A DNA stretch of 64,000 nt from Rothia santali (GTDB taxonomy: Bacteria > Actinomycetota > Actinomycetes > Actinomycetales > Micrococcaceae), in NCBI RefSeq assembly GCF_024199905.1, contig NZ_JANAFB010000005.1, positions 1 to 64,000 on the forward strand, written 5' to 3'. The translations under genes and the position numbers were made by a program. The notes under the pieces were generated by a model. The model did no database searches. It was given only the letters and a program-made list of their open reading frames with translations, and was not told the origin of the DNA. Positions 1 to 64,000 of this stretch are shown piece after piece. Every line of letters begins with the position of its first letter. Position 1 is the stretch's first letter.

Positions 1-1179
1 CCCGCCGGAGTGGGCGGCGCCCTCGTGGGCGGCGCCGGCCCCGCCGGGCTGCTCGCGCGCGGCGTCGTCGGCGCCCTTGACGCCACGGGCCCGGTTGAAC
101 TTGCCGAGGTCGAACAGCTCGGACTTCCGGCGCTTCTGCCGGGGCTCCTCCGGGCCGGAGGTCTGGTCGAAGAGCCGGGTGCGGGCATCGGCGTCGTCGC
201 CGGCCGGGCGGCGGCCCGCGGCGGGCGCATCGATCGGCCCGGTCTCGGCGTCGAGCAGGGCCTGGGTGAACGCCTCGTCGCCGCTGTAGCCGTCGAGGGA
301 CCGGTCCTGCCTGTCGCGCTTGCGGCGCCCGAACAGGCCGCGTTTGCGGGAGGCCTGGGGCGCGGCGTCGGAGGAGAAGGACTCCTGGAGGTAGCTGCGG
401 TCGTGACCGCGCTCCTCGCCGGGCCGGGCCGGCGGCTTCTCCCCCATGAGCCGGGCGAGGCCGCCGCGGATCCGCGGGACGATCTGCCGCACGGGCGTGG
501 CCGTGACGATCAGGACGGAGACCAGCAGGAGGAGGACGTGCAGGGCCATGGCGCCCGGGCCGGAGATCAGCTTGGCCAGCGTCCCCCCGGCGAGCAGGCC
601 GACGATGCCGCCGCCCCCGCGGATGGCCTCGAGGCCCTCCCCGATGCCCGGGGAGCCGGCGGCCAGGTCGAACAGCGAGGACCCGGCGATGGTCATGAGC
701 AGCAGCCCGATGGCGATCCGGTTGTTGGCCCCCATCTCGGTGGGGTGCCGGAAGGCGCGCACGGCGAAGCCGCCCAGCAGCACGGGGGCCGCGAGCGCCA
801 TGAGCCCGAAGGTCCCGGCGGCCACGGCGTGCCACGCGAGCGCGGGCCAGGCGGCGGCCTGGGCGCCGATCGCGGCGAAGTTCCACCACTCGACGGCGGC
901 GGTGATCAGCGCGAGGACCAGCATGAGCAGCGCCCCGCCGTCGCGCCGCTCCTCGGGGCCGACCTCGGTGCGCAGCGTGCCCATGCGGCGGATCGCGCCG
1001 CCGACCACGTGGGCGACGCTCAGCCAGGCGCCGACGACGACCCGCACCAGCCAGGGAGGCTGCTCGGGTGAACGCGCGGGCGCCTTGGCGGGCCGCCGGG
1101 TGGACTTCGTGGATCCTCCCGACTTCCGGCCCTTCGAGGAGGCGCCCTTCTGGGGGGTGGGGGAAGTTCGAGTCGCCAT
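1..1179 (-). CDS. ftsK: DNA translocase FtsK, N-terminal part (cut by window edge)
   Basis: Membrane-anchored DNA pump that clears and segregates chromosome termini at the division septum. The reading frame is open from an ATG at 1179 to the left edge (393 codons), so the ATPase motor and gamma domains lie outside the window. Residues 1-50 are basic and Ser/Pro/Lys-rich. Four hydrophobic segments follow at about residues 81-100, 113-135, 154-172 and 212-230, the usual FtsK N-terminal membrane domain. After that comes a hydrophilic, charged linker with an Arg/Lys cluster near residue 300. The position directly downstream of rnj agrees with the order seen in many actinobacteria. Identity rests on membrane topology and context, since the conserved motor is not visible. 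Confidence 0.85.
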   Translation of the reverse strand, partial: MATRTSPTPQKGASSKGRKSGGSTKSTRRPAKAPARSPEQPPWLVRVVVGAWLSVAHVVGGAIRRMGTLRTEVGPEERRDGGALLMLVLALITAAVEWWNFAAIGAQAAAWPALAWHAVAAGTFGLMALAAPVLLGGFAVRAFRHPTEMGANNRIAIGLLLMTIAGSSLFDLAAGSPGIGEGLEAIRGGGGIVGLLAGGTLAKLISGPGAMALHVLLLLVSVLIVTATPVRQIVPRIRGGLARLMGEKPPARPGEERGHDRSYLQESFSSDAAPQASRKRGLFGRRKRDRQDRSLDGYSGDEAFTQALLDAETGPIDAPAAGRRPAGDDADARTRLFDQTSGPEEPRQKRRKSELFDLGKFNRARGVKGADDAAREQPGGAGAAHEGAAHSGG

Positions 1180-1273
1180 ATCACTCAAGGGTACTGGATA
1201 CGACGACGGGCCCGGGAGACGGCGACGGTGAAGTGCGCCATCCCCCGGGCCCGCTGCGCGAGCGGCCGGCGGC

Positions 1274-2980
<1,707 letters not shown>

Positions 2981-2999
2981 GGGACCCCTTTCTGTGTGA

Positions 3000-3030
3000 G
3001 GGCCCGGCCGCCTCACTGGCGGCCGGGCCC
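3000..3030 (-). terminator. Hairpin between dapA and rnj
   Basis: Perfect 13-bp inverted repeat GGGCCCGGCCGCC / GGCGGCCGGGCCC with a 5-base loop, ten bases after the dapA stop. No U-run follows, so it is either a partial terminator or an mRNA-stabilising stem inside a dapA-rnj transcript. Confidence 0.6.
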
Positions 3031-3040
3031 GGATGTCTCT

Positions 3041-3970
3041 CTAGCTGATGGTCGAGGCGACCACGGAGCCCTCCAGATCGGAGCGGATCAGCGCCAGCTC
3101 CTGATCCGTGGGGCTCACGTGGGGCAGGCGCACCGCGTCGGATGCGAGCCTTCCCTGCCACTTGAGGATCGTCTTGGCGGCCACGGCGCCGGGGGCGCGG
3201 GTCATGGTCGCCTTGGCCACCGGGTGCAGCTCGCGGTGGATGCGGCGGGCCTCCTCGAGGTCCCCGGCCACGGCGGCGTCGATCATCTTCCGGAAGCGCT
3301 CCGGGTCCACGTGGGTGGTCACGCCGACCAGCCCGACCGCGCCGACCGAGAGCCAGGGCAGCGTGAGCCCGTCGTCGCCGGAGTAGTACTGCAGGTCCGT
3401 CCGGGACATGACGTCGGTGCCGGCCGCGAGGTCCGCCTTGGCGTCCTTCACGGCCACGATGTTGGGGTGCTCCGCGAGCTCCACGATGGTCTCGGGGTCG
3501 ATCGCGATGCCGGCGCGGCCCGGGATGTCGTAGAGCATCACGGGGGTGTCCGCGGCGTCGGCGACCGTGCGGAAGTGGGCCAGCAGGCCCGCCTGAGTGG
3601 GCTTGTTGTAGTACGGCGTGACGACCAGCAGGCCGTCCACCTTGGCCTTCTCGGCCAGCTCGGTCAGGTGCAGCGTGTGCGCCGTGTCGTTGGAGCCGAC
3701 GCCGGCCACGATCTTGGCGCGGTCGCCCACGGCGTCCTTGACCACCTGGAAGACCCGGGCGTTCTCCTCGTCGGTCATGGTCGAGTACTCGCCCGTGGTG
3801 CCGCAGACGACGAGGCCGTCGTTCCCGCGGTCCACGAGCTCGGCCGCGAGGCTCGCGGTCGCCTCCTCGTCCACCGACCCGTCCGCTGCGAACGGGGTGA
3901 CCATGGCCGTCAGCAGACGACCGAAGAGGGGCTCTGTGGCGGGCTGGTTTCCGAACGTAGTCTCAGACAT
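3041..3970 (-). CDS. dapA: 4-hydroxy-tetrahydrodipicolinate synthase
   Basis: Condenses pyruvate with aspartate semialdehyde in the diaminopimelate/lysine pathway in the cytosol. Family features: GTTGE with the paired threonines at residues 58-59, PYYNKP with the active-site tyrosine at about residue 121, and the Schiff-base lysine in AVKDAK at about residue 175. The start at ATG 3970 (MSETTFG) gives 309 residues; an in-frame ATG seven codons upstream is possible, and neither has a strong ribosome site. dapB lies two genes upstream in the same direction, so lysine genes are grouped around a small membrane protein. Confidence 0.95.
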   Translation of the reverse strand: MSETTFGNQPATEPLFGRLLTAMVTPFAADGSVDEEATASLAAELVDRGNDGLVVCGTTGEYSTMTDEENARVFQVVKDAVGDRAKIVAGVGSNDTAHTLHLTELAEKAKVDGLLVVTPYYNKPTQAGLLAHFRTVADAADTPVMLYDIPGRAGIAIDPETIVELAEHPNIVAVKDAKADLAAGTDVMSRTDLQYYSGDDGLTLPWLSVGAVGLVGVTTHVDPERFRKMIDAAVAGDLEEARRIHRELHPVAKATMTRAPGAVAAKTILKWQGRLASDAVRLPHVSPTDQELALIRSDLEGSVVASTIS

Positions 3971-3994
3971 AGTGCCCAGGGTACCGCACATCCG

Positions 3995-4609
3995 TCACTT
4001 CTCCCCGTCATAGAGGGCGTGCGGAGGACGGCCCCGCCAGATGCCGACGGCGTCGCGCATCGAGCGGCGGGCGCGCTTGCGGTCACCGGAGGCGTCGTAG
4101 GCCAGGGAGAGCCGGAACCAGCGCCGCCAGTCCCCCGGGTCCTCCTCGACCGCGCCCCGGTAGGCCGCGAACTCGGCGTCGGCCGCGTCCCGGTCCACGC
4201 GGCCCGAGTCGGTCCGCGGGAGCGTGTCCTCCGGCAGCCCGCCCTCCTCGGCCAGGCGCCCGGCGAGCTGCTGCACGCGCACGCCGAAGAGCACCTCGCG
4301 GACCAGCGCCCACGCGCCGACCACCGGGAGGATGACCATGCCGAGGCCCAGCAGCGTCGGGGCCCAGCCGCCCGCGAGCAGCAGCAGGACGCCGCGCTGC
4401 GCCGTCGCGCCCAGGTAGAGGGCCAGCAGGGCGATCGTGATGGCGGCGAAGGTCTTGCCCTTGCGCGTCGAGTCGACGAAGACGAAGACGGCGCTGAAGG
4501 CGAGGACGACGAGGATGAACAGGCGCGTGCCCGGGGGCAGGGGCAGCAGCCAGACGGTGGCCGCCGCCAGCACGGCGGCGCCGGCCACGAAGTAGCGCAG
4601 CGATCCCAC
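3995..4609 (-). CDS. Membrane protein with C-terminal TPR-like helices
   Basis: 204 residues with no enzyme motif that I recognise. The N-terminal 110 residues hold four to five hydrophobic segments (about 5-22, 28-46, 52-70, 72-88, 90-108). The C-terminal third is hydrophilic and reads like a single tetratricopeptide-type helix pair (DPGDWRRWFRLSLAYDASGDRKRA). It starts with GTG only three bases after the dapB stop and ends 24 bases before dapA, so it is probably co-transcribed with the lysine genes. Function unknown. Confidence 0.75.
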   Translation of the reverse strand: MGSLRYFVAGAAVLAAATVWLLPLPPGTRLFILVVLAFSAVFVFVDSTRKGKTFAAITIALLALYLGATAQRGVLLLLAGGWAPTLLGLGMVILPVVGAWALVREVLFGVRVQQLAGRLAEEGGLPEDTLPRTDSGRVDRDAADAEFAAYRGAVEEDPGDWRRWFRLSLAYDASGDRKRARRSMRDAVGIWRGRPPHALYDGEK

Positions 4610-4612
4610 GCC

Positions 4613-5368
4613 CTAGTCCAGCTCCAGGTATCCGTCGAGGCCGTGGGTCAGCCCGGGGGCCGAGCCGACCCGCCGCACGCCCAGCAGCACGCCGGGCATG
4701 AAGGAGACGCGGTCGAAGGAGTCGTGGCGGATGGACAGCTGCTGGCCCGTGTCCCCGAGCAGGATCTCCTCGTGGGCCACGAGGCCGCGCAGGCGCACCG
4801 CGTGCACGTGCACGTCCTCGATCACGGCCCCGCGGGAGCCCTCGGGATCCGACTCGGTGGCGTCCGGGCTGGGGGCGACGCCGGCCTCGCGCCGGGCCTC
4901 GGCGATCAGCTGCGCGGTGTGCCGCGCGGTGCCCGAGGGCGCGTCCAGCTTGTTGGGGTGGTGCAGCTCGATGACCTCGACCGACTCGAAGTACCGCGAC
5001 GCCGCGGCCGCGAACTTCCCCGCCAGCACGGCGCCGATCGCGAAGTTCGGCGCGATGAGCACGCCGGTCTCCGGGTGCTCGTCCAGCAGGTCCCGCAGGC
5101 GCTGCAGCTTCTCCTCGTCCCAGCCGGTGGTGCCCACCACGGCGTGCATCCCGTGCTCGACGGCGTAGCGGACGTTCGCCTCGCTGACGGAGGGGACGGT
5201 GAGGTCGACGACGATGTCGGCCCCGGTCCCCTCCAGCGACTCGAGGGGGTCCCCCGACCCCAGGGCCGCGACGAGCTCCAGGTCCGCGGCGGAGTTGATG
5301 GCTTTGACGGCCTCCGAGCCCATGCGGCCGGCGGCGCCCAGGACGGCTACCTTGATCACGTCAGTCAT
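4613..5368 (-). CDS. dapB: 4-hydroxy-tetrahydrodipicolinate reductase
   Basis: NAD(P)H-dependent reductase that follows DapA in the diaminopimelate pathway. The 251-residue protein opens with the dinucleotide-binding GAAGRMG at residues 11-17, contains the VVGTTGW loop, and carries the catalytic/substrate signature ELHHPNKLDAPSGTA near residue 135-148 with the His pair and Lys intact. The start at ATG 5368 is preceded by AGGTGGAGGG. It is the first gene of a dapB-(membrane protein)-dapA-rnj run and is divergent from the acyltransferase gene. Confidence 0.95.
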   Translation of the reverse strand: MTDVIKVAVLGAAGRMGSEAVKAINSAADLELVAALGSGDPLESLEGTGADIVVDLTVPSVSEANVRYAVEHGMHAVVGTTGWDEEKLQRLRDLLDEHPETGVLIAPNFAIGAVLAGKFAAAASRYFESVEVIELHHPNKLDAPSGTARHTAQLIAEARREAGVAPSPDATESDPEGSRGAVIEDVHVHAVRLRGLVAHEEILLGDTGQQLSIRHDSFDRVSFMPGVLLGVRRVGSAPGLTHGLDGYLELD

Positions 5369-5573
5369 CCCTCCACCTTAGCGGGTGCCCGCGACACAAC
5401 CGGCCGGCACGGGGTCATCGAGACGCTCGCCACGCTCCCGCTCGCTACGATGGAGTCCGGCGCGCGGCCCGGCCTCCCGAGCCGCCACGCCCTGTCGCCA
5501 CGCTTTGTCGCCGCGCCCGGTGCACTCCGCGCGCGACGCCGCCCGCCCCGCCTCCCGAGGAACCAGCCCGCCC

Positions 5574-7572
5574 ATGCCCACCGCGCCCGCCGCCACGCCC
5601 TTCGGCACGGCCGTCTCGCCCCGCGACGGCGACCGGCGGTTCGTGCTGCGCGGCCTGGACGGGCTGCGCGCCCTGGCGGTGGCCGGCGTCGTCGTCTTCC
5701 ACCTCTGGCCGGGGCTGCTGCCCGGCGGGCTGATCGGCGTCGACGTCTTCTTCGTGATCTCCGGGTACCTCATCACCGCGCTGCTGCTGCGCGAGGCCGC
5801 CTACACCGACCGGATGCGGCTGCCGCAGTTCTGGATGCGGCGGCTGCGGCGGCTCGTGCCGGCGATGCTCGTGTGCGTCGCGACCTGCGCGGGCCTGGCC
5901 GCGCTGATCGGCGGCGATGTGCTGGCGGGCATGCCCCGCCAGCTCCTCTCCGCGCTGACCTACACGACCAACTGGGCGGGCATCGCCGCCGAGCACGACT
6001 ACTTCCAGCAGACCTCCCCGGAGCTGTTCACCAACTTCTGGTCGATCGCGGTGGAGGAGCAGTTCTACCTCCTGTGGCCCGTGCTCCTGGTGCTCGCCTG
6101 CATGCTGCTGGCCACCTGGCGCGCGCGGCGCCGGGTCCCGCTGGCCCTGGGCGGGCTCTCGGTCCTCGCGATGGCCGGGGTCCTCTGGGCCACGGGGGAC
6201 GCGACCCGCGTCTACTACGGGCTGGACACCCACGCGTTCGGGCTCATGGCGGGCGCCGCGCTCGCCCTGGCCGTCCCCTGGAGCATGTACCCGCGGCGCG
6301 ACGCGGGCGGCGAGCGGTCCCCGGGCGTCCCGCGGCGCTCCGGGGCGCTGAACGCCGCGCGGATCGTGCTGGGCTGGGTCAGCCTCGCGATGCTGCTGCC
6401 CACGGCCCTGCTGCTCACGGAGGCCCAGCCCCGGGTGCTGTTCCCGGGGGGCCTGCTCGCGGCGTCGCTGCTGGCCCTCGGCGTCGTCCAGTGCCTGCTG
6501 CCCGACGTGCGCGGGACCGGGGCCGAGGGGCTGCGGCGGCTGCTGTCCCTCCGCCCGCTCGCCTGGGTCGGGGCGCGCTCCTACGGCATCTACCTGTGGC
6601 ACTGGCCCCTGTGGGTCCTCGCCCACTACGCCGCACCGGGCGCGGACGCGGGCGTGCGCGGCGGCGTCGTGCTGGCGCTGACCGTGGGGGTCGCGGCGGC
6701 CTCGTACCGGTGGGTCGAGAACCCCGTGCGCCGGCTGGGGTTCGGCGGGGCGGTGGGGGCCCTGCTGGGCGGGCTGTTCCGGCCGGGGCGGCCCGCGCGG
6801 CCGCGGCCGCCGCCCTGGCCGCCGCGGTGGCCGGGGTCCTCGGCGTCGGCGCCGCGTGGGTCGGCGCGCCGGAGATGACCGAGGCACAGCGGGTGGTCGC
6901 GGAGGGGGCGGAGTCCGTGGCGAGCGAGCCCGCTCCCCGCCGCCCGCGCCGGAGGAGCCCGCCGCGAGCGAGGGCCCGGAGGAGCCGCGGCCCGCGGGCG
7001 AGGGCGTGACGGTGATCGGGGACTCGGTGACGCTCGCGGCGGCGCCGGCGCTGAGCGAGGCGCTGCCCGGGCTGACGGTCGACGCCGCGGTCTCCCGCGA
7101 CGTCGAGGACGGGATCGCCGCGCTCCGGGAGCGGCTCGACGCCGGCACCCTCGGCGGGATCGTGGTCGTCTCGCTGTCGACCAACTCCGAGATGACCCGG
7201 GAGAAGATCGACCGGGTCGTGGAGATCGCGCGGACCGGGGAGCCGCGGAGGGTCGTGCTCGTCACCGGGCAGGCTCCCCCGGAGCTGACCTGGGTCGAGG
7301 CCTCGAACGCGGCGGTGCGGGAGGCCTCCGGCCCCGGTGGGCCCGCCGTGCTGGCCGACTGGGCGGCCGCCAGCGCGGGCCGCCCGGAGCTGCTGGTCTC
7401 CGACGGCGTCCACCCGCAGCCCGAGGGCCAGCGGCTCTACGCGCGCACGATCGCCGACGCCGTCGACCGGGCCCGCGCGGAGCCCGCGCCCGGCGGGCCG
7501 GGCCCGGTGCGTGAGACCCGACGCGCGAGTCGAAGGCGCCTGCACCGGCGGCGCGCGCTCCCGGCCGCCTGA
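5574..7572 (+). CDS. Acyltransferase-3/SGNH membrane protein (two apparent frameshifts)
   Basis: OafA/YrhL-type protein expected to O-acetylate a cell-surface polymer. The start is ATG 5574 after GAGGAA. The first frame encodes the acyltransferase-3 domain: GLDGLRALAV and VFHLWP near the N-terminus, VDVFFVISGYLI, R-rich QFWMRRLRRLVPA, FWSIAVEEQFYLLWP, and about ten membrane segments ending with YRWVENPVRR. At about 6775-6815 the sense shifts to another frame (a last membrane segment, VAGVLGVGAAWVGAPEMTE), and at about 6925-6950 shifts again into an SGNH hydrolase domain (VIGDSVTLAAAPAL, and DGVHPQPEG carrying the catalytic Asp/His). Each shift fits one missing base in a C/G run; repaired length is about 666 residues. 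Either an assembly error or a true pseudogene. Confidence 0.75.
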
Positions 7573-7578
7573 ACCGGC

Positions 7579-7613
7579 GGCGCCCGGGACCCGCCGCGCG
7601 AGGCCCGGGCGCC
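7579..7613. terminator. Convergent terminator-like hairpin
   Basis: Perfect 10-bp inverted repeat GGCGCCCGGG / CCCGGGCGCC with a 15-base loop, exactly between the convergent acyltransferase and M16 peptidase genes. No U-run; could serve both directions. Confidence 0.55.
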
Positions 7614-7617
7614 CGGC

Positions 7618-8952
7618 TCAGGCCCCGACGACCGTCAGGACCGTCTCGCGGGAGGCCAGCTCGGCCGCCAGCTCCCGCACCTCCGCCGCGGTCACGGCGC
7701 GCAGGGAGGCGAGCAGCTCGTCGAGGTCGGTGAAGTGCCCGGTGTCCAGCTCGGAGCGGCCCAGGCGGGACATGCGGGAGCCGACGTCCTCGCTGCCCAT
7801 CACGGTGGACCCGCCCAGCTGCCCGGTCACCTTGGCGAGCTCGGTGGGGAGCATCTCCTCCGCGGCCATGCGGTCCAGCTCGGCCCGCATCAGGTCGGTC
7901 ACCAGGGCGACCTTCTCCGGGGTGCAGCCGGCGTACATGCCGAAGTACCCGGCGTCGGAGTACGAGCCCGCGAAGGAGAAGGTGTTGTAGGCCAGGCCGC
8001 GGCGCTCGCGGATCTCCTGGAACAGCCGGGAGGACATCCCGCCGCCCAGGGCCGCGTTGAGCACCGACATCGCGAAGCGGCGCTCGTGGCCCGCGATCAG
8101 CCCGGTGGTGCCGAGGATGACGTTGGCCTGCTCGAAGGTGCGGTCCACCCGGTGCTCGCCGAACTCGGGGGCGAGCGGGGACGGACGGCGCACGCGGCGG
8201 GGGCGCGGCGTGACGCCCTCGGTGAGGTCCCAGCCCGCGCGCTCCAGCGCCTCCAGGACCAGCTCGACCAGCTCGTGGTGCTCCAGGCCGCCCGCGGCCG
8301 AGATGACCAGCCGGTCCGGGGTGTAGTGGCGGCGGTAGTGCTCCCACACGGCGTCGCGCTCCACGGCGGTGATCTCCGCGGGGGTCCCGCCGATCGGGCG
8401 GCCCAGGGGGTGGCGGCCCATGATCTGGGCGGTGAACTCCTCGAAGGCGACGTCGGTCGGGTCGTCGAGGTCCATCGCGATCTCCTCGAGGATCACCCCG
8501 CGCTCCTGCTCGAGCTCGGCGGGCTCCAGGACCGCGGAGGTCACCATGTCCGCGATGACGCTCACCGCCATCGGCACGTCCTCGGAGAGCACGCGCGCGT
8601 AGTAGCAGGTGTGCTCCTTGGCGGTCAGGGCGTTGGACTCGCCGCCGACGGCGTCGAAGGCCTCGGCGATGTCCAGCGCGGTCCGGTTCGCCGTGCCCTT
8701 GAACAGCAGGTGCTCGAGGAAGTGCGTGGAGCCGAGCATCCCGGGCTCCTCGTCGCGCGAGCCGACGCCGACCCAGAAGCCGAGCGCGACGCTGCGCTGG
8801 CTGGGCATCCGCTCGGTGACCACGCGGACGCCGCCGGGCAGCACCGAGCGGCGGACGTCGTTGCCGCCCTCGCCGGAGTAGACCAGGCGGCCGGTGCGGT
8901 AGTCGAGCTCCTCGGTCAGGCGCTGCGGGTCGAGGGAGAGGTCGTAGGGCAT
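7618..8952 (-). CDS. M16 family zinc metallopeptidase
   Basis: Processing-peptidase-like M16 protein, 444 residues from ATG 8952 (MPYDLSLDP). The inverted zinc motif is present as HFLEH, and the downstream zinc-ligand glutamate region fits NALTAKEHTCYYARVL about 75 residues later. The C-terminal inactive-half signature GGGMSSRLFQEIRERRGLAY is also clear. The gene follows pnp in the same direction, the order in many Gram-positives. An upstream in-frame ATG at 9099 is possible, but that stretch is low-complexity repeat DNA, so I prefer 8952 although no good ribosome site precedes it. Substrate unknown. Confidence 0.85.
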   Translation of the reverse strand: MPYDLSLDPQRLTEELDYRTGRLVYSGEGGNDVRRSVLPGGVRVVTERMPSQRSVALGFWVGVGSRDEEPGMLGSTHFLEHLLFKGTANRTALDIAEAFDAVGGESNALTAKEHTCYYARVLSEDVPMAVSVIADMVTSAVLEPAELEQERGVILEEIAMDLDDPTDVAFEEFTAQIMGRHPLGRPIGGTPAEITAVERDAVWEHYRRHYTPDRLVISAAGGLEHHELVELVLEALERAGWDLTEGVTPRPRRVRRPSPLAPEFGEHRVDRTFEQANVILGTTGLIAGHERRFAMSVLNAALGGGMSSRLFQEIRERRGLAYNTFSFAGSYSDAGYFGMYAGCTPEKVALVTDLMRAELDRMAAEEMLPTELAKVTGQLGGSTVMGSEDVGSRMSRLGRSELDTGHFTDLDELLASLRAVTAAEVRELAAELASRETVLTVVGA

Positions 8953-9010
8953 GAGGGGTGTGTCAGCTTTCGGTGGGTCGGGGTGGGGCGAGGGGTCGGG
9001 GAGGGCCCCG

Positions 9011-9062
9011 GACGAGGGGGCCGGGAGGAAGGCCCGAACGAGGGGGCCGGGGAAGGGCCCGG
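9011..9062. repeat. Two-copy 26-bp direct repeat between pnp and M16 gene
   Basis: Two near-identical copies, 9011-9036 and 9037-9062, share the core ACGAGGGGGCCGGG followed by an AAGG-C-CG tail. A degenerate partial copy precedes them. G-run rich; no function evident. Confidence 0.6.
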
Positions 9063-9154
9063 ACGCCGACGACGCCGCCCGTCCCGGTCCCCGGGGCACC
9101 CGGGGGTGCTGCGGGAACGGGCCGGACGGCGTCGTCGTGCGTGGGCGGGGACGC

Positions 9155-11395
9155 TTAGGCCTCCGCGTCCTCCAGGGCCTCGGACTCCTCGGAGTCCTCG
9201 GTCACGGGGGCCAGGGACAGCTTGCCGCGGTCGTCGATCTTGGTGATCTCGACCTGGACCTTCTGCCCCACGCCGAGGACGTCCTCGACGTCGTTGACGC
9301 GCTTGCCCTCGTTGAGCTTGCGCAGCTCCGAGATGTGCAGCAGGCCGTCCTTGCCCGGGGTCAGCGAGACGAACGCGCCGAACGTGGTGGTCTTGACGAC
9401 CGTGCCCAGGTAGCGCTCCCCCACCTCGGGGACCTGCGGGTTGGCGATCGCGTTGATCGCCGAGCGCGCGGCCTCGGCCGAGGGGCCGTCCACGGCGCCG
9501 ATGAACACGGTGCCGTCGTCCTCGATCGAGATGTCGGCGCCGGTGTCCTCCTGGATCTGGTTGATCATCTTGCCCTTGGGCCCGATGACCTCGCCGATCT
9601 TGGAGACCGGGACGTTGACGGTGATGATCCGCGGGGCGAACTCGCTCATCTCGTCCGGGGCGTCGATCGCGGAGGTCAGCACCTCGAGGATGTGCAGGCG
9701 GGCCTCGCGGGCCTGCTTCAGCGCGGCGCCCAGCACCGAGGCGGGGATGCCGTCGAGCTTGGTGTCGAGCTGGATCGCGGTCACGAACTCGGAGGTGCCA
9801 GCGACCTTGAAGTCCATGTCGCCCAGCGCGTCCTCCGCGCCCAGGATGTCGGTCAGCGCGGCGTAGCGGGTCTCGCCGTCGACCTCGTCGGAGACCAGGC
9901 CCATCGCGATGCCGGCGACCGGGGCCCGCAGGGGCACGCCGGCGTTGAGCAGCGAGAGGGTCGAGGCGCAGACGGAGCCCATCGACGTCGAGCCGTTGGA
10001 GCCCAGCGCCTCGGAGACCTGGCGGATCGCGTAGGGGAACTCCTCGCGCGAGGGCAGGACCGGGGTGATCGCGCGCTCGGCGAGCGCGCCGTGGCCGATC
10101 TCGCGGCGCTTGGGCGAGCCCACGCGGCCGGTCTCGCCGGTGGAGTAGGGCGGGAAGTTGTAGTGGTGGATGTACCGCTTGGACTTCACCGGGGACAGCG
10201 AGTCGATCTGCTGCTCGAGCTTGAGCATGTTCAGCGTGGTGACGCCCATGATCTGGGTCTCGCCGCGCTCGAAGATCGCGGAGCCGTGCACGCGGGGCAG
10301 GACCTCGACCTCGGCGGTCAGCTGGCGGATGTCGGTGAGCCCGCGGCCGTCGATCCGGACCTGGTCGGTCAGGATGCGCTGGCGCACGGTCTGCTTGCTG
10401 ATCGCGTTGAACGCGCCGTTGACCTCGTCCGCGCGGTCGGCGAACTCGGCGCCCTCGCCGGCCAGGGCCTCGAAGACCTCCTGCTGGAGCTCGGCCGAGG
10501 CGGTCTCGCGCTCCTGCTTGCCGGCGATCGAGTAGACGTCCTTGACCTTCTGGCCGAAGCGGGACTCCACGGCCTGGGCGACGTCGTCGCCGTAGCCGCC
10601 GAAGCGGGGCAGCTCCATCTGGGGCTTGCCGGCGCGCGCGGCCAGGTCGGCCTGCGCCTGGCACAGGGCCTTGAGGAACGGCTTCGCGGCCTCGAGGCCC
10701 TCGGCGACGACGTCCTCGGTGGGCGCCTGGGCGCCGCCCTGGATGAGGTTCCAGGACTGGTCGGTGGCCTCGGCCTCGACCATCATGATCGCGACGTCCT
10801 CGGTGCCGTCCGCCTTGGTCACGATGCGGCCCGCGACGGCCATGTCGAACACGGCGTTCTCGAGCTGCGAGTGCTTGGGGAAGGCGACCCACTGGCCGTC
10901 GATCAGGGCGATGCGCACGCCGCCGACCGGGCCCTGGAAGGGCAGACCGGACAGGACGGTGGACATCGACGCGGCGTTGATCGCCACGGTGTTGTAGATC
11001 TCGTCCGGGTCGATGGTCAGGACGGTCACGACGACCTGGACCTCGTTGCGGATGCCCTTGGTGAAGGCGGGGCGCAGCGGGCGGTCGATGAGCCGGCAGG
11101 CCAGGATCGCGTCGGTGGACGGGCGGCCCTCGCGGCGGAAGAACGAGCCGGGGATGCGGCCCGCGGCGTACATGCGCTCCTCGACGTCGACCGTCAGCGG
11201 GAAGAAGTCGAAGCCCTCGCGGGGGTTCTTGCCCACGGCCGTGGCCGAGAGCATGCTGGTGTCCTCGTCGATGGAGACGAGGGTGGCGCCGGCGGCCTGC
11301 TGGGCGAGGCGGCCGGTCTCGAAGCGCACGGTGCGCTTGCCGAATGCGCCGTTGTCGATGACGGCTTCTGCGTACTGAATCTCGGGACCCTCCAC
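9155..11395 (-). CDS. pnp: Polyribonucleotide nucleotidyltransferase (PNPase)
   Basis: Phosphorolytic 3'-5' exoribonuclease of mRNA decay, 746 residues. It has the two RNase PH-like halves (first: [32 protein letters not shown]; second: RTDQV-like [18 protein letters not shown] and [14 protein letters not shown]), then a KH domain ([16 protein letters not shown]) and a C-terminal S1 domain ([28 protein letters not shown]). The tail is Asp/Glu-rich. The start is GTG 11395, set by GGAGGTGA five bases upstream. It follows rpsO in the same direction, the classical rpsO-pnp arrangement. Confidence 0.96.
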
Positions 11396-11582
11396 GGGTC
11401 ACCTCCGTTTCTCGTTGGTGCGCGGCGCCGCGCGTTACGAGACTCGGTCTTCGATCGAGGCCCACGGAATCCGCTGGGGACTCCGGAGGCCACTACCGAG
11501 GACCGCACGTCGCGCGGGCCGCGCCGGTATGGTCTGCGCGCCGACCGGCTCCTGCCGGGCGGGCGCCCCCGTCATGCGATGC

Positions 11583-11626
11583 GGGCGGCGCCCTCCGATC
11601 AACCGATGGATCGGGAGGCGCCGCCC
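11583..11626 (-). terminator. rpsO-pnp intergenic hairpin
   Basis: Strong 18-bp stem with two central mismatches (GGGCGGCGCC...GATC / GATC...GGCGCCGCCC), loop of about 8 bases, 15 bases after the rpsO stop. In E. coli this junction holds the rpsO terminator and RNase III site; here no U-run is visible, so processing or attenuation is equally likely. Confidence 0.6.
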
Positions 11627-11641
11627 CCTCGCTGCGACGTC

Positions 11642-11911
11642 CTAGCGGCGGATGCCGAGGCGCTGGATCAGCGCACGGTACCGCTCGATGTCGACGCGGC
11701 GCAGGTAACCGAGCAGGTTACGGCGGCGGCCGACGAGGATCATCAGACCACGACGGGAGTGGTGGTCGTGCTTGTGGAACTTGAGGTGCTCCGTCAGATC
11801 GGAGATCCGGCGGGTCAGGACCGCGGCCTGGACCTCGGGCGAACCGGTGTCGCCCTCGACGGTCGCGTACTCCTTGATGATTTCCTGCTTGACAGCGGGA
11901 TCGAGTGCCAC
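11642..11911 (-). CDS. rpsO: 30S ribosomal protein S15
   Basis: 89-residue 16S rRNA-binding protein, full length. Signatures: [35 protein letters not shown], and the C-terminal [23 protein letters not shown]. The start is GTG 11911 (VALDPAVKQ), preceded by AGGAG eight bases upstream; the longer open frame upstream is not coding. A hairpin and 245 bases separate it from pnp. Confidence 0.97.
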
Positions 11912-12158
11912 TGAGTTAACTCCTAGAGTCAGTGCCGTGAACGGCCCCGGTGCGACGTCTGCCGCCGGGGACCCGCCCGGGTCCGCTTCCCGGCGCCGGC
12001 GCGCGGGCCGGCCGCCGGATGCGGGGTGGGAGGGGCGCCCGGCAACCACGGACTGCAGCCAGACGCGTCCCCGAGTCTATCGGATCGCGGGGGCGGGTGA
12101 AAGGCATGTGACCGGGGCGTCACCCGCGCGCCGCCCCGGCTCGTGCCAGGATGGACGG

Positions 12159-12749
12159 ATGATCGACTTCACCGACACGGCCGACGTCGTGGCCCCGCAG
12201 CTGCTCGGCGCGGTGATCCACCGGGGCGACGTCGCGATCCGGCTCACCGAGGTGGAGGCCTACCTCGGCACCGGCGACCCCGCGTCCCACTCCTACAAGG
12301 GCCCGACGCCGCGCTGCGCCACGATGTTCGGCCCGCCCTCGCGCCTGTACGTCTACGCCTCCTACGGCATCCACCGCGCGGGCAACCTGGTCTGCTCGCC
12401 GGAGGGCATCGGCTCGGGGGTGCTGCTGCGCGCCGGGGAGGTGCTGTCCGGCTGGGACGAGGTCCGCTCGCGCCGCGGCGAGCGCGCGGAGGACGCCGGC
12501 CTGGCCCGCGGGCCGGGCAACCTCGGCTCGGCGCTGGGCTTGAGCCTCGAGGACGACGGCGCCCCGCTCGGCCAGTTCGGCCCCGGCCGCAGCGCTGAGT
12601 TCTTCCTGGAGCCGCCGCTCCGCCGGGTCGAGTCGGTGCGCGGCCGGCGCATCGGCATCTCGCGCAACGTCGACGCGCCCCTGCGGTTCTGGATCCCCGG
12701 GGACCCGACGGTCTCGAGCCCGCGGACGCGGCGGACCGCGCCGGCCTGA
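12159..12749 (+). CDS. DNA-3-methyladenine glycosylase (AAG/MPG family)
   Basis: Base-excision repair enzyme that removes alkylated purines, 196 residues from ATG 12159. Family features are VAPQLLGAVIHRG, the catalytic glutamate region RLTEVEAYLGTGDPASHSY, the intercalating-Tyr region RLYVYASYGIHRAGNLVC, and LARGPGNLGSALGL. AGGA lies upstream of the start. It is divergent from rpsO and convergent with the methyltransferase gene, so it is probably its own transcription unit. Confidence 0.9.
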   Translation: MIDFTDTADVVAPQLLGAVIHRGDVAIRLTEVEAYLGTGDPASHSYKGPTPRCATMFGPPSRLYVYASYGIHRAGNLVCSPEGIGSGVLLRAGEVLSGWDEVRSRRGERAEDAGLARGPGNLGSALGLSLEDDGAPLGQFGPGRSAEFFLEPPLRRVESVRGRRIGISRNVDAPLRFWIPGDPTVSSPRTRRTAPA

Positions 12750-12813
12750 GGGCGCGCCCCGCACGCCGGCCGCCGCGGCCCGGGCCGTGCCCCCTCGGCT
12801 CCGTCGCGTCGCC

Positions 12814-13649
12814 TCAGTCGCGCGTGGCCACCGCGAACACGCGCCGGAACGGCAGCACCGTCCCCGCCTCCCCCGCCGGGTAGGCCCGGCGCAGCGCCGG
12901 GTAGGCCCGGCGCAGCGCCGCCCGGTACTCCCGGGCGAAGCGCTCGCGCTCGGCGTCGGGCAGGGACTCCAGGACCGGGCGCGCCCCCGTCCCCGAGATC
13001 CACTCGAAGACGGGGTCCGGGCCCTGCAGGACGTGCAGGTAGGTGGTCTCCCACGCGTCGACCCGCCAGCCCGGGCGGGCGAGCGCGCGCAGGTACTCCT
13101 CGGCGCGCACCGAGGTGTCCCGCAGGCGCGCCGTGACGTGGCGGGCGTACTCCGGGCGGGCCGCCAGCTCGCGCAGCAGCACGTGGGAGGGCGCGTCGAA
13201 GTTGGCCGGGACCTGCAGCGCGAGGCTGCCGCCCGGAGCCACCAGGTCGGCCAGCTCCGGGATCATCCCCAGGTGGTCCTCGACCCACTGGAACATCGCG
13301 TTGGAGACGATCGCGCGCGGCGCCTCCCCCGGCGCGTCCCGGCGCGCGGCCAGCCAGGCGCGGACGTCGGCCAGGACGTACTCGACGTCGTCCCCGGGCG
13401 CGGCGGCCCGGGCGGCGTCGACCATCTCGGGGCTGGCGTCCACCGCCTCGAGGCGGGCGCCGGGGAAGAAGGGGCGCAGGATCGGGGTGTCGGTGCCGGG
13501 CCCGCAGCCGAGGTCGACGACGAGCGGGCGGGCCGGGCCCCGTCCCCGGGCGCGGGAGGCACCCGGGCGAGGAGGTCCGCGAAGGGGCGGCTCCGCTCGT
13601 CGCCGAAGCGCAGGTAGCGGGCCGGGTCCCAGCGGGGTCCCTCGGCCAC
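12814..13649 (-). CDS. SAM-dependent methyltransferase, trans-aconitate methyltransferase-like (one apparent frameshift)
   Basis: Class I methyltransferase resembling Tam, which methylates trans-aconitate. The N-terminus reads MAEGPRWDPARYLRFGDERSRPF, the typical Tam opening, from ATG 13649. The SAM-binding motif LVVDLGCGPGTDTPIL and the rest (VDASPEMVDAA, SNAMFQWVEDH, ETTYLHVLQGPDPVFEWISGTGARP) lie in a different frame. The switch falls at about 13525-13575, in a CCCG/GGGC-rich stretch, and is repaired by one added base; repaired length is 278 residues. Near the C-terminus a 21-bp tandem duplication encodes ALRRAYP twice. Probably functional if the indel is a sequencing error. Confidence 0.75.
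12875..12916. repeat. 21-bp perfect tandem duplication inside the methyltransferase gene
   Basis: Two identical 21-base units (12875-12895 and 12896-12916), in frame, encode a repeated ALRRAYP heptapeptide. Confidence 0.85.
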
Positions 13650-13659
13650 GGCCGCGCCC

Positions 13660-13965
13660 CTACTTCTTCCGGGGGCCGCCGAGGGCCAGCGAGGCCAGCC
13701 CGGTCGCGGCGGTCACGGCCGCGACGCTGGGCCACGCGCCCATCTTCTTGGCCAGCGGGTGGGAGGCGCCGAAGGCCGCGAGGTAGACCGCGGTCAGCAC
13801 GGTCGCGCGGCCGGCCCCGGCGTTCTTCTTCCACCCCGCGAACGCCGCGGCGCCGCCGGCCGCGAGCGCCGCCCCGCCGAGCGGGCGGATCCCGGTGGCG
13901 CGGGCGACCTTGTACCCGCCGAGCAGGCCGGCGGTCGAGAAGGCGGTGGGGAGCAGAGCTGACAT
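13660..13965 (-). CDS. Small hydrophobic hypothetical protein
   Basis: 101 residues, Ala/Gly-rich, with two or three weakly hydrophobic helices (about 7-22, 32-50, 60-78) and a basic C-terminus (GGPRKK). The start ATG 13965 has GGAAAGGA eight bases upstream, better than any upstream candidate. It lies ten bases upstream of the methyltransferase start and divergent from luxS. No family recognised; a small membrane protein is likely. Confidence 0.65.
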
Positions 13966-14100
13966 GGGTGGGTCCTTTCCACGGACGGTCGGATTCATCG
14001 GTCTCACCCTCCGGTATATCGGACGAAGCTGGGGGAAGTCAGCACGCCGTGCCGGGCCCGCCGCCTGACATCCGTGCCGCGCGTGCGAAAGAATGGGGGC

Positions 14101-14559
14101 ATGCAGAAGATGAACGTCGAATCCTTCAACCTCGACCACACCAAGGTGGCGGCCCCCTACGTGCGCATCGCGGACCGGAAGGAGCTGCCCGGCGGGGACA
14201 CCCTGATCAAGTACGACGTGCGGTTCGCCCAGCCCAACCGCGGCCACCTCGAGATGCCCACGGTGCACTCGATCGAGCACCTGACCGCGGAGCACATGCG
14301 CAACCACACCGAGGCGCTGATCGACTTCTCGCCGATGGGCTGCCAGACCGGCTTCTACGCCCTGACCCTGGGGCTGGAGCCCGAGGCCTTCCTCCCCGTG
14401 CTGGAGGCGACCTTCCGGGACATCCTGGAGGCCGGCGAGGTCCCGGCCGCCAACGAGACCCAGTGCGGCTGGGGGGCCAACCACACCCTGGAGGGCGCGC
14501 AGGCCGCCGTCCGCGAGTTCCTCGACGCCCGCGAGGCGTGGGAGGTCGTGTACGCGTGA
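14101..14559 (+). CDS. luxS: S-ribosylhomocysteine lyase (AI-2 synthase)
   Basis: Cleaves S-ribosylhomocysteine to homocysteine and DPD, the AI-2 precursor. All active-site residues are present: metal ligands in HSIEH (H56, H60), the catalytic cysteine in [11 protein letters not shown] (about C81), and the third metal ligand in QCGWGANH (C122). Length 152 is normal. ATG 14101 and ATG 14110 are both possible starts; the GGGGG before 14101 better spaces the second. The gene overlaps mtn by four bases, so the two consecutive steps of SAH detoxification are co-translated. Confidence 0.96.
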
Positions 14560-15302
14560 GCATCCCCTACGCCCCGGTGCTCCCGGCCGCGACGCGGGAG
14601 CGCCTCCTGGGCGGCGTCGTGGTCCAGTGCGCCATGGACGAGGAGGTCGCGCCGTTCCTCGAGCGCACCGAGGCCCTCGGCGAGCCCTTCGACTTCGGCC
14701 GGGCCCGCTTCCACCCCCGCGTCCACGAGGGGCGCGCCCTGCTGGTGGTGCGCAGCGGGATCGGGCTGGTCAACGCGGCCGGGGCGGCGACGTCGGCCCT
14801 CGCCGCCGCGGAGCCGCGGGCGCTGATCTCGGCGGGCTCGGCCGGCGGGCTGCGGGCCGACGTCGAGGTGGGCGACCTCGCGATCGGCGAGTCCTACACC
14901 TACACCGACGCCGACGCCACGGCCTTCGGCTACGAGCGCGGCCAGGTCCCCGGCATGCCCGAGCGGTACCGCGCCGCCCCGGCCCTGCTCGAGGCCGCCC
15001 GCGCGCTGGAGCCGGAGGGCGGCCGGCACCTGGTGGGCCAGATGCTCGCGGGCGGCTCCTTCGTCACGGCCGCCAACGTCAAGGACACCCGCGAGGCCTT
15101 CCCCGACGCCGTGTCCACCGACATGGAGACCACCGCGATCGCGCAGGTCGCGGACAGCACCGGCGTCGACTTCCTCTCGCTGCGCGGGATCTCCGACCTG
15201 TGCGGGCCGCGGGCGGACCAGGACTTCCACATGGCGGTCGAGGTGGTCGCGGCACGCTCCGCGGCGGCCGCGCTGGCCGTGATCGCCGCCTCCCGCGCGT
15301 AA
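14556..15302 (+). CDS. mtn: 5'-methylthioadenosine/S-adenosylhomocysteine nucleosidase
   Basis: Removes adenine from SAH and MTA, producing the LuxS substrate. 248 residues from GTG 14556, whose GTGA overlaps the luxS stop. Features: [16 protein letters not shown] at the N-terminus (catalytic-acid glutamate region), [31 protein letters not shown], the [13 protein letters not shown] ribose-binding glutamate segment, and LRGISDLCG carrying the catalytic Asp. The MET rather than MEG/MES variant is a minor change. Co-translation with luxS supports the assignment. Confidence 0.92.
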
Positions 15303-15399
15303 GATCGACAGCAATCCGTCCGACGCCGGGCCGCCCGGTCCGGCGTCGGACCCCGGCCCGCACGCGCCGGGACCGACGCCGACCACCGAGGAGACCCCG

Positions 15400-16227
15400 A
15401 TGCACGAGCACACGATGAGGGACGGCCACCGGATCCCGGCCCTGGGCTTCGGCACCTACCCCATGTCCGACGCCGAGGCGGAGGTCAACGTCGCCGAGGC
15501 GATCATGCGCGGCTACCGGCTGATCGACACCGCGGCGCAGTACGGCAACGAGCGGGGCGTGGGGCGCGGGCTGGCCAACGGCGGCGTCGACCGCGAAGAG
15601 CTGTTCCTCACCACCAAGCTCGCCGGCAAGGACCACGGCTACGAGGCGACCATCGCGGCCGCCGAGGCCTCGCTGCGGCGCCTCGGGACCGACTACCTCG
15701 ACCTCTACCTCATCCACTGGCCCAATCCGGGCGTCAACCTGTACGTGGAGTCGTGGCGGGCGCTGATCGCGCTCAAGGAGCGCGGGCTGGTGCGCTCGAT
15801 CGGCACCTCGAACTTCCTCCCGGCGCACCTCGACCGGCTCCGGGAGGAGACCGGCGAGGTGCCGGCCGTGAACCAGATCGAGGTCCAGGTCCAGGCCCAG
15901 CAGGAGGCCGCCCGGGCCTACCACGAGGAGAACCGGATCATCACCGAGAGCTGGTCGCCGCTCGGCCGGATGAGCACCCTGGAGGACATCCCCCAGATCG
16001 GCAACATCGCCGAGGAGCTGGACGTGACGCCCGCGCAGGTGGCCCTGCGGTGGCACGTGCAGAGCAAGCTGGTGCCGATCCCCAAGACCTCGGACGTGGG
16101 CCGCATGGAGCAGAACCTCAACATCTTCGACTGGGAGCTCAGCCCCGAGCAGATGGAGGAGATCGAGCTGCTGAACACGGGGATCACCCGCAGCGGCTAC
16201 GACCCCCGCACCCACGAGGAGTTCTAG
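15400..16227 (+). CDS. Aldo/keto reductase
   Basis: NADPH-dependent carbonyl reductase of the AKR5 (2,5-diketo-gluconate reductase-like) type, 275 residues. The catalytic tetrad is present: Asp and Tyr in DTAAQYGNE (about residues 47 and 52), Lys in TTKLAG, His in LIHWPNP. The cofactor-binding VPIPKTSDVGRMEQN and the barrel strands IGTSNF and WSPLGR are clear. GAGGAG precedes ATG 15400. The natural substrate cannot be told from sequence. Confidence 0.92.
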   Translation: MHEHTMRDGHRIPALGFGTYPMSDAEAEVNVAEAIMRGYRLIDTAAQYGNERGVGRGLANGGVDREELFLTTKLAGKDHGYEATIAAAEASLRRLGTDYLDLYLIHWPNPGVNLYVESWRALIALKERGLVRSIGTSNFLPAHLDRLREETGEVPAVNQIEVQVQAQQEAARAYHEENRIITESWSPLGRMSTLEDIPQIGNIAEELDVTPAQVALRWHVQSKLVPIPKTSDVGRMEQNLNIFDWELSPEQMEEIELLNTGITRSGYDPRTHEEF

Positions 16228-16255
16228 GCGGCGGGGGCGCCACGCCGTCCTCGGG

Positions 16256-16288
16256 AGGGGCCCGGGCCGCGGCGCGAGGAGGGCCCCT
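16256..16288. terminator. Convergent hairpin between AKR gene and ribF
   Basis: Perfect 8-bp stem AGGGGCCC / GGGCCCCT around a 17-base loop; the right arm overlaps the ribF stop codon. Position suggests a bidirectional terminator. Confidence 0.45.
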
Positions 16289-17297
16289 AGGACGCCTCGC
16301 GCGGGGCGTAGGCCTCGGCCCGGGCCAGCGCCTCCTGGGCGTCCTCGACGTCGCGGGCCATCTGCTCGATGAGCGCCTCCAGGCCGCGGTAGGCCACCAT
16401 GGGGCGCAGGTGTGCGACGAACTCCAGCAGGACCTGCTGGCCGTAGAGGTCGAAGTCCTCGACCTGCTCCTGCGGGCGCCCCATCACGTGCGCCTCGACC
16501 TGGCGGGAGACGCCCTCGAAGGTGGGGTTGGAGCCCACGGAGATCGCGACCGGCCAGCGCGTCCCCGCCCGGTCGTGGAGCCAGCCGGCGTAGACGCCGT
16601 CGGCCGGGATCAGGCCGTCAGAGTCGGCGGCCATGTTGGCGGTGGGGAAGCCGAGCTCGCGCCCGCGGGCCGCGCCGTGCACGACCTCGCCGCGCATCCG
16701 GTGGTGCCGGCCGAGCAGCAGGCCGGCCGCCTCGACGTCGCCCTGGGCCAGCAGCTCCCGGATCCAGGTCGAGGAGCAGCGGCGGTGGGGGTTCTCCGCG
16801 CCGAGGTCCCCGAGCTCGTCGTCGACCCCGAGGTCCTCGACCACGACGACGTCGAACCCGTATCTCTCCCCCAGCTCCTGCATGGTCGACAGGTCCCCGG
16901 CGTTGCCCTGGCCGAAGCGGACGTCGGCCCCGATCACCACGCGCTGGGCGCCCAGGCCCTCGACGAAGGTCTCGCGGATGAACTCCTCGGGCGACTTCCG
17001 CGCGAACTCCAGCGAGTACGGGAGCAGCGCGAGGGCGTCGAGCCCCAGCCCGGCCAGCAGCTGCGAGCTGTCCCGCTGGCCCATGATCGGGAAGTGGGGC
17101 TCGTCGGGCCGGTGGACGAGGGCGGGGTGCGGGTCGAAGCTGATCGCCACCGACCGCAGACCGCTCCGGCGGGCCTCCTCCACGAGGGTGCTGATCACGC
17201 GGGCGTGGCCGCGGTGCACGCCGTCGAAGTTCCCGATGGTCACCGCCGTGGGGCCGTACCCGGCGGGGACCTGCTCGAGGCTGGTGAAGCAGTCCAC
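16287..17297 (-). CDS. ribF: Bifunctional riboflavin kinase/FAD synthetase
   Basis: Makes FMN and FAD from riboflavin. 336 residues from GTG 17297 (VDCFTSLEQVP), chosen because AAGGAGA lies just upstream and the longer frame runs into the next gene. N-terminal FAD synthetase domain: VTIGNFDGVHRGH, ISFDPHP and IGADVRFGQGNAGD, with the SSTWIRELLAQGD segment. C-terminal flavokinase domain: RGRELGFPTANM, DGVYAGW, SVGSNPTF, EAHVM. In actinobacteria ribF commonly follows truB; here three membrane-protein genes intervene. Confidence 0.95.
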   Translation of the reverse strand: MDCFTSLEQVPAGYGPTAVTIGNFDGVHRGHARVISTLVEEARRSGLRSVAISFDPHPALVHRPDEPHFPIMGQRDSSQLLAGLGLDALALLPYSLEFARKSPEEFIRETFVEGLGAQRVVIGADVRFGQGNAGDLSTMQELGERYGFDVVVVEDLGVDDELGDLGAENPHRRCSSTWIRELLAQGDVEAAGLLLGRHHRMRGEVVHGAARGRELGFPTANMAADSDGLIPADGVYAGWLHDRAGTRWPVAISVGSNPTFEGVSRQVEAHVMGRPQEQVEDFDLYGQQVLLEFVAHLRPMVAYRGLEALIEQMARDVEDAQEALARAEAYAPREAS

Positions 17298-17377
17298 GTC
17301 TCTCCTTCGTGCGCACGTGGGCCCGCCGGGCGGCGGGCCGAGACCAGTGTAGTCGCTGCGGCCGGGGCCGGACCGGC

Positions 17378-18172
17378 TCAGGCGCGCCCGGCGCCCGACG
17401 CCGGGGTGCGGCCGGTGGCCATCTCCCGCCGGATGGAGTTGGCCTTGCGGATCCAGCCGTACCAGACCAGCAGGCAGGGCGGGATGACCAGGTCCAGCAC
17501 CATCAGCACGATCATGCTCCAGTGCGGCAGGCCGAAGAAGGCCCAGGCCAGGATGCGGCCGATGCCGCCCAGGAAGATCGTGAAGCACACGAAGCTCAGC
17601 ATGTTGGCCCACTTGAACTTCACGGCGATGGCGATCAGCGCCGCGCCGACCCCGCAGAGCACCGCGGCCAGGCCCGCGTAGGAGGAGGCCACCGTGGCTC
17701 CGCTGGCCGCGGCGTCGCCGGGCAGCGAGCCGGTCCCGGCGAAGACCTGCCAGACGCCGTAGGCGACGATGAGCGCGCCGTAGAGGGCGATGACGACCCG
17801 GAATAGCGTCCAGTCGTGGGGCGTGCCGTCCTCGGCGCCGCGCCGCTTCCGCCCGTCCTTCGCCGCCGGCCGCTTGCCGGCGGTGGTCTTCGCACCGGAG
17901 GCCTTCGCGGCGGCCGAGCCCTTGCGGCCGGCGTCCGCTGGCCGCCCGGCGTCCGACGCCCGGCCGGGGTCCGACGCCCGGCCGGGGTCCGACGCCGGCC
18001 GGGCGGGATTCGTCTCGGGGAACGCGGCGGTCTCGGGCACCGCGGCGCGGTCGGGACCCGGGGCTCCGGCGCCCGAGGATCCCGGTGCTCCGGCGCGAGC
18101 GGCGTCGGGAGCCTGACCGCGTCGCGGATCGGACGGGGTGCCGCCGGGTTCGGGAGTGGGACGAGTGCTCAT
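17378..18172 (-). CDS. DUF4345-like membrane protein
   Basis: 264 residues. The first 115 are a disordered Ala/Pro/Gly/Asp-rich, then Lys-rich, cytosolic region containing 6-residue repeats (ASDPGR). Four membrane segments follow at about residues 125-145, 165-182, 193-210 and 218-240, ending with a basic tail; this layout and the FKWANMLSFVCFTIFLGGIGR segment suggest DUF4345. The start ATG 18172 has GGAAGG eight bases upstream. Role unknown. Confidence 0.7.
   Translation of the reverse strand: MSTRPTPEPGGTPSDPRRGQAPDAARAGAPGSSGAGAPGPDRAAVPETAAFPETNPARPASDPGRASDPGRASDAGRPADAGRKGSAAAKASGAKTTAGKRPAAKDGRKRRGAEDGTPHDWTLFRVVIALYGALIVAYGVWQVFAGTGSLPGDAAASGATVASSYAGLAAVLCGVGAALIAIAVKFKWANMLSFVCFTIFLGGIGRILAWAFFGLPHWSMIVLMVLDLVIPPCLLVWYGWIRKANSIRREMATGRTPASGAGRA
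17951..18003. repeat. 18-bp tandem repeat in the DUF4345 gene
   Basis: Two identical 18-bp units (17951-17968, 17969-17986) and a third degenerate unit encode repeated ASDPGR in the disordered N-terminal region. Confidence 0.8.
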
Positions 18173-18247
18173 CTGGATCACCTTCCGGGCTGTCGAGCGA
18201 GGTTCGCTGATTCCAGATTACGTGCATCCGCCCTCGCCGCGGACGGT

Positions 18248-18712
18248 TCAGCGCGCAGCGATCCGTCCGGGTCGGTTCCGGTACAGCCAGAGCAGCCCGA
18301 CCACGGGCAGCACGAGCGGGACGTACCCGTACCCGGAGCCGAAGTGGGACCAGACCGAGGCCAGCGGGAACAGCTCGGGCCGCAGGAACGAGAAGGTCCC
18401 CACCCCCAGCACGCCGAGGAGCTCGACGCCGATCGTGGCCACCGCCGCCCAGTAGGCCCGCATCCCGCGCGTCGCCAGCGCGACCGTGGCCGCGACGTAG
18501 ACGACCGCCGCGATCGCGGAGAGCACGAAGGACAGGGGGGCCTCGTCGAACTTGGTCGCGATCTGGTACGCGGCACGGGCGCCGGCCGAGAGGGAGAACA
18601 GGCCGTAGACGGCCACGATGATCATCCCGGGCCCCCGGGACTTCTGCTGGGGGCCGCCGTGCGCCGACGCCGCGTCCCGGTCTCCGGCGCCCGCCGAACG
18701 GGTCGAGCTCAT
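18248..18712 (-). CDS. Small integral membrane protein
   Basis: 154 residues from ATG 18712 (GAGG upstream). A 28-residue polar N-terminus is followed by four hydrophobic segments (about 29-46, 62-82, 88-106, 125-142) and a basic tail. No domain is recognised with certainty. It sits in a minus-strand run between ribF/DUF4345 and a second small membrane protein. Confidence 0.7.
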   Translation of the reverse strand: MSSTRSAGAGDRDAASAHGGPQQKSRGPGMIIVAVYGLFSLSAGARAAYQIATKFDEAPLSFVLSAIAAVVYVAATVALATRGMRAYWAAVATIGVELLGVLGVGTFSFLRPELFPLASVWSHFGSGYGYVPLVLPVVGLLWLYRNRPGRIAAR

Positions 18713-18764
18713 CCGTGCCTCGCTCTCTGCGGAGGCCGCCGCGGCGGCCTCGCTGGTGTGGACT

Positions 18765-19136
18765 CTAGTAGTAGTACCAGAGCATGTTCATGCGCTGGAT
18801 CATGACCACGATGATCGGCCCGGCCACCGCCAGCATCAGCGTGGACCATCGCGTGCGCTCGGTGAGCGACCACACGAAGGTCCCGGCCGGGATGATCATC
18901 GCGGTCAGCAGGTAGCCGTAGTACTCCCAGGCGTCCCCGGCCGGGCCGTCGGTCGCGAACTGCATGACGATCGAGCCGACCAGGTAGACCACCAGGAAGG
19001 CCTCGAGCAGCAGCACCGAGCCCTGCGAGAGGTCGTCCGGCGCCTTGCCGCGCAGGAACTGGACCAGGCAGACGATCGCGGAGGCCCCGCCCAGCAGGAG
19101 CGAGATCCAGAACCACAGGTCGTATCCCGCGATCAC
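18765..19136 (-). CDS. Small integral membrane protein coupled to truB
   Basis: 123 residues from GTG 19136 ([17 protein letters not shown]), with four hydrophobic segments (about 8-25, 38-56, 70-88, 98-115) and an aromatic C-terminus (MLWYYY). GGAGGG lies upstream. The GTGA start overlaps the stop codon of the shifted truB C-terminal frame, which supports this start and the extended truB. Function unknown. Confidence 0.7.
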   Translation of the reverse strand: MIAGYDLWFWISLLLGGASAIVCLVQFLRGKAPDDLSQGSVLLLEAFLVVYLVGSIVMQFATDGPAGDAWEYYGYLLTAMIIPAGTFVWSLTERTRWSTLMLAVAGPIIVVMIQRMNMLWYYY

Positions 19137-20286
19137 GACGCCGCCCCCTCCCGGTCGAAGCGCTGCCCCGACTCGAAGACCAGGTGCGGCACCGCGACGT
19201 CGCGGCCCCGGCGATGCTGGTCCTGCGCGAGGGCGACGAGGCGGCCATCGGGGGCGAAGCACGCCGTCAGCAGGCGGGCGGGGACGACGGCGTCGCTCCG
19301 GCCCGGTGCCTCCGGCGCGGGGGCGTCTCCGGGCCGTGTGGCCGCGACGTCTCCGCCCGGCTCCGCGCCGCCGCCGGCCGGCAGCGCCGTCGCCCGCCGG
19401 GGCGGCGTCGGCCGTGACGGCGCCAGCCTCAGGTTCCGCCGGTGCCGAGGGGGCGATCCAGCGGCCGTTGGAGAGGTCCGATGGCCTCCTCGGCCGTGAG
19501 CTCCCGGACCGCGAACAGGCGGCGGGCCGCCTCCTCGAGCGGCAGCAGCGGCAGGCCGCGGCCGGACTCGGCGGCGGCCGCCAGCTCCTCGAGGGTCGCG
19601 GCGTCGTCGAGCACGACGTCGCCCACCCGCGTCCGCCGCAGCGCGGTCAGGTGGCCGCCCACGCCGAGCGCGCGCCCAAGATCCCGGGCCAGCGCCCGGA
19701 TGTAGGTCCCGGAGGTGCAGGAGACGACGACGTCGAGGTCGATCGCCCCGGCGGGCGCCTCCCCCGCGCCGTCGGCCGCCGCGTCCCGACGGACCGTGGT
19801 CAGCTCGAACTCGTGGATCGTCACCGGGCGGGCGGCGAGCTCGACGTCCTGCCCCGAGCGCACCCGGGCGTAGGAGCGGACCCCGTCCACCTTGATCGCG
19901 GACACCGAGGACGGCACCTGCCGGATCTCGCCCGTGAGCTCGCGGATGCCGGCGCGGATGGACTCCTCGGTCACGGCCGCCAGCGCCTCCGGGGAGGCGG
20001 TCTCGAGCGGGTCGCCCTCGGCGTCGTCCGTGACCGTGGAGACGCCCAGGCGGATGGTCGCCGCGTACGTCTTCGACGCGCCGCTGACCCAGGTCAGCAG
20101 CTTGGTGGCCTTGTTGACCCCGATCACGAGCACGCCGGTGGCCATGGGGTCCAGCGTGCCGCCGTGGCCGACCCGGCGGGTCCCCGCGACGCGGCGCATG
20201 CGGGCCACGACGTCATGGCTCGTGAAGCCGGCCGGCTTGTCCAGGACGATCAGCCCGGACGGCCCGCTCCCCTGCTTCCGGGCCAC
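19133..20286 (-). CDS. truB: tRNA pseudouridine-55 synthase (C-terminal domain frameshifted)
   Basis: Makes pseudouridine 55 in the tRNA T-loop. Catalytic domain: [17 protein letters not shown], the catalytic aspartate in [17 protein letters not shown], and [13 protein letters not shown]. The start GTG 20286 immediately follows the rbfA stop. The uninterrupted frame stops at 19429 (285 residues), but the family C-terminal domain continues in other frames. From about 19482 the next frame reads [20 protein letters not shown], and from about 19375 the third frame reads [18 protein letters not shown], ending at 19133. Each switch fits one extra or two missing bases. The extended end overlaps the next gene by GTGA. 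Confidence 0.88.
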
Positions 20287-20910
20287 CTACTCGGCGTCTC
20301 CGGTCCGGCGGGCGGAGCCCTCGGCGTCGCGCTCCTCGGCGGACGACGCAGTGTCCTCCCCCTCCTCGACCTCCTCGGCCGTGACGGGCGAGCCGGAGTC
20401 CGGGTCGGCGGGCTCCTGGTCGGCGTCGCCGGACAGGTCCTCCTCGACGGGGTCGTAGGCGGTCATGAGGTCTTCCTCTCCCTCGGTCTCCTCGTCCTCC
20501 CGCTTGTACGGGTCGGACTCGCCCGCGTAGGCCGCACCCTCGGCGGCCTCGGCGAGCTCGGCGTCCCGGGCGCGGGCCTGGCGCAGGATGTCCTCGATGT
20601 GGCTCGCGTTCTCGGGCACCTCGTCGGGCACGAACGTCAGCGTCGGGGTCAGCCGGGCTGTGATGTTCTTGCCGACCTCCGAGCGCAGCACGCCCTTGGC
20701 CGACTCGAGGGCGGCGCGGGTCCCGGCCGTCTCCTCCTCGGTGCCGTACACGGTGTAGTACACGGTCGCGTGCTGCAGGTCGTTGGTCACGCGGGCGTCG
20801 GTCACGGTCACGAACCCGAGCCGCGGGTCCTTGATCCGCCGCTCCAGGGCGCGGGCCACGATGACCTTGATGCGATCGGCCATTCGGGCCGCGCGGGCTG
20901 CATCAGCCAT
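20287..20910 (-). CDS. rbfA: Ribosome-binding factor A with long acidic tail
   Basis: 30S maturation factor. Residues 1-125 form the RbfA fold ([44 protein letters not shown], then [11 protein letters not shown]). The protein continues for about 75 residues in a Glu/Asp-rich tail, making 207 residues against the usual 120-150. The start ATG 20910 has AAGGAG six bases upstream. It directly abuts truB. The tail is probably disordered. Confidence 0.93.
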
Positions 20911-20962
20911 GCTCTCTCCTTGCTCTCGCGGCCCCGGCACGGGGCGCGCTCTCGGTCAGCCG

Positions 20963-21035
20963 CGACGGGCCGGCCCCCGGGGTCTCCCCCGGTGAGCCGG
21001 CCCGTCGTGCGCGCCGCCCCGGCAGGGGGCGGCGC
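20963..21035 (-). terminator. Two successive hairpins between infB and rbfA
   Basis: In transcript order: a 10-bp stem GCGCCGCCCC / GGGGCGGCGC (21011-21035), then a 12-bp stem CGACGGGCCGGC / GCCGGCCCGTCG (20963-21007) with an internal C/G-rich stem. No U-run; they may attenuate or protect the mRNA rather than end it. Confidence 0.5.
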
Positions 21036-21056
21036 TCCTCATCGGTGCGGCGCGTG

Positions 21057-23955
21057 CTAGACGCGGGGCTTCTCCCGAAGCTCCCAGGTCTCGATGATGT
21101 CGCCTTCCTTGATGTCGTTGAAGGAGCCGAGCCCGATGCCGCACTCGTATCCCTCGCGCACCTCGGTGGCGTCGTCCTTGAACCGGCGCAGCGACTCGAT
21201 GGTGAGGTTGTCCCCCACCACGTTGCCGTCGCGGACCAGGCGGGCCTTGGCGTTGCGGCGCATGATGCCGCCGCGCACGATCGAGCCGGCGATGTTGCCC
21301 CACTTGGAGGAGCGGAAGACCTCGCGGACCTCCGCCGAGCCGAGCTCGACCTCCTCGTACTCCGGCTTGAGCATGCCCTTGAGGGCCTGCTCGACCTCGT
21401 CGATGGCCTGGTAGATGACGGTGTAGAACTTCATCTCCACGCCCTCGCGCTCGGCGAGGTCCGTGACGCGCTCGGCCGGGCGGACGTTGAACCCGATGAT
21501 GATGGCGTTGTCCACCGTCGCCAGGTTGACGTCGTTCTGGGTGATCGCGCCGACGCCGCGGTGGATGACCCGCAGCTGCACCTCGTCGCCGTTGCCGACC
21601 TCGATCTTGTAGAGCGAGTCCTCCAGCGCCTCGACGGCACCGGAGACGTCGCCCTTGATGATGAGGTTGAGCGTGTCCATCTTGCCCTCGGCCACGGCCT
21701 CGTCGAAGGACTCCAGCGTGACGCGCTTGCGGCGCTTGGCCAGCTGGGCGTTGCGGTCCGCCGCCTCGCGCTTCTCGGCGATCTGGCGGGCGGTGCGCTC
21801 CTCCTGCGTGGACAGGAAGGTGTCGCCCGCTCGCGGCACCGTGTTCAGGCCGAGGACCTGGACCGGACGCGAGGGCTCGGCCTCGGTCACGGCCTGGCCG
21901 TTCTCGTCGAACATCGCGCGCACGCGGCCGTGGGCCACGCCCGCCACGATGCTGTTGCCGACGCGCAGCGTGCCGGACTGGACCAGGACGGTCGAGACCG
22001 CGCCGCGGCCCTTGTCGAGGTTGGCCTCGATCGCGACGCCGCGGGCGTCCTTGTCCGGGTTGGCCAGCAGCTCCAGCGCACCGTCCGCGGTGAGGCACAC
22101 GGCCTCGAGCAGCGAGTCGATGTGCTGGTTCTGGCGCGCGGAGACGTCGACGAACATGGTGTCGCCGCCGTACTCCTCGGGGACCAGGCCGTACTCGGAG
22201 AGCTGGCCGCGGATCTTGTCCGGGTTGGCGCCCTCCTTGTCGATCTTGTTCACCGCGACCACGATCGGCACGCCGGCCGCCTGGGCGTGGTTCAGCGCCT
22301 CGACGGTCTGCGGCATGACGCCGTCGTCGGCGGCCACCACGAGCACCGCGATGTCGGTGACCTTGGCACCGCGGGCACGCATGGCGGTGAACGCCTCGTG
22401 GCCCGGGGTGTCGATGAAGGTCAGCTTGCGGTCCTGGCCGTCGACCTCGGTGGTGATCTGGTACGCGCCGATGTGCTGGGTGATGCCGCCGGCCTCGCCC
22501 TCGATCACGTTGGTGTTGCGGATCGCGTCGAGCAGACGCGTCTTGCCGTGGTCGACGTGGCCCATGACCGTGACGACCGGGGGACGCGCCTCCAGCTGCT
22601 CCTCGGTCTCGGCCTCGCGCTCGCCCTCCAGGTCGATGTCGAAGGACTCGAAGAGCTCGCGCTCCTCGTCCTCCGGTGAGACGATCTGGACCTGGTAGCC
22701 CAGCTCCTCACCCAGCAGGGCGAAGGTCTCCTCGTCCAGGGACTGGGTCTGCGTGGCCATCTCACCGAGGTGGATGAGCACCGTCACCAGCGCGGCGGGG
22801 TTCGCGTTGATCTTCTCGGCGAAGTCCATGAGCGAGGCGCCGCGGCGCATGCGGATCACGGTCTCGCCGTTGCCGCGGGGGACGACGACGCCGCCCACCG
22901 CGGGAGCCTGCATCTGCTCCAGCTCGTGCCGCTTCGCCTGCTTCGACTTGCGCTGCTTGCGCTTGGAGCCGCCGCGGCCGAACGCGCCCTGCGCGTTGCC
23001 GCGACCGCGGCCGGGACCGCCGCCGCGGGCGGGGCCGCCGCCACCGGGGCCGCCGCGGCGCGGGCCGCTGCCGGCACCCGCGCCGGCACCCGGGCGTCCT
23101 CCGACGCCGGGGCCCATCTGGCGGGCATCATGTTCGGGCTGGGCGCGCGCCGCCGCTGGCCGCGGGCGCGGGGCGCCGGGACGACCCGCACCGGCCGCCT
23201 GGCCGGGACGCGGGCGCCCTGGCCCTGGGCGGGACGCGGGGCACCGGGGCGGGGACCGCCGCGGCGCTCGCCGCCCTGACCCTGTCCCTGGCCGGCCTGG
23301 CCGGGACGCGGCGCGCCGGGGCGCGGGCCGCCGCGGCGCTCGCCGCCGCCCTGGCCGCGGCCGCGCATGCCCTGCTGAGAGGCGAAGGGGTTGTTGCCCG
23401 GACGCGGCGCGCCCGGCTTGGGGCGTTCGGGCGCGCGGCCGAGGGCCGCGGACCGGGGTCGGCGCGTCGGAGGGGCGTCGCTCGCGCGCATGCCCTGCTG
23501 CGAGGCGAAGGGGTTGTTGCCGGGACGGTGCCCGGCTTCGGCGCGGGCTTGGCGGCCTGCGGGGCCTCCTGGGCGGGGCGCTCCTCGCGGGCCGGGGCGG
23601 CCTGCTCCGGGGCGGGCTTGGCCTGCGGGCCCGGCTTGGGCGCGGAGGACTGCGGACCGGGCGTGGGCGCGGTCCGGCCGGCGGTGGCGGGGGTCGCGCC
23701 CGAGGGCTTCGGGGCGGCGCCGGGCTTGGCGGCGTCGTTCCCGGGCTTGGGCGCGGAGGTCTGCGCGGACTGCTGGCCGGGCCGCGGGGACTTCCCCCGG
23801 CCGGCGAAGGCGGTGCGCAGCTTCTTCTCCACGGGGGGCTCCACCGTGGAGGATGCACCTCGGACGTACTCGCCGAGCTCTTGCAGCTTGGCGACGGCTT
23901 CCTTCGAGGTGACGTTGAGCTCCTTGGCGAGCTCGTGAACGCGGGGCTTAGCCAC
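21057..23955 (-). CDS. infB: Translation initiation factor IF-2 (at least two apparent frameshifts)
   Basis: GTPase that places initiator tRNA on the 30S subunit. The start GTG 23955 ([20 protein letters not shown]) has GGAGA upstream and encodes the IF2 N-terminal helical domain. The Ala/Pro/Lys then Gly/Arg-rich linker changes frame near 23520 (into [10 protein letters not shown] repeats) and again near 23120-23200 (into [11 protein letters not shown]). The third frame then reads [18 protein letters not shown] and the complete core: [12 protein letters not shown] (G1), DTPGHEAFT (G3), NKID (G4) and domains II-IV to the stop. Each shift fits a missing base; repaired length is about 966 residues. 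As IF-2 is essential, sequencing error is the likely cause. Confidence 0.93.
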
Positions 23956-24117
23956 ATTTCTCCTGTCTCGGTCTGCGCCGAAACAGGCCCAGACCGTTTA
24001 GTTCCGGATAAGGTCCCCGGCGACCGGATCGGTCGCGGGAACGCCGTTGGCAGAGCACGGTGAGGTACTCATTGCGCGGCACTCATCGGGTTTCCATCGG
24101 TTTTCTGGCTCGCTTTC

Positions 24118-24450
24118 TCAGGACACGTCGGTGCCCGTTGACTTAGGTTGGCGTGACCCCCGGTCGGATCCGGGTCCTGCCGGACCCTCCGCCCACCGGC
24201 GGAGGAGCTCCTCCGTGGCGACGGCCCGGCGGAAGGACCTCGCGAAGGACTTCGCGCGGACCGCCCGCTCGAGGCACGTGCGGTCGGGATGCAGCCAGGC
24301 GCCGCGGCCGTGGGCGGATCGCTCGGGATCCGGCACGACGACGTCGGGAGACTGCCCCTCCGAGGGCCTCAGGGTCACACGTACTAGTGCGGTCTGGTCA
24401 TCGATCGCGCGGCACCCGATGCAGGTACGTCGCCCGGGAGGAGAAGACAT
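24118..24450 (-). CDS. YlxR family RNA-binding protein (DUF448)
   Basis: 110 residues, start ATG 24450 (MSSPPGRRTCIGCR). The family signature RTCIGCR opens the protein, followed by RVTLRPSEG, GRGAWLHPDRTCLERAV and a basic helix (FARSFRR). YlxR proteins bind RNA and are nearly always encoded between nusA and infB, as here. Longer upstream frames lack the conserved opening, so this start is preferred. Confidence 0.9.
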   Translation of the reverse strand: MSSPPGRRTCIGCRAIDDQTALVRVTLRPSEGQSPDVVVPDPERSAHGRGAWLHPDRTCLERAVRAKSFARSFRRAVATEELLRRWAEGPAGPGSDRGSRQPKSTGTDVS

Positions 24451-24588
24451 GAGGTGCCCTCGCTCTCGGATGACGGGCGCCACGGGACGCCGCACGGTCT
24501 GATCACCGGAGACCATTCTAGACCCTGTGCGCGCAATCCCCCAATGCCTGAGGCCCAGCCCACACCGCCGGGCGGCGCGGGGGCCTTC

Positions 24589-25575
24589 TCAGAGGCCCTC
24601 CTGCCCCCTGGCCTTGGACTCGGCGATGATGTCGATGCGCCAGTTGGTCAGCTTGGCGGCCAGGCGGGCGTTCTGCCCCTCCTTGCCGATGGCCAGGGAC
24701 AGCTGGTCGTCCGGCACGATGGCGCGGGCCTGGTAGCGCCCGGTCGTGTCGACCTCGACCCGGGCGACCCGCGCGGGGCTCAGGGCCCCCGCGATGAAGG
24801 CGGCGGGGTCCTCGGAGTAGCTGACGATGTCGATCTTCTCGTTGTTCAGCTCGGAAGTCACGGCGCGCACGCGCGAGCCCATCTCGCCGATGCAGGAGCC
24901 CTTCGCGTTGATCCCCGGACGGGTGGCGCGGACCGCGATCTTGGTGCGGTGGCCGGCCTCGCGGGCCACGGCCATGATCTCGACCGAGCCGTCCTGGATC
25001 TCCGGGACCTCGTGCTCGAAGAGCCGGCGGACCAGGTCGGGGTGCGAGCGGGAGAGCGTGATGGAGGGCCCCTTGAACCCGCGCCGGGCCTCGACCACGT
25101 AGGTGCGGATGCGCCCGCCGTGCTCGTAGCGCTCGCCGGGCACCTGCTCGTGCGGGGGCAGGACGCCCTCGACCGTGCCCAGGTCGATCTGGACCATGTT
25201 GTTCCGGCCGCCCTGCTGGATCTGGCCGGAGACCAGCTGGCCCTCTCGACCGCGGAAGTCGCCCAGGATCTGGTCGTCCTCGGCCTCGCGGAGGCGCTGG
25301 AAGATCACCTGCCGGGCGGTCGAGGCGGCGATGCGGCCGAAGTTGCGCGGGGTGTCGTCGAACTCCCCCACCACGGTCCCGTCCTCGTCCACCTCGGGGG
25401 CGATGATGCTCACCCGGCCGGTGGTCCGGTCCACCACGGCGCGCGCGTCGTGGATGGCGCCCGGGTTCTTCTGGTACGCGAGCAACAGGGCCGACTCGAT
25501 CATGGAGATGAGCGCCTCCACCGGGATGTCGCGCTCCTTCTCCAGCAGCCGGAGGTTGCTCATGTCGATGTCCAT
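24589..25575 (-). CDS. nusA: Transcription termination/antitermination protein NusA
   Basis: RNA polymerase-associated factor that modulates pausing and termination. 328 residues, the short actinobacterial form. N-terminal domain ([27 protein letters not shown]), S1 domain ([27 protein letters not shown]), then two KH domains ([59 protein letters not shown]). No C-terminal acidic repeats. AAAGG lies upstream of ATG 25575. It is preceded by two strong hairpins after rimP. Confidence 0.96.
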
Positions 25576-25606
25576 TGCTGAACCTTTCTCGCGTGCGCTA
25601 CCGAAA

Positions 25607-25664
25607 CGCCGGAACGCGGGTGCGTTCCGGCGCCGGTCGCGCGGCTCCCCGCGGGGAGCCGCGC
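25607..25664 (-). promoter_or_regulatory. Two consecutive perfect hairpins in the rimP-nusA gap
   Basis: In transcript order: a palindromic 12-bp stem GCGCGGCTCCCC / GGGGAGCCGCGC with a 2-base centre (25639-25664), then an 11-bp stem CGCCGGAACGC / GCGTTCCGGCG with a GGGT loop on the + strand (25607-25632). They sit 31-89 bases before the nusA start, so they could attenuate or autoregulate nusA; no U-run. Confidence 0.55.
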
Positions 25665-25703
25665 CAATCGATTAGTCTCGCGTCCAGTCTAGCGAGCCGG
25701 GGC

Positions 25704-26315
25704 TCACTGGTTGAACTCGACCTCCACGTGGGCCTTCTGGACGTCGCCGAGGTCCAGTCGCTCGGACTCCTCGTACTTCTCCGGGACCCCCTTGGGGGTG
25801 TCCCTCTTCCGCCGGATCGTGGCGGTCGAGCCGTCGGTCTCCTCCAGCCGGGCCAGGAAGTTCGCCCGGGCCGTGACGATCCGCACGAGGCGGCCGCGGG
25901 AGCGCTTCCAGTGCCGGGGCTCGGTGAGCTTGCGCGTCGCGCCGGGCGAGGAGACCTCCAGCAGGTACTCGCTTTCCGGCTCGTCGTCGGCCTCGTCCAG
26001 GGCGGCCGAGAGCGCGCGGGAGACCTCCGCGATCGTGTCCAGCGCCACGGAGCCCTCCTTGTCCTCGGCGAGGTCCACGACCACCGAGAGGGTCTGGCCG
26101 TTCCCCGCGCCCCGGGCGGTGATGTCCTCCAGGACGAGGTCGAACTGCTCGACCACGGGCTCCAGGCGGCCCCGGATGCGCTCGAGGTCGACGCTGTCCG
26201 CGAGCGCGCTGCGCGGGTGGGCCCGGTCGGAGTAGCCGGCATTGGCCTTCTCCCGCGCGACCTTCCGGCGCGACCTCGACGTCGACGACGTCTTCTTCTG
26301 CTGACCGTTCGACAT
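25704..26315 (-). CDS. rimP: Ribosome maturation factor RimP
   Basis: Helps assemble the 30S head. 203 residues from ATG 26315 with GAGGAGG upstream. A 40-residue basic N-terminal extension (KKTSSTSRSRRKVAREKANAG) precedes the RimP core: LEPVVEQFDLVLEDITARG, LSVVVDLAEDKEGSVALDTIAEVSRALSAALDE, YLLEVSSPGATRKL, and the C-terminal SH3-like half. It heads the rimP-nusA-ylxR-infB-rbfA-truB operon and is divergent from the next gene. Confidence 0.94.
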   Translation of the reverse strand: MSNGQQKKTSSTSRSRRKVAREKANAGYSDRAHPRSALADSVDLERIRGRLEPVVEQFDLVLEDITARGAGNGQTLSVVVDLAEDKEGSVALDTIAEVSRALSAALDEADDEPESEYLLEVSSPGATRKLTEPRHWKRSRGRLVRIVTARANFLARLEETDGSTATIRRKRDTPKGVPEKYEESERLDLGDVQKAHVEVEFNQ

Positions 26316-26436
26316 GGTTCCTCCTCGTGGAGTCGTGGATCGTTGCTTCGCCCCAGCCTAGCGCCGCCGGCGGGGAGCCCCGTGCCATGATGGGACCGAA
26401 GGACCCCGTTCGGCTGCCCGCGGAAAGGACACGACC

Positions 26437-27423
26437 ATGAGGATCCCCCTGCCCCAGCGCATCTCCGCCCTCGTCCTGTCGATCCTGCTGGTGCTGCTCC
26501 TGGCGCTCGCGGGGGTCCTGTGGTGGAGGGTCTCCGCCGCCTCCCCCGCGCTCGAGGCGCAGACCCGGGCCGCCGAGGAGCTGCTGGGCGTGCGGGCCGC
26601 GGTGGCGGACGGCGTCGTGGAGGATCCCGACGGCGTCCTGGAGCGGCGGATCGACGAGCAGCTGGCCGTGCTCGCCCCCGCCGCCCGGGAGAAGGCCGGC
26701 GAGCCCGCCGCCCCCGAGCCCGGGGAATCCCCGGCGCGGATCTTCGACGACTCCGCGCAGCGGCTGTACGAGCTCTCCGGGAGCCAGGACCTCGAGCCCC
26801 GCCAGGCGGCGCTGCTGGGCTCCATCGCCGTCAGCCACTGGCTCACCGCCCGCGGCCTCGAGGGCACCCTCCAGGAGGTCCCCTCGCTCGAGGGGCGGAC
26901 CGCGGACTCGCTCGACGCCCTGCTGGGCGCCTCGCCCGCCGACGCCGCCCTGTCCGCCGGCCTGTGCCCCGACGGCGCGGCCGACGACGCCCGCAGCCGC
27001 GCGGTGGGCGAGGCCCTCTCGGAGCTCTACGCCACGACCTGGTCCGACGACGTCCTGGTCGCCCGCACCGAGGCCGACGCCCGGGAGCCGGTGACCGAGC
27101 AGAGCATCCGCGACGTCGCCCGGGTCCATGCGGGCCAGCTCGGCGAGCTGCGCCGCTCGGTCCCGCCGGGGTGCCAGGGCATCCCCCAGCCCGCCGCGGC
27201 CTACGCGATGCCCGACGCCGACCCGGCCCAGCTCCGCGCGCAGCAGTCAACGGCCCTGTCCGAGCGCACCTTCGCGATCCTCGCGGCCGAGGGCGGGCGC
27301 TCCTCCGCCGAGACGTGGCGGTCCTGGTCCCTCCGGTGGCTCGCGGTCAACACCGCGCTGGGCTCCTCGCCGGCCTCGGTCCCGGCCCTGCCCGGCACGC
27401 CCGCGGGGGCCGGCACGGACTGA
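26437..27423 (+). CDS. Probable DUF4439 (ferritin-like) exported or anchored protein
   Basis: 328 residues from ATG 26437 with GGAAAGGA upstream. One N-terminal hydrophobic segment (about residues 10-31) looks like a signal anchor. The rest is helical and Ala/Leu/Glu-rich. The C-terminal 60 residues (ATALSERTFAILAAEGGRS, ETWRSWSLRWLA, ending SVPALPG) resemble the helical DUF4439 domain, and an actinobacterial DUF4439 protein is typically encoded divergent from rimP. That context is most of the evidence. No metal ligands can be assigned. Confidence 0.6.
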   Translation: MRIPLPQRISALVLSILLVLLLALAGVLWWRVSAASPALEAQTRAAEELLGVRAAVADGVVEDPDGVLERRIDEQLAVLAPAAREKAGEPAAPEPGESPARIFDDSAQRLYELSGSQDLEPRQAALLGSIAVSHWLTARGLEGTLQEVPSLEGRTADSLDALLGASPADAALSAGLCPDGAADDARSRAVGEALSELYATTWSDDVLVARTEADAREPVTEQSIRDVARVHAGQLGELRRSVPPGCQGIPQPAAAYAMPDADPAQLRAQQSTALSERTFAILAAEGGRSSAETWRSWSLRWLAVNTALGSSPASVPALPGTPAGAGTD

Positions 27424-27493
27424 CCGGCCGGTGGCGGGCCGGCACGGATTGACCGGCCGGTGGCGGCCGGCACGGATTGACCGGCCGGTGGCG
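27412..27493. repeat. Three tandem 28-29-bp repeats with a palindromic core
   Basis: Copies at 27412-27440, 27441-27468 and 27469-27493 (partial). Each contains the 10-bp palindrome ACCGGCCGGT; the unit runs GGCACGGAYTGACCGGCCGG then TGGCGG. The first copy overlaps the end of the preceding gene and supplies its stop codon. Confidence 0.85.
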
Positions 27494-27548
27494 TGCGGCG
27501 CTCGGCGGCCCGGCGGCCCGTTCGGCCCACCCGCGCCGGACGACCCCG

Positions 27549-28343
27549 TCAGGCGAGCAGCTCCCGGTAGACGTCCCACGCCATCTTCGCGATCAGCACC
27601 AGCACGACGGCGAGGAAGACGACCCGGATGAACCGGTTGCCGCGAGCGACGGCGCTGCGGGCGCCCACGTAGCCGCCCAGCATGTTCGCCGCCCCCAGCA
27701 CGAGCCCCAGCAGCGGCACGAGCGAGCCGTTGAGCGAGAAGAACAGCAGCGCGCCCAGGTTGGTCGCGAGGTTGACCACCTTGGCCTGCGCGCTGGCCCG
27801 CAGGAAGCTGAAGCCCAGGAGCGTGATCATGCCGATGATCAGGAAGGACCCGGTGCCCGGCCCCAGGATCCCGTCGTAGAACCCGATGCCGACGCCGAGC
27901 GCCGTCCCGATCAGCGCCTGCTCCCGCCGGGCGCGCTGCGGCCGCTCCAGCTGCCCCGCCTGCGGCCGGGCGACCGTGAAGGACGCGACGCCGATCAGCG
28001 CGGCCAGGATCACCGGCTTGAAGACCTCCGCGGGCAGCAGCGAGGCGACCGAGGCCCCGCCGAAGCTCCCGCAGAACGCCACCGCGGCCATCGGCAGGGC
28101 CGGTCGCAGCGGGGCCGTGGTGCGGCGGTAGAAGGTGACGGCGCTGGTCGCGGTGCCGAAGACCGAGCCCATCTTGTTGGTGGCCAGCGCCTGGACGGGC
28201 GACATGCCCGGGATCAGCAGGACCACGGGCAGCTGGATGAGCCCTCCCCCGCCGACGACGGCGTCGACCCACCCCGCCGCGAACCCCGCGACCACGATGA
28301 GCGTCAGGATCCCCGGGTCCAGCGACTCCAGGACGGCGGTCAC
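27549..28343 (-). CDS. TSUP (TauE/SafE) family permease
   Basis: 264-residue membrane permease of the 4-toluene sulfonate uptake family, which moves sulfite, sulfonates or other organic anions. The N-terminal repeat has the family signature FAAGWVDAVVGGGGLIQLPVVLL and the TNKMGSVFGT motif; the C-terminal repeat shows GFYDGILGPGTGSFL and NLATNLGALLFF. About eight hydrophobic segments. It starts with GTG 28343, 30 bases downstream of the proS stop, and may be co-transcribed with it. Substrate not predictable. Confidence 0.9.
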   Translation of the reverse strand: MTAVLESLDPGILTLIVVAGFAAGWVDAVVGGGGLIQLPVVLLIPGMSPVQALATNKMGSVFGTATSAVTFYRRTTAPLRPALPMAAVAFCGSFGGASVASLLPAEVFKPVILAALIGVASFTVARPQAGQLERPQRARREQALIGTALGVGIGFYDGILGPGTGSFLIIGMITLLGFSFLRASAQAKVVNLATNLGALLFFSLNGSLVPLLGLVLGAANMLGGYVGARSAVARGNRFIRVVFLAVVLVLIAKMAWDVYRELLA

Positions 28344-28373
28344 CCGCGGCCCCCCGAGCCGTGCCGCGGCGCC

Positions 28374-30176
28374 TCAGCCGGCACGGACCTCGGCGATCGC
28401 CTCGGCGACGGCGTTGTCCAGCGGGATCTCCCGCGACTCGCCCGAGCGGCGGTCCTTGAGCTCGACCGTCCCGTCCTTGAACCCCCGGCCCACGACCAGC
28501 ACGGTCGGCACGCCGAGCAGCTCGGCGTCGCCGAACTTCACCCCGGGCGAGACCTTGGGCCGGTCGTCGAAGAGCACCTCGAGGCCGGCGGCCTCCAGGT
28601 CGGCGACGAGTGCCTCGGCGCCCTCCATGATCTCCGGGCCCTTGCCGGTGGCGACGACGTGGAGGTCGGCCGGCGTGAGGTGCCGGGGCCAGATGAGGCC
28701 CTTCTCGTCGTGATTGGCCTCGGCCACGGCCGCGAGCGCGCGGGTGACGCCGACGCCGTAGGACCCCATGGTCACGGTCGTGAGCTTGCCGTTGGCGTCG
28801 AGCACGCGCAGCCCCAGGGCCTCGGCGTACTTGCGGCCCAGGGCGAAGATGTGGCCCATCTCGATCCCCCGGGCGGTGGACAGCGGCCCGGAGCCGTCCG
28901 GGGCCGGGTCGCCCTCGCGGACCTCGCAGGCCTCGACGACGCCGTCGGCCGCGAAGTCGCGCCCCATCACGAGGTCGAAGACGTGCCGGTCCCGCAGGTT
29001 GGCGCCGGTGATCCAGGCGGAGCCCTCGACGACGCGCGGATCCACGAAGTACGGGATGCCCGTCGGGGAGTCCTCGCCCAGCAGGGGCGCGTCCAGGCTC
29101 AGGCCCGGGCCGATGTAGCCCTTGACCAGCATGGGGAACGAGCGGAGGTCCGAGTCCTGGGCCTGCTCGACCTCGACCTCGCCGCCCGCGCCCAGCGCGA
29201 CGCCGAGGCTCACCTCGAGCCGCTTGAGGTCCACGGCGCGGTCGCCCGGCACGCCCACGCCCACGACCCGGCGCTCGCCGGTCGGCAGGCTCACCGCCAC
29301 CAGGACGTTCTTGAGCGTGTCCGCGGCGGTCCACTCCCCCTCCTCGCGGGGGTGCAGCTCGTTCGAGCGGTCCACGAGGGTCTCGATCGTCGGGGAGTCG
29401 GGGGTGTGCTCGACGTGCGCGGCCGGCGTCGCGGAGGCGTCGACCGGCTCGGGGGCCACGGTCGTGACGGCCTCGACGTTGGCGGCGTACCCGCCCTCCG
29501 AGCGCACGAAGGTGTCCTCGCCGATCGGCGTCGCGTAGAGGAACTCCTCGGAGCGGGAGCCGCCCATCGCGCCGGACTGCGCCCTGACGATGACCATCTC
29601 GAGCCCCAGCCGCTCGAAGATGCGCTGGTAGGCGCCGCGGTGGGCGAGGTAGGCCTCGTCGAGCCCGGCGTCGTCGGCGCTGAAGGAGTAGGAGTCCTTC
29701 ATGACGAACTCGCGCCCGCGGAGCAGGCCCGCGCGGGGCCGGGCCTCGTCGCGGTACTTGGTCTGGATCTGGTACAGCGTGACGGGGAGGTCCTTGTACG
29801 AGGAGTACAGGTCCTTGACCAGCAGGGTGAACATCTCCTCGTGGGTCGGCGCGAGGAGGTAGTCGGAGCCCTTGCGGTCCTGGAGGCGGAAGAGGTTCTC
29901 GCCGTACTCGGTCCAGCGGTTGGTGGCCTCGTAGGGCTCGCGGGGCAGCAGCGCCGGGAAGTGGACCTCCTGACCGCCGATCGCGTTCATCTCCTCGCGG
30001 ACGACGCGCTCGACCTTACCGAGCACCGTGAGGCCCAGCGGCAGCCAGCTGTAGATCCCCGGGGCGGCCCTCCTGATGTACCCGGCCCGCACCAGCAGCT
30101 TGTGACTGTCCACCTCGGCGTCGACGGGGTCTTCGCGCAGCGTGCGCAGGAACAGGGTGGAGAGGCGAAGGGCCAA
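28374..30176 (-). CDS. proS: Prolyl-tRNA synthetase (bacterial type with editing domain)
   Basis: Class II synthetase, 600 residues. Motif 1 region [29 protein letters not shown], motif 2 [27 protein letters not shown], an inserted editing domain (about residues 220-405) and motif 3 [14 protein letters not shown], then the anticodon-binding domain ending at residue 600. The frame starts with TTG 30176, where the protein matches the family opening ([16 protein letters not shown]); no ATG/GTG fits better and the ribosome site is weak. Confidence 0.95.
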
Positions 30177-30256
30177 GGAGGTGTCCGTTTCTCGTCGTCG
30201 GGTGCTGCCGGGTGTCCCAGCAAGTCTAGAACAGCTGAAAAGCGCGCCGCCAGCCG

Positions 30257-31189
30257 TCAGAACAGCACGGTCGCGAAGGTGTCCACCTGGTCGAACCCGA
30301 CTCTACGGTAGAGGGCCCGGGCCCGCAGGTTGTACCCGTTGACGTAGAGGCTGATCGTGGGGTGCTGTGGCCTGATCAGCCGGCAGGCCTGCGCGAGCAG
30401 CCCCTCAGAGAGCCCCTGGCCGCGCAGCCGGGGCGCGAGCCAGACGCCCTGCAGCTGGCAGATCCCCTCGGCGGCGAGGCCGACGTCGGTCTTGAAGACG
30501 ACGTCCCCCGCGGCGTCGTGGGCCAGCACCGTGCGGCCGGCGGCGACGCCCTCGGCGATGCGGCGGGCGTAGCCGGCGGGGTCGCGGGCGAGCGGCGAGT
30601 AGCCGACCTCCTCGGTGAACATCGCGATGGCGGCCGGCAGGAGGGCGTCGACGTCGCGGGAGGAGGCCCAGCGCACCGGGGTCACCCCGGCGCGGCGGGC
30701 GTGGTCGGCGTCGGCGGCCTCGAGGGCGGCGTCGGCGCGCAGCACGAGCAGGGGCTGCTCCGGGCGCACGTCGAAGGGCTGGTAGCCGGCTTGCTCGAGG
30801 CCCTCCCCGAGGACCGTGACCTCCCGGGCGGGGCCGAAGATCGAGGAGATCTCGCGCTCGGTGGCGCTCACGTAGGCCACGACCCGGGACAGGTGCGCCG
30901 GCGCCAGGTGCACGGGCACCAGGTTGGCGCCGAACCACACCGCGCCCGCGAGCCGCGGGGCCCCGCCCGGGCCGCCGGGCTCGAAGACCCCGAGGAAGGG
31001 CGAGGCCGTCCGGGCCCGCGTCAGGAACGACGGGCCCGGCAGGCCGATCCGCTGGAAGTGCTCGAGCGCGAAGAGATTGGCCACGGGGCGCGAGCGGATC
31101 ATGTCCTGCAGCGGCTCGGCGTCCTCCTGGGTCAGGGGACGCACCGTGGGCCCGGTGACCCGGTCCAGCCGCTGCCGCAGGAATCGCAT
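30257..31189 (-). CDS. DUF4081-GNAT N-acetyltransferase
   Basis: 310 residues. N-terminal region ([40 protein letters not shown]) is the DUF4081 type; the C-terminal GNAT fold has the acetyl-CoA loop [17 protein letters not shown] (R/Q-x-x-G-x-G/A region) and [16 protein letters not shown]. The start ATG 31189 is 11 bases after ispG ends. This protein is habitually encoded directly after ispG in actinobacteria (for example next to gcpE in Mycobacterium). Substrate unknown. Confidence 0.88.
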
Positions 31190-31200
31190 CGGACGCGCGA

Positions 31201-32361
31201 TCAGCTCACGGAGACCGAGGGCTCGCCCTCGGGGAGCTCGCCGTTGGCCTCCATCTCCTCGGCGATGCGGTTGGCCTCCTCGATCAGGGTCTCCACGATC
31301 TGGTCCTCGGGCACGGTGCGGATGACCTCGCCCTTGACGAAGATCTGGCCCTTGCCGTTGCCGGAGGCCACGCCGAGGTCGGCCTCGCGGGCCTCGCCTG
31401 GGCCGTTGACGACGCAGCCCATGACGGCCACGCGCAGCGGCACCTTCATGCCCTCCAGCCCCTCCGTGACGGAGTTCGCGAGCTCGTAGACGTCCACCTG
31501 GGCCCGCCCGCACGAGGGGCAGGAGACGATCTCGAGCTTGCGGGGGCGCAGGTTCAGCGACTCCAGGATCTGGTTGCCGACCTTGACCTCCTCCACGGGA
31601 GGGGCGGACAGCGAGACGCGGATGGTGTCGCCGATGCCCTTCGAGAGCAGGGCCCCGAAGGCGGTCGCCGACTTGATGGTGCCCTGGAAGGCCGGGCCGG
31701 CCTCGGTCACGCCGAGGTGCAGGGGCCAGTCCCCGGCCTCGGCGAGCAGCTCGTAGGCGCGGACCATGACCACGGGGTCGTTGTGCTTGACCGAGATCTT
31801 GAAGTCGTGGAAGCCGTACTCCTCGAACAGCGAGGCCTCCCACACGGCCGACTCCACGAGAGCCTCGGGGGTGGCCTTGCCGTACTTCTGGAGCAGGCGG
31901 CGGTCCAGCGAGCCGGCGTTGACGCCGATCCGGATCGAGGTGCCGTGGTCCTTCGCGGCCTGGGCGATCTCCTTGATCTGGTCGTCGAACTTCCGGATGT
32001 TGCCCGGGTTCACGCGGACCGCGCCGCAGCCGGCCTCGATCGCGGCGAAGACGTACTTGGGCTGGAAGTGGATGTCCGCGATCACGGGGATGTTGGACTG
32101 CTTGGCGATGATGGGCAGCGCCTCGGCGTCCTTGTCCGTGGGGCAGGCCACGCGCACGATGTCGCAGCCCGACGCCGTGAGCTCGGCGATCTGCTGCAGG
32201 GTCGCGCCGATGTCGTGCGTCTTGGTGGTGGTCATCGACTGCACGCTGACCGGAGAGTCGGAGCCCACGCCCACGGCGCCCACCTGGATCTGCCGGGTCT
32301 TCCGACGCGGCGCGAGTACGGGCGGGGGCGGGGCGGGCATGCCAAGGTTGACCGAGGTCAA
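31201..32361 (-). CDS. ispG: 4-hydroxy-3-methylbut-2-enyl-diphosphate synthase
   Basis: Iron-sulfur enzyme of the MEP isoprenoid pathway. 386 residues. TIM-barrel half: [60 protein letters not shown]. Cluster ligands: SCPSCGR, and the third Cys in [13 protein letters not shown] start it at TTG 32361 ([14 protein letters not shown]), because GGAGG lies six bases upstream; the longer frame to 32484 has no such signal. With dxr two genes upstream, two MEP enzymes are neighbours. Confidence 0.95.
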
Positions 32362-32503
32362 ATCGTTCCTCCGAAAGAGATGGCTGGTATAGGGACGGCG
32401 TACCGCACTGGGCACAACGCATCCAACGTTCCCATTGTGCCCCACAACCGGGGTGAGGCCGACGACAGGGGGGTGTGATTTCACGCTGGGCGCGAGCGCC
32501 GGC

Positions 32504-33862
32504 TCAGAACACCCGCACGGGGTCGAAGATGTCCGCCGCGATCAGCAGGACCGTCATGCCGATGAACGCCGCCGCGACCCCGTAGGTCAGGGGCAGCATC
32601 CGCACCGGGTCGAACGGGCCCGGGTCCGCGCGCCGCCGGAGCCGCGCCCAGGCCCGGCGCAGCCCCTCCCACAGCGCCCCGGCGACGTGCCCGCCGTCGA
32701 GCGGCAGCAGCGGGAGCAAGTTGAACATGAACAGGCTGAAGTTCAGGGTGCCCAGGACCGAGATGAGCGAGGCCACCTTGGCGTCGGTGGGGATCCGGTC
32801 GGTCGCGGTGAGCTCGCCGGCGACCCGCCCGACGCCGACCACCGACATCGGCGAGTCGGCCGGTCGCTCCTGGTCGGTGAACAGCGCCGCGCCGACCTCC
32901 CAGAGGCGCACGGGCAGCTTGACGATCACCCCGACGATCTGCCCGAAGGTCTGGCCCACGACGGCGGGGACCTCCGTGATGCTCCCCGGCACCAGCTCCT
33001 GGGTGGGCCCGACCCCGATGAAGCCGACCGGCACGGTCTCGTACTGGCCGGCGTCGTCCAGCACGGGCAGCCCCGAGGCGTCGAGGACGGGGCGTTCGGT
33101 CACGATCGGCTCGATGCTGAGGGCGACCTCGGCGCCGTCGCGCTCCACGACGACCGGCACCCGCCGGTCCCCGCCGTCCCGGATCAGCCCGTTCAGCTGC
33201 TCCCAGGACCCCACCGCCTGCCCGTCGAAGGACACGATGCGGTCCCCCGGCTCCAGGCCGGCGGCGAGCGCCGGGGACTGCGGGTCGCCGGGCCCGCACT
33301 GCTGCGCCGCGTCCTCCTGGCCCGCCTGGACCTTCTGGACGCACTGGCTCACCGAGGCGACCGTGGTGCTGGGCTGGGCCGTGCCGAACCCGGTCACGAC
33401 GACGCTGAGGCACACGATCCCGATCAGCAGGTTCATGAGCGGCCCGCCGAGCATGATGACGATCCGCCGGTGGATCGGCAGCCGGTAGAACTGCCGGTCC
33501 TCGTCCCCGGGGAGCAGCCGCCCCTCCTCGACGCTGCGGGTCTCGGCGGCGAGCTGCTGGAACAGCCCCGTGGAGTCGGCGGTAGCGGTGCCGCCCTTCG
33601 ACGGCGGGTACATCCCGATCATCGAGATGTAGCCGCCCAGCGGGATCGCCTTGATCCCGTACTCGGTCTCGCCCCGGCGCCGGGAGAAGACCGTGCGGCC
33701 GAAGCCGACCATGTACTGGGTGACCCGCACGCCGAAGAGCTTGGCGGGGATCAGGTGCCCGACCTCGTGCAGCGCGATGGACAGCGCGATGCCCACGGCC
33801 ATGACAAGGATGCCGAGGAGGAACAGCGGCCAGGAGCCGGTGAACAGCTGCAGGAGGTCCAT
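32504..33862 (-). CDS. Site-2 intramembrane metalloprotease (RseP/Rip1 type)
   Basis: 452-residue membrane protease that cleaves membrane-bound regulators such as anti-sigma factors. The zinc motif HEVGH lies at about residues 30-34 in the first membrane helix; a PDZ domain occupies the middle ([22 protein letters not shown]). The second zinc-site motif LLPLDGGH is near residue 385, followed by a last membrane segment. The start ATG 33862 overlaps the dxr stop by one base (TGATG). In M. tuberculosis the equivalent protein, Rip1, sits in the same dxr-rip1-ispG order. Confidence 0.94.
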
Positions 33863-35169
33863 CAGGCCCGGACCCCCAGCAGCTCGTCGGTGCGCTCGCG
33901 GGCCCAGCGCTCGGCGCGCAGCACAGCCTCGACGCTGAGGTCCTCGTCGGGGGTGTGGGCCCCGGAGCCCGGGTGCTCGGCCAGGACCGCGCCCACGGTC
34001 TCGACGATCTCGGTGAAGCGGATCGTCCCCGCGTGGAAGGCGGCGACGGCCTGCTCGTTGGCGGCGTTGAAGACCGCGGGCCCCGTGCCGCCGGCGCGCG
34101 CGGCCTCCTTGAGCATCCGCACCGCGGGGAAGGCCTCCTCGTCCAGGGGCTCGAAGGTCCAGTCCTGCGGGGCGTCCCACGCGCAGCCCGAGGCGATCCC
34201 CGCGACGCGGTGCGGCCACGTCAGGCCGAGGGCGATGGGCAGCCGCATGTCCGGCGGGGAGACCTGGGCGATCGTGGAGCCGTCGACGAACTCCACCAGC
34301 GAGTGGACCATCGACTGGGGATGGACGGCGACGACGATGCGGTCGAGGTCCACGCCGAAGAGCAGGTGGGCCTCGAGGACCTCCAGGGCCTTGTTGACCA
34401 TCGTCGCGGAGTTGGTGGTGACCACCAGTCCCATGTCCCAGGTGGGGTGGGCCAGGGCCTCCCGCGGGGTCACGTCCCGCAGCTCCTCCCGCCCGCGGCC
34501 GCGGAAGGGGCCGCCGGAGGCCGTGACGACCAGGCGGGAGACCTCGCGGTCGGCCCCGCTGGCCAGGGCCTGCGCGAGCGCAGAGTGCTCGGAGTCGACG
34601 GGGATCAGCGGCTGCTCGAGCGGGCTCGCGGCGACCGCCTCCTGGACCAGGCGGCCCCCGGCGATCAGCGACTCCTTGTTGGCCAGCGCCAGGCGCTTGC
34701 CGGCGTTCAGGGCGGCCAGCGTGGGGGCCAGGCCGATCGAGCCGGTGATGCCGTTGAGCACCGTGTCCCCCGGGGCCTCGGCGGCCACGGCGGCGGCCGC
34801 CTCGGGGCCGTGGAGGATGACCGGGGCGTAGGCGGCGCCGGTGCCGGCCCCGACCTCGGCCGCGATCAGGGTCCGGAGGCGCTCGGCGTCGTCGGCCGTC
34901 CCGCTGGTGGCCACCACCCCCGGGCGGTGCCGGGCCGCCTGGGCGGCGAGCAGCGGGAGGTTCCCCGCGCCGGCCGCGAGCGCGGTGACGGTCAGCTCGG
35001 GGGTGGCGTCGGGACCGTCCTCGGCCCGCAGCGCCGCGCAGTGCTCCACGACGTCGAGCGCCTGGGTCCCGATGGAGCCGGTGGACCCGAGGATCGCGAC
35101 GGCCCGCGCGGGGGGCGCCTCGACAGATGCGGCGGACGGCGAGGCGGCGGGGACGGAACCGAATTTCAT
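33862..35169 (-). CDS. dxr: 1-deoxy-D-xylulose 5-phosphate reductoisomerase
   Basis: First committed MEP-pathway enzyme; NADPH- and Mg-dependent. 435 residues from ATG 35169 with TGGAGG upstream. NADPH fold: VAILGSTGSIGTQALDVV. Catalytic/metal region: LANKESLIAGG, PVDSEHSALAQAL, ASGGPFR, HPTWDMG, VHPQSMVHSLVEF, and FNAANEQAVAAF. Translationally coupled to the site-2 protease. Confidence 0.96.
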   Translation of the reverse strand: MKFGSVPAASPSAASVEAPPARAVAILGSTGSIGTQALDVVEHCAALRAEDGPDATPELTVTALAAGAGNLPLLAAQAARHRPGVVATSGTADDAERLRTLIAAEVGAGTGAAYAPVILHGPEAAAAVAAEAPGDTVLNGITGSIGLAPTLAALNAGKRLALANKESLIAGGRLVQEAVAASPLEQPLIPVDSEHSALAQALASGADREVSRLVVTASGGPFRGRGREELRDVTPREALAHPTWDMGLVVTTNSATMVNKALEVLEAHLLFGVDLDRIVVAVHPQSMVHSLVEFVDGSTIAQVSPPDMRLPIALGLTWPHRVAGIASGCAWDAPQDWTFEPLDEEAFPAVRMLKEAARAGGTGPAVFNAANEQAVAAFHAGTIRFTEIVETVGAVLAEHPGSGAHTPDEDLSVEAVLRAERWARERTDELLGVRA

Positions 35170-35272
35170 GACCTCCAGTCTAGGCCCGCACCCTGAGCGC
35201 GCGCCCCGAGGTCGCCCACCCCGCGCACCGCGCCTCTGCCGGGGCCCGAGGCGGGGTCCGCACACGAGAAGA

Positions 35273-35313
35273 CCCGGTGCGCGGGAGGATTCGCATCCAT
35301 CCCGCGCACCGGG
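35273..35313 (-). terminator. Strong hairpin after the GlsB-like gene
   Basis: Perfect 14-bp stem CCCGGTGCGCGGGA / TCCCGCGCACCGGG with a 13-base loop, 50 bases after the minus-strand GlsB-like stop; a pyrimidine-rich stretch (GTCTTCTCGTG) follows on the transcript. Likely terminator isolating that gene from dxr. Confidence 0.7.
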
Positions 35314-35363
35314 TCAACTCGTCAGGCGGCGGCTCCGGGGCCGCGCGCCTCAGGCTCGGGCGA

Positions 35364-35630
35364 TTAGGCGCGGCGCTTGCGCCCGGTCACCAGGCCCCAG
35401 ATCAGCAGCACGATGATCGAGCCGACGATCGCGAGGATCCAGGTCTGCAGCGACCAGAAGTTCTCGAGCGACGCCCCGAAGATCGCGGACCCGAGGAAGC
35501 CCCCGATGACCGCGCCGACGATGCCGAGGATCATCGTGATGATGATGCCCCCGCCCTGACGACCGGGCAGGATCGCCTTAGCGATCGCGCCGGCGATGAT
35601 TCCCAATACGATCCAACCGATGATTCCCAT
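35364..35630 (-). CDS. GlsB/YeaQ/YmgE family small membrane protein
   Basis: 88 residues, three hydrophobic segments (2-20, 28-50, 60-80), Gly-rich. The family pattern GIIGWIVLGIIAGAIAKAILPGRQGGGIIITMILGIVGAVIGGFLG is unmistakable; it ends with a basic tail (GRKRRA). These stress-associated membrane proteins (transglycosylase-associated family) have no settled function. AGAGAGGA precedes the ATG. It appears to be a single-gene unit ended by the hairpin at 35273-35313. Confidence 0.92.
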   Translation of the reverse strand: MGIIGWIVLGIIAGAIAKAILPGRQGGGIIITMILGIVGAVIGGFLGSAIFGASLENFWSLQTWILAIVGSIIVLLIWGLVTGRKRRA

Positions 35631-35851
35631 GACATGTCCTCTCTAGGCCCCCGTGCCGGTGAGCTCATGGCGTCCGACCCCAGGGTTGCGATGTGACTTT
35701 ACGAAGGCTTCAACTGTGTCAGACGTGCGCCTGACGTGGGCTCATTCTCCGGTCAGCAGAACTACCCCACCTCACCGGCTTCGGGCCGGATCCGCCGTGG
35801 TATGCGCGGGCGTGTGCCACGGTGGCCGTGCCGCCGGGCGGAGGCGAGGAC

Positions 35852-37486
35852 TCAGTGCTCGACCGCCTTCTCCGCTCCGATGCCTGTCAGCGAACGCACC
35901 TCCATCTCTGCCTGCTTGCGACGATCCTCGCGGGTGCGGGAGGTGACCGACCCGATCCAGCCGAGGAGGAAAGCGGCGGGGATCGAGACGATCCCCGGGT
36001 TGCTCAGGGGGAACAGCGCGAAGTCGGCGGTCGGGATCATCGAGGTCTCCCTCCCGGACATGACCGGGGAGAACACGATCAGCACGACCGAGAGGATCAG
36101 CCCGCCGTACATCGAGAAGACCGCCCCGCGCGTGGTGAAGCCCCGCCAGAACAGCGAGTACACGATCGTCGGGAGGTTGGCCGAGGCCGCGACGGCGAAG
36201 GCGAGCGCGACGAGGAAGGCCACGTTCTGCCCCTGCGCGCCGATCCCGCCGCCGATCGCCAGCAGCCCGATGACGACCACGGTCGCCTTGGCCACCCGGA
36301 TCTCCTTGCGGGGATCGCTCTTACCCCGGCAGATGACGTTGGTGTAGACGTCGTGGGCGAAGGAGGCCGACGCCGTGATGGCCAGCCCCGCGACGACGGC
36401 CAGGATCGTGGCGAACGCGACCGCCGCGATGACCCCCATCAGCAGCGAGCCGCCGAGCTCGAAGGCCAGCAGCGGCGCCGCGGAGTTGACCCCGCCCGGC
36501 GCCTCCGCGATCCGCTCGCTGCCGATCATCGCCGCCGCCCCGTACCCCAGGACCAGGGTGAACAGGTAGAACAGCCCGATCAGCACGATCGCCCAGACCA
36601 CCGACTTCCGCGCCTCCTTGGCGGTGGGCACGGTGTAGAACCGCATCAGCACGTGGGGCAACCCCGCCGCGCCGAAGACCAGCGCCAGGCCGAGCGAGAT
36701 GAAGTCGAGCTTGGTCAGGTTGCTCGCCCCGTACTGCTGCCCGGGCTCGAGGATCGCCTCGGTGCCCGAGGTCTCCACGGCGGCTCCCAGCAGCTCCGAG
36801 AGGTTGAAGCCGTTGAGCGCCAGGATCCAGACAGTCATGACGGCCACGCCGGTCAGCAGCAGCACGGCCTTGATGATCTGCACCCAGGTGGTGCCCTTCA
36901 TCCCGCCGATCAGCACGTACACGATCATCAGCGCGCCGACGACCACGATGACCAGCGACTGCCCCGCCCGGGAGCTGATCCCCATCAGCAGCGAGACCAG
37001 CGCCCCCGCGCCGGCCATCTGCGCGAGCAGGTAGAAGAAGGTCACGGCCAGCGTCGCGATGCACGCCGCGACCCGCACCGGCCGCTGCCGCAGCCGGAAG
37101 GAGAGCACGTCGGCCATGGTGAACTTGCCCGTGTTCCGCAGCAGCTCGGCGACCAGCAGGAGGGCCACCAGCCAGGCGACCAGGAAGCCGATCGAGTAGA
37201 GGAACCCGTCGTACCCCTGCACCGCGATCGCCCCCACGATCCCCAGGAACGACGCCGCCGAGAGGTAGTCGCCCGCGATGGCCAGCCCGTTCTGGGTGCC
37301 GTTGAAGGACCGCCCGCCGGCGTAGTAGTCGGCCGCGGTCTTGTTGTTGCGCGAGGCGCGCAGCACCACCACGAGGGTGACGGCCACGAACGCCCCGAAG
37401 ATGGACATGTTGACCCAGGGCGTGCCCACGGTCTCGGTCTCGGCCGCGCTCAGCAGGACCGGCCTCGTCTCCTCCAGGACTCTCAT
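35852..37486 (-). CDS. Cation/acetate symporter (sodium:solute symporter family)
   Basis: 544 residues with about 13 membrane segments. Family signature GTQNGLAIAGDYLSAASFLGIVG near residue 60-85 and the sodium-site region LAITASASFAHDVYTNVI. Matches the ActP/MctC monocarboxylate group, so acetate, pyruvate or propionate uptake is likely. Start ATG 37486 (MRVLEETRP) overlaps the upstream DUF485 stop in an ATGA. The DUF485-SSS pair is the usual yjcH-actP arrangement, which supports the substrate class. Confidence 0.92.
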   Translation of the reverse strand: MRVLEETRPVLLSAAETETVGTPWVNMSIFGAFVAVTLVVVLRASRNNKTAADYYAGGRSFNGTQNGLAIAGDYLSAASFLGIVGAIAVQGYDGFLYSIGFLVAWLVALLLVAELLRNTGKFTMADVLSFRLRQRPVRVAACIATLAVTFFYLLAQMAGAGALVSLLMGISSRAGQSLVIVVVGALMIVYVLIGGMKGTTWVQIIKAVLLLTGVAVMTVWILALNGFNLSELLGAAVETSGTEAILEPGQQYGASNLTKLDFISLGLALVFGAAGLPHVLMRFYTVPTAKEARKSVVWAIVLIGLFYLFTLVLGYGAAAMIGSERIAEAPGGVNSAAPLLAFELGGSLLMGVIAAVAFATILAVVAGLAITASASFAHDVYTNVICRGKSDPRKEIRVAKATVVVIGLLAIGGGIGAQGQNVAFLVALAFAVAASANLPTIVYSLFWRGFTTRGAVFSMYGGLILSVVLIVFSPVMSGRETSMIPTADFALFPLSNPGIVSIPAAFLLGWIGSVTSRTREDRRKQAEMEVRSLTGIGAEKAVEH

Positions 37487-37887
37487 CGGGCGGCACCTCC
37501 CGCCCGGCCGGCGTCGGCGTCGTCGAACTCCCCGGCCTCCAGCTCCTCGCGCAGCCGCACGGCGCGCGGGTCCAGCCGGCGGTTGGCGAACAGGACGTAC
37601 CAGGCGGTGATGCCGAAGGTCGAGGCGAACTGCAGCAGGCCCCAGACGATGCCCACGTTCACGTTCCCCACGACTTTGTGGGACATGAAGCCGGGCGCGT
37701 ACATCGCGGTCACCGCGTAGGCCAGGTACCACACCAGGAACGCGACCGTCAGCGGGAAGACGAAGCTGCGGTGGGTGCGCCGGAGCTCCTGGAAGCTAGG
37801 GTCGGCCTGGGCCCTGACGAAGTCGATGGGTCCGTGCTCCTCGGCATCAGCCCGGGGGGCCGCGTCGGGGGGTCCGTGGGATGTCAT
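37483..37887 (-). CDS. DUF485 membrane protein (YjcH-like symporter partner)
   Basis: 134 residues. A polar N-terminus is followed by the DUF485 core: SFQELRRTHRSFVFPLTVAFLVWYLAYAV (first membrane helix) and NVNVGIVWGLLQFASTFGITAWYVLFANRRLD (second helix). DUF485 proteins accompany acetate symporters. GAGGAGG lies seven bases before ATG 37887. Four-base overlap with the symporter gene indicates coupled translation. Confidence 0.92.
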   Translation of the reverse strand: MTSHGPPDAAPRADAEEHGPIDFVRAQADPSFQELRRTHRSFVFPLTVAFLVWYLAYAVTAMYAPGFMSHKVVGNVNVGIVWGLLQFASTFGITAWYVLFANRRLDPRAVRLREELEAGEFDDADAGRAGGAAR

Positions 37888-37972
37888 AGGTGCCTCCTCA
37901 AAGCTGTGATGCAAGCAACACTACCTGGTGTTGGACATCACAACTAGGAGGCGGACGGCGTGGCCGGCGGGT

Positions 37973-38688
37973 CTAGCGACCTTCCGCCGAATACGCGTCT
38001 GACCAGCGCAAAGTCTGGATCAGCTCGCCCACTCGGGACATGAAGGCGTCCACCTGGGCCTCGTCGTAGGCGGCGCGGCCGTTGGCCACGCGGAAGGCCG
38101 CGTCGCGCAGCGGGCGCGGGTGCACCCGCTCGGCGGTGCGGAAGTGGACCAGCAGCTCCTCGCACAGCCGGTCCACGTCCCCGGCGAGGTACCCCAGGGT
38201 CCGATGCCGCGCCGGGCGGCGGAAGCGCTCCCCCGGCTCCCGGCGCAGGCGGCCGGTGACCAGCTCGGCCAGGTCCTCGGCCCGGGCGCGCAGCGCGGGC
38301 GCCCGTGCTCGGCCGCGAAGCGGGCGCACTCGGCGCGCGCGAGGCGGTCCTCGTAGGAGTCGAGCACCGAGTCGACGTCGGCGGCGTCGTACCCGCCGTC
38401 CTCCGGGGCGAACGACGCCGCCCGCACCCCGGCCGAGGAGATCCCCGGCTCCCGCCCGGCCTCGGCCGCCCGCAGGCCCTCCTCGCACTCGCGCACGAAG
38501 GACTCCACCTGCGCCGCCGCGTAGCCGCGCGTCCGGGCGGGGACGCGGCGGATGCTGTCGAGCTCCTGGGTCGCGGTGATGCTCGGCTCGGGCCCGGCGG
38601 TCCGCCCGGGCTCCGCAGTCCGCTCGAGCGGCTCGGACGGCTCGGGCCGCTCGGCGCGGCCGCCGCGGGGATCGTCGGTGCTGGGCAT
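37973..38688 (-). CDS. DivIVA-repeat protein (one apparent frameshift)
   Basis: Start ATG 38688 with AGGAGG upstream. After a polar N-terminus the first frame carries two DivI1A-type repeats (RVPARTRGYAAAQVESFV, and SFAPEDGGYDAADVDSVLDSYEDRL). At about 38290-38310, in a GGGCGCCCG stretch, the frame changes and two more repeats follow (RHRTLGYLAGDVDRLCEELL, and FRVANGRAAYDEAQVDAFMSRVGELIQ) to the stop at 37973. One missing base explains it; repaired length is 238 residues. DivIVA-type proteins mark cell poles and septa; here only the short repeats, without an evident long coiled coil, are seen. It precedes nothing obviously coupled; cdsA is 32 bases upstream. Confidence 0.72.
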
Positions 38689-38719
38689 GGGGCCTCCTAG
38701 GGACGGGGTGCGGCCGGGG

Positions 38720-39577
38720 TCAGCCGAGGGCCACGAAGACGACGTAGCCCGCGGCGATCGCGAAGACGATGGAGTCGAGCCGGTCCATGACCCCGCCGTG
38801 GCCGGGCAGGATGTTGCTCATGTCCTTGATCCCGATCTCGCGCTTGATCATGGACTCGGACAGGTCCCCGGCCGTCGAGGCGATCACGAGCAGCACCGCG
38901 AGCACGACGCCGACCCACCAGGCCTCGCCCAGGAGCAGGACCGCGCACAGCACGCCGACCACGATCGAGCCGATCAGCGACCCGGCCATGCCCTCCCAGG
39001 TCTTCTTGGGACTGATGCGGGGAGCCATGGGGTGCTTGCCCCACAGGACGCCGGCGATGTAGCCCCAGGTGTCGTTGCCGATCGCCATGAGCACGATCGT
39101 GAACACCCGGGCCGCGCCGTCGTCCTGGCGGAAGAGCAGGACCGCCAGCGCGAGCATGAAGGGGACCCACAGCATCGTGAAGATGGATCCCATGATGGAC
39201 AGCAGCATGCCGTCCCGGCGGCCCAGGGCGCGCCAGAGGATCACCACGATGATCGAGCCCAGCACCGCGTAGACGAGCGACTCGCTGCCGCCGTAGAACG
39301 CGGCGAACGGGAACATCGCGCCGGTGGCCACGGCGGGGATCAGCGGGACCCGCATCTTCCGCTTCTTGTTGAGCGACTGCCCGATCTCCCAGGTCCCGAC
39401 GCCGGCGGCCACCGCGGCCAGCGCCACGACCACCAGGGGCACGAAGAAGAGCCCGACGACCAGCAGGCCGACGAGCACGGCCCCGACGCCGATCGCCGCG
39501 GGCAGATCCCGCCCCGCCCGCGGGGTCCGCTTGCGGGATCCCTCGGACGGGGCGGGGCGCTCTGATGATTCAGTCAT
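38720..39577 (-). CDS. cdsA: Phosphatidate cytidylyltransferase
   Basis: Makes CDP-diacylglycerol from phosphatidic acid and CTP in the membrane. 285 residues with about eight membrane segments after a basic N-terminus. The CDP-diglyceride synthase signature near the C-terminus is intact: REIGIKDMSNILPGHGGVMDRLDS. Also present is NDTWGYIAGVLWGKHPMAPRISPKKTWEG. GAGGTC precedes ATG 39577, three bases after frr. The order rpsB-tsf-pyrH-frr-cdsA is the standard bacterial one. Confidence 0.95.
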   Translation of the reverse strand: MTESSERPAPSEGSRKRTPRAGRDLPAAIGVGAVLVGLLVVGLFFVPLVVVALAAVAAGVGTWEIGQSLNKKRKMRVPLIPAVATGAMFPFAAFYGGSESLVYAVLGSIIVVILWRALGRRDGMLLSIMGSIFTMLWVPFMLALAVLLFRQDDGAARVFTIVLMAIGNDTWGYIAGVLWGKHPMAPRISPKKTWEGMAGSLIGSIVVGVLCAVLLLGEAWWVGVVLAVLLVIASTAGDLSESMIKREIGIKDMSNILPGHGGVMDRLDSIVFAIAAGYVVFVALG

Positions 39578-39580
39578 GGA

Positions 39581-40138
39581 CTAGACCTCGAGCAGCTCGG
39601 CTTCCTTGCGCTTGAGCAGCTCGTCGATCTGGTCGATGTGCTTCTTGGTCGTGGCGTCGAGCTCCTTCTCGCCGCGGGTGCCCTCGTCCTCGCCGGCGTC
39701 GCCGTCCTTGACGGCCTTCTCGATCTCGCCCTTGGCGGTGCGGCGGATGTTGCGCACCGAGACGCGGGCGTCCTCGGCCTTGCCGGAGACGAGGCGCACG
39801 TACTCGCGGCGGCGCTCCTCGGTCAGCTCGGGCATGACGATGCGGATGACGTTGCCGTCGTTGGCCGGGTTGGCCCCGAGGTCGGAGTTGCGCAGCGCCT
39901 TCTCGATGTCGCCCAGCGAGGACTTGTCGTAGGGCGTGATGAGGAGCGTGCGCGCCTCGGGGTTCTGGAACGAGGCCAGCTGCTGCAGCGGCGTCGGGGT
40001 CCCGTAGTACTCCACGAGCACGTTCGAGAACAGGGAGGGGTTGGCCCGGCCCGTGCGGACGGCCGCGAAGTCGTTCTTGGCCGTCTCGACGGCCTTGCCC
40101 ATCTTGGTGCGGGCTTCGGACAGGGAATCTTCGATCAC
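39581..40138 (-). CDS. frr: Ribosome recycling factor
   Basis: Splits post-termination ribosomes with EF-G. 185 residues, full length. Features: [66 protein letters not shown] and [14 protein letters not shown]. The start is GTG 40138 with GAGGAG seven bases upstream. Adjacent to cdsA downstream; a hairpin lies between it and pyrH. Confidence 0.97.
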
Positions 40139-40185
40139 TGCGATCTCCTCGATGGTGGTGCGCCGCCGCCTCGGCGGCGCGGGGA

Positions 40186-40242
40186 GGCCTCGACGCCGGG
40201 GTCCGGGGCCCGCGCGGGGCAGGCTCCGGCGACGTCGAGGCC
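40186..40242 (-). terminator. Hairpin between pyrH and frr
   Basis: 10-bp stem GGCCTCGACG / CGTCGAGGCC around a G/C-rich interior, followed on the transcript by a second perfect 9-bp hairpin at 40160-40180 just before the frr ribosome site. May reduce read-through or control frr translation. Confidence 0.45.
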
Positions 40243-40306
40243 GTGCTTCTCTCGTGAAAGTCTACCGACCGCCGCGGGGACGCGACGACACGGCGGCCAC
40301 CGCGCC

Positions 40307-41044
40307 TCAGGCGGTGACCCGGGTCCCGATCTCCTCGCCGAGGATGGCCCGGGTGACGTTGCCCTCGCCCTGCATGCCGAACACGCGCATGGTCACGTTG
40401 TTGTCCTTGCAGAGGCTGAACGCGGTCTGGTCCATCACGCGGATGTCCCGGCGCAGCGCCTCGTCGTAGGTCAGGTGGTGCAGGCGCTCGGCGGTGGGGT
40501 CCAGCTTGGGGTCCGCGGTGTAGACGCCGTCGACGCCGTTCTTGGCCACGAGGACCTCCTCGGCGTGGACCTCGAGCGCGCGCTGGGCCGCGACGGTGTC
40601 GGTCGAGAAGTAGGGCAGGCCGGCGCCGGCGCCGAAGATGACCACGCGGTCCTTCTCCATGTGCCGGATGGCGCGGCGGGGGATGTAGTTCTCGGCGACC
40701 TGGGCCATCTCGATGGCCGACTGGACGCGGGTGTCCACGCCCTCCTGCTCGAGGATGTCCTGCAGCGCGAGCGAGTTCATCACCGTGCCCAGCATGCCCA
40801 TGTAGTCGGCCCGCGAGCGGTCCAGACCCGCGCCGGAGAGCTCCGCCCCGCGGAAGAAGTTGCCGCCGCCGACGACGACGGCGGTCTCGGCCTGGCCCAC
40901 GGTCGAGGCGATCTGCACGGCGATCTGGCGCACCACGGAGGTGTCGATGCCGACCTTGCCGCCGCCGAAGACCTCGCCGGAGAGCTTCAGCAGGACGCGG
41001 CGCCGCCGCGGATGAGGACTGGGGATCGCGGAATTCTCAGACAT
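40307..41044 (-). CDS. pyrH: UMP kinase
   Basis: Phosphorylates UMP to UDP. 245 residues. Features: [14 protein letters not shown] (N-terminal Lys), [70 protein letters not shown], and the C-terminal [27 protein letters not shown] precedes ATG 41044. Member of the rpsB-tsf-pyrH-frr cluster. Confidence 0.97.
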
Positions 41045-41142
41045 GTTTCCTCCCGGGCCGCTTCCGGCCCTGTACTTGCTCTTGCGGAGTGTGCGCTGCT
41101 CGGGACGGCGTCGTGCGCCTCCCCCGGGTCAGCATACGCAGA

Positions 41143-41175
41143 GAGGGGGCGCCCACACGCGGTGGGCGCCCCCTC
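41143..41175 (-). terminator. Terminator-like hairpin after tsf
   Basis: Perfect 14-bp stem GAGGGGGCGCCCAC / GTGGGCGCCCCCTC with a 5-base loop, 17 bases after the tsf stop. No U-run. Confidence 0.65.
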
Positions 41176-41192
41176 GGAGCGCGGACGCTCGA

Positions 41193-42023
41193 TCAGCTGC
41201 CGACGCGGAAGCGCACGAACTCGGTGGCCTGGGCCCCCGACTCCTCGAGGACCTGGCCCACGGACTTCTTGGAGTCCTTGGCGAAGTCCTGGTCCAGCAG
41301 GGTGTTCTCCTTGAAGAAGCCCTTGAGGCGACCCTCGACGATCTGCGGGATGATCTTCTCGGGCTTGCCCTCGGACCGGGCGGTCTCCTCGGCGATGCGG
41401 CGCTCGGACTCGACCTGGTCGGCCGGGATCGAGCTGTCGTCGAGGAACTTCGGGGACATCGCGGCGATGTGCACGGCGACGTCGTGGGCGACCTCGTCGG
41501 TGCCCTCGCCGTCGACGGCCAGCAGGACGCCGACCTGGGCCGGGAGGTCCTTGGAGGTCTTGTGCAGGTAGACGGCCACGTTCTGGCCCTCGACGCGGGC
41601 CACGCGGCGCACGACGACCTTCTCGCCCAGCAGGGCGCCGGCCTCGGTGACCTGCTCCTCGACGGTCTTGCCGTTGGAGGTGGCCTTGAGGAGGTCCTCC
41701 AGGGTGCCGGCCTCGCCGGCGACGGCGGCCTCGAGCACGGAGTTGCCGAACTCGATGAAGGGGGCGGACTTGGCGACGAAGTCGGTCTCCGAGTTGACCT
41801 CGACCAGGTAGCCGACGCCGTTCTCCACGCGAGCGGCGACGAGGCCCTCGGCGGTGGCGCGGCCCTCGCGCTTGGTGACGCCCTTCAGGCCCTTGACGCG
41901 GATGATCTCCATGGCCTTCTGCTGGTCGCCGTCGGCCTCGTCGAGGGCCTTCTTGACGTCGAGCATGCCGGCGCCGGTGCGCTCGCGCAGGGCCTTGATG
42001 TCGGCTGCGGTGTAGTTCGCCAT
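41193..42023 (-). CDS. tsf: Elongation factor Ts
   Basis: Nucleotide exchange factor for EF-Tu. 276 residues. N-terminal UBA-like domain (YTAADIKALRERTGAGMLDVKKALDEADGDQQKAMEIIRVKGL), then VNSETDFVAKS and VAVHIAAMSPKFL core repeats. AAAGGAG lies six bases before ATG 42023. A U-tract terminator between rpsB and tsf means tsf depends on read-through or its own promoter. Confidence 0.97.
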   Translation of the reverse strand: MANYTAADIKALRERTGAGMLDVKKALDEADGDQQKAMEIIRVKGLKGVTKREGRATAEGLVAARVENGVGYLVEVNSETDFVAKSAPFIEFGNSVLEAAVAGEAGTLEDLLKATSNGKTVEEQVTEAGALLGEKVVVRRVARVEGQNVAVYLHKTSKDLPAQVGVLLAVDGEGTDEVAHDVAVHIAAMSPKFLDDSSIPADQVESERRIAEETARSEGKPEKIIPQIVEGRLKGFFKENTLLDQDFAKDSKKSVGQVLEESGAQATEFVRFRVGS

Positions 42024-42060
42024 ATGAACTCCTTTGCGGTTACGTGATGATCACGGTGTG

Positions 42061-42095
42061 AAAAACGGGGCCGGGCCGGTGCGGCCCGGCCCCGT
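42061..42095 (-). terminator. Rho-independent terminator after rpsB
   Basis: 14-bp perfect stem ACGGGGCCGGGCCG / CGGCCCGGCCCCGT with a 3-base loop, followed on the minus strand by five T residues (GTTTTTC). The clearest intrinsic terminator in the window; it ends rpsB transcription or attenuates into tsf. Confidence 0.85.
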
Positions 42096-42134
42096 CACAG
42101 GCTGTCGCGGATCCGCGGGATCCGCTGCTCAGTC

Positions 42135-43055
42135 CTAGTTGGAGGTCCCGCCCTGCTGGACGGTCTCACCCTGCTCGACGGTCTCCACCGGCTCGGGCTC
42201 GACGGTCTCGGCCTGGGCGGTCTCGGACTCGGCGGCCGCGGCCTCGGGAGCCGGGTTCACGGTCTCCGACGCGGCGGACTGCTGGGCCTGGTGCTGCTCG
42301 AGCAGCTCCTTCTCCCACTCGGCCATGGGCTCCTCGGCGGAGTTACCCTGGCCCGACTGCTTGCTGTTGCGCTCCATGAGGCCGGCGGCCACGGCGTCGG
42401 CGACGACGCGGGTCAGCAGGTTGACGGAGCGGATCGCATCGTCGTTGCCCGGGATCGGGAAGTTGACCTCGTCCGGGTCGCAGTTGGTGTCGAGGATGGC
42501 CACGACCGGGATGCCCAGCTTCTTGGCCTCGTCGACCGCCAGGTGCTCCTTGTTGGTGTCCACGACCCACACCAGGGACGGCGCCTTGGTGAGGTTGCGG
42601 ATGCCGCCGAGGGTCTTCTCCAGCTTCTCGTACTCGCGGCGCAGCAGCAGCAGTTCCTTCTTGGTGTACTGCGAGGCGGCGACGTCGTCGAAGTCGACCT
42701 GCTCGAGCTCCTTCATGCGGTCGATCCGCTTGGAGACGGTGGCGAAGTTGGTGAGCATGCCGCCGAGCCAACGGTGGTTGACGTAGGGCATGTTGACGCG
42801 GGTCGCCTGCTCGGCGATGGTCTCCTGGGCCTGCTTCTTGGTGCCTACGAACAGGATGGTGCCGCCGTGGGCGACGGTGGCCTTGACGGCCTCGAAGGCG
42901 CGGTCGATGAACTGCAGCGACTGCTGCAGGTCCACGATGTAGATGCCGTTGCGCTCGGTGAAGATGTAACGCTTCATCTTCGGGTTCCAGCGGCGGGTCT
43001 GGTGACCGAAGTGGACACCCGAGTCGAGCAGCTGGCGCATAGTTACGACGGGCAA
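42135..43055 (-). CDS. rpsB: 30S ribosomal protein S2
   Basis: 306 residues. Core: [46 protein letters not shown], then [53 protein letters not shown]. About 55 residues of Gln/Glu/Thr-rich tail extend beyond the normal S2 core. The start is TTG 43055 (LPVVTMRQ), with AAGGAGA seven bases upstream; an upstream in-frame ATG at 43100 lacks such a site. Confidence 0.96.
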
Positions 43056-43465
43056 AGTCGTCTCCTTAGGTGCGGCACGCCCCATGTTCCTTAGGGTCAC
43101 GCACCGCTCTCGTAGTTATCGGTTGTTCTCCCCGACGCTCACGGGATGCTCGCGTCGGGCCTGGCGGCGCACGGAAGAGGGGCGGAACCCGGCTCCTGGA
43201 CGACCGTCACCGTCCCGCGCGAGTCGGAACGGACCGGTGGTCATCCCCGCGGCGACGCGCCCCTGCGATGCAGGACCTCGTCCCCGCGCGCGAACCACGC
43301 GAAGTCAGTGGGCACACGGCGACCACTGCCGCGTCAACTATACAGCACCGCCCCGCCGTCCACCGCCCCGCCCGAGGGTCGCCTTCGACACGGCTCCTCC
43401 ACAGGGCCCCGGCACGGGGAGCCGGCGCGGGGGCGACGCCGGGCGGGGTCGTGTCTGATGGGGGC
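43056..43465. other. 410-bp gap between rpsB and the M23 gene
   Basis: Divergent intergenic region that must hold promoters for both neighbours. It contains an 8-bp hairpin CCCGACGC / GCGTCGGG at 43131-43159 in the rpsB leader, possibly a ribosomal-protein leader structure, and an isolated TATAGT hexamer on the minus strand (43337-43342) as a weak -10 candidate. No convincing -35 and no gene seen. Confidence 0.4.
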
Positions 43466-44440
43466 ATGACCCTCCTCGCGCTCCTCTGCACCGCGCTGCT
43501 GGCCTGCGGCCCGGCGCTCGCCCAGCTCGGCCCGCCGGCCTCCGCACCGATGAGCCTCGGCCCGCAGGTTTCCACCCCGGCGAGCCCCGGCCCTCCGACC
43601 TCCGTGCCCGCGGGTGCCGGCTCTCCGCCCCCCGTGCCGGCGGGTTTTGACTCCCCGGCCCCCGTGCCGATGAGCCCCGCGGCCCGACGGGACGCCGCAC
43701 CGTGGTCCTGGCCACTGGACCCGAGGCCGGCCGTGGTGGGCGCCTACGACCCGCCGATCCGGAACTGGCTGCCCGGGCACCGCGGGGTCGACCTCGCGGC
43801 GTCGCCCGGTCAGGCGGTCCTCTCGCCCGCCGAGGGGACCGTGACCTTCTCGGGGCGGGTCGTGGACCGCGGGATCGTCACGGTGACCACGCGCGGGGGC
43901 CTGCGCATCAGCTTCGAGCCGGTCGTGGAGCAGCTGCCGCGGGGGCGGCCGGTCGCGCGCGGCGAGCAGATCGCGCGCCGGGATCCCGACCTCCCCCACC
44001 GGCCGTGCGGCACCTGCCTGCACTGGGGCGTGCGCGAGGGCGACCGCTACGTCAACCCGCTGACCTTCGTGAGGGGGCTGCCCCCGTCCGTGCTCATGAC
44101 GCCGCCGCGGGCGGGACGCGAACGCCCCGCCCGCGGCGGAATGGGTCGGGAAGGCGCGGGTCAGGCCGCCGAGCGCAGCCCGCCCCACATGGTCTCGAAG
44201 AGCACCTTCTGCAGGTTGTCGCGCTTCAGGGGGACGGACTCGACGCCGATCCGCTTGGACAGCGGGATGACCGCGGCGAGCATCATCTCGGCCCGCAGCG
44301 CGAACTCCTCCGCGGCCTCGGGCGCCAGGTCCTCGTCCGCGCCCACCGTCAGCGACTGCAGCAGGGTGTCACGCAGCTCGTGCAGGCGGTCGGCGACGTC
44401 GGGGATGTGCCCCATGTCGGACTCGAAGACGATGGCGTAG
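43466..44440 (+). CDS. Exported M23-type peptidase domain protein (3' end doubtful)
   Basis: Start ATG 43466 with GGGGG upstream. A signal peptide (LLALLCTALLACGPALA) is followed by a Pro/Ala/Ser linker of imperfect repeats (PxSVPAGAGSP-like) and one M23/LytM domain: WPLDPRPAVVGAYDPP, the zinc pair in HRGVDLAASPGQAVLSPAEGTV, GLRISFEPV, and CLHWGVREGDRYVNPL. The usual HxH reads C-L-H, a substitution I believe is common in this actinobacterial subgroup. The frame runs on 280 bases across the opposite-strand tetR and through a strong hairpin, so the true end is probably near 44097 with an indel there. Role: cell-wall binding or hydrolysis. Confidence 0.7.
   Translation: MTLLALLCTALLACGPALAQLGPPASAPMSLGPQVSTPASPGPPTSVPAGAGSPPPVPAGFDSPAPVPMSPAARRDAAPWSWPLDPRPAVVGAYDPPIRNWLPGHRGVDLAASPGQAVLSPAEGTVTFSGRVVDRGIVTVTTRGGLRISFEPVVEQLPRGRPVARGEQIARRDPDLPHRPCGTCLHWGVREGDRYVNPLTFVRGLPPSVLMTPPRAGRERPARGGMGREGAGQAAERSPPHMVSKSTFCRLSRFRGTDSTPIRLDSGMTAASIISARSANSSAASGARSSSAPTVSDCSRVSRSSCRRSATSGMCPMSDSKTMA
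44102..44139. terminator. Convergent hairpin between M23 gene and tetR
   Basis: Perfect 14-bp stem CCGCCGCGGGCGGG / CCCGCCCGCGGCGG with a 10-base loop, 22 bases from the tetR stop. Its position argues that the M23 gene really ends upstream of it. Confidence 0.65.
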
Positions 44441-44754
44441 GTGTGAGGGTGGTCCACCGCGAGCCCGATGAACAGGGCGATCATCCGGGAGACCCGCTCC
44501 TCCAGCGTCAGGCCGGTGAACAGCGCGGGCGAGAACAGCGACTCGACGAACTCCGAGCACTCCTCGACCACGACGATGCACAGCTCGTCCTTGCTGTCGA
44601 AGTGGCGATAGAGCGCCGGCTTGGAGAGACCGCTCACGACGGCGACGTCGTCCATGGTGGCGCCGTAGCAGCCCTGCGTGACGAAGAGCTCGCGCGAGCT
44701 GTCGAGGATCTTGCGGCGCAGCTGCTCCCGGTGATGCCGAGTCATTCTGTTCAT
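44161..44754 (-). CDS. TetR family transcriptional regulator
   Basis: 197 residues. N-terminal HTH: RRKILDSSRELFVTQGCYGATMDDVAVVSGLSKPALYRHFDSKDELC, the TetR signature. The C-terminal ligand domain (about residues 70-197) is helical and not assignable. The start ATG 44754 (MNRMTRHHREQ) has GGAAGGGA nine bases upstream, better than GTG 44769. The gene reads away from an AT-rich island that contains a candidate palindromic operator, so autoregulation is plausible. Targets unknown. Confidence 0.92.
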   Translation of the reverse strand: MNRMTRHHREQLRRKILDSSRELFVTQGCYGATMDDVAVVSGLSKPALYRHFDSKDELCIVVVEECSEFVESLFSPALFTGLTLEERVSRMIALFIGLAVDHPHTYAIVFESDMGHIPDVADRLHELRDTLLQSLTVGADEDLAPEAAEEFALRAEMMLAAVIPLSKRIGVESVPLKRDNLQKVLFETMWGGLRSAA

Positions 44755-44820
44755 GACGTTCCCTTCCACTGCAGGCGGCCCGGGACATCCACCTCGTTGG
44801 AGATGCCTCTCACGATGGGC

Positions 44821-45118
44821 CGTGTGAATTTAAATCCACAGCTTAGTTCAAAACTAAAGAATGAGGAAGCCTGCAACTTTTGGGGGATGACTCCGTGAAA
44901 TGTCCTGTCATGTATCCACTACGCACCAGTACACTTCTGAGTTTCACAACGGTGCGCTAACTTGTCAGTATTTCCAATACCCCGTGGAAAGCAAATGACG
45001 TTTTTCCTAATGAAATGGCATTTGTGGGAGAACTGCACGGTAATTGAGCGAACGGAACTAAAAGTTACCCGGAAGTCGAGTGAACGACTTACTAATGTAC
45101 GACTTTCGGATGAGAAGA
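44821..45118. other. AT-rich intergenic island beside tRNA-Met
   Basis: A hand count gives about 44% G+C over 44821-45120, against roughly 70% or more on either side. It holds no credible gene; the only long frame crossing it runs through the tRNA and is a shadow. Contains several short inverted repeats (44843-44857, 45040-45068, 45069-45109). It lies directly downstream of the 3' end of tRNA-Met and upstream of tetR. Confidence 0.85.
44843..44857. promoter_or_regulatory. Candidate operator upstream of tetR
   Basis: Perfect inverted repeat TTAGTT-CAA-AACTAA, about 90 bases before the tetR start. TetR proteins often bind such palindromes in their own promoter; binding here is inferred only. 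Confidence 0.35.
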
Positions 45119-45155
45119 GCCCCCGCGCCGCGCCGTGAGGCTGCGGCCCGGGGGC
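45119..45155 (-). terminator. Hairpin after tRNA-Met
   Basis: 13-bp stem GCCCCCGCGCCGC / GCGGCCCGGGGGC with two mismatches, seven bases after the tRNA 3' end; the transcript continues TCTTCTCATC. Probable terminator. Confidence 0.6.
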
Positions 45156-45161
45156 CTGGGG

Positions 45162-45235
45162 TAGGGGGTGCGGGGCTTGAACCCGCGACCCAAGGATTAT
45201 GAGTCCTCTGCTCTGACCAGCTGAGCTAACCCCCC
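45162..45235 (-). tRNA. tRNA-Met (CAT), elongator type
   Basis: 74-nt cloverleaf: acceptor GGGGGGT / ACCCCCT, D-arm TAGCTCAGCTGGTCAGAGCA, anticodon stem-loop GAGGA-CTCATAA-TCCTT with anticodon CAT, T-arm GCGGGTTCAAGCCCCGC. The AGAGCAGAGGACTCATAATC stretch is typical of elongator tRNA-Met rather than initiator or Ile(CAT). CCA is not encoded. A 7-bp hairpin (45237-45255) lies just before its 5' end. Confidence 0.9.
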
Positions 45236-45348
45236 ACGGTCGGCCGGACCGACCGGCATCCCACCTTACCGCACCGGCACGGGCAGCACTCCACCGGTCG
45301 CCCACCGGCGCGGGACGCGTCCCACTCGTCGCAGAGCCGGTGCGGCCC

Positions 45349-46548
45349 CTAGGCCCGGCCGGGCCCGACGGGGTACTCGCCCCGGTACATCGCCTCGAAG
45401 GTGTCCCAGGTCTTCGCCGCCGAGTGGTGGCTCACGATCTCCCGGCTCGCCCGGCCCATCCGCCGCCGCTCCTCGCAGGACCGGCCCAGCACGGAGGCGA
45501 GCTTCTCGGCGAGGTCCGCGTCGTCGCCCGGCCGGAACAGGTGGCCGTTCACGCCCTCGTGCACCAGGTGGGGCAGCGCGAGGGCGTCGGCCAGGACCAC
45601 CGGCTTGGAGGCGGACATCGCTTCGAGGGTGACCAGCGACTGCAGCTCCGCCGTGCCCGGCTGGCAGAAGACGTCCGCCGCGAGGTACTCCCGGCGCAGC
45701 TGCTCGTCGCTGACGTAGCCGAGGAAGTGCACCCGGTCCTCCACCCCGGCCTCGCGGGCCGCCGACCGCAGGGCCGGCTCGATCTCGCCGGAGCCGGCCA
45801 CCCGCAGCCGCACGCCGTGGGACTCGGGGAGCCTGGCCACCGCGCGGATCAGGACGTCGATGTTCTTCTCGACCGCCAGCCGGCCCGTGAAGAGCACCAC
45901 CGGGTGATCGGCGCGCTCGGGCCGCTCCCCCGGCCTCGGCTCGTAGGCGGCGGAGTCGATGCCATTGGAGACCGGCTCGACGTGGCGGCCGAAACCGTGC
46001 TCGTGCATCGCGCGCGCGCCGATGGGCGTCGGCGTCGTGATGTACTGCGCGCGGCCGAGGATCCGCTCCATGTCCTTCCATGACAGCTTGGCGAAGCCGC
46101 GCAGGAACCACTCCGGGAAGGGCAGGAACGGGTCGAGGTTCTCCGGCATGAAGTGGTTGGTCGCCACGAGCCGGATGCCGCGCCTGCGGCAGGAGCGGGC
46201 CAGCATGCGACCCACGATGTAGTGGCACTGGATGTGCACGGCGTCGGGCTTCACCCGGTCGAGGATCGCGTCGACCCGGCGCTGCACCTCCCACGGGAAG
46301 CAGAGCCGGAAGTAGGGGTGCGTCGGCGGGTGGTGGGACCGCAGGCGGTGCTCCCTGATCCCGTCGATCTCCACCTCGTAGGAGGGGCCCGAGCCCGTGC
46401 GGGCGGCGACCACGTGCACCTCGTGCCCCCGGTCCCGCATGCCCACGGCCAGGCGGTGCCCGAACTGGGCGGCTCCGTTGATGTCCGGCGGGTAGGTGTC
46501 CGCACCGATGAGGATTCTCAGGGGCTTCTTCTGCATTCTCGCTGTCAT
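45349..46548 (-). CDS. GT4 family glycosyltransferase
   Basis: 399 residues from ATG 46548; ATG 46536 (MQKKPLRILIGADTYPP) is an alternative, and neither has a strong ribosome site. GT-B fold of family GT4: N-terminal acceptor domain (GADTYPPDINGAAQFGHRLAVGMRDRGHEVHVV), the donor domain with VLFTGRLAVEKNIDVLIRA, and the nucleotide-sugar E-x7-E-like region CQPGTAELQSLVTLEAMSASKPVVLAD. Resembles mannosyl/glycosyltransferases of actinobacterial glycolipids; the exact donor and acceptor cannot be told. Confidence 0.88.
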   Translation of the reverse strand: MTARMQKKPLRILIGADTYPPDINGAAQFGHRLAVGMRDRGHEVHVVAARTGSGPSYEVEIDGIREHRLRSHHPPTHPYFRLCFPWEVQRRVDAILDRVKPDAVHIQCHYIVGRMLARSCRRRGIRLVATNHFMPENLDPFLPFPEWFLRGFAKLSWKDMERILGRAQYITTPTPIGARAMHEHGFGRHVEPVSNGIDSAAYEPRPGERPERADHPVVLFTGRLAVEKNIDVLIRAVARLPESHGVRLRVAGSGEIEPALRSAAREAGVEDRVHFLGYVSDEQLRREYLAADVFCQPGTAELQSLVTLEAMSASKPVVLADALALPHLVHEGVNGHLFRPGDDADLAEKLASVLGRSCEERRRMGRASREIVSHHSAAKTWDTFEAMYRGEYPVGPGRA

Positions 46549-46695
46549 TCGTCGGGAACGGTCCGTGCGGAGGCCGCGGGCCTCGCGCGTCATTCTACCG
46601 GGCCGCCCCGCCCGTCCCACCCCCGGACACGACGACGCCCGGCCGGCTCGCGCGGGGCGAGGCGACCGGGCGTCGTCGTGCGGGGACGGGCTCCC

Positions 46696-47568
46696 TCAGC
46701 GGCGCTTGAGCAGCCGCGCGAGGAAGACCGCCGCGGTGCCCAGCGACACCGCGAGCACCGCGAGCGGCTTCCAGCGCAGGCGCAGGGCCTCGGGGTCCTG
46801 GGCGTTGGAGGCGAAGCCGCTGGCGGCCGAGCGGGCGCGGTCCGGGGCGGAGCGCGCGTCGTGCTTGGTCTTGCCGACCAGGCCCGTGGCGGTCGAGCGG
46901 ATGGTCCGGGCCTGCTGGCCCAGGTCGTCGCGCAGGGACTTGAGGTGGTCGCGGCGGGCCTTGGTGCGCTGCTCGAGCTGGTCCTGGCTCGGCTGGGGCA
47001 CCTCGGGGGCCTCCCCGGCCCGGCGGCGCCGGCTCTCCTCGTCCTTCTCCCGCTGCTTCGCCTCCTGCTTCTCGCGCATCTCGCGACGCACGCGGGTGGC
47101 CGTGTAGTCCGAGCCCTCCTTGGCGACGCCGACGTCGTAGAGCAGGCCGAAGATCGCGGACTCGGGCTTGAGCGGCAGCTGGGCCTTGATCTTCAGGAGC
47201 CCGATCAGCGCGAGCACCGCCAGGATGACCAGGAACAGGACGGCGATCAGCAGTGCCGCGAGCCAGGCCTCCATGACCTTGGACAGCCCGGCGACGGCGG
47301 CCACCACCAGGGCGATGACGGCGAGCAGGAGGAAGACCAGGCCGGCCACCACGAACGCGGCGCCGATGCCGAGCTTGACCCCCTTGTCCTTCATCTCCAG
47401 CTTGGCGATCTGGAGCTCGTCCTTGATCTGCTTGGGGCCCAGGCGGGTGGCGACCTTGGAGATTCCCAGCAGCTGGGTCGCCCCGTTCTTGAGGGTGCCG
47501 ATTCCGCTGCGGTATGAGCGGGGCCGGGAGGTGGTTCCGGGTTCCGCCGGTCCGGGTGCGTGAGACAT
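46696..47568 (-). CDS. Phage holin superfamily (Holin-X) protein with long C-terminal extension
   Basis: 290 residues from ATG 47568, GAGGAGG upstream. Residues about 30-140 match the actinobacterial Holin-X pattern: an amphipathic QIKDELQIAKLEMKDKGVKLGIGAAFVVAGLVFLLLAVIALVVAA, then a second membrane helix pair. A charged coiled-coil-like region (about 165-235) follows, then a DUF3618-like stretch (RRDHLKSLRDDLGQQARTIR) and a last membrane helix ending LARLLKRR. In relatives these two parts are usually separate neighbouring genes. Not a phage remnant on this evidence; function unknown. Confidence 0.78.
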   Translation of the reverse strand: MSHAPGPAEPGTTSRPRSYRSGIGTLKNGATQLLGISKVATRLGPKQIKDELQIAKLEMKDKGVKLGIGAAFVVAGLVFLLLAVIALVVAAVAGLSKVMEAWLAALLIAVLFLVILAVLALIGLLKIKAQLPLKPESAIFGLLYDVGVAKEGSDYTATRVRREMREKQEAKQREKDEESRRRRAGEAPEVPQPSQDQLEQRTKARRDHLKSLRDDLGQQARTIRSTATGLVGKTKHDARSAPDRARSAASGFASNAQDPEALRLRWKPLAVLAVSLGTAAVFLARLLKRR

Positions 47569-47691
47569 CGCGCCTCCTCGTGAAGATGGTGTTATTCCTC
47601 CACAACCTATCATCGTGCCCGGCCGGGAGGCCGTGTCCCGCGCCGGTTCCGCCGGGCTTTCGCCGGGCCGTCCGTCGGGATAGGCTGGCGG

Positions 47692-47803
47692 AGTCGGTGA
47701 GGGTCCGACATGCCCATGGCAGATCGGCCCCCCATTGACGTCTGCCGTGGGTCAGAAACAACCTTCCGTCGCCCCGCAGCGCCCCTGGTGCTGCGGGGCG
47801 TTG
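47692..47803 (+). ncRNA. 6C-type actinobacterial small RNA
   Basis: Two successive stem-loops with C-rich loops. First, 47712-47746: CCCATGGCAGA / TCTGCCGTGGG closing a loop that contains CCCCCC. Then a conserved-looking linker GTCAGAAACAACCTTCCGTC. Second, 47770-47800: CGCCCCGCAGC / GCTGCGGGGCG with a CCCC loop, followed by TTGTCATT, which doubles as terminator. A TAGGCT -10-like hexamer at 47681-47686 would start RNA at about 47692. The layout matches the 6C RNA of actinobacteria (B11 in M. tuberculosis), from memory and not from a search. Confidence 0.72.
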
Positions 47804-47873
47804 TCATTCCCGGGAGCGACGGCGAGCGGTTCCGTCCGTCGGGCCCGGTGGGGAGGGGCGCCGGGAGGATGCG

Positions 47874-47908
47874 AAAAGGGCCCGGTCAGCATTGCTGAAC
47901 GGGCCCTC
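47874..47908 (-). terminator. Terminator after tRNA-Asn
   Basis: Long stem AGGGCCCGTTCAGCA / TGCTGACCGGGCCCT (one or two mismatches), single-base loop, followed on the minus strand by TTTTC. Intrinsic terminator of the tRNA-Asn transcript. Confidence 0.75.
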
Positions 47909-47913
47909 GTGAG

Positions 47914-47989
47914 TGGCTCCCCCGACTGGACTCGAACCAGTAACCCTTCGATTAACAGTCGAATGCTCTGCCAATTGAGCTACGGGGGA
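47914..47989 (-). tRNA. tRNA-Asn (GTT)
   Basis: 76 nt including an encoded CCA. Acceptor TCCCCCG / CGGGGGA with discriminator G, D-arm TAGCTCAATTGGCAGAGCA, anticodon stem-loop TTCGA-CTGTTAA-TCGAA (anticodon GTT), T-arm ACTGGTTCGAGTCCAGT. All four arms pair. A terminator hairpin follows directly. Confidence 0.95.
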
Positions 47990-48108
47990 TCGCTGCCGCG
48001 AACGGCTCCCCGTTCGCAACATCATGAGACTCTACCCGGTCCCGCCGGACGGCGCAAAACCATCCGCGCGTGACCCTCGCCACCCGGGCCGCCCGGCGGT
48101 CCCTCGGC

Positions 48109-49983
48109 TCACTGAGCCTCGAAGAGCTCCCGGCGGCGCATCTCCAGGCGCATCAGCTCCTGCTGGACCGACTGCCACGCGTCCCGGTCGGTCGCCGGGT
48201 CCAGCCGGTTGAGCTCGGCCATCTTGTCCGCCTTCTGCGCCACCAGCTCCTGCCCCAGGAGCCGGTTCAGGATGGCGGCGGCGTACCGGCCGAGCTGCTC
48301 GGGGCTCGACGCCGGCAGCGGCGCCACTGTGAGCTGGGCCAGCAGCCCGTGGGTCGCCTCGTGGGCGTGGGCCCGGATGGTGTTGACCCACTCCCCGCCC
48401 GGCCGGGCCTCGACCCGGGCGTGCGCGGCGAGCACGCCGTTCAGCAGCTCGCGGTGCATGCGGTAGCGCGTCCTGGCCGAGGCCAGGACCGTCCACTGCG
48501 AGTCGTCGATCAGCTGCGGGGTCTGCACCAGGACCTCGAGCGCCTCCCGCTCCATCCGGGCCGCCGGGTCCCGGGGGTCCGGGGCCTCGATCTCCGGGCG
48601 GGGGGCGTCGTCGCGCTCCGGCCGCCGGGCCTCCGGGCGCTCCCGCGGCTCCGGGGGCGGCGCGGACCCAGCCACCGCCACCGCGCGCTCGACCTCCAGC
48701 GGGTCCATCCCCAGCCACCCCGCCACGCGCCGGGCGTAGGCGGGCCGCAGGGCGCGGTCCCGGATCGAGGCGATCATGGGGGCCACGGCCCGCATGCCCC
48801 GCACCCGGCCCTCGAGCGAGTGCAGGTCGTAGTCCTTGAGCGTCACCTGGATCGCGAACTCGAAGAGCGGGCGCTTGGCCTGCAGGAGGTCGCGCACCGC
48901 CTTGTCGCCCCGGCGGAGCCGCAGGTCGCACGGGTCCATGTTATCCGGCGCCACGCACACGTAGGTCTGGGCGGTGAAGCGCTGGTCCTCCTGGAAGGCG
49001 TGCAGCGCGGCCTTCTGACCCGCCTCGTCGCCGTCGAAGGTGAAGATGACCTCGCCGCCCGAGCCGTCGTCGCCCAGCAGGCGGCGCACGATCTTGATGT
49101 GCTCCGCGCCGAAGGCGGTGCCGCACGTGGCCACCGCCGTCTCGATGCCCGCCAGGTGCGCCGCCATGACGTCGGTGTACCCCTCGACGACGACCAGCTG
49201 CTTGCCCTGCGCGATCTTCCGCTTGGCGAGGTCGATGCCGTAGAGCACCTGGGACTTCCGGTAGAGCTGCGTCTCGGGGGTGTTGAGGTACTTGGGGCCC
49301 TGGTCGTCCTCGAAGAGCTTGCGCGCGCCGAAGCCGATGGTCTCCCCCGTGATGTTCCGGATGGGCCACATGAGGCGGCCGCGGAACCTGTCGTAGAGGC
49401 CGCGCCTGCCCTCGGAGAACATGCCCGTGGCCTGGAGCTCCTCCTCGGTGAACCCCCGGTCCCGCAGGTGCTTGAGCAGGTTCGACCAGCCCTGCGGGGC
49501 GAAGCCGACGCCGAAGCGCTGGGCCGCCTGGCCGTCGAAGCCGCGCCCGCCGAGGAACTTCTGCGCCTCGGCGGCGCCGCGGGTGTAGAGGTTGCGCTCG
49601 AAGAACTCCTGAGCGATCTTGTGGGCGTCGATGAGCCGCTGCCGGCGGCCCTTCTCCTCGCGGCTGGGCCCGGAGCCCTGCTCGTAGCGCAGCTCGTAGC
49701 CCACCCGGGCGGCGAGCCGCTCCACCGTCTCGCTGAAGCCGGTGTGGTCCATTGCCATGACGAACGCGATGGCGTCGCCCGACTCCCCGCAGCCGAAGCA
49801 GTGGTAGGTGCCCATCTGCGGGCGGATGTGGAAGGAGGGCGTGCGCTCGTCGTGGAAGGGGCACAGGCCCTTGTAGGAGCCGATGCCGGCGGACTTCAGC
49901 GTCACGTAGCCCTCGACGATCTCCCGGATGTCGGTGCGTGAGCGCACCTCGTCGATGTCTTCGCGTCGTATCAGTCCTGCCAC
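48109..49983 (-). CDS. dnaG: DNA primase
   Basis: Makes RNA primers at the replication fork. 624 residues. N-terminal zinc ribbon CPFHDERTPSFHI...CFGC at about residues 41-65; catalytic TOPRIM core with VVVEGYTDVMAAH, GTAFGAEH and FTFDGDEAGQKAA; C-terminal helicase-binding region after a Pro/Arg/Glu-rich linker (about residues 435-470). GTG 49983 is preceded by TGGAGGG. Neighbour dgt, encoding a dNTP triphosphohydrolase, is upstream in the same direction, as in many actinobacteria. Confidence 0.96.
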   Translation of the reverse strand: MAGLIRREDIDEVRSRTDIREIVEGYVTLKSAGIGSYKGLCPFHDERTPSFHIRPQMGTYHCFGCGESGDAIAFVMAMDHTGFSETVERLAARVGYELRYEQGSGPSREEKGRRQRLIDAHKIAQEFFERNLYTRGAAEAQKFLGGRGFDGQAAQRFGVGFAPQGWSNLLKHLRDRGFTEEELQATGMFSEGRRGLYDRFRGRLMWPIRNITGETIGFGARKLFEDDQGPKYLNTPETQLYRKSQVLYGIDLAKRKIAQGKQLVVVEGYTDVMAAHLAGIETAVATCGTAFGAEHIKIVRRLLGDDGSGGEVIFTFDGDEAGQKAALHAFQEDQRFTAQTYVCVAPDNMDPCDLRLRRGDKAVRDLLQAKRPLFEFAIQVTLKDYDLHSLEGRVRGMRAVAPMIASIRDRALRPAYARRVAGWLGMDPLEVERAVAVAGSAPPPEPRERPEARRPERDDAPRPEIEAPDPRDPAARMEREALEVLVQTPQLIDDSQWTVLASARTRYRMHRELLNGVLAAHARVEARPGGEWVNTIRAHAHEATHGLLAQLTVAPLPASSPEQLGRYAAAILNRLLGQELVAQKADKMAELNRLDPATDRDAWQSVQQELMRLEMRRRELFEAQ

Positions 49984-50023
49984 CCCTCCATGGTATCCGG
50001 CCGGGCAAGCGGCCGGGGGCCGA

Positions 50024-51328
50024 TCACCACAGGGGCTTGTCGCCCGTCCTCCAGTTCAGGCCGGTGATGCGGTCGTGCAGCCGCACCGCCGAGCTGTCGG
50101 TCAGCGAGGCGACCTGGTCGATCACGAGCCGCAGGCGGGCGGCGTCGTCGTTCCGGTCGATCAGGCTCCAGTCCTCGGCGAAGACCGGGTCGAGGAACTG
50201 CCCGTCGGTCTCCAGCAGGGCCTCGACCAGGACCGTGAGCATCTCCCGCTGGTTGGCGTGCAGCGGCTCCTGGTCCCGCACGGCCATCACGAAGGCCGTG
50301 GCGATGCCCTTCATCACGGCGATCTCGGTCTCGGTCTCACGCGGGATCCGCAGCCGGGCCGCGTAGCGGGTCAGCGGGCCCTCCCCGTAGCGGGCGCGCG
50401 TGGCCTCGAGCGCGGCACCGGAGAAGCGGCCGATCAGCTGGCTCGTCAGCGCCTTGAGCGCCGCCATCGAGGCCCGGGTCCCGGTCATCTCCGGCAGCCA
50501 CTCCGCGAGGCGCTCGAGGCGGGTCAGGGCGGCGTCGAGCTCGTCCGGCGAGGTCTCGGGCATGTACCAGCGGCGGGCCCACTGGATCACGCGGTCCCGG
50601 GCCCGGGCGTCGGCGACCCAGCCGAGCTGCACGTGGCCGCCGAACACCGCGTCCTCGACGTCGTGGACCGAGTAGGAGATGTCGTCCGCCAGGTCCATGA
50701 CCTGCGCCTCGAGGCACTTCTGCCCGTCCGGGGCACCCTCGCGGAACCAGTCGAAGACCGGGAGGTCGTCGGCGTAGACGCCGAACTTGCGGGTCCTGAC
50801 GCCCTCGCGCTCGGGGGCGTCCTCGCGCGACCACGGGTACTTGCACGCGGCGTCCAGCGCGGCGCGGGTCAAGTTGAGGCCCGCCGAGCCGCCGTCGGGC
50901 AGGATCAGCTTGGGCTCGAGCCGGCTGAGCAGGCGCAGGGTCTGGGCGTTGCCCTCGAAGCCCCCGGCCGGGGACCCGATGGCGTCGAGCGCGCTCTCCC
51001 CGTTGTGGCCGAAGGGCGGGTGGCCGAGGTCGTGCGAGAGGCAGGCGGCGTCGACCAGATCCGGGTCGCAGCCCAGCATGCGGCCGACCTCGCGGCCCAC
51101 CTGGGCCACCTCGAGCGAGTGGGTCAGGCGGGTGCGGGTGAAGTCGTCCGACGTCGGGGAGACCACCTGGGTCTTGAAGCCGAGCCGGCGCAGGGCCGAG
51201 GAGTGGAGCACGCGGGCGCGGTCCCGCTCGAAGTGGCTGCGGTAGAGGTTCTTGTGGTGCTCGGGCAGGCGGCGCTCGGTGTCCTCCGCGGAGTAACCGG
51301 GGAGGCTCAGCGCGGAGGGGAAGGCCAT
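50024..51328 (-). CDS. dgt: Deoxyguanosinetriphosphate triphosphohydrolase-like protein
   Basis: HD-domain dNTP triphosphohydrolase, 434 residues from ATG 51328 (MAFPSALSLPGYS). Metal-binding HD residues: RLTHSLEVAQVGRE and CLSHDLGHPPFGHNGE; third ligand region MDLADDISYSVHDVED. FKTQV and RTRLTHS are typical family segments. Ribosome site weak (GAGG about 12 bases away). It precedes dnaG with a 40-base gap and follows dus. Confidence 0.94.
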   Translation of the reverse strand: MAFPSALSLPGYSAEDTERRLPEHHKNLYRSHFERDRARVLHSSALRRLGFKTQVVSPTSDDFTRTRLTHSLEVAQVGREVGRMLGCDPDLVDAACLSHDLGHPPFGHNGESALDAIGSPAGGFEGNAQTLRLLSRLEPKLILPDGGSAGLNLTRAALDAACKYPWSREDAPEREGVRTRKFGVYADDLPVFDWFREGAPDGQKCLEAQVMDLADDISYSVHDVEDAVFGGHVQLGWVADARARDRVIQWARRWYMPETSPDELDAALTRLERLAEWLPEMTGTRASMAALKALTSQLIGRFSGAALEATRARYGEGPLTRYAARLRIPRETETEIAVMKGIATAFVMAVRDQEPLHANQREMLTVLVEALLETDGQFLDPVFAEDWSLIDRNDDAARLRLVIDQVASLTDSSAVRLHDRITGLNWRTGDKPLW

Positions 51329-51461
51329 GGGGCGAAGGTACCTCACGTGAGACGTCGGTGGACTGAGCCTCACAGTATCGCGGATCCCGCGGGATGCCGC
51401 GCTTCTCGCCCGCCTGTGGACGGCGGAGGACGACGACGCGGGGCGCGGGGCCGCCCCCGGC

Positions 51462-52634
51462 TCAGCCCCCGGAGATGTCCAGCTCGGCGTCGACGAGGCC
51501 GAGGCGCTCGGCGTCGTCGATGGTCCGGGAGTCCAGCCAGCCCTGCGGGAGGTGCGGGCGCTTGGGCGAGCCGGCGCGGCCGCGCGGGCCCTCCACCGCG
51601 GCCCCGGGGTACGGCAGGCTGAGGTCCAGCTCGCCGAGCAGCTCGCGGAAGGTGGCCAGGTCCGGGACCTGGGCCATGCGGGCGCGCAGCTCGCCGCCCA
51701 CGGGGTAGCCCTTGAAGTACCAGGCGATGTGCTTGCGGATCTCGCGGACGCCGCGGTGCTCGTCGCCGAAGGTCTCCACGAGCATCTCCGCGTGCCGGTA
51801 GATGATCTCGGCCACGCGGGCGACGCCGGGGCGGAAGCGGTCCGCGCGCCCCTCGAACGCGGCCTGCAGGTCCCCGAACAGCCACGGCCGGCCCTGGCAG
51901 CCGCGGCCGATCACGACGCCGTCGACCCCGGTCTGCTCGACCATCCGGGCCGCGTCCTCCGCGGACCAGATGTCGCCGTTGCCGAGGACCGGCACGTCCG
52001 GGATCGCCTCGCGCAGCTCGGCGATCGCGTCCCAGTCGGCCTGACCGGAGTAGTGCTGGGCCGCGGTGCGCCCGTGCAGGGCGATCGCGGCCACCCCGTG
52101 GTCCCGCGCGGTCTTGGCCGCGTCGAGGAAGGTGATGTGCTCGTCGTCGATGCCCTTGCGCATCTTGACCGTGACCGGGATGTCCGCGCGCGCGGCCTCC
52201 CGCACGGCGGTGCCCACGATGGCCTCGAACAGGTCCGTCTTCCACGGCAGGGCCGAGCCGCCGCCGTTCTTGGTGACCTTGGGGACGGGGCAGCCGAAGT
52301 TCAGGTCGATGTGGTCCGCGCGGCCCTCCTCCGCGACCATCCGCACGGCCTTGCCGACGTTGACGGCGTCGACGCCGTAGATCTGGATCGAGCGGATCCG
52401 CTCGTCCGGGTCGTGGTCGATGATGCGCAGCGACTCCGGGCGGCGCTCGACCAGCGCGCGGGCGGTGACCATCTCGGTCACGTACAGTCCCCCGCCGTAC
52501 TCGCGGCACAGCCGGCGGAAGGCCTTGTTGGTCACGCCCGCCATGGGGGCGAGGACCACCGGCACGTCGACGGTGAGGGGGCCGAGGCGCAGGGGCGGCA
52601 GGGACAGCTGGGCGGGGGTGGTCGAGGTCGTCAC
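51462..52634 (-). CDS. dusB: tRNA-dihydrouridine synthase
   Basis: FMN enzyme reducing uridines in tRNA. 390 residues from GTG 52634. Features: APMAGVTNKAFRRLCREYGGGLYVTEMV, catalytic cysteine in LNFGCPVPKVTKNGGGSAL, VKMRKGIDD, LHGRTAAQHYSGQADWDAI, and VLGNGDIWSAEDA with GVVIGRGCQGRPWLF. The DusB/NifR3 subgroup fits best. Proximity to dgt and dnaG is common in actinobacteria. Confidence 0.94.
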   Translation of the reverse strand: MTTSTTPAQLSLPPLRLGPLTVDVPVVLAPMAGVTNKAFRRLCREYGGGLYVTEMVTARALVERRPESLRIIDHDPDERIRSIQIYGVDAVNVGKAVRMVAEEGRADHIDLNFGCPVPKVTKNGGGSALPWKTDLFEAIVGTAVREAARADIPVTVKMRKGIDDEHITFLDAAKTARDHGVAAIALHGRTAAQHYSGQADWDAIAELREAIPDVPVLGNGDIWSAEDAARMVEQTGVDGVVIGRGCQGRPWLFGDLQAAFEGRADRFRPGVARVAEIIYRHAEMLVETFGDEHRGVREIRKHIAWYFKGYPVGGELRARMAQVPDLATFRELLGELDLSLPYPGAAVEGPRGRAGSPKRPHLPQGWLDSRTIDDAERLGLVDAELDISGG

Positions 52635-52707
52635 CGGGCGATTGTCTCACACGCCCGGGCGGGCGGCGCGGGGTCCGTGGGCGATCTCACCGGGGCCGGG
52701 CGGGCCC

Positions 52708-53136
52708 TCAGTCGGCGAGGTCCGCGACCGCCGCCTCCCAGCGCCGGCGCAGCTCCGCCTCGTCCGCGGCGACCCGGCGCAGCTCCACCACGGGCCCGGT
52801 GCCCGCCCGGCCCGTGCGGGCGGAACCGGACGCCCGGCCCGATCCGGAGGCCCCGCCCGGCCCGGCAACGCCACTCGGCCCGGCGGCGTCGGGCCCGGCC
52901 GCGAGCAGCCCCTCCCGCCGCCAGTGCGGCTCCGCCTCCGCCGCGTGCCCGGGGATCGCTCCCCCGGCGTTGACCACGCGCCACCAGGCGACGTTGGAGC
53001 CCCACAGGGAGAGCACGCGGCCGACGGTGCGCGGGCTCTCCCCGCAGATCCGCCCCAGCGTCCCGTAGGTCGCCGCGCGGCCCTCCGGGATGCACTCCAC
53101 CGCGCGCAGCACCCTCTCGATCCGCACGTCCTCCAT
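52708..53136 (-). CDS. Alkyltransferase-like (MGMT-fold) protein with low-complexity insert
   Basis: 142 residues. The MGMT DNA-binding domain is clear: VLRAVECIPEGRAATYGTLGRICGESPRTVGRVL, then NAGGAIPGH. The alkyl-acceptor PCHR motif of true methyltransferases reads A-W-W-R (AWWRVVNAGG), so no acceptor cysteine exists; this is the ATL type that flags O6-alkylguanine for excision repair. A Gly/Ala/Ser/Pro-rich stretch at about residues 78-110 separates it from a charged C-terminal helix. Start ATG 53136. It is 29 bases downstream of the idonate-type dehydrogenase cluster. Confidence 0.85.
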   Translation of the reverse strand: MEDVRIERVLRAVECIPEGRAATYGTLGRICGESPRTVGRVLSLWGSNVAWWRVVNAGGAIPGHAAEAEPHWRREGLLAAGPDAAGPSGVAGPGGASGSGRASGSARTGRAGTGPVVELRRVAADEAELRRRWEAAVADLAD

Positions 53137-53165
53137 GCCGTGTGGCCCCCTCCCCGCTCGAGTCG

Positions 53166-54230
53166 TCAGAAGCGTAGCAGGACCTTGCAGGAGTCCTCGG
53201 CGCGGCGGGCCGTCTCGAAGGCCTCCCGGGCGTCGTCGAGGTCCATCACGTGGGAGACGATCGGCCCGGTGCGCAGCGAGCCGTCCGCGAGCGCGGCCAG
53301 CGCCTCGTCGATCTCGTCGTTGAACCGGAAGCAGCCGAGCAGCTCCAGCTCGCGCGCGATCGCGATCGAGAGGTCCACCGGCTGCTGGCCCGGGGGCAGC
53401 AGGCCCACCATGAGCACGCGCCCGCCCCGCGCGGCGCCCCGCAGCGCGGAGTCGGTCCCCTGCCAGCTCCCGCTGGACTCGAAGACCACGTCCGCCTGGA
53501 CCTCGGCGATCTCCGCGGCGTCGGGCCGGTGCAGCGTGCCCTCCGCGCCGAGCTCCCGGGCCCGCTCCAGCGCGCTCTCGTGCAGGTCGACGGCGGTGAT
53601 GCGGGCCGCGCCCGCCCGGGCGGCCGCGGCGATGATGAGCGACCCGATGGGTCCGCACCCAATCACCAGCACCTCCCGGCCCCGCAGGTCCCCCGCCCGG
53701 GAGACCGCGTGCAGCGCGACGCCGGCGGGCTCGGCCAGCGCCGCCTCGCGCAGGCCGAGTCCCTCGGGCAGCGGGCGCAGCATCCGCGTCTCCAGCACCG
53801 CCAGGCGGCTGAAGGCCCCCTCGGTGTGCGGGTCGTGGGCGGCGGAGCCGAGGTAGGTGCAGCGCGGCGAGAGGTTGGGCCGCTCCGCCGGGTAGCGGGT
53901 CCTGCCGTCGTCCCCGGGGGTCGCGGGGTGGACCGCGACGGGCGTGCCCGCGGCCGGCCCGGAGCCGTCGGCGGCGGCCTCCTCCACGGTCCCCACGACC
54001 TCGTGCCCCAGGGTCATCGGGTGGCGCAGGATCGAGGCGCCGGCCGCCCCGTGCAGCCAGTAGTGCAGGTCGGTCCCGCAGACCCCGCCGTAGGCGACCC
54101 GGATCAGGGCCTGGTCGGGCCGGCGCGGCGGGAGCTCGATCTCGGCGAGCTCGAGCCGCTGCCCGCCGCCCTCCTCCGGGACGGCCCGCAGGGCCCGGGT
54201 GGTCAGGTTCTCTCGGTTCTCAGACGACAC
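53166..54230 (-). CDS. Zinc-type sugar-acid dehydrogenase, L-idonate 5-dehydrogenase-like
   Basis: Medium-chain NAD(P)-dependent dehydrogenase, 354 residues. Catalytic zinc ligands: Cys in GGVCGTDLHYW, GHE, and Glu in AEPAGVALHAV; Rossmann motif VLVIGCGPIGSLII. The structural-zinc loop normally holds four cysteines, but here only one is left (LSPRCTYLGSAA). Overlap of 11 bases with the upstream reductase gene points to an IdnD-IdnO pair: idonate or a similar aldonate to its 5-keto form, then to gluconate. The substrate is inferred from context, not demonstrated. Confidence 0.75.
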   Translation of the reverse strand: MSSENRENLTTRALRAVPEEGGGQRLELAEIELPPRRPDQALIRVAYGGVCGTDLHYWLHGAAGASILRHPMTLGHEVVGTVEEAAADGSGPAAGTPVAVHPATPGDDGRTRYPAERPNLSPRCTYLGSAAHDPHTEGAFSRLAVLETRMLRPLPEGLGLREAALAEPAGVALHAVSRAGDLRGREVLVIGCGPIGSLIIAAAARAGAARITAVDLHESALERARELGAEGTLHRPDAAEIAEVQADVVFESSGSWQGTDSALRGAARGGRVLMVGLLPPGQQPVDLSIAIARELELLGCFRFNDEIDEALAALADGSLRTGPIVSHVMDLDDAREAFETARRAEDSCKVLLRF

Positions 54231-54984
54231 TGGTCATCCCTCCGTCCACGTACAGGGTCTGCCCGGTGATGAAGTCGCTCGCGGAGCTGGCCAGGAACAC
54301 GACGGCCCCGGACAGGTCCTCGAGCTGCCCCCAGCGGCCGGCCGGCGTGCGGGAGGTCACCCACGCGCTGAACTCCTCGTCCTCCACGAGCGGCCGGGTC
54401 AGCTCGGTCGCGAAGTACCCGGGGGCGATCGCGTTGACCTGGACGCCGTGCGGGCTGAGGTCCGCGCACAGGCCCTGGGACAGCATGACGACGCCGCCCT
54501 TGGTCGCGCAGTACGGCGCGATGCCCGGCCGGGCCAGCCGCGACTGCACCGAGCCGATGCTGATGATCTTCCCCGACCCGCGCGCCGTCATCCCCGGTGC
54601 CACGGCCCGGGAGATCAGGAAGGCGCTGGTCAGGTTGGTGGCCAGCAGCTGCTCCCAGTCGGCCACGCTGAACTCGTGGATGGGGGCGCGCTTCTGCATG
54701 CCGGCGTTGTTGACGAGGATGTCCGGGGTGCCCCAGCGCTCCTCGAGCTCGGCGATGCCCGCGCCCACCTGGCCCTCGTCGGTGACGTCGAAGGCCAGGC
54801 CGAGCGTCGTCGCGCCCGTGGCCTCGGCGATCTCCCGGGCCGTGGAGCGGGCGGTCTCGGGCGTGCGGCCGTGGACGACGACGCGCGCGCCCGCCTCGGC
54901 CAGCGCCGTGGCGAGCCCGCGGCCGATGCCCCGGCTCGATCCGGTGACCAGCGCCGTCCGGCCGGTCAGGTCGAAGATGGTCAT
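54220..54984 (-). CDS. SDR oxidoreductase, gluconate 5-dehydrogenase-like
   Basis: Short-chain dehydrogenase, 254 residues. Cofactor motif LVTGSSRGIGRGLA, NNAGMQKRAPIHEFSVADWEQLLATN, catalytic Ser in GSVQSR and YxxxK in YCATK. Closest known pattern is IdnO/5-keto-D-gluconate reductase (NAG-M/I-QKR followed by EF). Start ATG 54984 is 19 bases after the transporter stop, and it overlaps the idonate-type dehydrogenase. Together they would interconvert a 5-ketoaldonate. Confidence 0.82.
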   Translation of the reverse strand: MTIFDLTGRTALVTGSSRGIGRGLATALAEAGARVVVHGRTPETARSTAREIAEATGATTLGLAFDVTDEGQVGAGIAELEERWGTPDILVNNAGMQKRAPIHEFSVADWEQLLATNLTSAFLISRAVAPGMTARGSGKIISIGSVQSRLARPGIAPYCATKGGVVMLSQGLCADLSPHGVQVNAIAPGYFATELTRPLVEDEEFSAWVTSRTPAGRWGQLEDLSGAVVFLASSASDFITGQTLYVDGGMTSVV

Positions 54985-55003
54985 GGACGGTCTCCTGTGT
55001 TCT

Positions 55004-56410
55004 CTAGGGTGTGTCGGTGGGCTGGGTGCGGGGCGCGGCCTCGGCGGTCGGGGCGCTCGCGGCGCGGGCGTCGTCGAGCACCGTCAGGTCCCGGCCCCGG
55101 GTCTCGGGGACGCGGAACGTCGTGGCGAGCGTGATCAGCGCGAGCAGCAGCGTGTAGGCGGCCAGGGGGATCCACGAGCCGTCGAAGGCCTTGATCAGGC
55201 TCGCGCCCACGACGCCGGCCAGCCCGCCGGCCAGCACCGCGGAGACCTCCCGGGACATCGCGACGCCCAGGTAGCGGCTGCGGTTGCCGAACAGCCTCGG
55301 CAGCAGCGCGCACTGCGGCCCGAGCATCGTGTTGACCGCGACGCCGATCCCCAGCGCGATGACCGCGATGGTCACGGCCGGGATCCCGAGCGAGAGCAGC
55401 CACCAGGCCGGGACCGCCCCGGCGGCCAGGATCAGCGCCCCGGCCCGGTAGACCGGAACGCGGCCCACGCGGTCGGACAGTGCGCCCGTCAGCGGCACCG
55501 AGACCAGCCCGATCAGCGAGCCCACGGCCACGGCGAGCGAGCCCACCCACGGGTCCTGGGCCACGGTCCCCGTCGCGTAGGCGACCGCGAGGCCCTGGAA
55601 GAGGTAGGAGCCCCCGTTCTCCGCCATCCGCAGACCCACGCCCTGCAGCACCAGCCGGCCCGAGCGCGTGAACAGCTCGCGCAGCGGCTGGCGCGCCACC
55701 TCGTCCCGCGCAGCGAGCTCCGCGAAGGCCGGGGTCTCCCGCAGCCGGGCGCGGATGTACACCGCCACCACGATGAGCACGACGCTGGAGAGGAACGGCA
55801 CCCGCCACGCCCACCCCAGCAGCGTCTCCTCCGGCAGGGCGCCCAGCCCGGCGAAGACCACCGCGGCGAGCAGCGTCCCGCCCTGGATGCCGATGAAGGG
55901 CAGCGCGGCGAAGAAGCCGCGGCGCCGGGCCGGGGCCACCTCGCTCATGAGCACCGTGGCCCCCGCCTGCTCGGCACCGGCCCCGAACCCCTGCGCCAGG
56001 CGCATCAGCACCAGCAGGCACGGGGCGAGCAGTCCCGCCTGCTCGTAGGTGGGCAGGGCCCCGATCAGGGTCGAGGACCCGCCCATCAGCAGGATCGTGA
56101 CCACCAGGACCGCCTTGCGGCCGATCCTGTCCCCCATGACGCCGAAGAACAGCCCGCCCAGGGGCCGCGCCAGGAACCCGACGCCGTAGACCGCGAAGCT
56201 CGAGATCAGCCCGGTGGCCGGGTCCAGCGAGGGGAAGAAGAGCCGGGAGAAGATCAGCGCCGAGGCCAGGCCGTAGAGGGCGAAGTCGTAGTACTCCAGG
56301 GCGCTGCCGACGCTCGAGGCCAGGGTGGCCCGGCGCAGCTGCCCGGTGCGCTCCCGCCCCGGGGGGCGCTCCTCCGGCCGGTCCCGTTCGGTGCTGCTGA
56401 CGGCGTTCAT
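55004..56410 (-). CDS. MFS transporter, MHS (metabolite:H+ symporter) family
   Basis: 468 residues, 12 membrane segments. MHS signature: GSALEYYDFALYGLAS in the first helix and GVMGDRIGRKAVLV loop 2-3, then RLAQGFGAGAEQAGA. Start ATG 56410 (MNAVSSTERDRP) has GAGAGGGG upstream. It is encoded between the IclR regulator and the two dehydrogenases, so uptake of the same organic acid is likely. The GntP-type transporter of the E. coli idn operon is replaced by this family. Confidence 0.88.
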   Translation of the reverse strand: MNAVSSTERDRPEERPPGRERTGQLRRATLASSVGSALEYYDFALYGLASALIFSRLFFPSLDPATGLISSFAVYGVGFLARPLGGLFFGVMGDRIGRKAVLVVTILLMGGSSTLIGALPTYEQAGLLAPCLLVLMRLAQGFGAGAEQAGATVLMSEVAPARRRGFFAALPFIGIQGGTLLAAVVFAGLGALPEETLLGWAWRVPFLSSVVLIVVAVYIRARLRETPAFAELAARDEVARQPLRELFTRSGRLVLQGVGLRMAENGGSYLFQGLAVAYATGTVAQDPWVGSLAVAVGSLIGLVSVPLTGALSDRVGRVPVYRAGALILAAGAVPAWWLLSLGIPAVTIAVIALGIGVAVNTMLGPQCALLPRLFGNRSRYLGVAMSREVSAVLAGGLAGVVGASLIKAFDGSWIPLAAYTLLLALITLATTFRVPETRGRDLTVLDDARAASAPTAEAAPRTQPTDTP

Positions 56411-56507
56411 CGCGCGCCCCTCTCCTCGATGGCGGTGTGGACCGCACGAACTCGAAGTGATAGGCGTCACGTGCGGGTGAGCACAACGTAACAAGAAGGG
56501 GAACGCC

Positions 56508-56523
56508 GTTCAACAGAGTGAAC
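56508..56523. promoter_or_regulatory. Candidate IclR operator upstream of the transporter
   Basis: Inverted repeat GTTCA-N6-TGAAC (with flanking C and G extending each arm to six), 98 bases before the transporter start. The same GTTCA-N6-TGAA pattern recurs at 58561. Confidence 0.5.
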
Positions 56524-56554
56524 GTAGGGCGGCACGAATGCGGCACGAGCGGGA

Positions 56555-57433
56555 TCATCGGCCCTCGTCACGGGGGCTGCGCAGGGTGTTGGTCAGAGAC
56601 GAGACCAGGGTGAGGAGCGCCTCGCCCACCTCGCGGATGCGCTCCGGCGTCGCCTCGGAGGCGAGGATCGAGGCGCCGACGGCCATCGGCGCGTCGGCCG
56701 GGTTCCACGGCGCGAGGGGCACGGCGATCCCGACGATCCCCGGGTGCACGCCCTCCTGGTCGATCGCGTACCCGCGCCCGCGCGCCCGCTGCAGGGACGC
56801 CAGCAGGTGGGGCGCGTCCTGGACCGAGTGCGGCGTGAGGCGGGGGAAGGCCGAGGGATCCGCGCAGCGGGCGGCGACCTCGGCGTCGTCGAGCTCGGAC
56901 AGCAGGGCCTGGCCCACCGCGGTCGACGCCGCCGGGAAGCGGGAGCCGACGCCGGCGGAGAAGCGGAACGGCGCCCGGCCCTCGTGACGGGCCAGGTAGA
57001 TGACGTCGGAGCCGTCCAGGATCGCGATCTGCACGACCTCCCGGGCGAGCGAGGGCGAGTCGCCGCACAGGTCGTAGAAGGAGCGCAGCTGGTCGAAGCC
57101 GGAGAGGTAGGCGCCGGCCAGGTCCAGGACGGCGCGGCCTAGGCGGTAGCCGTTCGGGCGCCGGCCGATCAGGTGGGCCTCCTCGAGGGCGACGCAGACC
57201 GCGAGCGTCGAGGACTTCGCGGCGCCCAGGCCCGCGGCCAGCTCGTGCAGCGGCACCTCCCGGCCGGGGGAGGCCGCGAGCAGGGCGAGCAACTGCGCCG
57301 CGCGCCCCACGGCCGGGGCTCCCCCGCCCGACGGCGCGGGCGCGGCGGCCGGCGTCGTCGCGCTCTCCGGCGGCGTCGGCGCGCTTCCCGGCCTCGACGC
57401 CGTCGTCGTGCTCTCCGGCCTAGTAGAACTCAA
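56555..57433 (-). CDS. IclR family transcriptional regulator
   Basis: 292 residues from TTG 57433, which overlaps the upstream dehydrogenase stop by 14 bases. The 40-residue Ser/Thr/Ala/Pro-rich start region has clear G/C third positions, so I kept it; GTG 57310 (VGRAAQLLALL, GGGGGAG upstream) is the alternative. Winged helix: VGRAAQLLALLAASPGREVPLHELAAGLGAAKSSTLAVCVAL. C-terminal effector domain: SDVIYLARHEGRAPFRFSAGVGSRFPAASTAVGQALLSEL and GIAVPLAP. Encoded between transporter and dehydrogenase genes, it probably controls this cluster. Confidence 0.9.
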   Translation of the reverse strand: MSSTRPESTTTASRPGSAPTPPESATTPAAAPAPSGGGAPAVGRAAQLLALLAASPGREVPLHELAAGLGAAKSSTLAVCVALEEAHLIGRRPNGYRLGRAVLDLAGAYLSGFDQLRSFYDLCGDSPSLAREVVQIAILDGSDVIYLARHEGRAPFRFSAGVGSRFPAASTAVGQALLSELDDAEVAARCADPSAFPRLTPHSVQDAPHLLASLQRARGRGYAIDQEGVHPGIVGIAVPLAPWNPADAPMAVGASILASEATPERIREVGEALLTLVSSLTNTLRSPRDEGR

Positions 57434-58511
57434 CGGTGTCCACCACGTTGCGCAGCCGGCCGCCGTCGATGAAGGCCCGCAGGTTCTCGATGAACAGCTC
57501 CGTGATCCGCCGCGGCTCGTGCTCGCTGAGCGCCGCGTTGTGGGGGCTGATCAGCACCTGCGGATGGTTCCAGAGGGGGCTGTCCTGGGGCAGCGGCTCG
57601 CGGGCCGTGACGTCGAGGGCGGCGAATCCCACCGAGCCCGCCTCCAGCGCGCGCACCAGCGCCGGCTCGTCCACCACCGTGCCGCGCCCTACGTTGACCA
57701 GGACCGCACCCGGGCGCAGCGCCCCGAGCAGCTCGGCGCCGACCAGGCCCTCGGTGCTCTCGGTCCCGGGCAGCGTGACGACCAGGGCGTCGACCTCGCC
57801 CGCCACCCGCGCGAGGTCCTCCAGCGGGACCATGGCCTCGACGTGCTCGGCGGGGCGGCCGCTCCGGGAGGCGCCCCAGACGCGCGCCCCCAGGGCGGAG
57901 AACTTGGCCGCGGCGGCCCGGCCGATCCCGCCCATCCCGAGGATCAGGACCGTCATCTCGGACAGCTGGGACATGAGCCAGCGCCGCTGCGGCCAGTTCC
58001 GCTCCGCCCGGTCCCGCTCGAGCCGCGGCAGCCCCTTGGCGCCGGCGAGGACCCCGAACAGGGCGAACTCGGCGAGCGGCTCGCCGTGGATGCCGGCCGA
58101 GGTGGTGACGACGACGCGGTCCAGCTCCTCCCGGTCCAGCCCCGCGGCCTTCAGCTGCGCGCCGCCCCCGGCCGCCATCGTCTGGACCCACCTCAGGCGC
58201 GGGTTGGCGCGCACGGTGCGGCGCAGCTGGGCGGGGTCGGTGTCGGGGATGCCGTAGAGGACGTCGGCGGAGTCCACGAGCTCCTCGAACTCGCGCTGCT
58301 GCCGCTCGGACCGCTCGAAGGCCGGGTCCCCGCCGTGGTCGGCCGGGAAGCGCATCGGCCGGTAGAGGTCCTGACGCCGCAGCACCTCCGCGCGCGGCTC
58401 GGACTCCTCGATGAGGCGGCACAGCTCCTCGTCGACCCAGGAGCCTACGGCCACCCGGACCCTGCCGTCCCCGCCTCCGGGCTCGCCCCGCGTCGTCGCG
58501 TCGTCGGTCAT
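57420..58511 (-). CDS. D-2-hydroxyacid dehydrogenase (NAD-binding)
   Basis: 363 residues from ATG 58511 (AGGAACG upstream). NAD fold VLILGMGGIGRAAAAKF; the catalytic Arg in VNVGRGTVVDE, Glu in AREPLPQDSPLW and His in ISPHNAAL are all present. Substrate could be 2-ketogluconate, glyoxylate/hydroxypyruvate or similar; the cluster context favours a sugar acid. First gene of the minus-strand operon running through iclR, the transporter and the two dehydrogenases. Its promoter region contains the inverted repeat at 58561-58585. Confidence 0.88.
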   Translation of the reverse strand: MTDDATTRGEPGGGDGRVRVAVGSWVDEELCRLIEESEPRAEVLRRQDLYRPMRFPADHGGDPAFERSERQQREFEELVDSADVLYGIPDTDPAQLRRTVRANPRLRWVQTMAAGGGAQLKAAGLDREELDRVVVTTSAGIHGEPLAEFALFGVLAGAKGLPRLERDRAERNWPQRRWLMSQLSEMTVLILGMGGIGRAAAAKFSALGARVWGASRSGRPAEHVEAMVPLEDLARVAGEVDALVVTLPGTESTEGLVGAELLGALRPGAVLVNVGRGTVVDEPALVRALEAGSVGFAALDVTAREPLPQDSPLWNHPQVLISPHNAALSEHEPRRITELFIENLRAFIDGGRLRNVVDTVEFY

Positions 58512-58560
58512 CGTTCCTGCTTCCCCTCGTGAGACACCCATCACTGGAAGTGTAGACGCT

Positions 58561-58585
58561 GTTCAGCATTTTGAATATCATTCAA
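58561..58585. promoter_or_regulatory. Candidate IclR operator between divergent dehydrogenase genes
   Basis: Contains GTTCA-N6-TGAAT (58561-58576), matching the motif at 56508, and an overlapping perfect repeat TTGAAT-ATC-ATTCAA (58571-58585). The AT-rich composition stands out. It lies in the 103-base gap between the 2-hydroxyacid and beta-hydroxyacid dehydrogenase starts and could control both. Confidence 0.55.
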
Positions 58586-58614
58586 GAAAGAATCCGCTGC
58601 AGAAGGGCGCGAGG

Positions 58615-59511
58615 ATGGGTGCTGCACACGAGGAGACGTCCGCTTCCCCCGCCGTGGGGGTGATCGGCCTGGGCGCCATGGGCTCCCCCATGGCGCGCCG
58701 CCTGGCCGGGGCGGGGCGCGGCCCCGTCATGGTGTCCGCTCGCAGGCCGGAGCAGGCGGAGGACGCCCTCGCCGCCGGCGCCCGCTGGGCGGCGAGTCCG
58801 CGCGAGCTCGGCGCCCGGTGCGACGTCCTGCTCTCGATGCTCCCCGACCTCCCCCAGCTGCGCTCCGTGCTCGAGGGCCCGGAGGGGTTCCTCGCCGGGG
58901 CGGCCGGGCGGGAGGTCCTCGTGATCGTCGGCTCGACGTCCTCGCCCACCGGGGTCCGCGAGCTCGCCGAGGATCTGGGCACCCGCGCGCGGGTCGTCGA
59001 CGCCCCCGTCTCGGGCGGCGTCGAGGGCGCGGAGGCCGGGAGCCTGTCGATCATGGTGGGCGGCGAAGAGCACGACGCCGCACGGGCCCGGGCCGTGCTC
59101 GAGCCCTGCGGGACCGCCGTGCGGCTGGGCCCGCTCGGCGCGGGCCAGATCGCCAAGGCCTGCAACCAGCTCGTCGTGGGCGCCACGGCGCTGGCGCTCG
59201 GCGAGGCCGCGGCCCTGGCCTCCCGCAGCGGGCTCGACGTCGCCCGGCTCTTCGGCGTGCTGGCGGAGGGCTACGCGGACAGCCGGGTGCTGCGGACCCG
59301 GGGCGCGGCGATGGTCGCGGAGGACTACCGGCCCGGCGGGATCGCCGCCTACATGGTCAAGGACCTCAACTTCGGGGCCGACGTCGCGGGCGCGGCGGCC
59401 GTCAACCCGGCGCTGCTGCCCGTGCTCCTCGAGTCCTACGAGGAGCTGGTGCGCCGCGGGCTCGGCGACCAGGACCTCAGTGTGACCCGCAGGTACGTCG
59501 AGGAGCGCTGA
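58615..59511 (+). CDS. NAD(P)-dependent beta-hydroxyacid dehydrogenase
   Basis: 298 residues from ATG 58615 (AAGGGCG upstream). Family order: cofactor motif VGVIGLGAMGSPMARRL, SMLPDLPQL, substrate-binding VDAPVSGGVEGAEAGSLSIMVGG, catalytic lysine in GQIAKACNQLVVG, and MVKDLNFGAD. Tartronate semialdehyde reductase (GarR) or 3-hydroxyisobutyrate dehydrogenase are the nearest families. Divergent from the catabolic operon and sharing its operator region, so probably the same pathway. Confidence 0.9.
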   Translation: MGAAHEETSASPAVGVIGLGAMGSPMARRLAGAGRGPVMVSARRPEQAEDALAAGARWAASPRELGARCDVLLSMLPDLPQLRSVLEGPEGFLAGAAGREVLVIVGSTSSPTGVRELAEDLGTRARVVDAPVSGGVEGAEAGSLSIMVGGEEHDAARARAVLEPCGTAVRLGPLGAGQIAKACNQLVVGATALALGEAAALASRSGLDVARLFGVLAEGYADSRVLRTRGAAMVAEDYRPGGIAAYMVKDLNFGADVAGAAAVNPALLPVLLESYEELVRRGLGDQDLSVTRRYVEER

Positions 59512-59548
59512 GCCCGCGGCCCCGCCGTCTCGCGGTCTCGCGAGGCGC

Positions 59549-60514
59549 CTACTGCGCCTCCGCCACCACGAGGGTCTCCTCCTCGACGCCGGCGCTCCCC
59601 CGGTGCACGAGGGCGTCCGCGATCCGCGCGAGCACCTCCATGGAGTCGTCGACCTCGATGACCACCGGGTACTGGTACACCAGCAGCGCGATGAGCTGCT
59701 GGAGGGCCTCGCCGGCCTCCTGGTGCTCGACGTCGTACCCGAGCAGGACCTCGGTGGCCTCCCCGTCCGAGACCTCGCGGTCCGGGGCGTCGGCGTCCAG
59801 CGGCCGGTAGCTCACGGCGAAGGCCGAGATGGGGGCGCGCTGGCCCTCCCGCTCGGCCCGCACGACGTCGCGCCGGAGCACGATGGCGCCGTAGGCCTCC
59901 GCCTCGTCCGAGAGGAAGAGCCGGTTGACCTGCCCCAGCGTCTGCTCGGCCGGCGGGTCCCAGGCGTGCACGCGCCGGTAGAAGTCCCACAGGACCCGGG
60001 TCAGCTCGAGCGAGCCGGTCGCGAGGTCCTCCACGGCCTGGGTGGTGCGCCCGGAGGCGTCCTCGTGCAGCGGCTGCGGCGGGAGGGCTCCGGCCTCGAT
60101 CCGCACCATGCGGGTGCGCTGGATCGAGGAGAGCCCGGCCCACTGGGCGAAGCCGGCGCCCGAGGAGCCCGGGACGACCTTGCTGCGCAGGGCGGTGACG
60201 CCGCTGGGCGCCTCCGCGGCGGCCTCGCGCAGCGCGGCCAGGATCCGCCCGCCGAGCCCGCGCCGCCGGTGGTCGGGGGCGACCTCCACGTAGGCCCACA
60301 GCCGCGAGGAGTGCAGGCTCGTCTCGTAGGCGGTGCCCGCCGCCACCGGGACGCCGTGATGCTCCACCACGACGGTGCGCTGCCACTGGTGGGAGGGCTC
60401 CTCCCCCAGCTTGGCGCGGAACACGGAGGCGTGGACGTTCTCGGCGTCGGGCCACAGCTGCATCAGCTGCAGGTCGTCGCCCTCCTGCCAGGGCCGGAGC
60501 TGGTAGTCGCTCAT
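59549..60514 (-). CDS. Tandem GNAT-fold N-acetyltransferase
   Basis: 321 residues from ATG 60514 with GGAGAG upstream. The N-terminal GNAT domain has the acetyl-CoA motif VEVAPDHRRRGLGGRILAAL. The C-terminal half (LLGYDVEHQEAGEALQQLIALL, YPVVIEVDDSMEVLARIADAL) looks like a second, degenerate GNAT fold. Located 16 bases after glyS in the same direction. Substrate unknown. Confidence 0.8.
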   Translation of the reverse strand: MSDYQLRPWQEGDDLQLMQLWPDAENVHASVFRAKLGEEPSHQWQRTVVVEHHGVPVAAGTAYETSLHSSRLWAYVEVAPDHRRRGLGGRILAALREAAAEAPSGVTALRSKVVPGSSGAGFAQWAGLSSIQRTRMVRIEAGALPPQPLHEDASGRTTQAVEDLATGSLELTRVLWDFYRRVHAWDPPAEQTLGQVNRLFLSDEAEAYGAIVLRRDVVRAEREGQRAPISAFAVSYRPLDADAPDREVSDGEATEVLLGYDVEHQEAGEALQQLIALLVYQYPVVIEVDDSMEVLARIADALVHRGSAGVEEETLVVAEAQ

Positions 60515-60530
60515 GCTCTCCGCCATCCGA

Positions 60531-61913
60531 CTAGCCGACGAGCTTCCCGGCGAGGTACGCCTTGACCTGGTCCAGGCTCACCCGCTCCTGGGCCATGGTG
60601 TCACGCTCGCGGATGGTCACGGCCTGGTCCTCCAGGGTGTCGAAGTCCACGGTGATGCAGAACGGGGTGCCGATCTCGTCCTGGCGGCGGTAGCGGCGGC
60701 CGATCGCGCCCGAGGTGTCGTAGTCGACGTTCCAGGCGGTCCGCAGCTCGGCGGCCAGCTTCTCGGCCACCGGGGTCAGCTCCGGCTTCTTGGACAGCGG
60801 CAGGACCGCGGCCTTGACCGGCGCGAGGCGCGGGTCCAGCTTGAGCACGGTGCGGACGTCCACGCCGCCCTTGGTGTTGGGGGCCTCGTCCTCGGTGTAC
60901 GCGTCCACCAGGAAGGCCATCATGGAGCGGGTCAGGCCGAAGGAGGGCTCGATGACGTACGGGACATAGCGCTCGCCGCTCGCCTGGTCGAAGTACTCCA
61001 GGCGGGTGTTCGAGTTCTCGTTGTGCACGCCCAGGTCGTAGTCGGTGCGGTTGGCGACGCCCATGAGCTCGCCCCACTCGCTGCCCTGGAAACCGAAGCG
61101 GTACTCGATGTCGATGGTCCCGGCGGAGTAGTGCGCGCGGTCGTCCTCCGGCACGTCGAACTTGCGCATGTGGTCCGGGTTGATGCCGAGGTCCACGAAC
61201 CAGTTCCAGCAGTCCTCGACCCACCGGTCGAAGGCCGCCGGGGCGTCCTCGGGGTGCGTGAAGTACTCGATCTCCATCTGCTCGAACTCGCGGGTGCGGA
61301 AGATGAAGTTGCCCGGGGTGATCTCGTTGCGGAAGGCCTTGCCGATCTGGCCGATGCCGAACGGCGGGCGCTTGCGGGAGGCGGTCACCACGTTGTTGAA
61401 GTTCACGAAGATGCCCTGCGCGGTCTCGGGGCGCAGGAAGTGCAGCCCCTCCTCGTTGTCCACCGCGCCCAGGTAGGTCTTCATGAGGCCCGAGAAGTTC
61501 TGCGGCTCGGTCCAGTTGCCGGGCTGGCCGGTCTCCGGGTCGCGGACGTCCGCCAGCCCGTTCTCCGGCGGGTGCCCGTGCTTGGCCTCGTAGGCCTCGA
61601 GCAGGTGGTCCGCGCGGTAGCGCCGGTGCGTGTGCAGCGACTCCACCAGCGGGTCGGTGAAGGTCTCGACGTGCCCCGAGGCCTCCCAGACCGCCTTGGG
61701 CAGGATGATGGAGGAGTCGAGGCCGACCATGTCCTCGCGGGAGCGGACGAAGTTCTGCCACCAGAGCTGGCGGATGTTCTCCTTCAGCTCCGCGCCGAGC
61801 GGACCGTAGTCCCACGCGGAGCGGGAGCCGCCGTAGATCTCGCCGGCCTGGAAGACGAATCCGCGGCGCTTGGCCAGCGTGATGACGTTGTCCAGCGTGG
61901 ACTTGGGTGCCAT
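60531..61913 (-). CDS. glyS: Glycyl-tRNA synthetase (single-chain, alpha2 type)
   Basis: Charges tRNA-Gly. 460 residues. Features: [40 protein letters not shown], motif 2 [29 protein letters not shown], motif 3 [15 protein letters not shown], and a C-terminal anticodon-binding domain. Start ATG 61913 ([10 protein letters not shown]); GTG 61925 is an alternative with the ribosome site nearer. Starts head-to-head with the S4 protein gene. Confidence 0.95.
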
Positions 61914-62000
61914 ATGTGTGTTCACTCCATGGTTCTGCAGGTGCCACGCGAGGTGGCAGGGGGTGGTGATCTCCGGACCAGCCTACCGGGTCGGTGCGGA

Positions 62001-62006
62001 TAGACT
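62001..62006 (+). promoter_or_regulatory. -10 element TAGACT for a probably leaderless S4 gene
   Basis: TAGACT lies seven bases before the ATG at 62014, so RNA would start at or next to the start codon. No recognisable ribosome site precedes the gene, in line with leaderless translation common in actinobacteria. Confidence 0.5.
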
Positions 62007-62013
62007 GGCTTCG

Positions 62014-62244
62014 ATGAGCGAACAGCACCGAGATACTGTGGAAATCCGCGACGAATCGATCCGCCTGGGCCAGCTGTTGAAACTGGCCGGGCTGGTGGAG
62101 GACGGCCTCCAGGCCCGCGAGGTCGTGACCGAGGGGTACGTGACCGTCAACGGCGAGACGGTGACCCAGCGCGGACGGCAGGTCCGCCCGGGCGACGTCG
62201 TCGGCTTCGCGGGGGCCGAGGTCGAGGTGGTCGCGGCCGCCTGA
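62014..62244 (+). CDS. S4-like RNA-binding protein
   Basis: 76 residues with a single S4 domain: ESIRLGQLLKLAGLVEDGLQAREVVTEGYVTVNGETVTQRGRQVRPGDVV, matching the YbcJ/YaaA-type small S4 proteins. These bind structured RNA, for instance on the ribosome; exact role unknown. Divergent from glyS with 100 bases between the starts. Confidence 0.9.
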   Translation: MSEQHRDTVEIRDESIRLGQLLKLAGLVEDGLQAREVVTEGYVTVNGETVTQRGRQVRPGDVVGFAGAEVEVVAAA

Positions 62245-62336
62245 GCCAGGCCCCGGCGCGGCCCCAGGCCGGGCCTCGGCACCGGGAGGCCGGTCCGTCG
62301 TCGGCCGGCGCATGCGCCCAGGCGCCGGCCGCCCGC

Positions 62337-62990
62337 CTAGCGCAGCACGTGCCGCAGGAACTCTCCCACGTGCTTCATCTCCTGGTTGCTGACCCCGTGG
62401 CCCATGCCCGCGTATAGGACCTTCGTCACGTCGCAGGTCTCGCGCAGCCAGTCGAGGGTGTGGGCCACCGCCTCCTCGGGGACCACGGGGTCCGCCTGGT
62501 CGCGCCCGTAGAACACGGGCATCCGGGGCTCGCGGGCGGTGAGGGCGGCGTCGTCGGTGAAGCCCTCGATCGGGGCGGCCGCGAACCCGGAGAGCCCGAC
62601 GACGGCGCGGGCCAGGTCCGGACGCCGGCGCACCGCCGTGGTGGCCACCGCCATCCCCTGGGAGAAGCCCAGCAGCGTGACGTCCGAATAGCCGGCGCGC
62701 TCGGCCTCGATCCAGGCGATGACCGCCTCCGTGGAGGCCCGCAGCTCCTCGTCGGAGTACCCGACCCGTTCCGGAAGGCCCGTCAGCGCGAACCATTCGT
62801 AGCCGGCGCCGCCGGGCATCGCCCCCGGCGCCCGCAGCGAGGCGTAGGTGAACCCCTCCTCGGGCAGGGCGGGCAGCAGGCCCATGAGGTCGCCCTCGTG
62901 GGAGCCGTAGCCGTGCAGCATGACGACCAGGTGGGTGCCCGGGCGCTGGTCCTCGGGGCGCGAGTGTTCGACGATGAGCTTCTGATCCAT
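62337..62990 (-). CDS. Phospholipase/carboxylesterase family alpha/beta hydrolase
   Basis: 217 residues from ATG 62990 (MDQKLIVEH; ATG 62999 also possible). Serine hydrolase of the YpfH/carboxylesterase-2 type: oxyanion region VVMLHGYGSHEGD, nucleophile in LLGFSQGMA, Asp in GRDQADPVVP and His in GMGHGVSNQE. Small esters are the usual substrates. Same direction as metX with about 137 bases between. Confidence 0.88.
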   Translation of the reverse strand: MDQKLIVEHSRPEDQRPGTHLVVMLHGYGSHEGDLMGLLPALPEEGFTYASLRAPGAMPGGAGYEWFALTGLPERVGYSDEELRASTEAVIAWIEAERAGYSDVTLLGFSQGMAVATTAVRRRPDLARAVVGLSGFAAAPIEGFTDDAALTAREPRMPVFYGRDQADPVVPEEAVAHTLDWLRETCDVTKVLYAGMGHGVSNQEMKHVGEFLRHVLR

Positions 62991-63127
62991 GGGGACCATG
63001 CTACGAGGCGCGCCCCGGCGGGTCCCACTCGGCCGCGCCGGAGGCGAGAGGGCGCCCGGAGGCCGCGGCCGCACGGCGGAGGTGGTGGCCGATCCGGGAG
63101 CGGCCGGGAACCGCGGCCGCCGGCCCC

Positions 63128-64000
63128 TCAGAGCCCCGGGACGCAGTCCCGCAGGATCTTGCTCAGCTGCGAGGTCTCCAGGAGGAACCCGTCGTGGCCG
63201 TTGGGCGAGCTGACGTGCCGCACCTCGACGGGCTCCGGCAGCGCCTCCGCGAGCGCCTCGGACTCCTTCGGGTAGAACAATCGGTCCGAGTCGACGGCGA
63301 CGATGACCCAGCCGCACCCGGTCCGCGCGAGCGCCTCGCGCAGGGTGCCGCGCCCCCGGGTGATGTCGTGGCTCATGAGCGCCTCGTTGACCACGAGGTA
63401 GGAGTTCGCGTCGAACCGCCCCGCCAGCTTGGAGGCCTGGTGGTCCAGGTAGCTCTCCACGCGGTACCGGCCCCGGCGCGCGGCCAGGGGCCCGGCCGGG
63501 TCCTCCTCGCCCTGCGGGTGCCGGCCGAAGCGGTAGTGCAGCTCGGTGTCCGAGCGGTAGGTGATGTGCGCGATCCGGCGGGCGAGCCCGAGCCCGTCCA
63601 CGGGGAAGGTCCCGCCGTAGTAGTCGCCGCCCGCGTAGTGCGGGTCCTGGCGGATCGCCAGCGACTGGGTCTGGCCCCAGGCCAGCTGCTCCGCGGTCGC
63701 GGCGGGCCCGGAGGCGACCACGGCGCAGTGACGCACCCGCTCCGGGTGGGTCACGGCCCACTCGGCCGCGCGCCCGCCGCCCATCGATCCCCCGAGGACG
63801 AGGAACCAGGAGTCGATGCCGAGCGCGTCGGCGAGCCGGGCCTCGGCGTGCACCGTGTCGCGGATCGTGACCAGCGGGAAGCGCGAGCCCCACGGACGCC
63901 GCTCCGGGTCCGCGGAGGCGGGGGCCGGCGTCGAGGGCCCGGTGGATCCGTAGCAGCCGCCCACGATGTTGGGGCAGACCACGAAGTACTTGTCCGTGTC
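63128..64000 (-). CDS. metX: Homoserine O-acetyltransferase (cut by window edge)
   Basis: Acetylates homoserine in methionine synthesis. The frame enters from the right edge (DTDKYFVVCPN) and is open for 291 codons to TGA; the N-terminal part lies outside. Features: VVCPNIVGGCYGSTGPST, nucleophile in LGGSMGGGRAAEW, catalytic Asp in VAVDSDRLFYP and His in NGHDGFLLE. MetX-type rather than MetA. With luxS and mtn in the window, sulfur amino-acid metabolism is represented at both ends. Confidence 0.93.
   Translation of the reverse strand, partial: DTDKYFVVCPNIVGGCYGSTGPSTPAPASADPERRPWGSRFPLVTIRDTVHAEARLADALGIDSWFLVLGGSMGGGRAAEWAVTHPERVRHCAVVASGPAATAEQLAWGQTQSLAIRQDPHYAGGDYYGGTFPVDGLGLARRIAHITYRSDTELHYRFGRHPQGEEDPAGPLAARRGRYRVESYLDHQASKLAGRFDANSYLVVNEALMSHDITRGRGTLREALARTGCGWVIVAVDSDRLFYPKESEALAEALPEPVEVRHVSSPNGHDGFLLETSQLSKILRDCVPGL

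Follow-up and report, generated by a model that had tools for sequence, protein, structure and literature searches.

A truB gene split over three reading frames in a Rothia santali assembly is very probably an ordinary gene with two single-base consensus errors

The TruB discussed here is closest to actinobacterial TruB, for which the best match among solved structures is tRNA pseudouridine synthase B (PDB 1sgv); the TruB of genome G019, the nearest relative that we found, matches it at 4.3e-73. In G019, truB is a single frame of 388 residues. Regarding genes in which the frame changes, the part of the GeneTack survey drawn on here (PMC3711429) holds that singleton frame changes validated by BLASTp are expected to be sequencing errors, that frame changes confirmed by Pfam may also be indels in pseudogenes, and that a frame shift near the 3' end is likelier to be a true indel than one elsewhere.

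We analyzed a window of 64,000 nucleotides of Rothia santali (contig NZ_JANAFB010000005.1, positions 1 to 64,000), in which truB is called on the minus strand as an ORF of 285 residues, from a GTG start at 20286 down to 19429. The gene order is infB, rbfA, truB, and a small membrane gene, with rbfA (20287 to 20940, minus strand) directly upstream of truB and without any shift detected. The called ORF matches both the TruB_N catalytic domain (PF01509, 156 bits for a cut-off of 27.3) and TruB_C_2 (PF16198, 48.5 bits for a cut-off of 29.3), and past about 19482 it leaves the TruB frame. Its last residues before the stop at 19429 are unlike the TruB of relatives.

The rest of the gene is found in the 2 other frames of the minus strand. 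A second-frame segment (19387 to 19480) contains part of the C-terminal domain and a variable linker, whose counterpart G019 reads in frame, and a third-frame segment (19133 to 19386) contains the rest of the domain, ending in GAAS before a TGA stop at 19135-19133. Each of the 2 frame changes corresponds to a single extra base of the window. The first lies at about 19481-19482; the codon-usage model puts it at 19481 (95% range 19476 to 19483), and in the DNA alignment to G019 the window has one base more at about 19482. The second falls in the variable GC-rich linker, in a range of 19375 to 19444 with the best scores at 19385-19390; it was placed near 19388, or at about 19386 by the codon-usage model, whose resolution at this site is within 70 bases. 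The third-frame segment matches the second half of TruB_C (PF09142, positions 28-54) with an E-value of 2.7e-5 and 24.2 bits, which is below the curated cut-off of 28.7, while the TruB of G019 matches the same domain at 35.4 bits in 2 stretches, the best one covering positions 1-27. The domain is thus not read in one frame as in relatives, the window's copy being split over 3.

The original prediction, made from the window alone, was that peptides of the TruB C-terminal domain are encoded in other frames past the in-frame stop at 19429, and that the final TGA overlaps the start of a membrane-protein gene as GTGA. Both are present: the peptides lie at the predicted coordinates and the tail to which they belong is found in all 138 relatives' loci examined, while the GTG at 19136-19134 of the 123-residue membrane-protein gene (18765 to 19136, minus strand) overlaps the truB stop as described. 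Of 34 same-genus genomes, 17 show such an overlap too, as ATGA or GTGA with the start of a gene of 123-124 residues whose beginning is similar, a likeness judged by eye. The 123-residue membrane-like protein gave no Pfam match in a scan that used the ORF starting at the upstream GTG 19262.

We then considered whether the hidden tail is coding, since high-GC DNA is rich in long spurious ORFs and these frames could merely resemble TruB by chance. A codon-usage model, trained on the other genes of the contig with truB and infB left out, scored 137.8 nats with 2 frame switches, an advantage of 66 nats over a reading without any switch (71.6) and of 12.5 nats over the best-placed single switch (125.3). 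Taken alone, the shifted segments were weakly above background (2.7 and 6.7 nats), while the other frames in the same places ranged from -16.7 to -62.1. A single shift near 19437 was rejected, being 12.5 nats worse than 2 shifts and leaving a conserved peptide of 11 residues unread. The silent sites were compared with G019 over the last 46 codons, stop included, as the linker is too divergent to be compared. Of the codons that differ, 9 do so silently and 5 change the amino acid; 10 of the 16 substituted bases are at third positions, and 41 of the 46 codons keep the meaning that they have in G019; in a stretch of 150 codons of the N-terminal part, the corresponding numbers were 41 silent and 20 changing codon differences. 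The loss of silent-site bias that marks an old pseudogene after its break was not seen in these 46 codons. Chance open frames, which we regard as scarcely credible, are therefore refuted by the codon-usage model, the silent-site pattern, and the TruB_C match, and the same 3 observations suggest that selection has acted on the tail as part of TruB, either up to the very recent past or to this day.

We also looked for the same break in relatives. The comparison included 58 genomes and the best 80 of 298 further loci, giving 138 loci, 134 of which had distinct last 120 residues. In all 138, the TruB protein extends at least 43 residues beyond the point matching residue 268, past which the window's ORF has only 17 residues, in another frame. 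The original prediction had itself said what would speak against it, namely relatives whose TruB stops where the truncated one does, and none of the 138 loci has a truB ending near there; a natural truncation of truB in relatives was rejected on this count. A second intact copy elsewhere was rejected as well, because the host genome (3.3 Mb in 84 contigs) gives a single truB match. The relatives also bear on programmed frameshifting, in which the ribosome would shift +1 twice to produce a full TruB. All 3 frame pieces do stay coding-like, as such a mechanism would have it. On the contrary, the frame break is conserved in none of the 138 loci examined, the ORF continuing in frame past it in every one, and inspection by eye revealed no run-type slippery sequence at the first site. 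Moreover, we know of no housekeeping gene with 2 successive programmed shifts. We therefore rejected programmed frameshifting, as the break is not conserved, and consider it highly implausible.

We next asked how frequent such shifts are in the assembly. By frame-aware protein-to-DNA alignment, 481 kb of the window's genome were compared with 464 kb of G019, which replaced an earlier comparison of all ORFs that had flagged 26 of 242 and 17 of 247 ORFs and mixed shadow ORFs with genes. In 21 of the 190 aligned G019 genes, we found one-base shifts with support on either side, 44 in total. As shifts in the first 64 residues may reflect wrong starts, 9 were dropped, and 35 shifts in 12 of the 190 genes remained; like shifts are thus found in other conserved genes of the assembly, infB included. 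Gene names were given by Pfam, with which 10 of the 21 shifted genes were scanned besides truB. Per gene, there were 4 shifts in infB, 2 in truB, 2 in an acyltransferase-domain gene, and 17 in a gene with UvrD-helicase and PD-(D/E)XK domains. The gene infB, essential in bacteria, has its ORF at 21057 to 23957 on the minus strand and its 4 one-base shifts relative to G019 in the N-terminal region (23529, 23212, 23139, and 23119), while sharing 94% amino-acid identity with G019 over the gene. The UvrD-helicase/PD-(D/E)XK gene, on contig C9 (L167:7900-10000), has its 17 one-base shifts within 2 kb at about 90% amino-acid identity to G019, and is likely a hot spot of bad consensus. The acyltransferase-domain gene (5385 to 7572, plus strand), of 696 residues in G019, appears as 2 ORFs with shifts at about 6792 and 6926. 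A further supported one-base shift is found at 38295 of the window, in the counterpart of a G019 gene of 220 residues with no Pfam match at 1e-5.

In the reverse comparison, placing genes of the window's genome on G019 DNA, we found 20 shifts in 9 of 190 genes, and 15 in 5 genes after applying the rule on starts, 9 of the 15 being in infB and the UvrD/PD-(D/E)XK gene. The remaining 6 shifts in 4 genes are noise, faults of G019, or real differences. We also calculated the non-silent/silent ratio, which was 0.42 for the UvrD/PD-(D/E)XK gene, 0.49 for infB, and 0.65 for truB, compared with a pooled value of 0.59 (5th-95th percentile 0.23 to 1.16) for 157 one-frame genes, a control set that still contains overlapping shadow ORFs. 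Considering these ratios, the shifted genes are unlike old pseudogenes; in particular, 17 old indels would have erased the silent-site bias, so the ratio of the UvrD/PD-(D/E)XK gene indicates that its indels are not old. Finally, the 44 shift sites (20 clusters) had a mean GC content of 79.2%, against 72.9% at random places in the same contigs, none of 20,000 resamples being as high; the 9 doubtful sites were kept among the 44 in this test.

Such a pattern of shifts is what poor consensus in DNA of extreme GC content would look like, and the stretch of truB from 19300 to 19520 has 81.4% GC. GC-rich linkers may also acquire indels by natural evolution, and the first truB site is not a homopolymer, which leaves the type of error there unexplained. 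We therefore weighed real and recent frameshift mutations, with which the strain would make a TruB of 285 residues without its C-terminal domain, the second shift having accumulated freely after the first. Both shifts fall in the gene's tail, leaving the catalytic domain intact, and truB is dispensable in E. coli. In addition, according to the part of the GeneTack survey considered (PMC3711429), a shift close to the 3' end reflects a true indel more often than one elsewhere. On the contrary, 2 independent indels are needed in a tail that keeps its silent-site pattern, so that any loss of the C-terminal domain must be very recent, equivalent shifts are present in infB and other conserved genes of the assembly, and truncated truB is absent from the 138 relatives' loci examined. 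Overall, recent mutation appears improbable. The frames, the relatives, the domain match, the silent sites, and the other shifts are all observed in the sequence data; from them we infer, as very probable, that errors and not mutations gave rise to the shifts.

Taken together, we have high confidence in a joint reading in which the locus is an ordinary actinobacterial truB, predicted to encode tRNA pseudouridine-55 synthase, and its deposited consensus carries 2 single-base insertion errors. These would lie in the stretch of 81% GC, one at about 19482 and the other at about 19388, and in the living cell truB would be a gene of about 383 codons running in one frame through to the TGA at 19135-19133, which would overlap the start of the membrane gene. 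The original prediction that the 285-residue TruB is an artefact is, considering the other one-base shifts of the contig, infB included, the best-supported reading, most likely by way of 2 one-base errors.

There is accordingly no new biology in the truncated truB, and the significance of consensus errors would concern data quality only, as the annotation would be wrong both for a conserved gene and for the overlap that joins it to the following one. The infB gene, the UvrD/PD-(D/E)XK gene, and the acyltransferase-domain gene of this assembly seem to be affected likewise, and claims of truncated or lost genes made from it need caution. Were the loss instead real and recent, the strain would just have lost the C-terminal TruB domain together with the overlap between the truB stop and the membrane-gene start, and would offer a natural test of the need for this domain in a high-GC actinobacterium.

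In comparison with known systems, the case resembles the singletons of the GeneTack survey (PMC3711429), in that the frame change is present in one genome only and both halves match one intact protein; the survey differs in having drawn on complete genomes, and its main text, as far as covered here, makes no mention of "truB." Compared with known TruB, G019 carries TruB_N, TruB_C_2, and TruB_C, and the window matches all 3; unlike known TruB, its gene is spread over 3 frames. Before the last part of the TruB_C domain, the window has a variable linker, as do its same-genus relatives.
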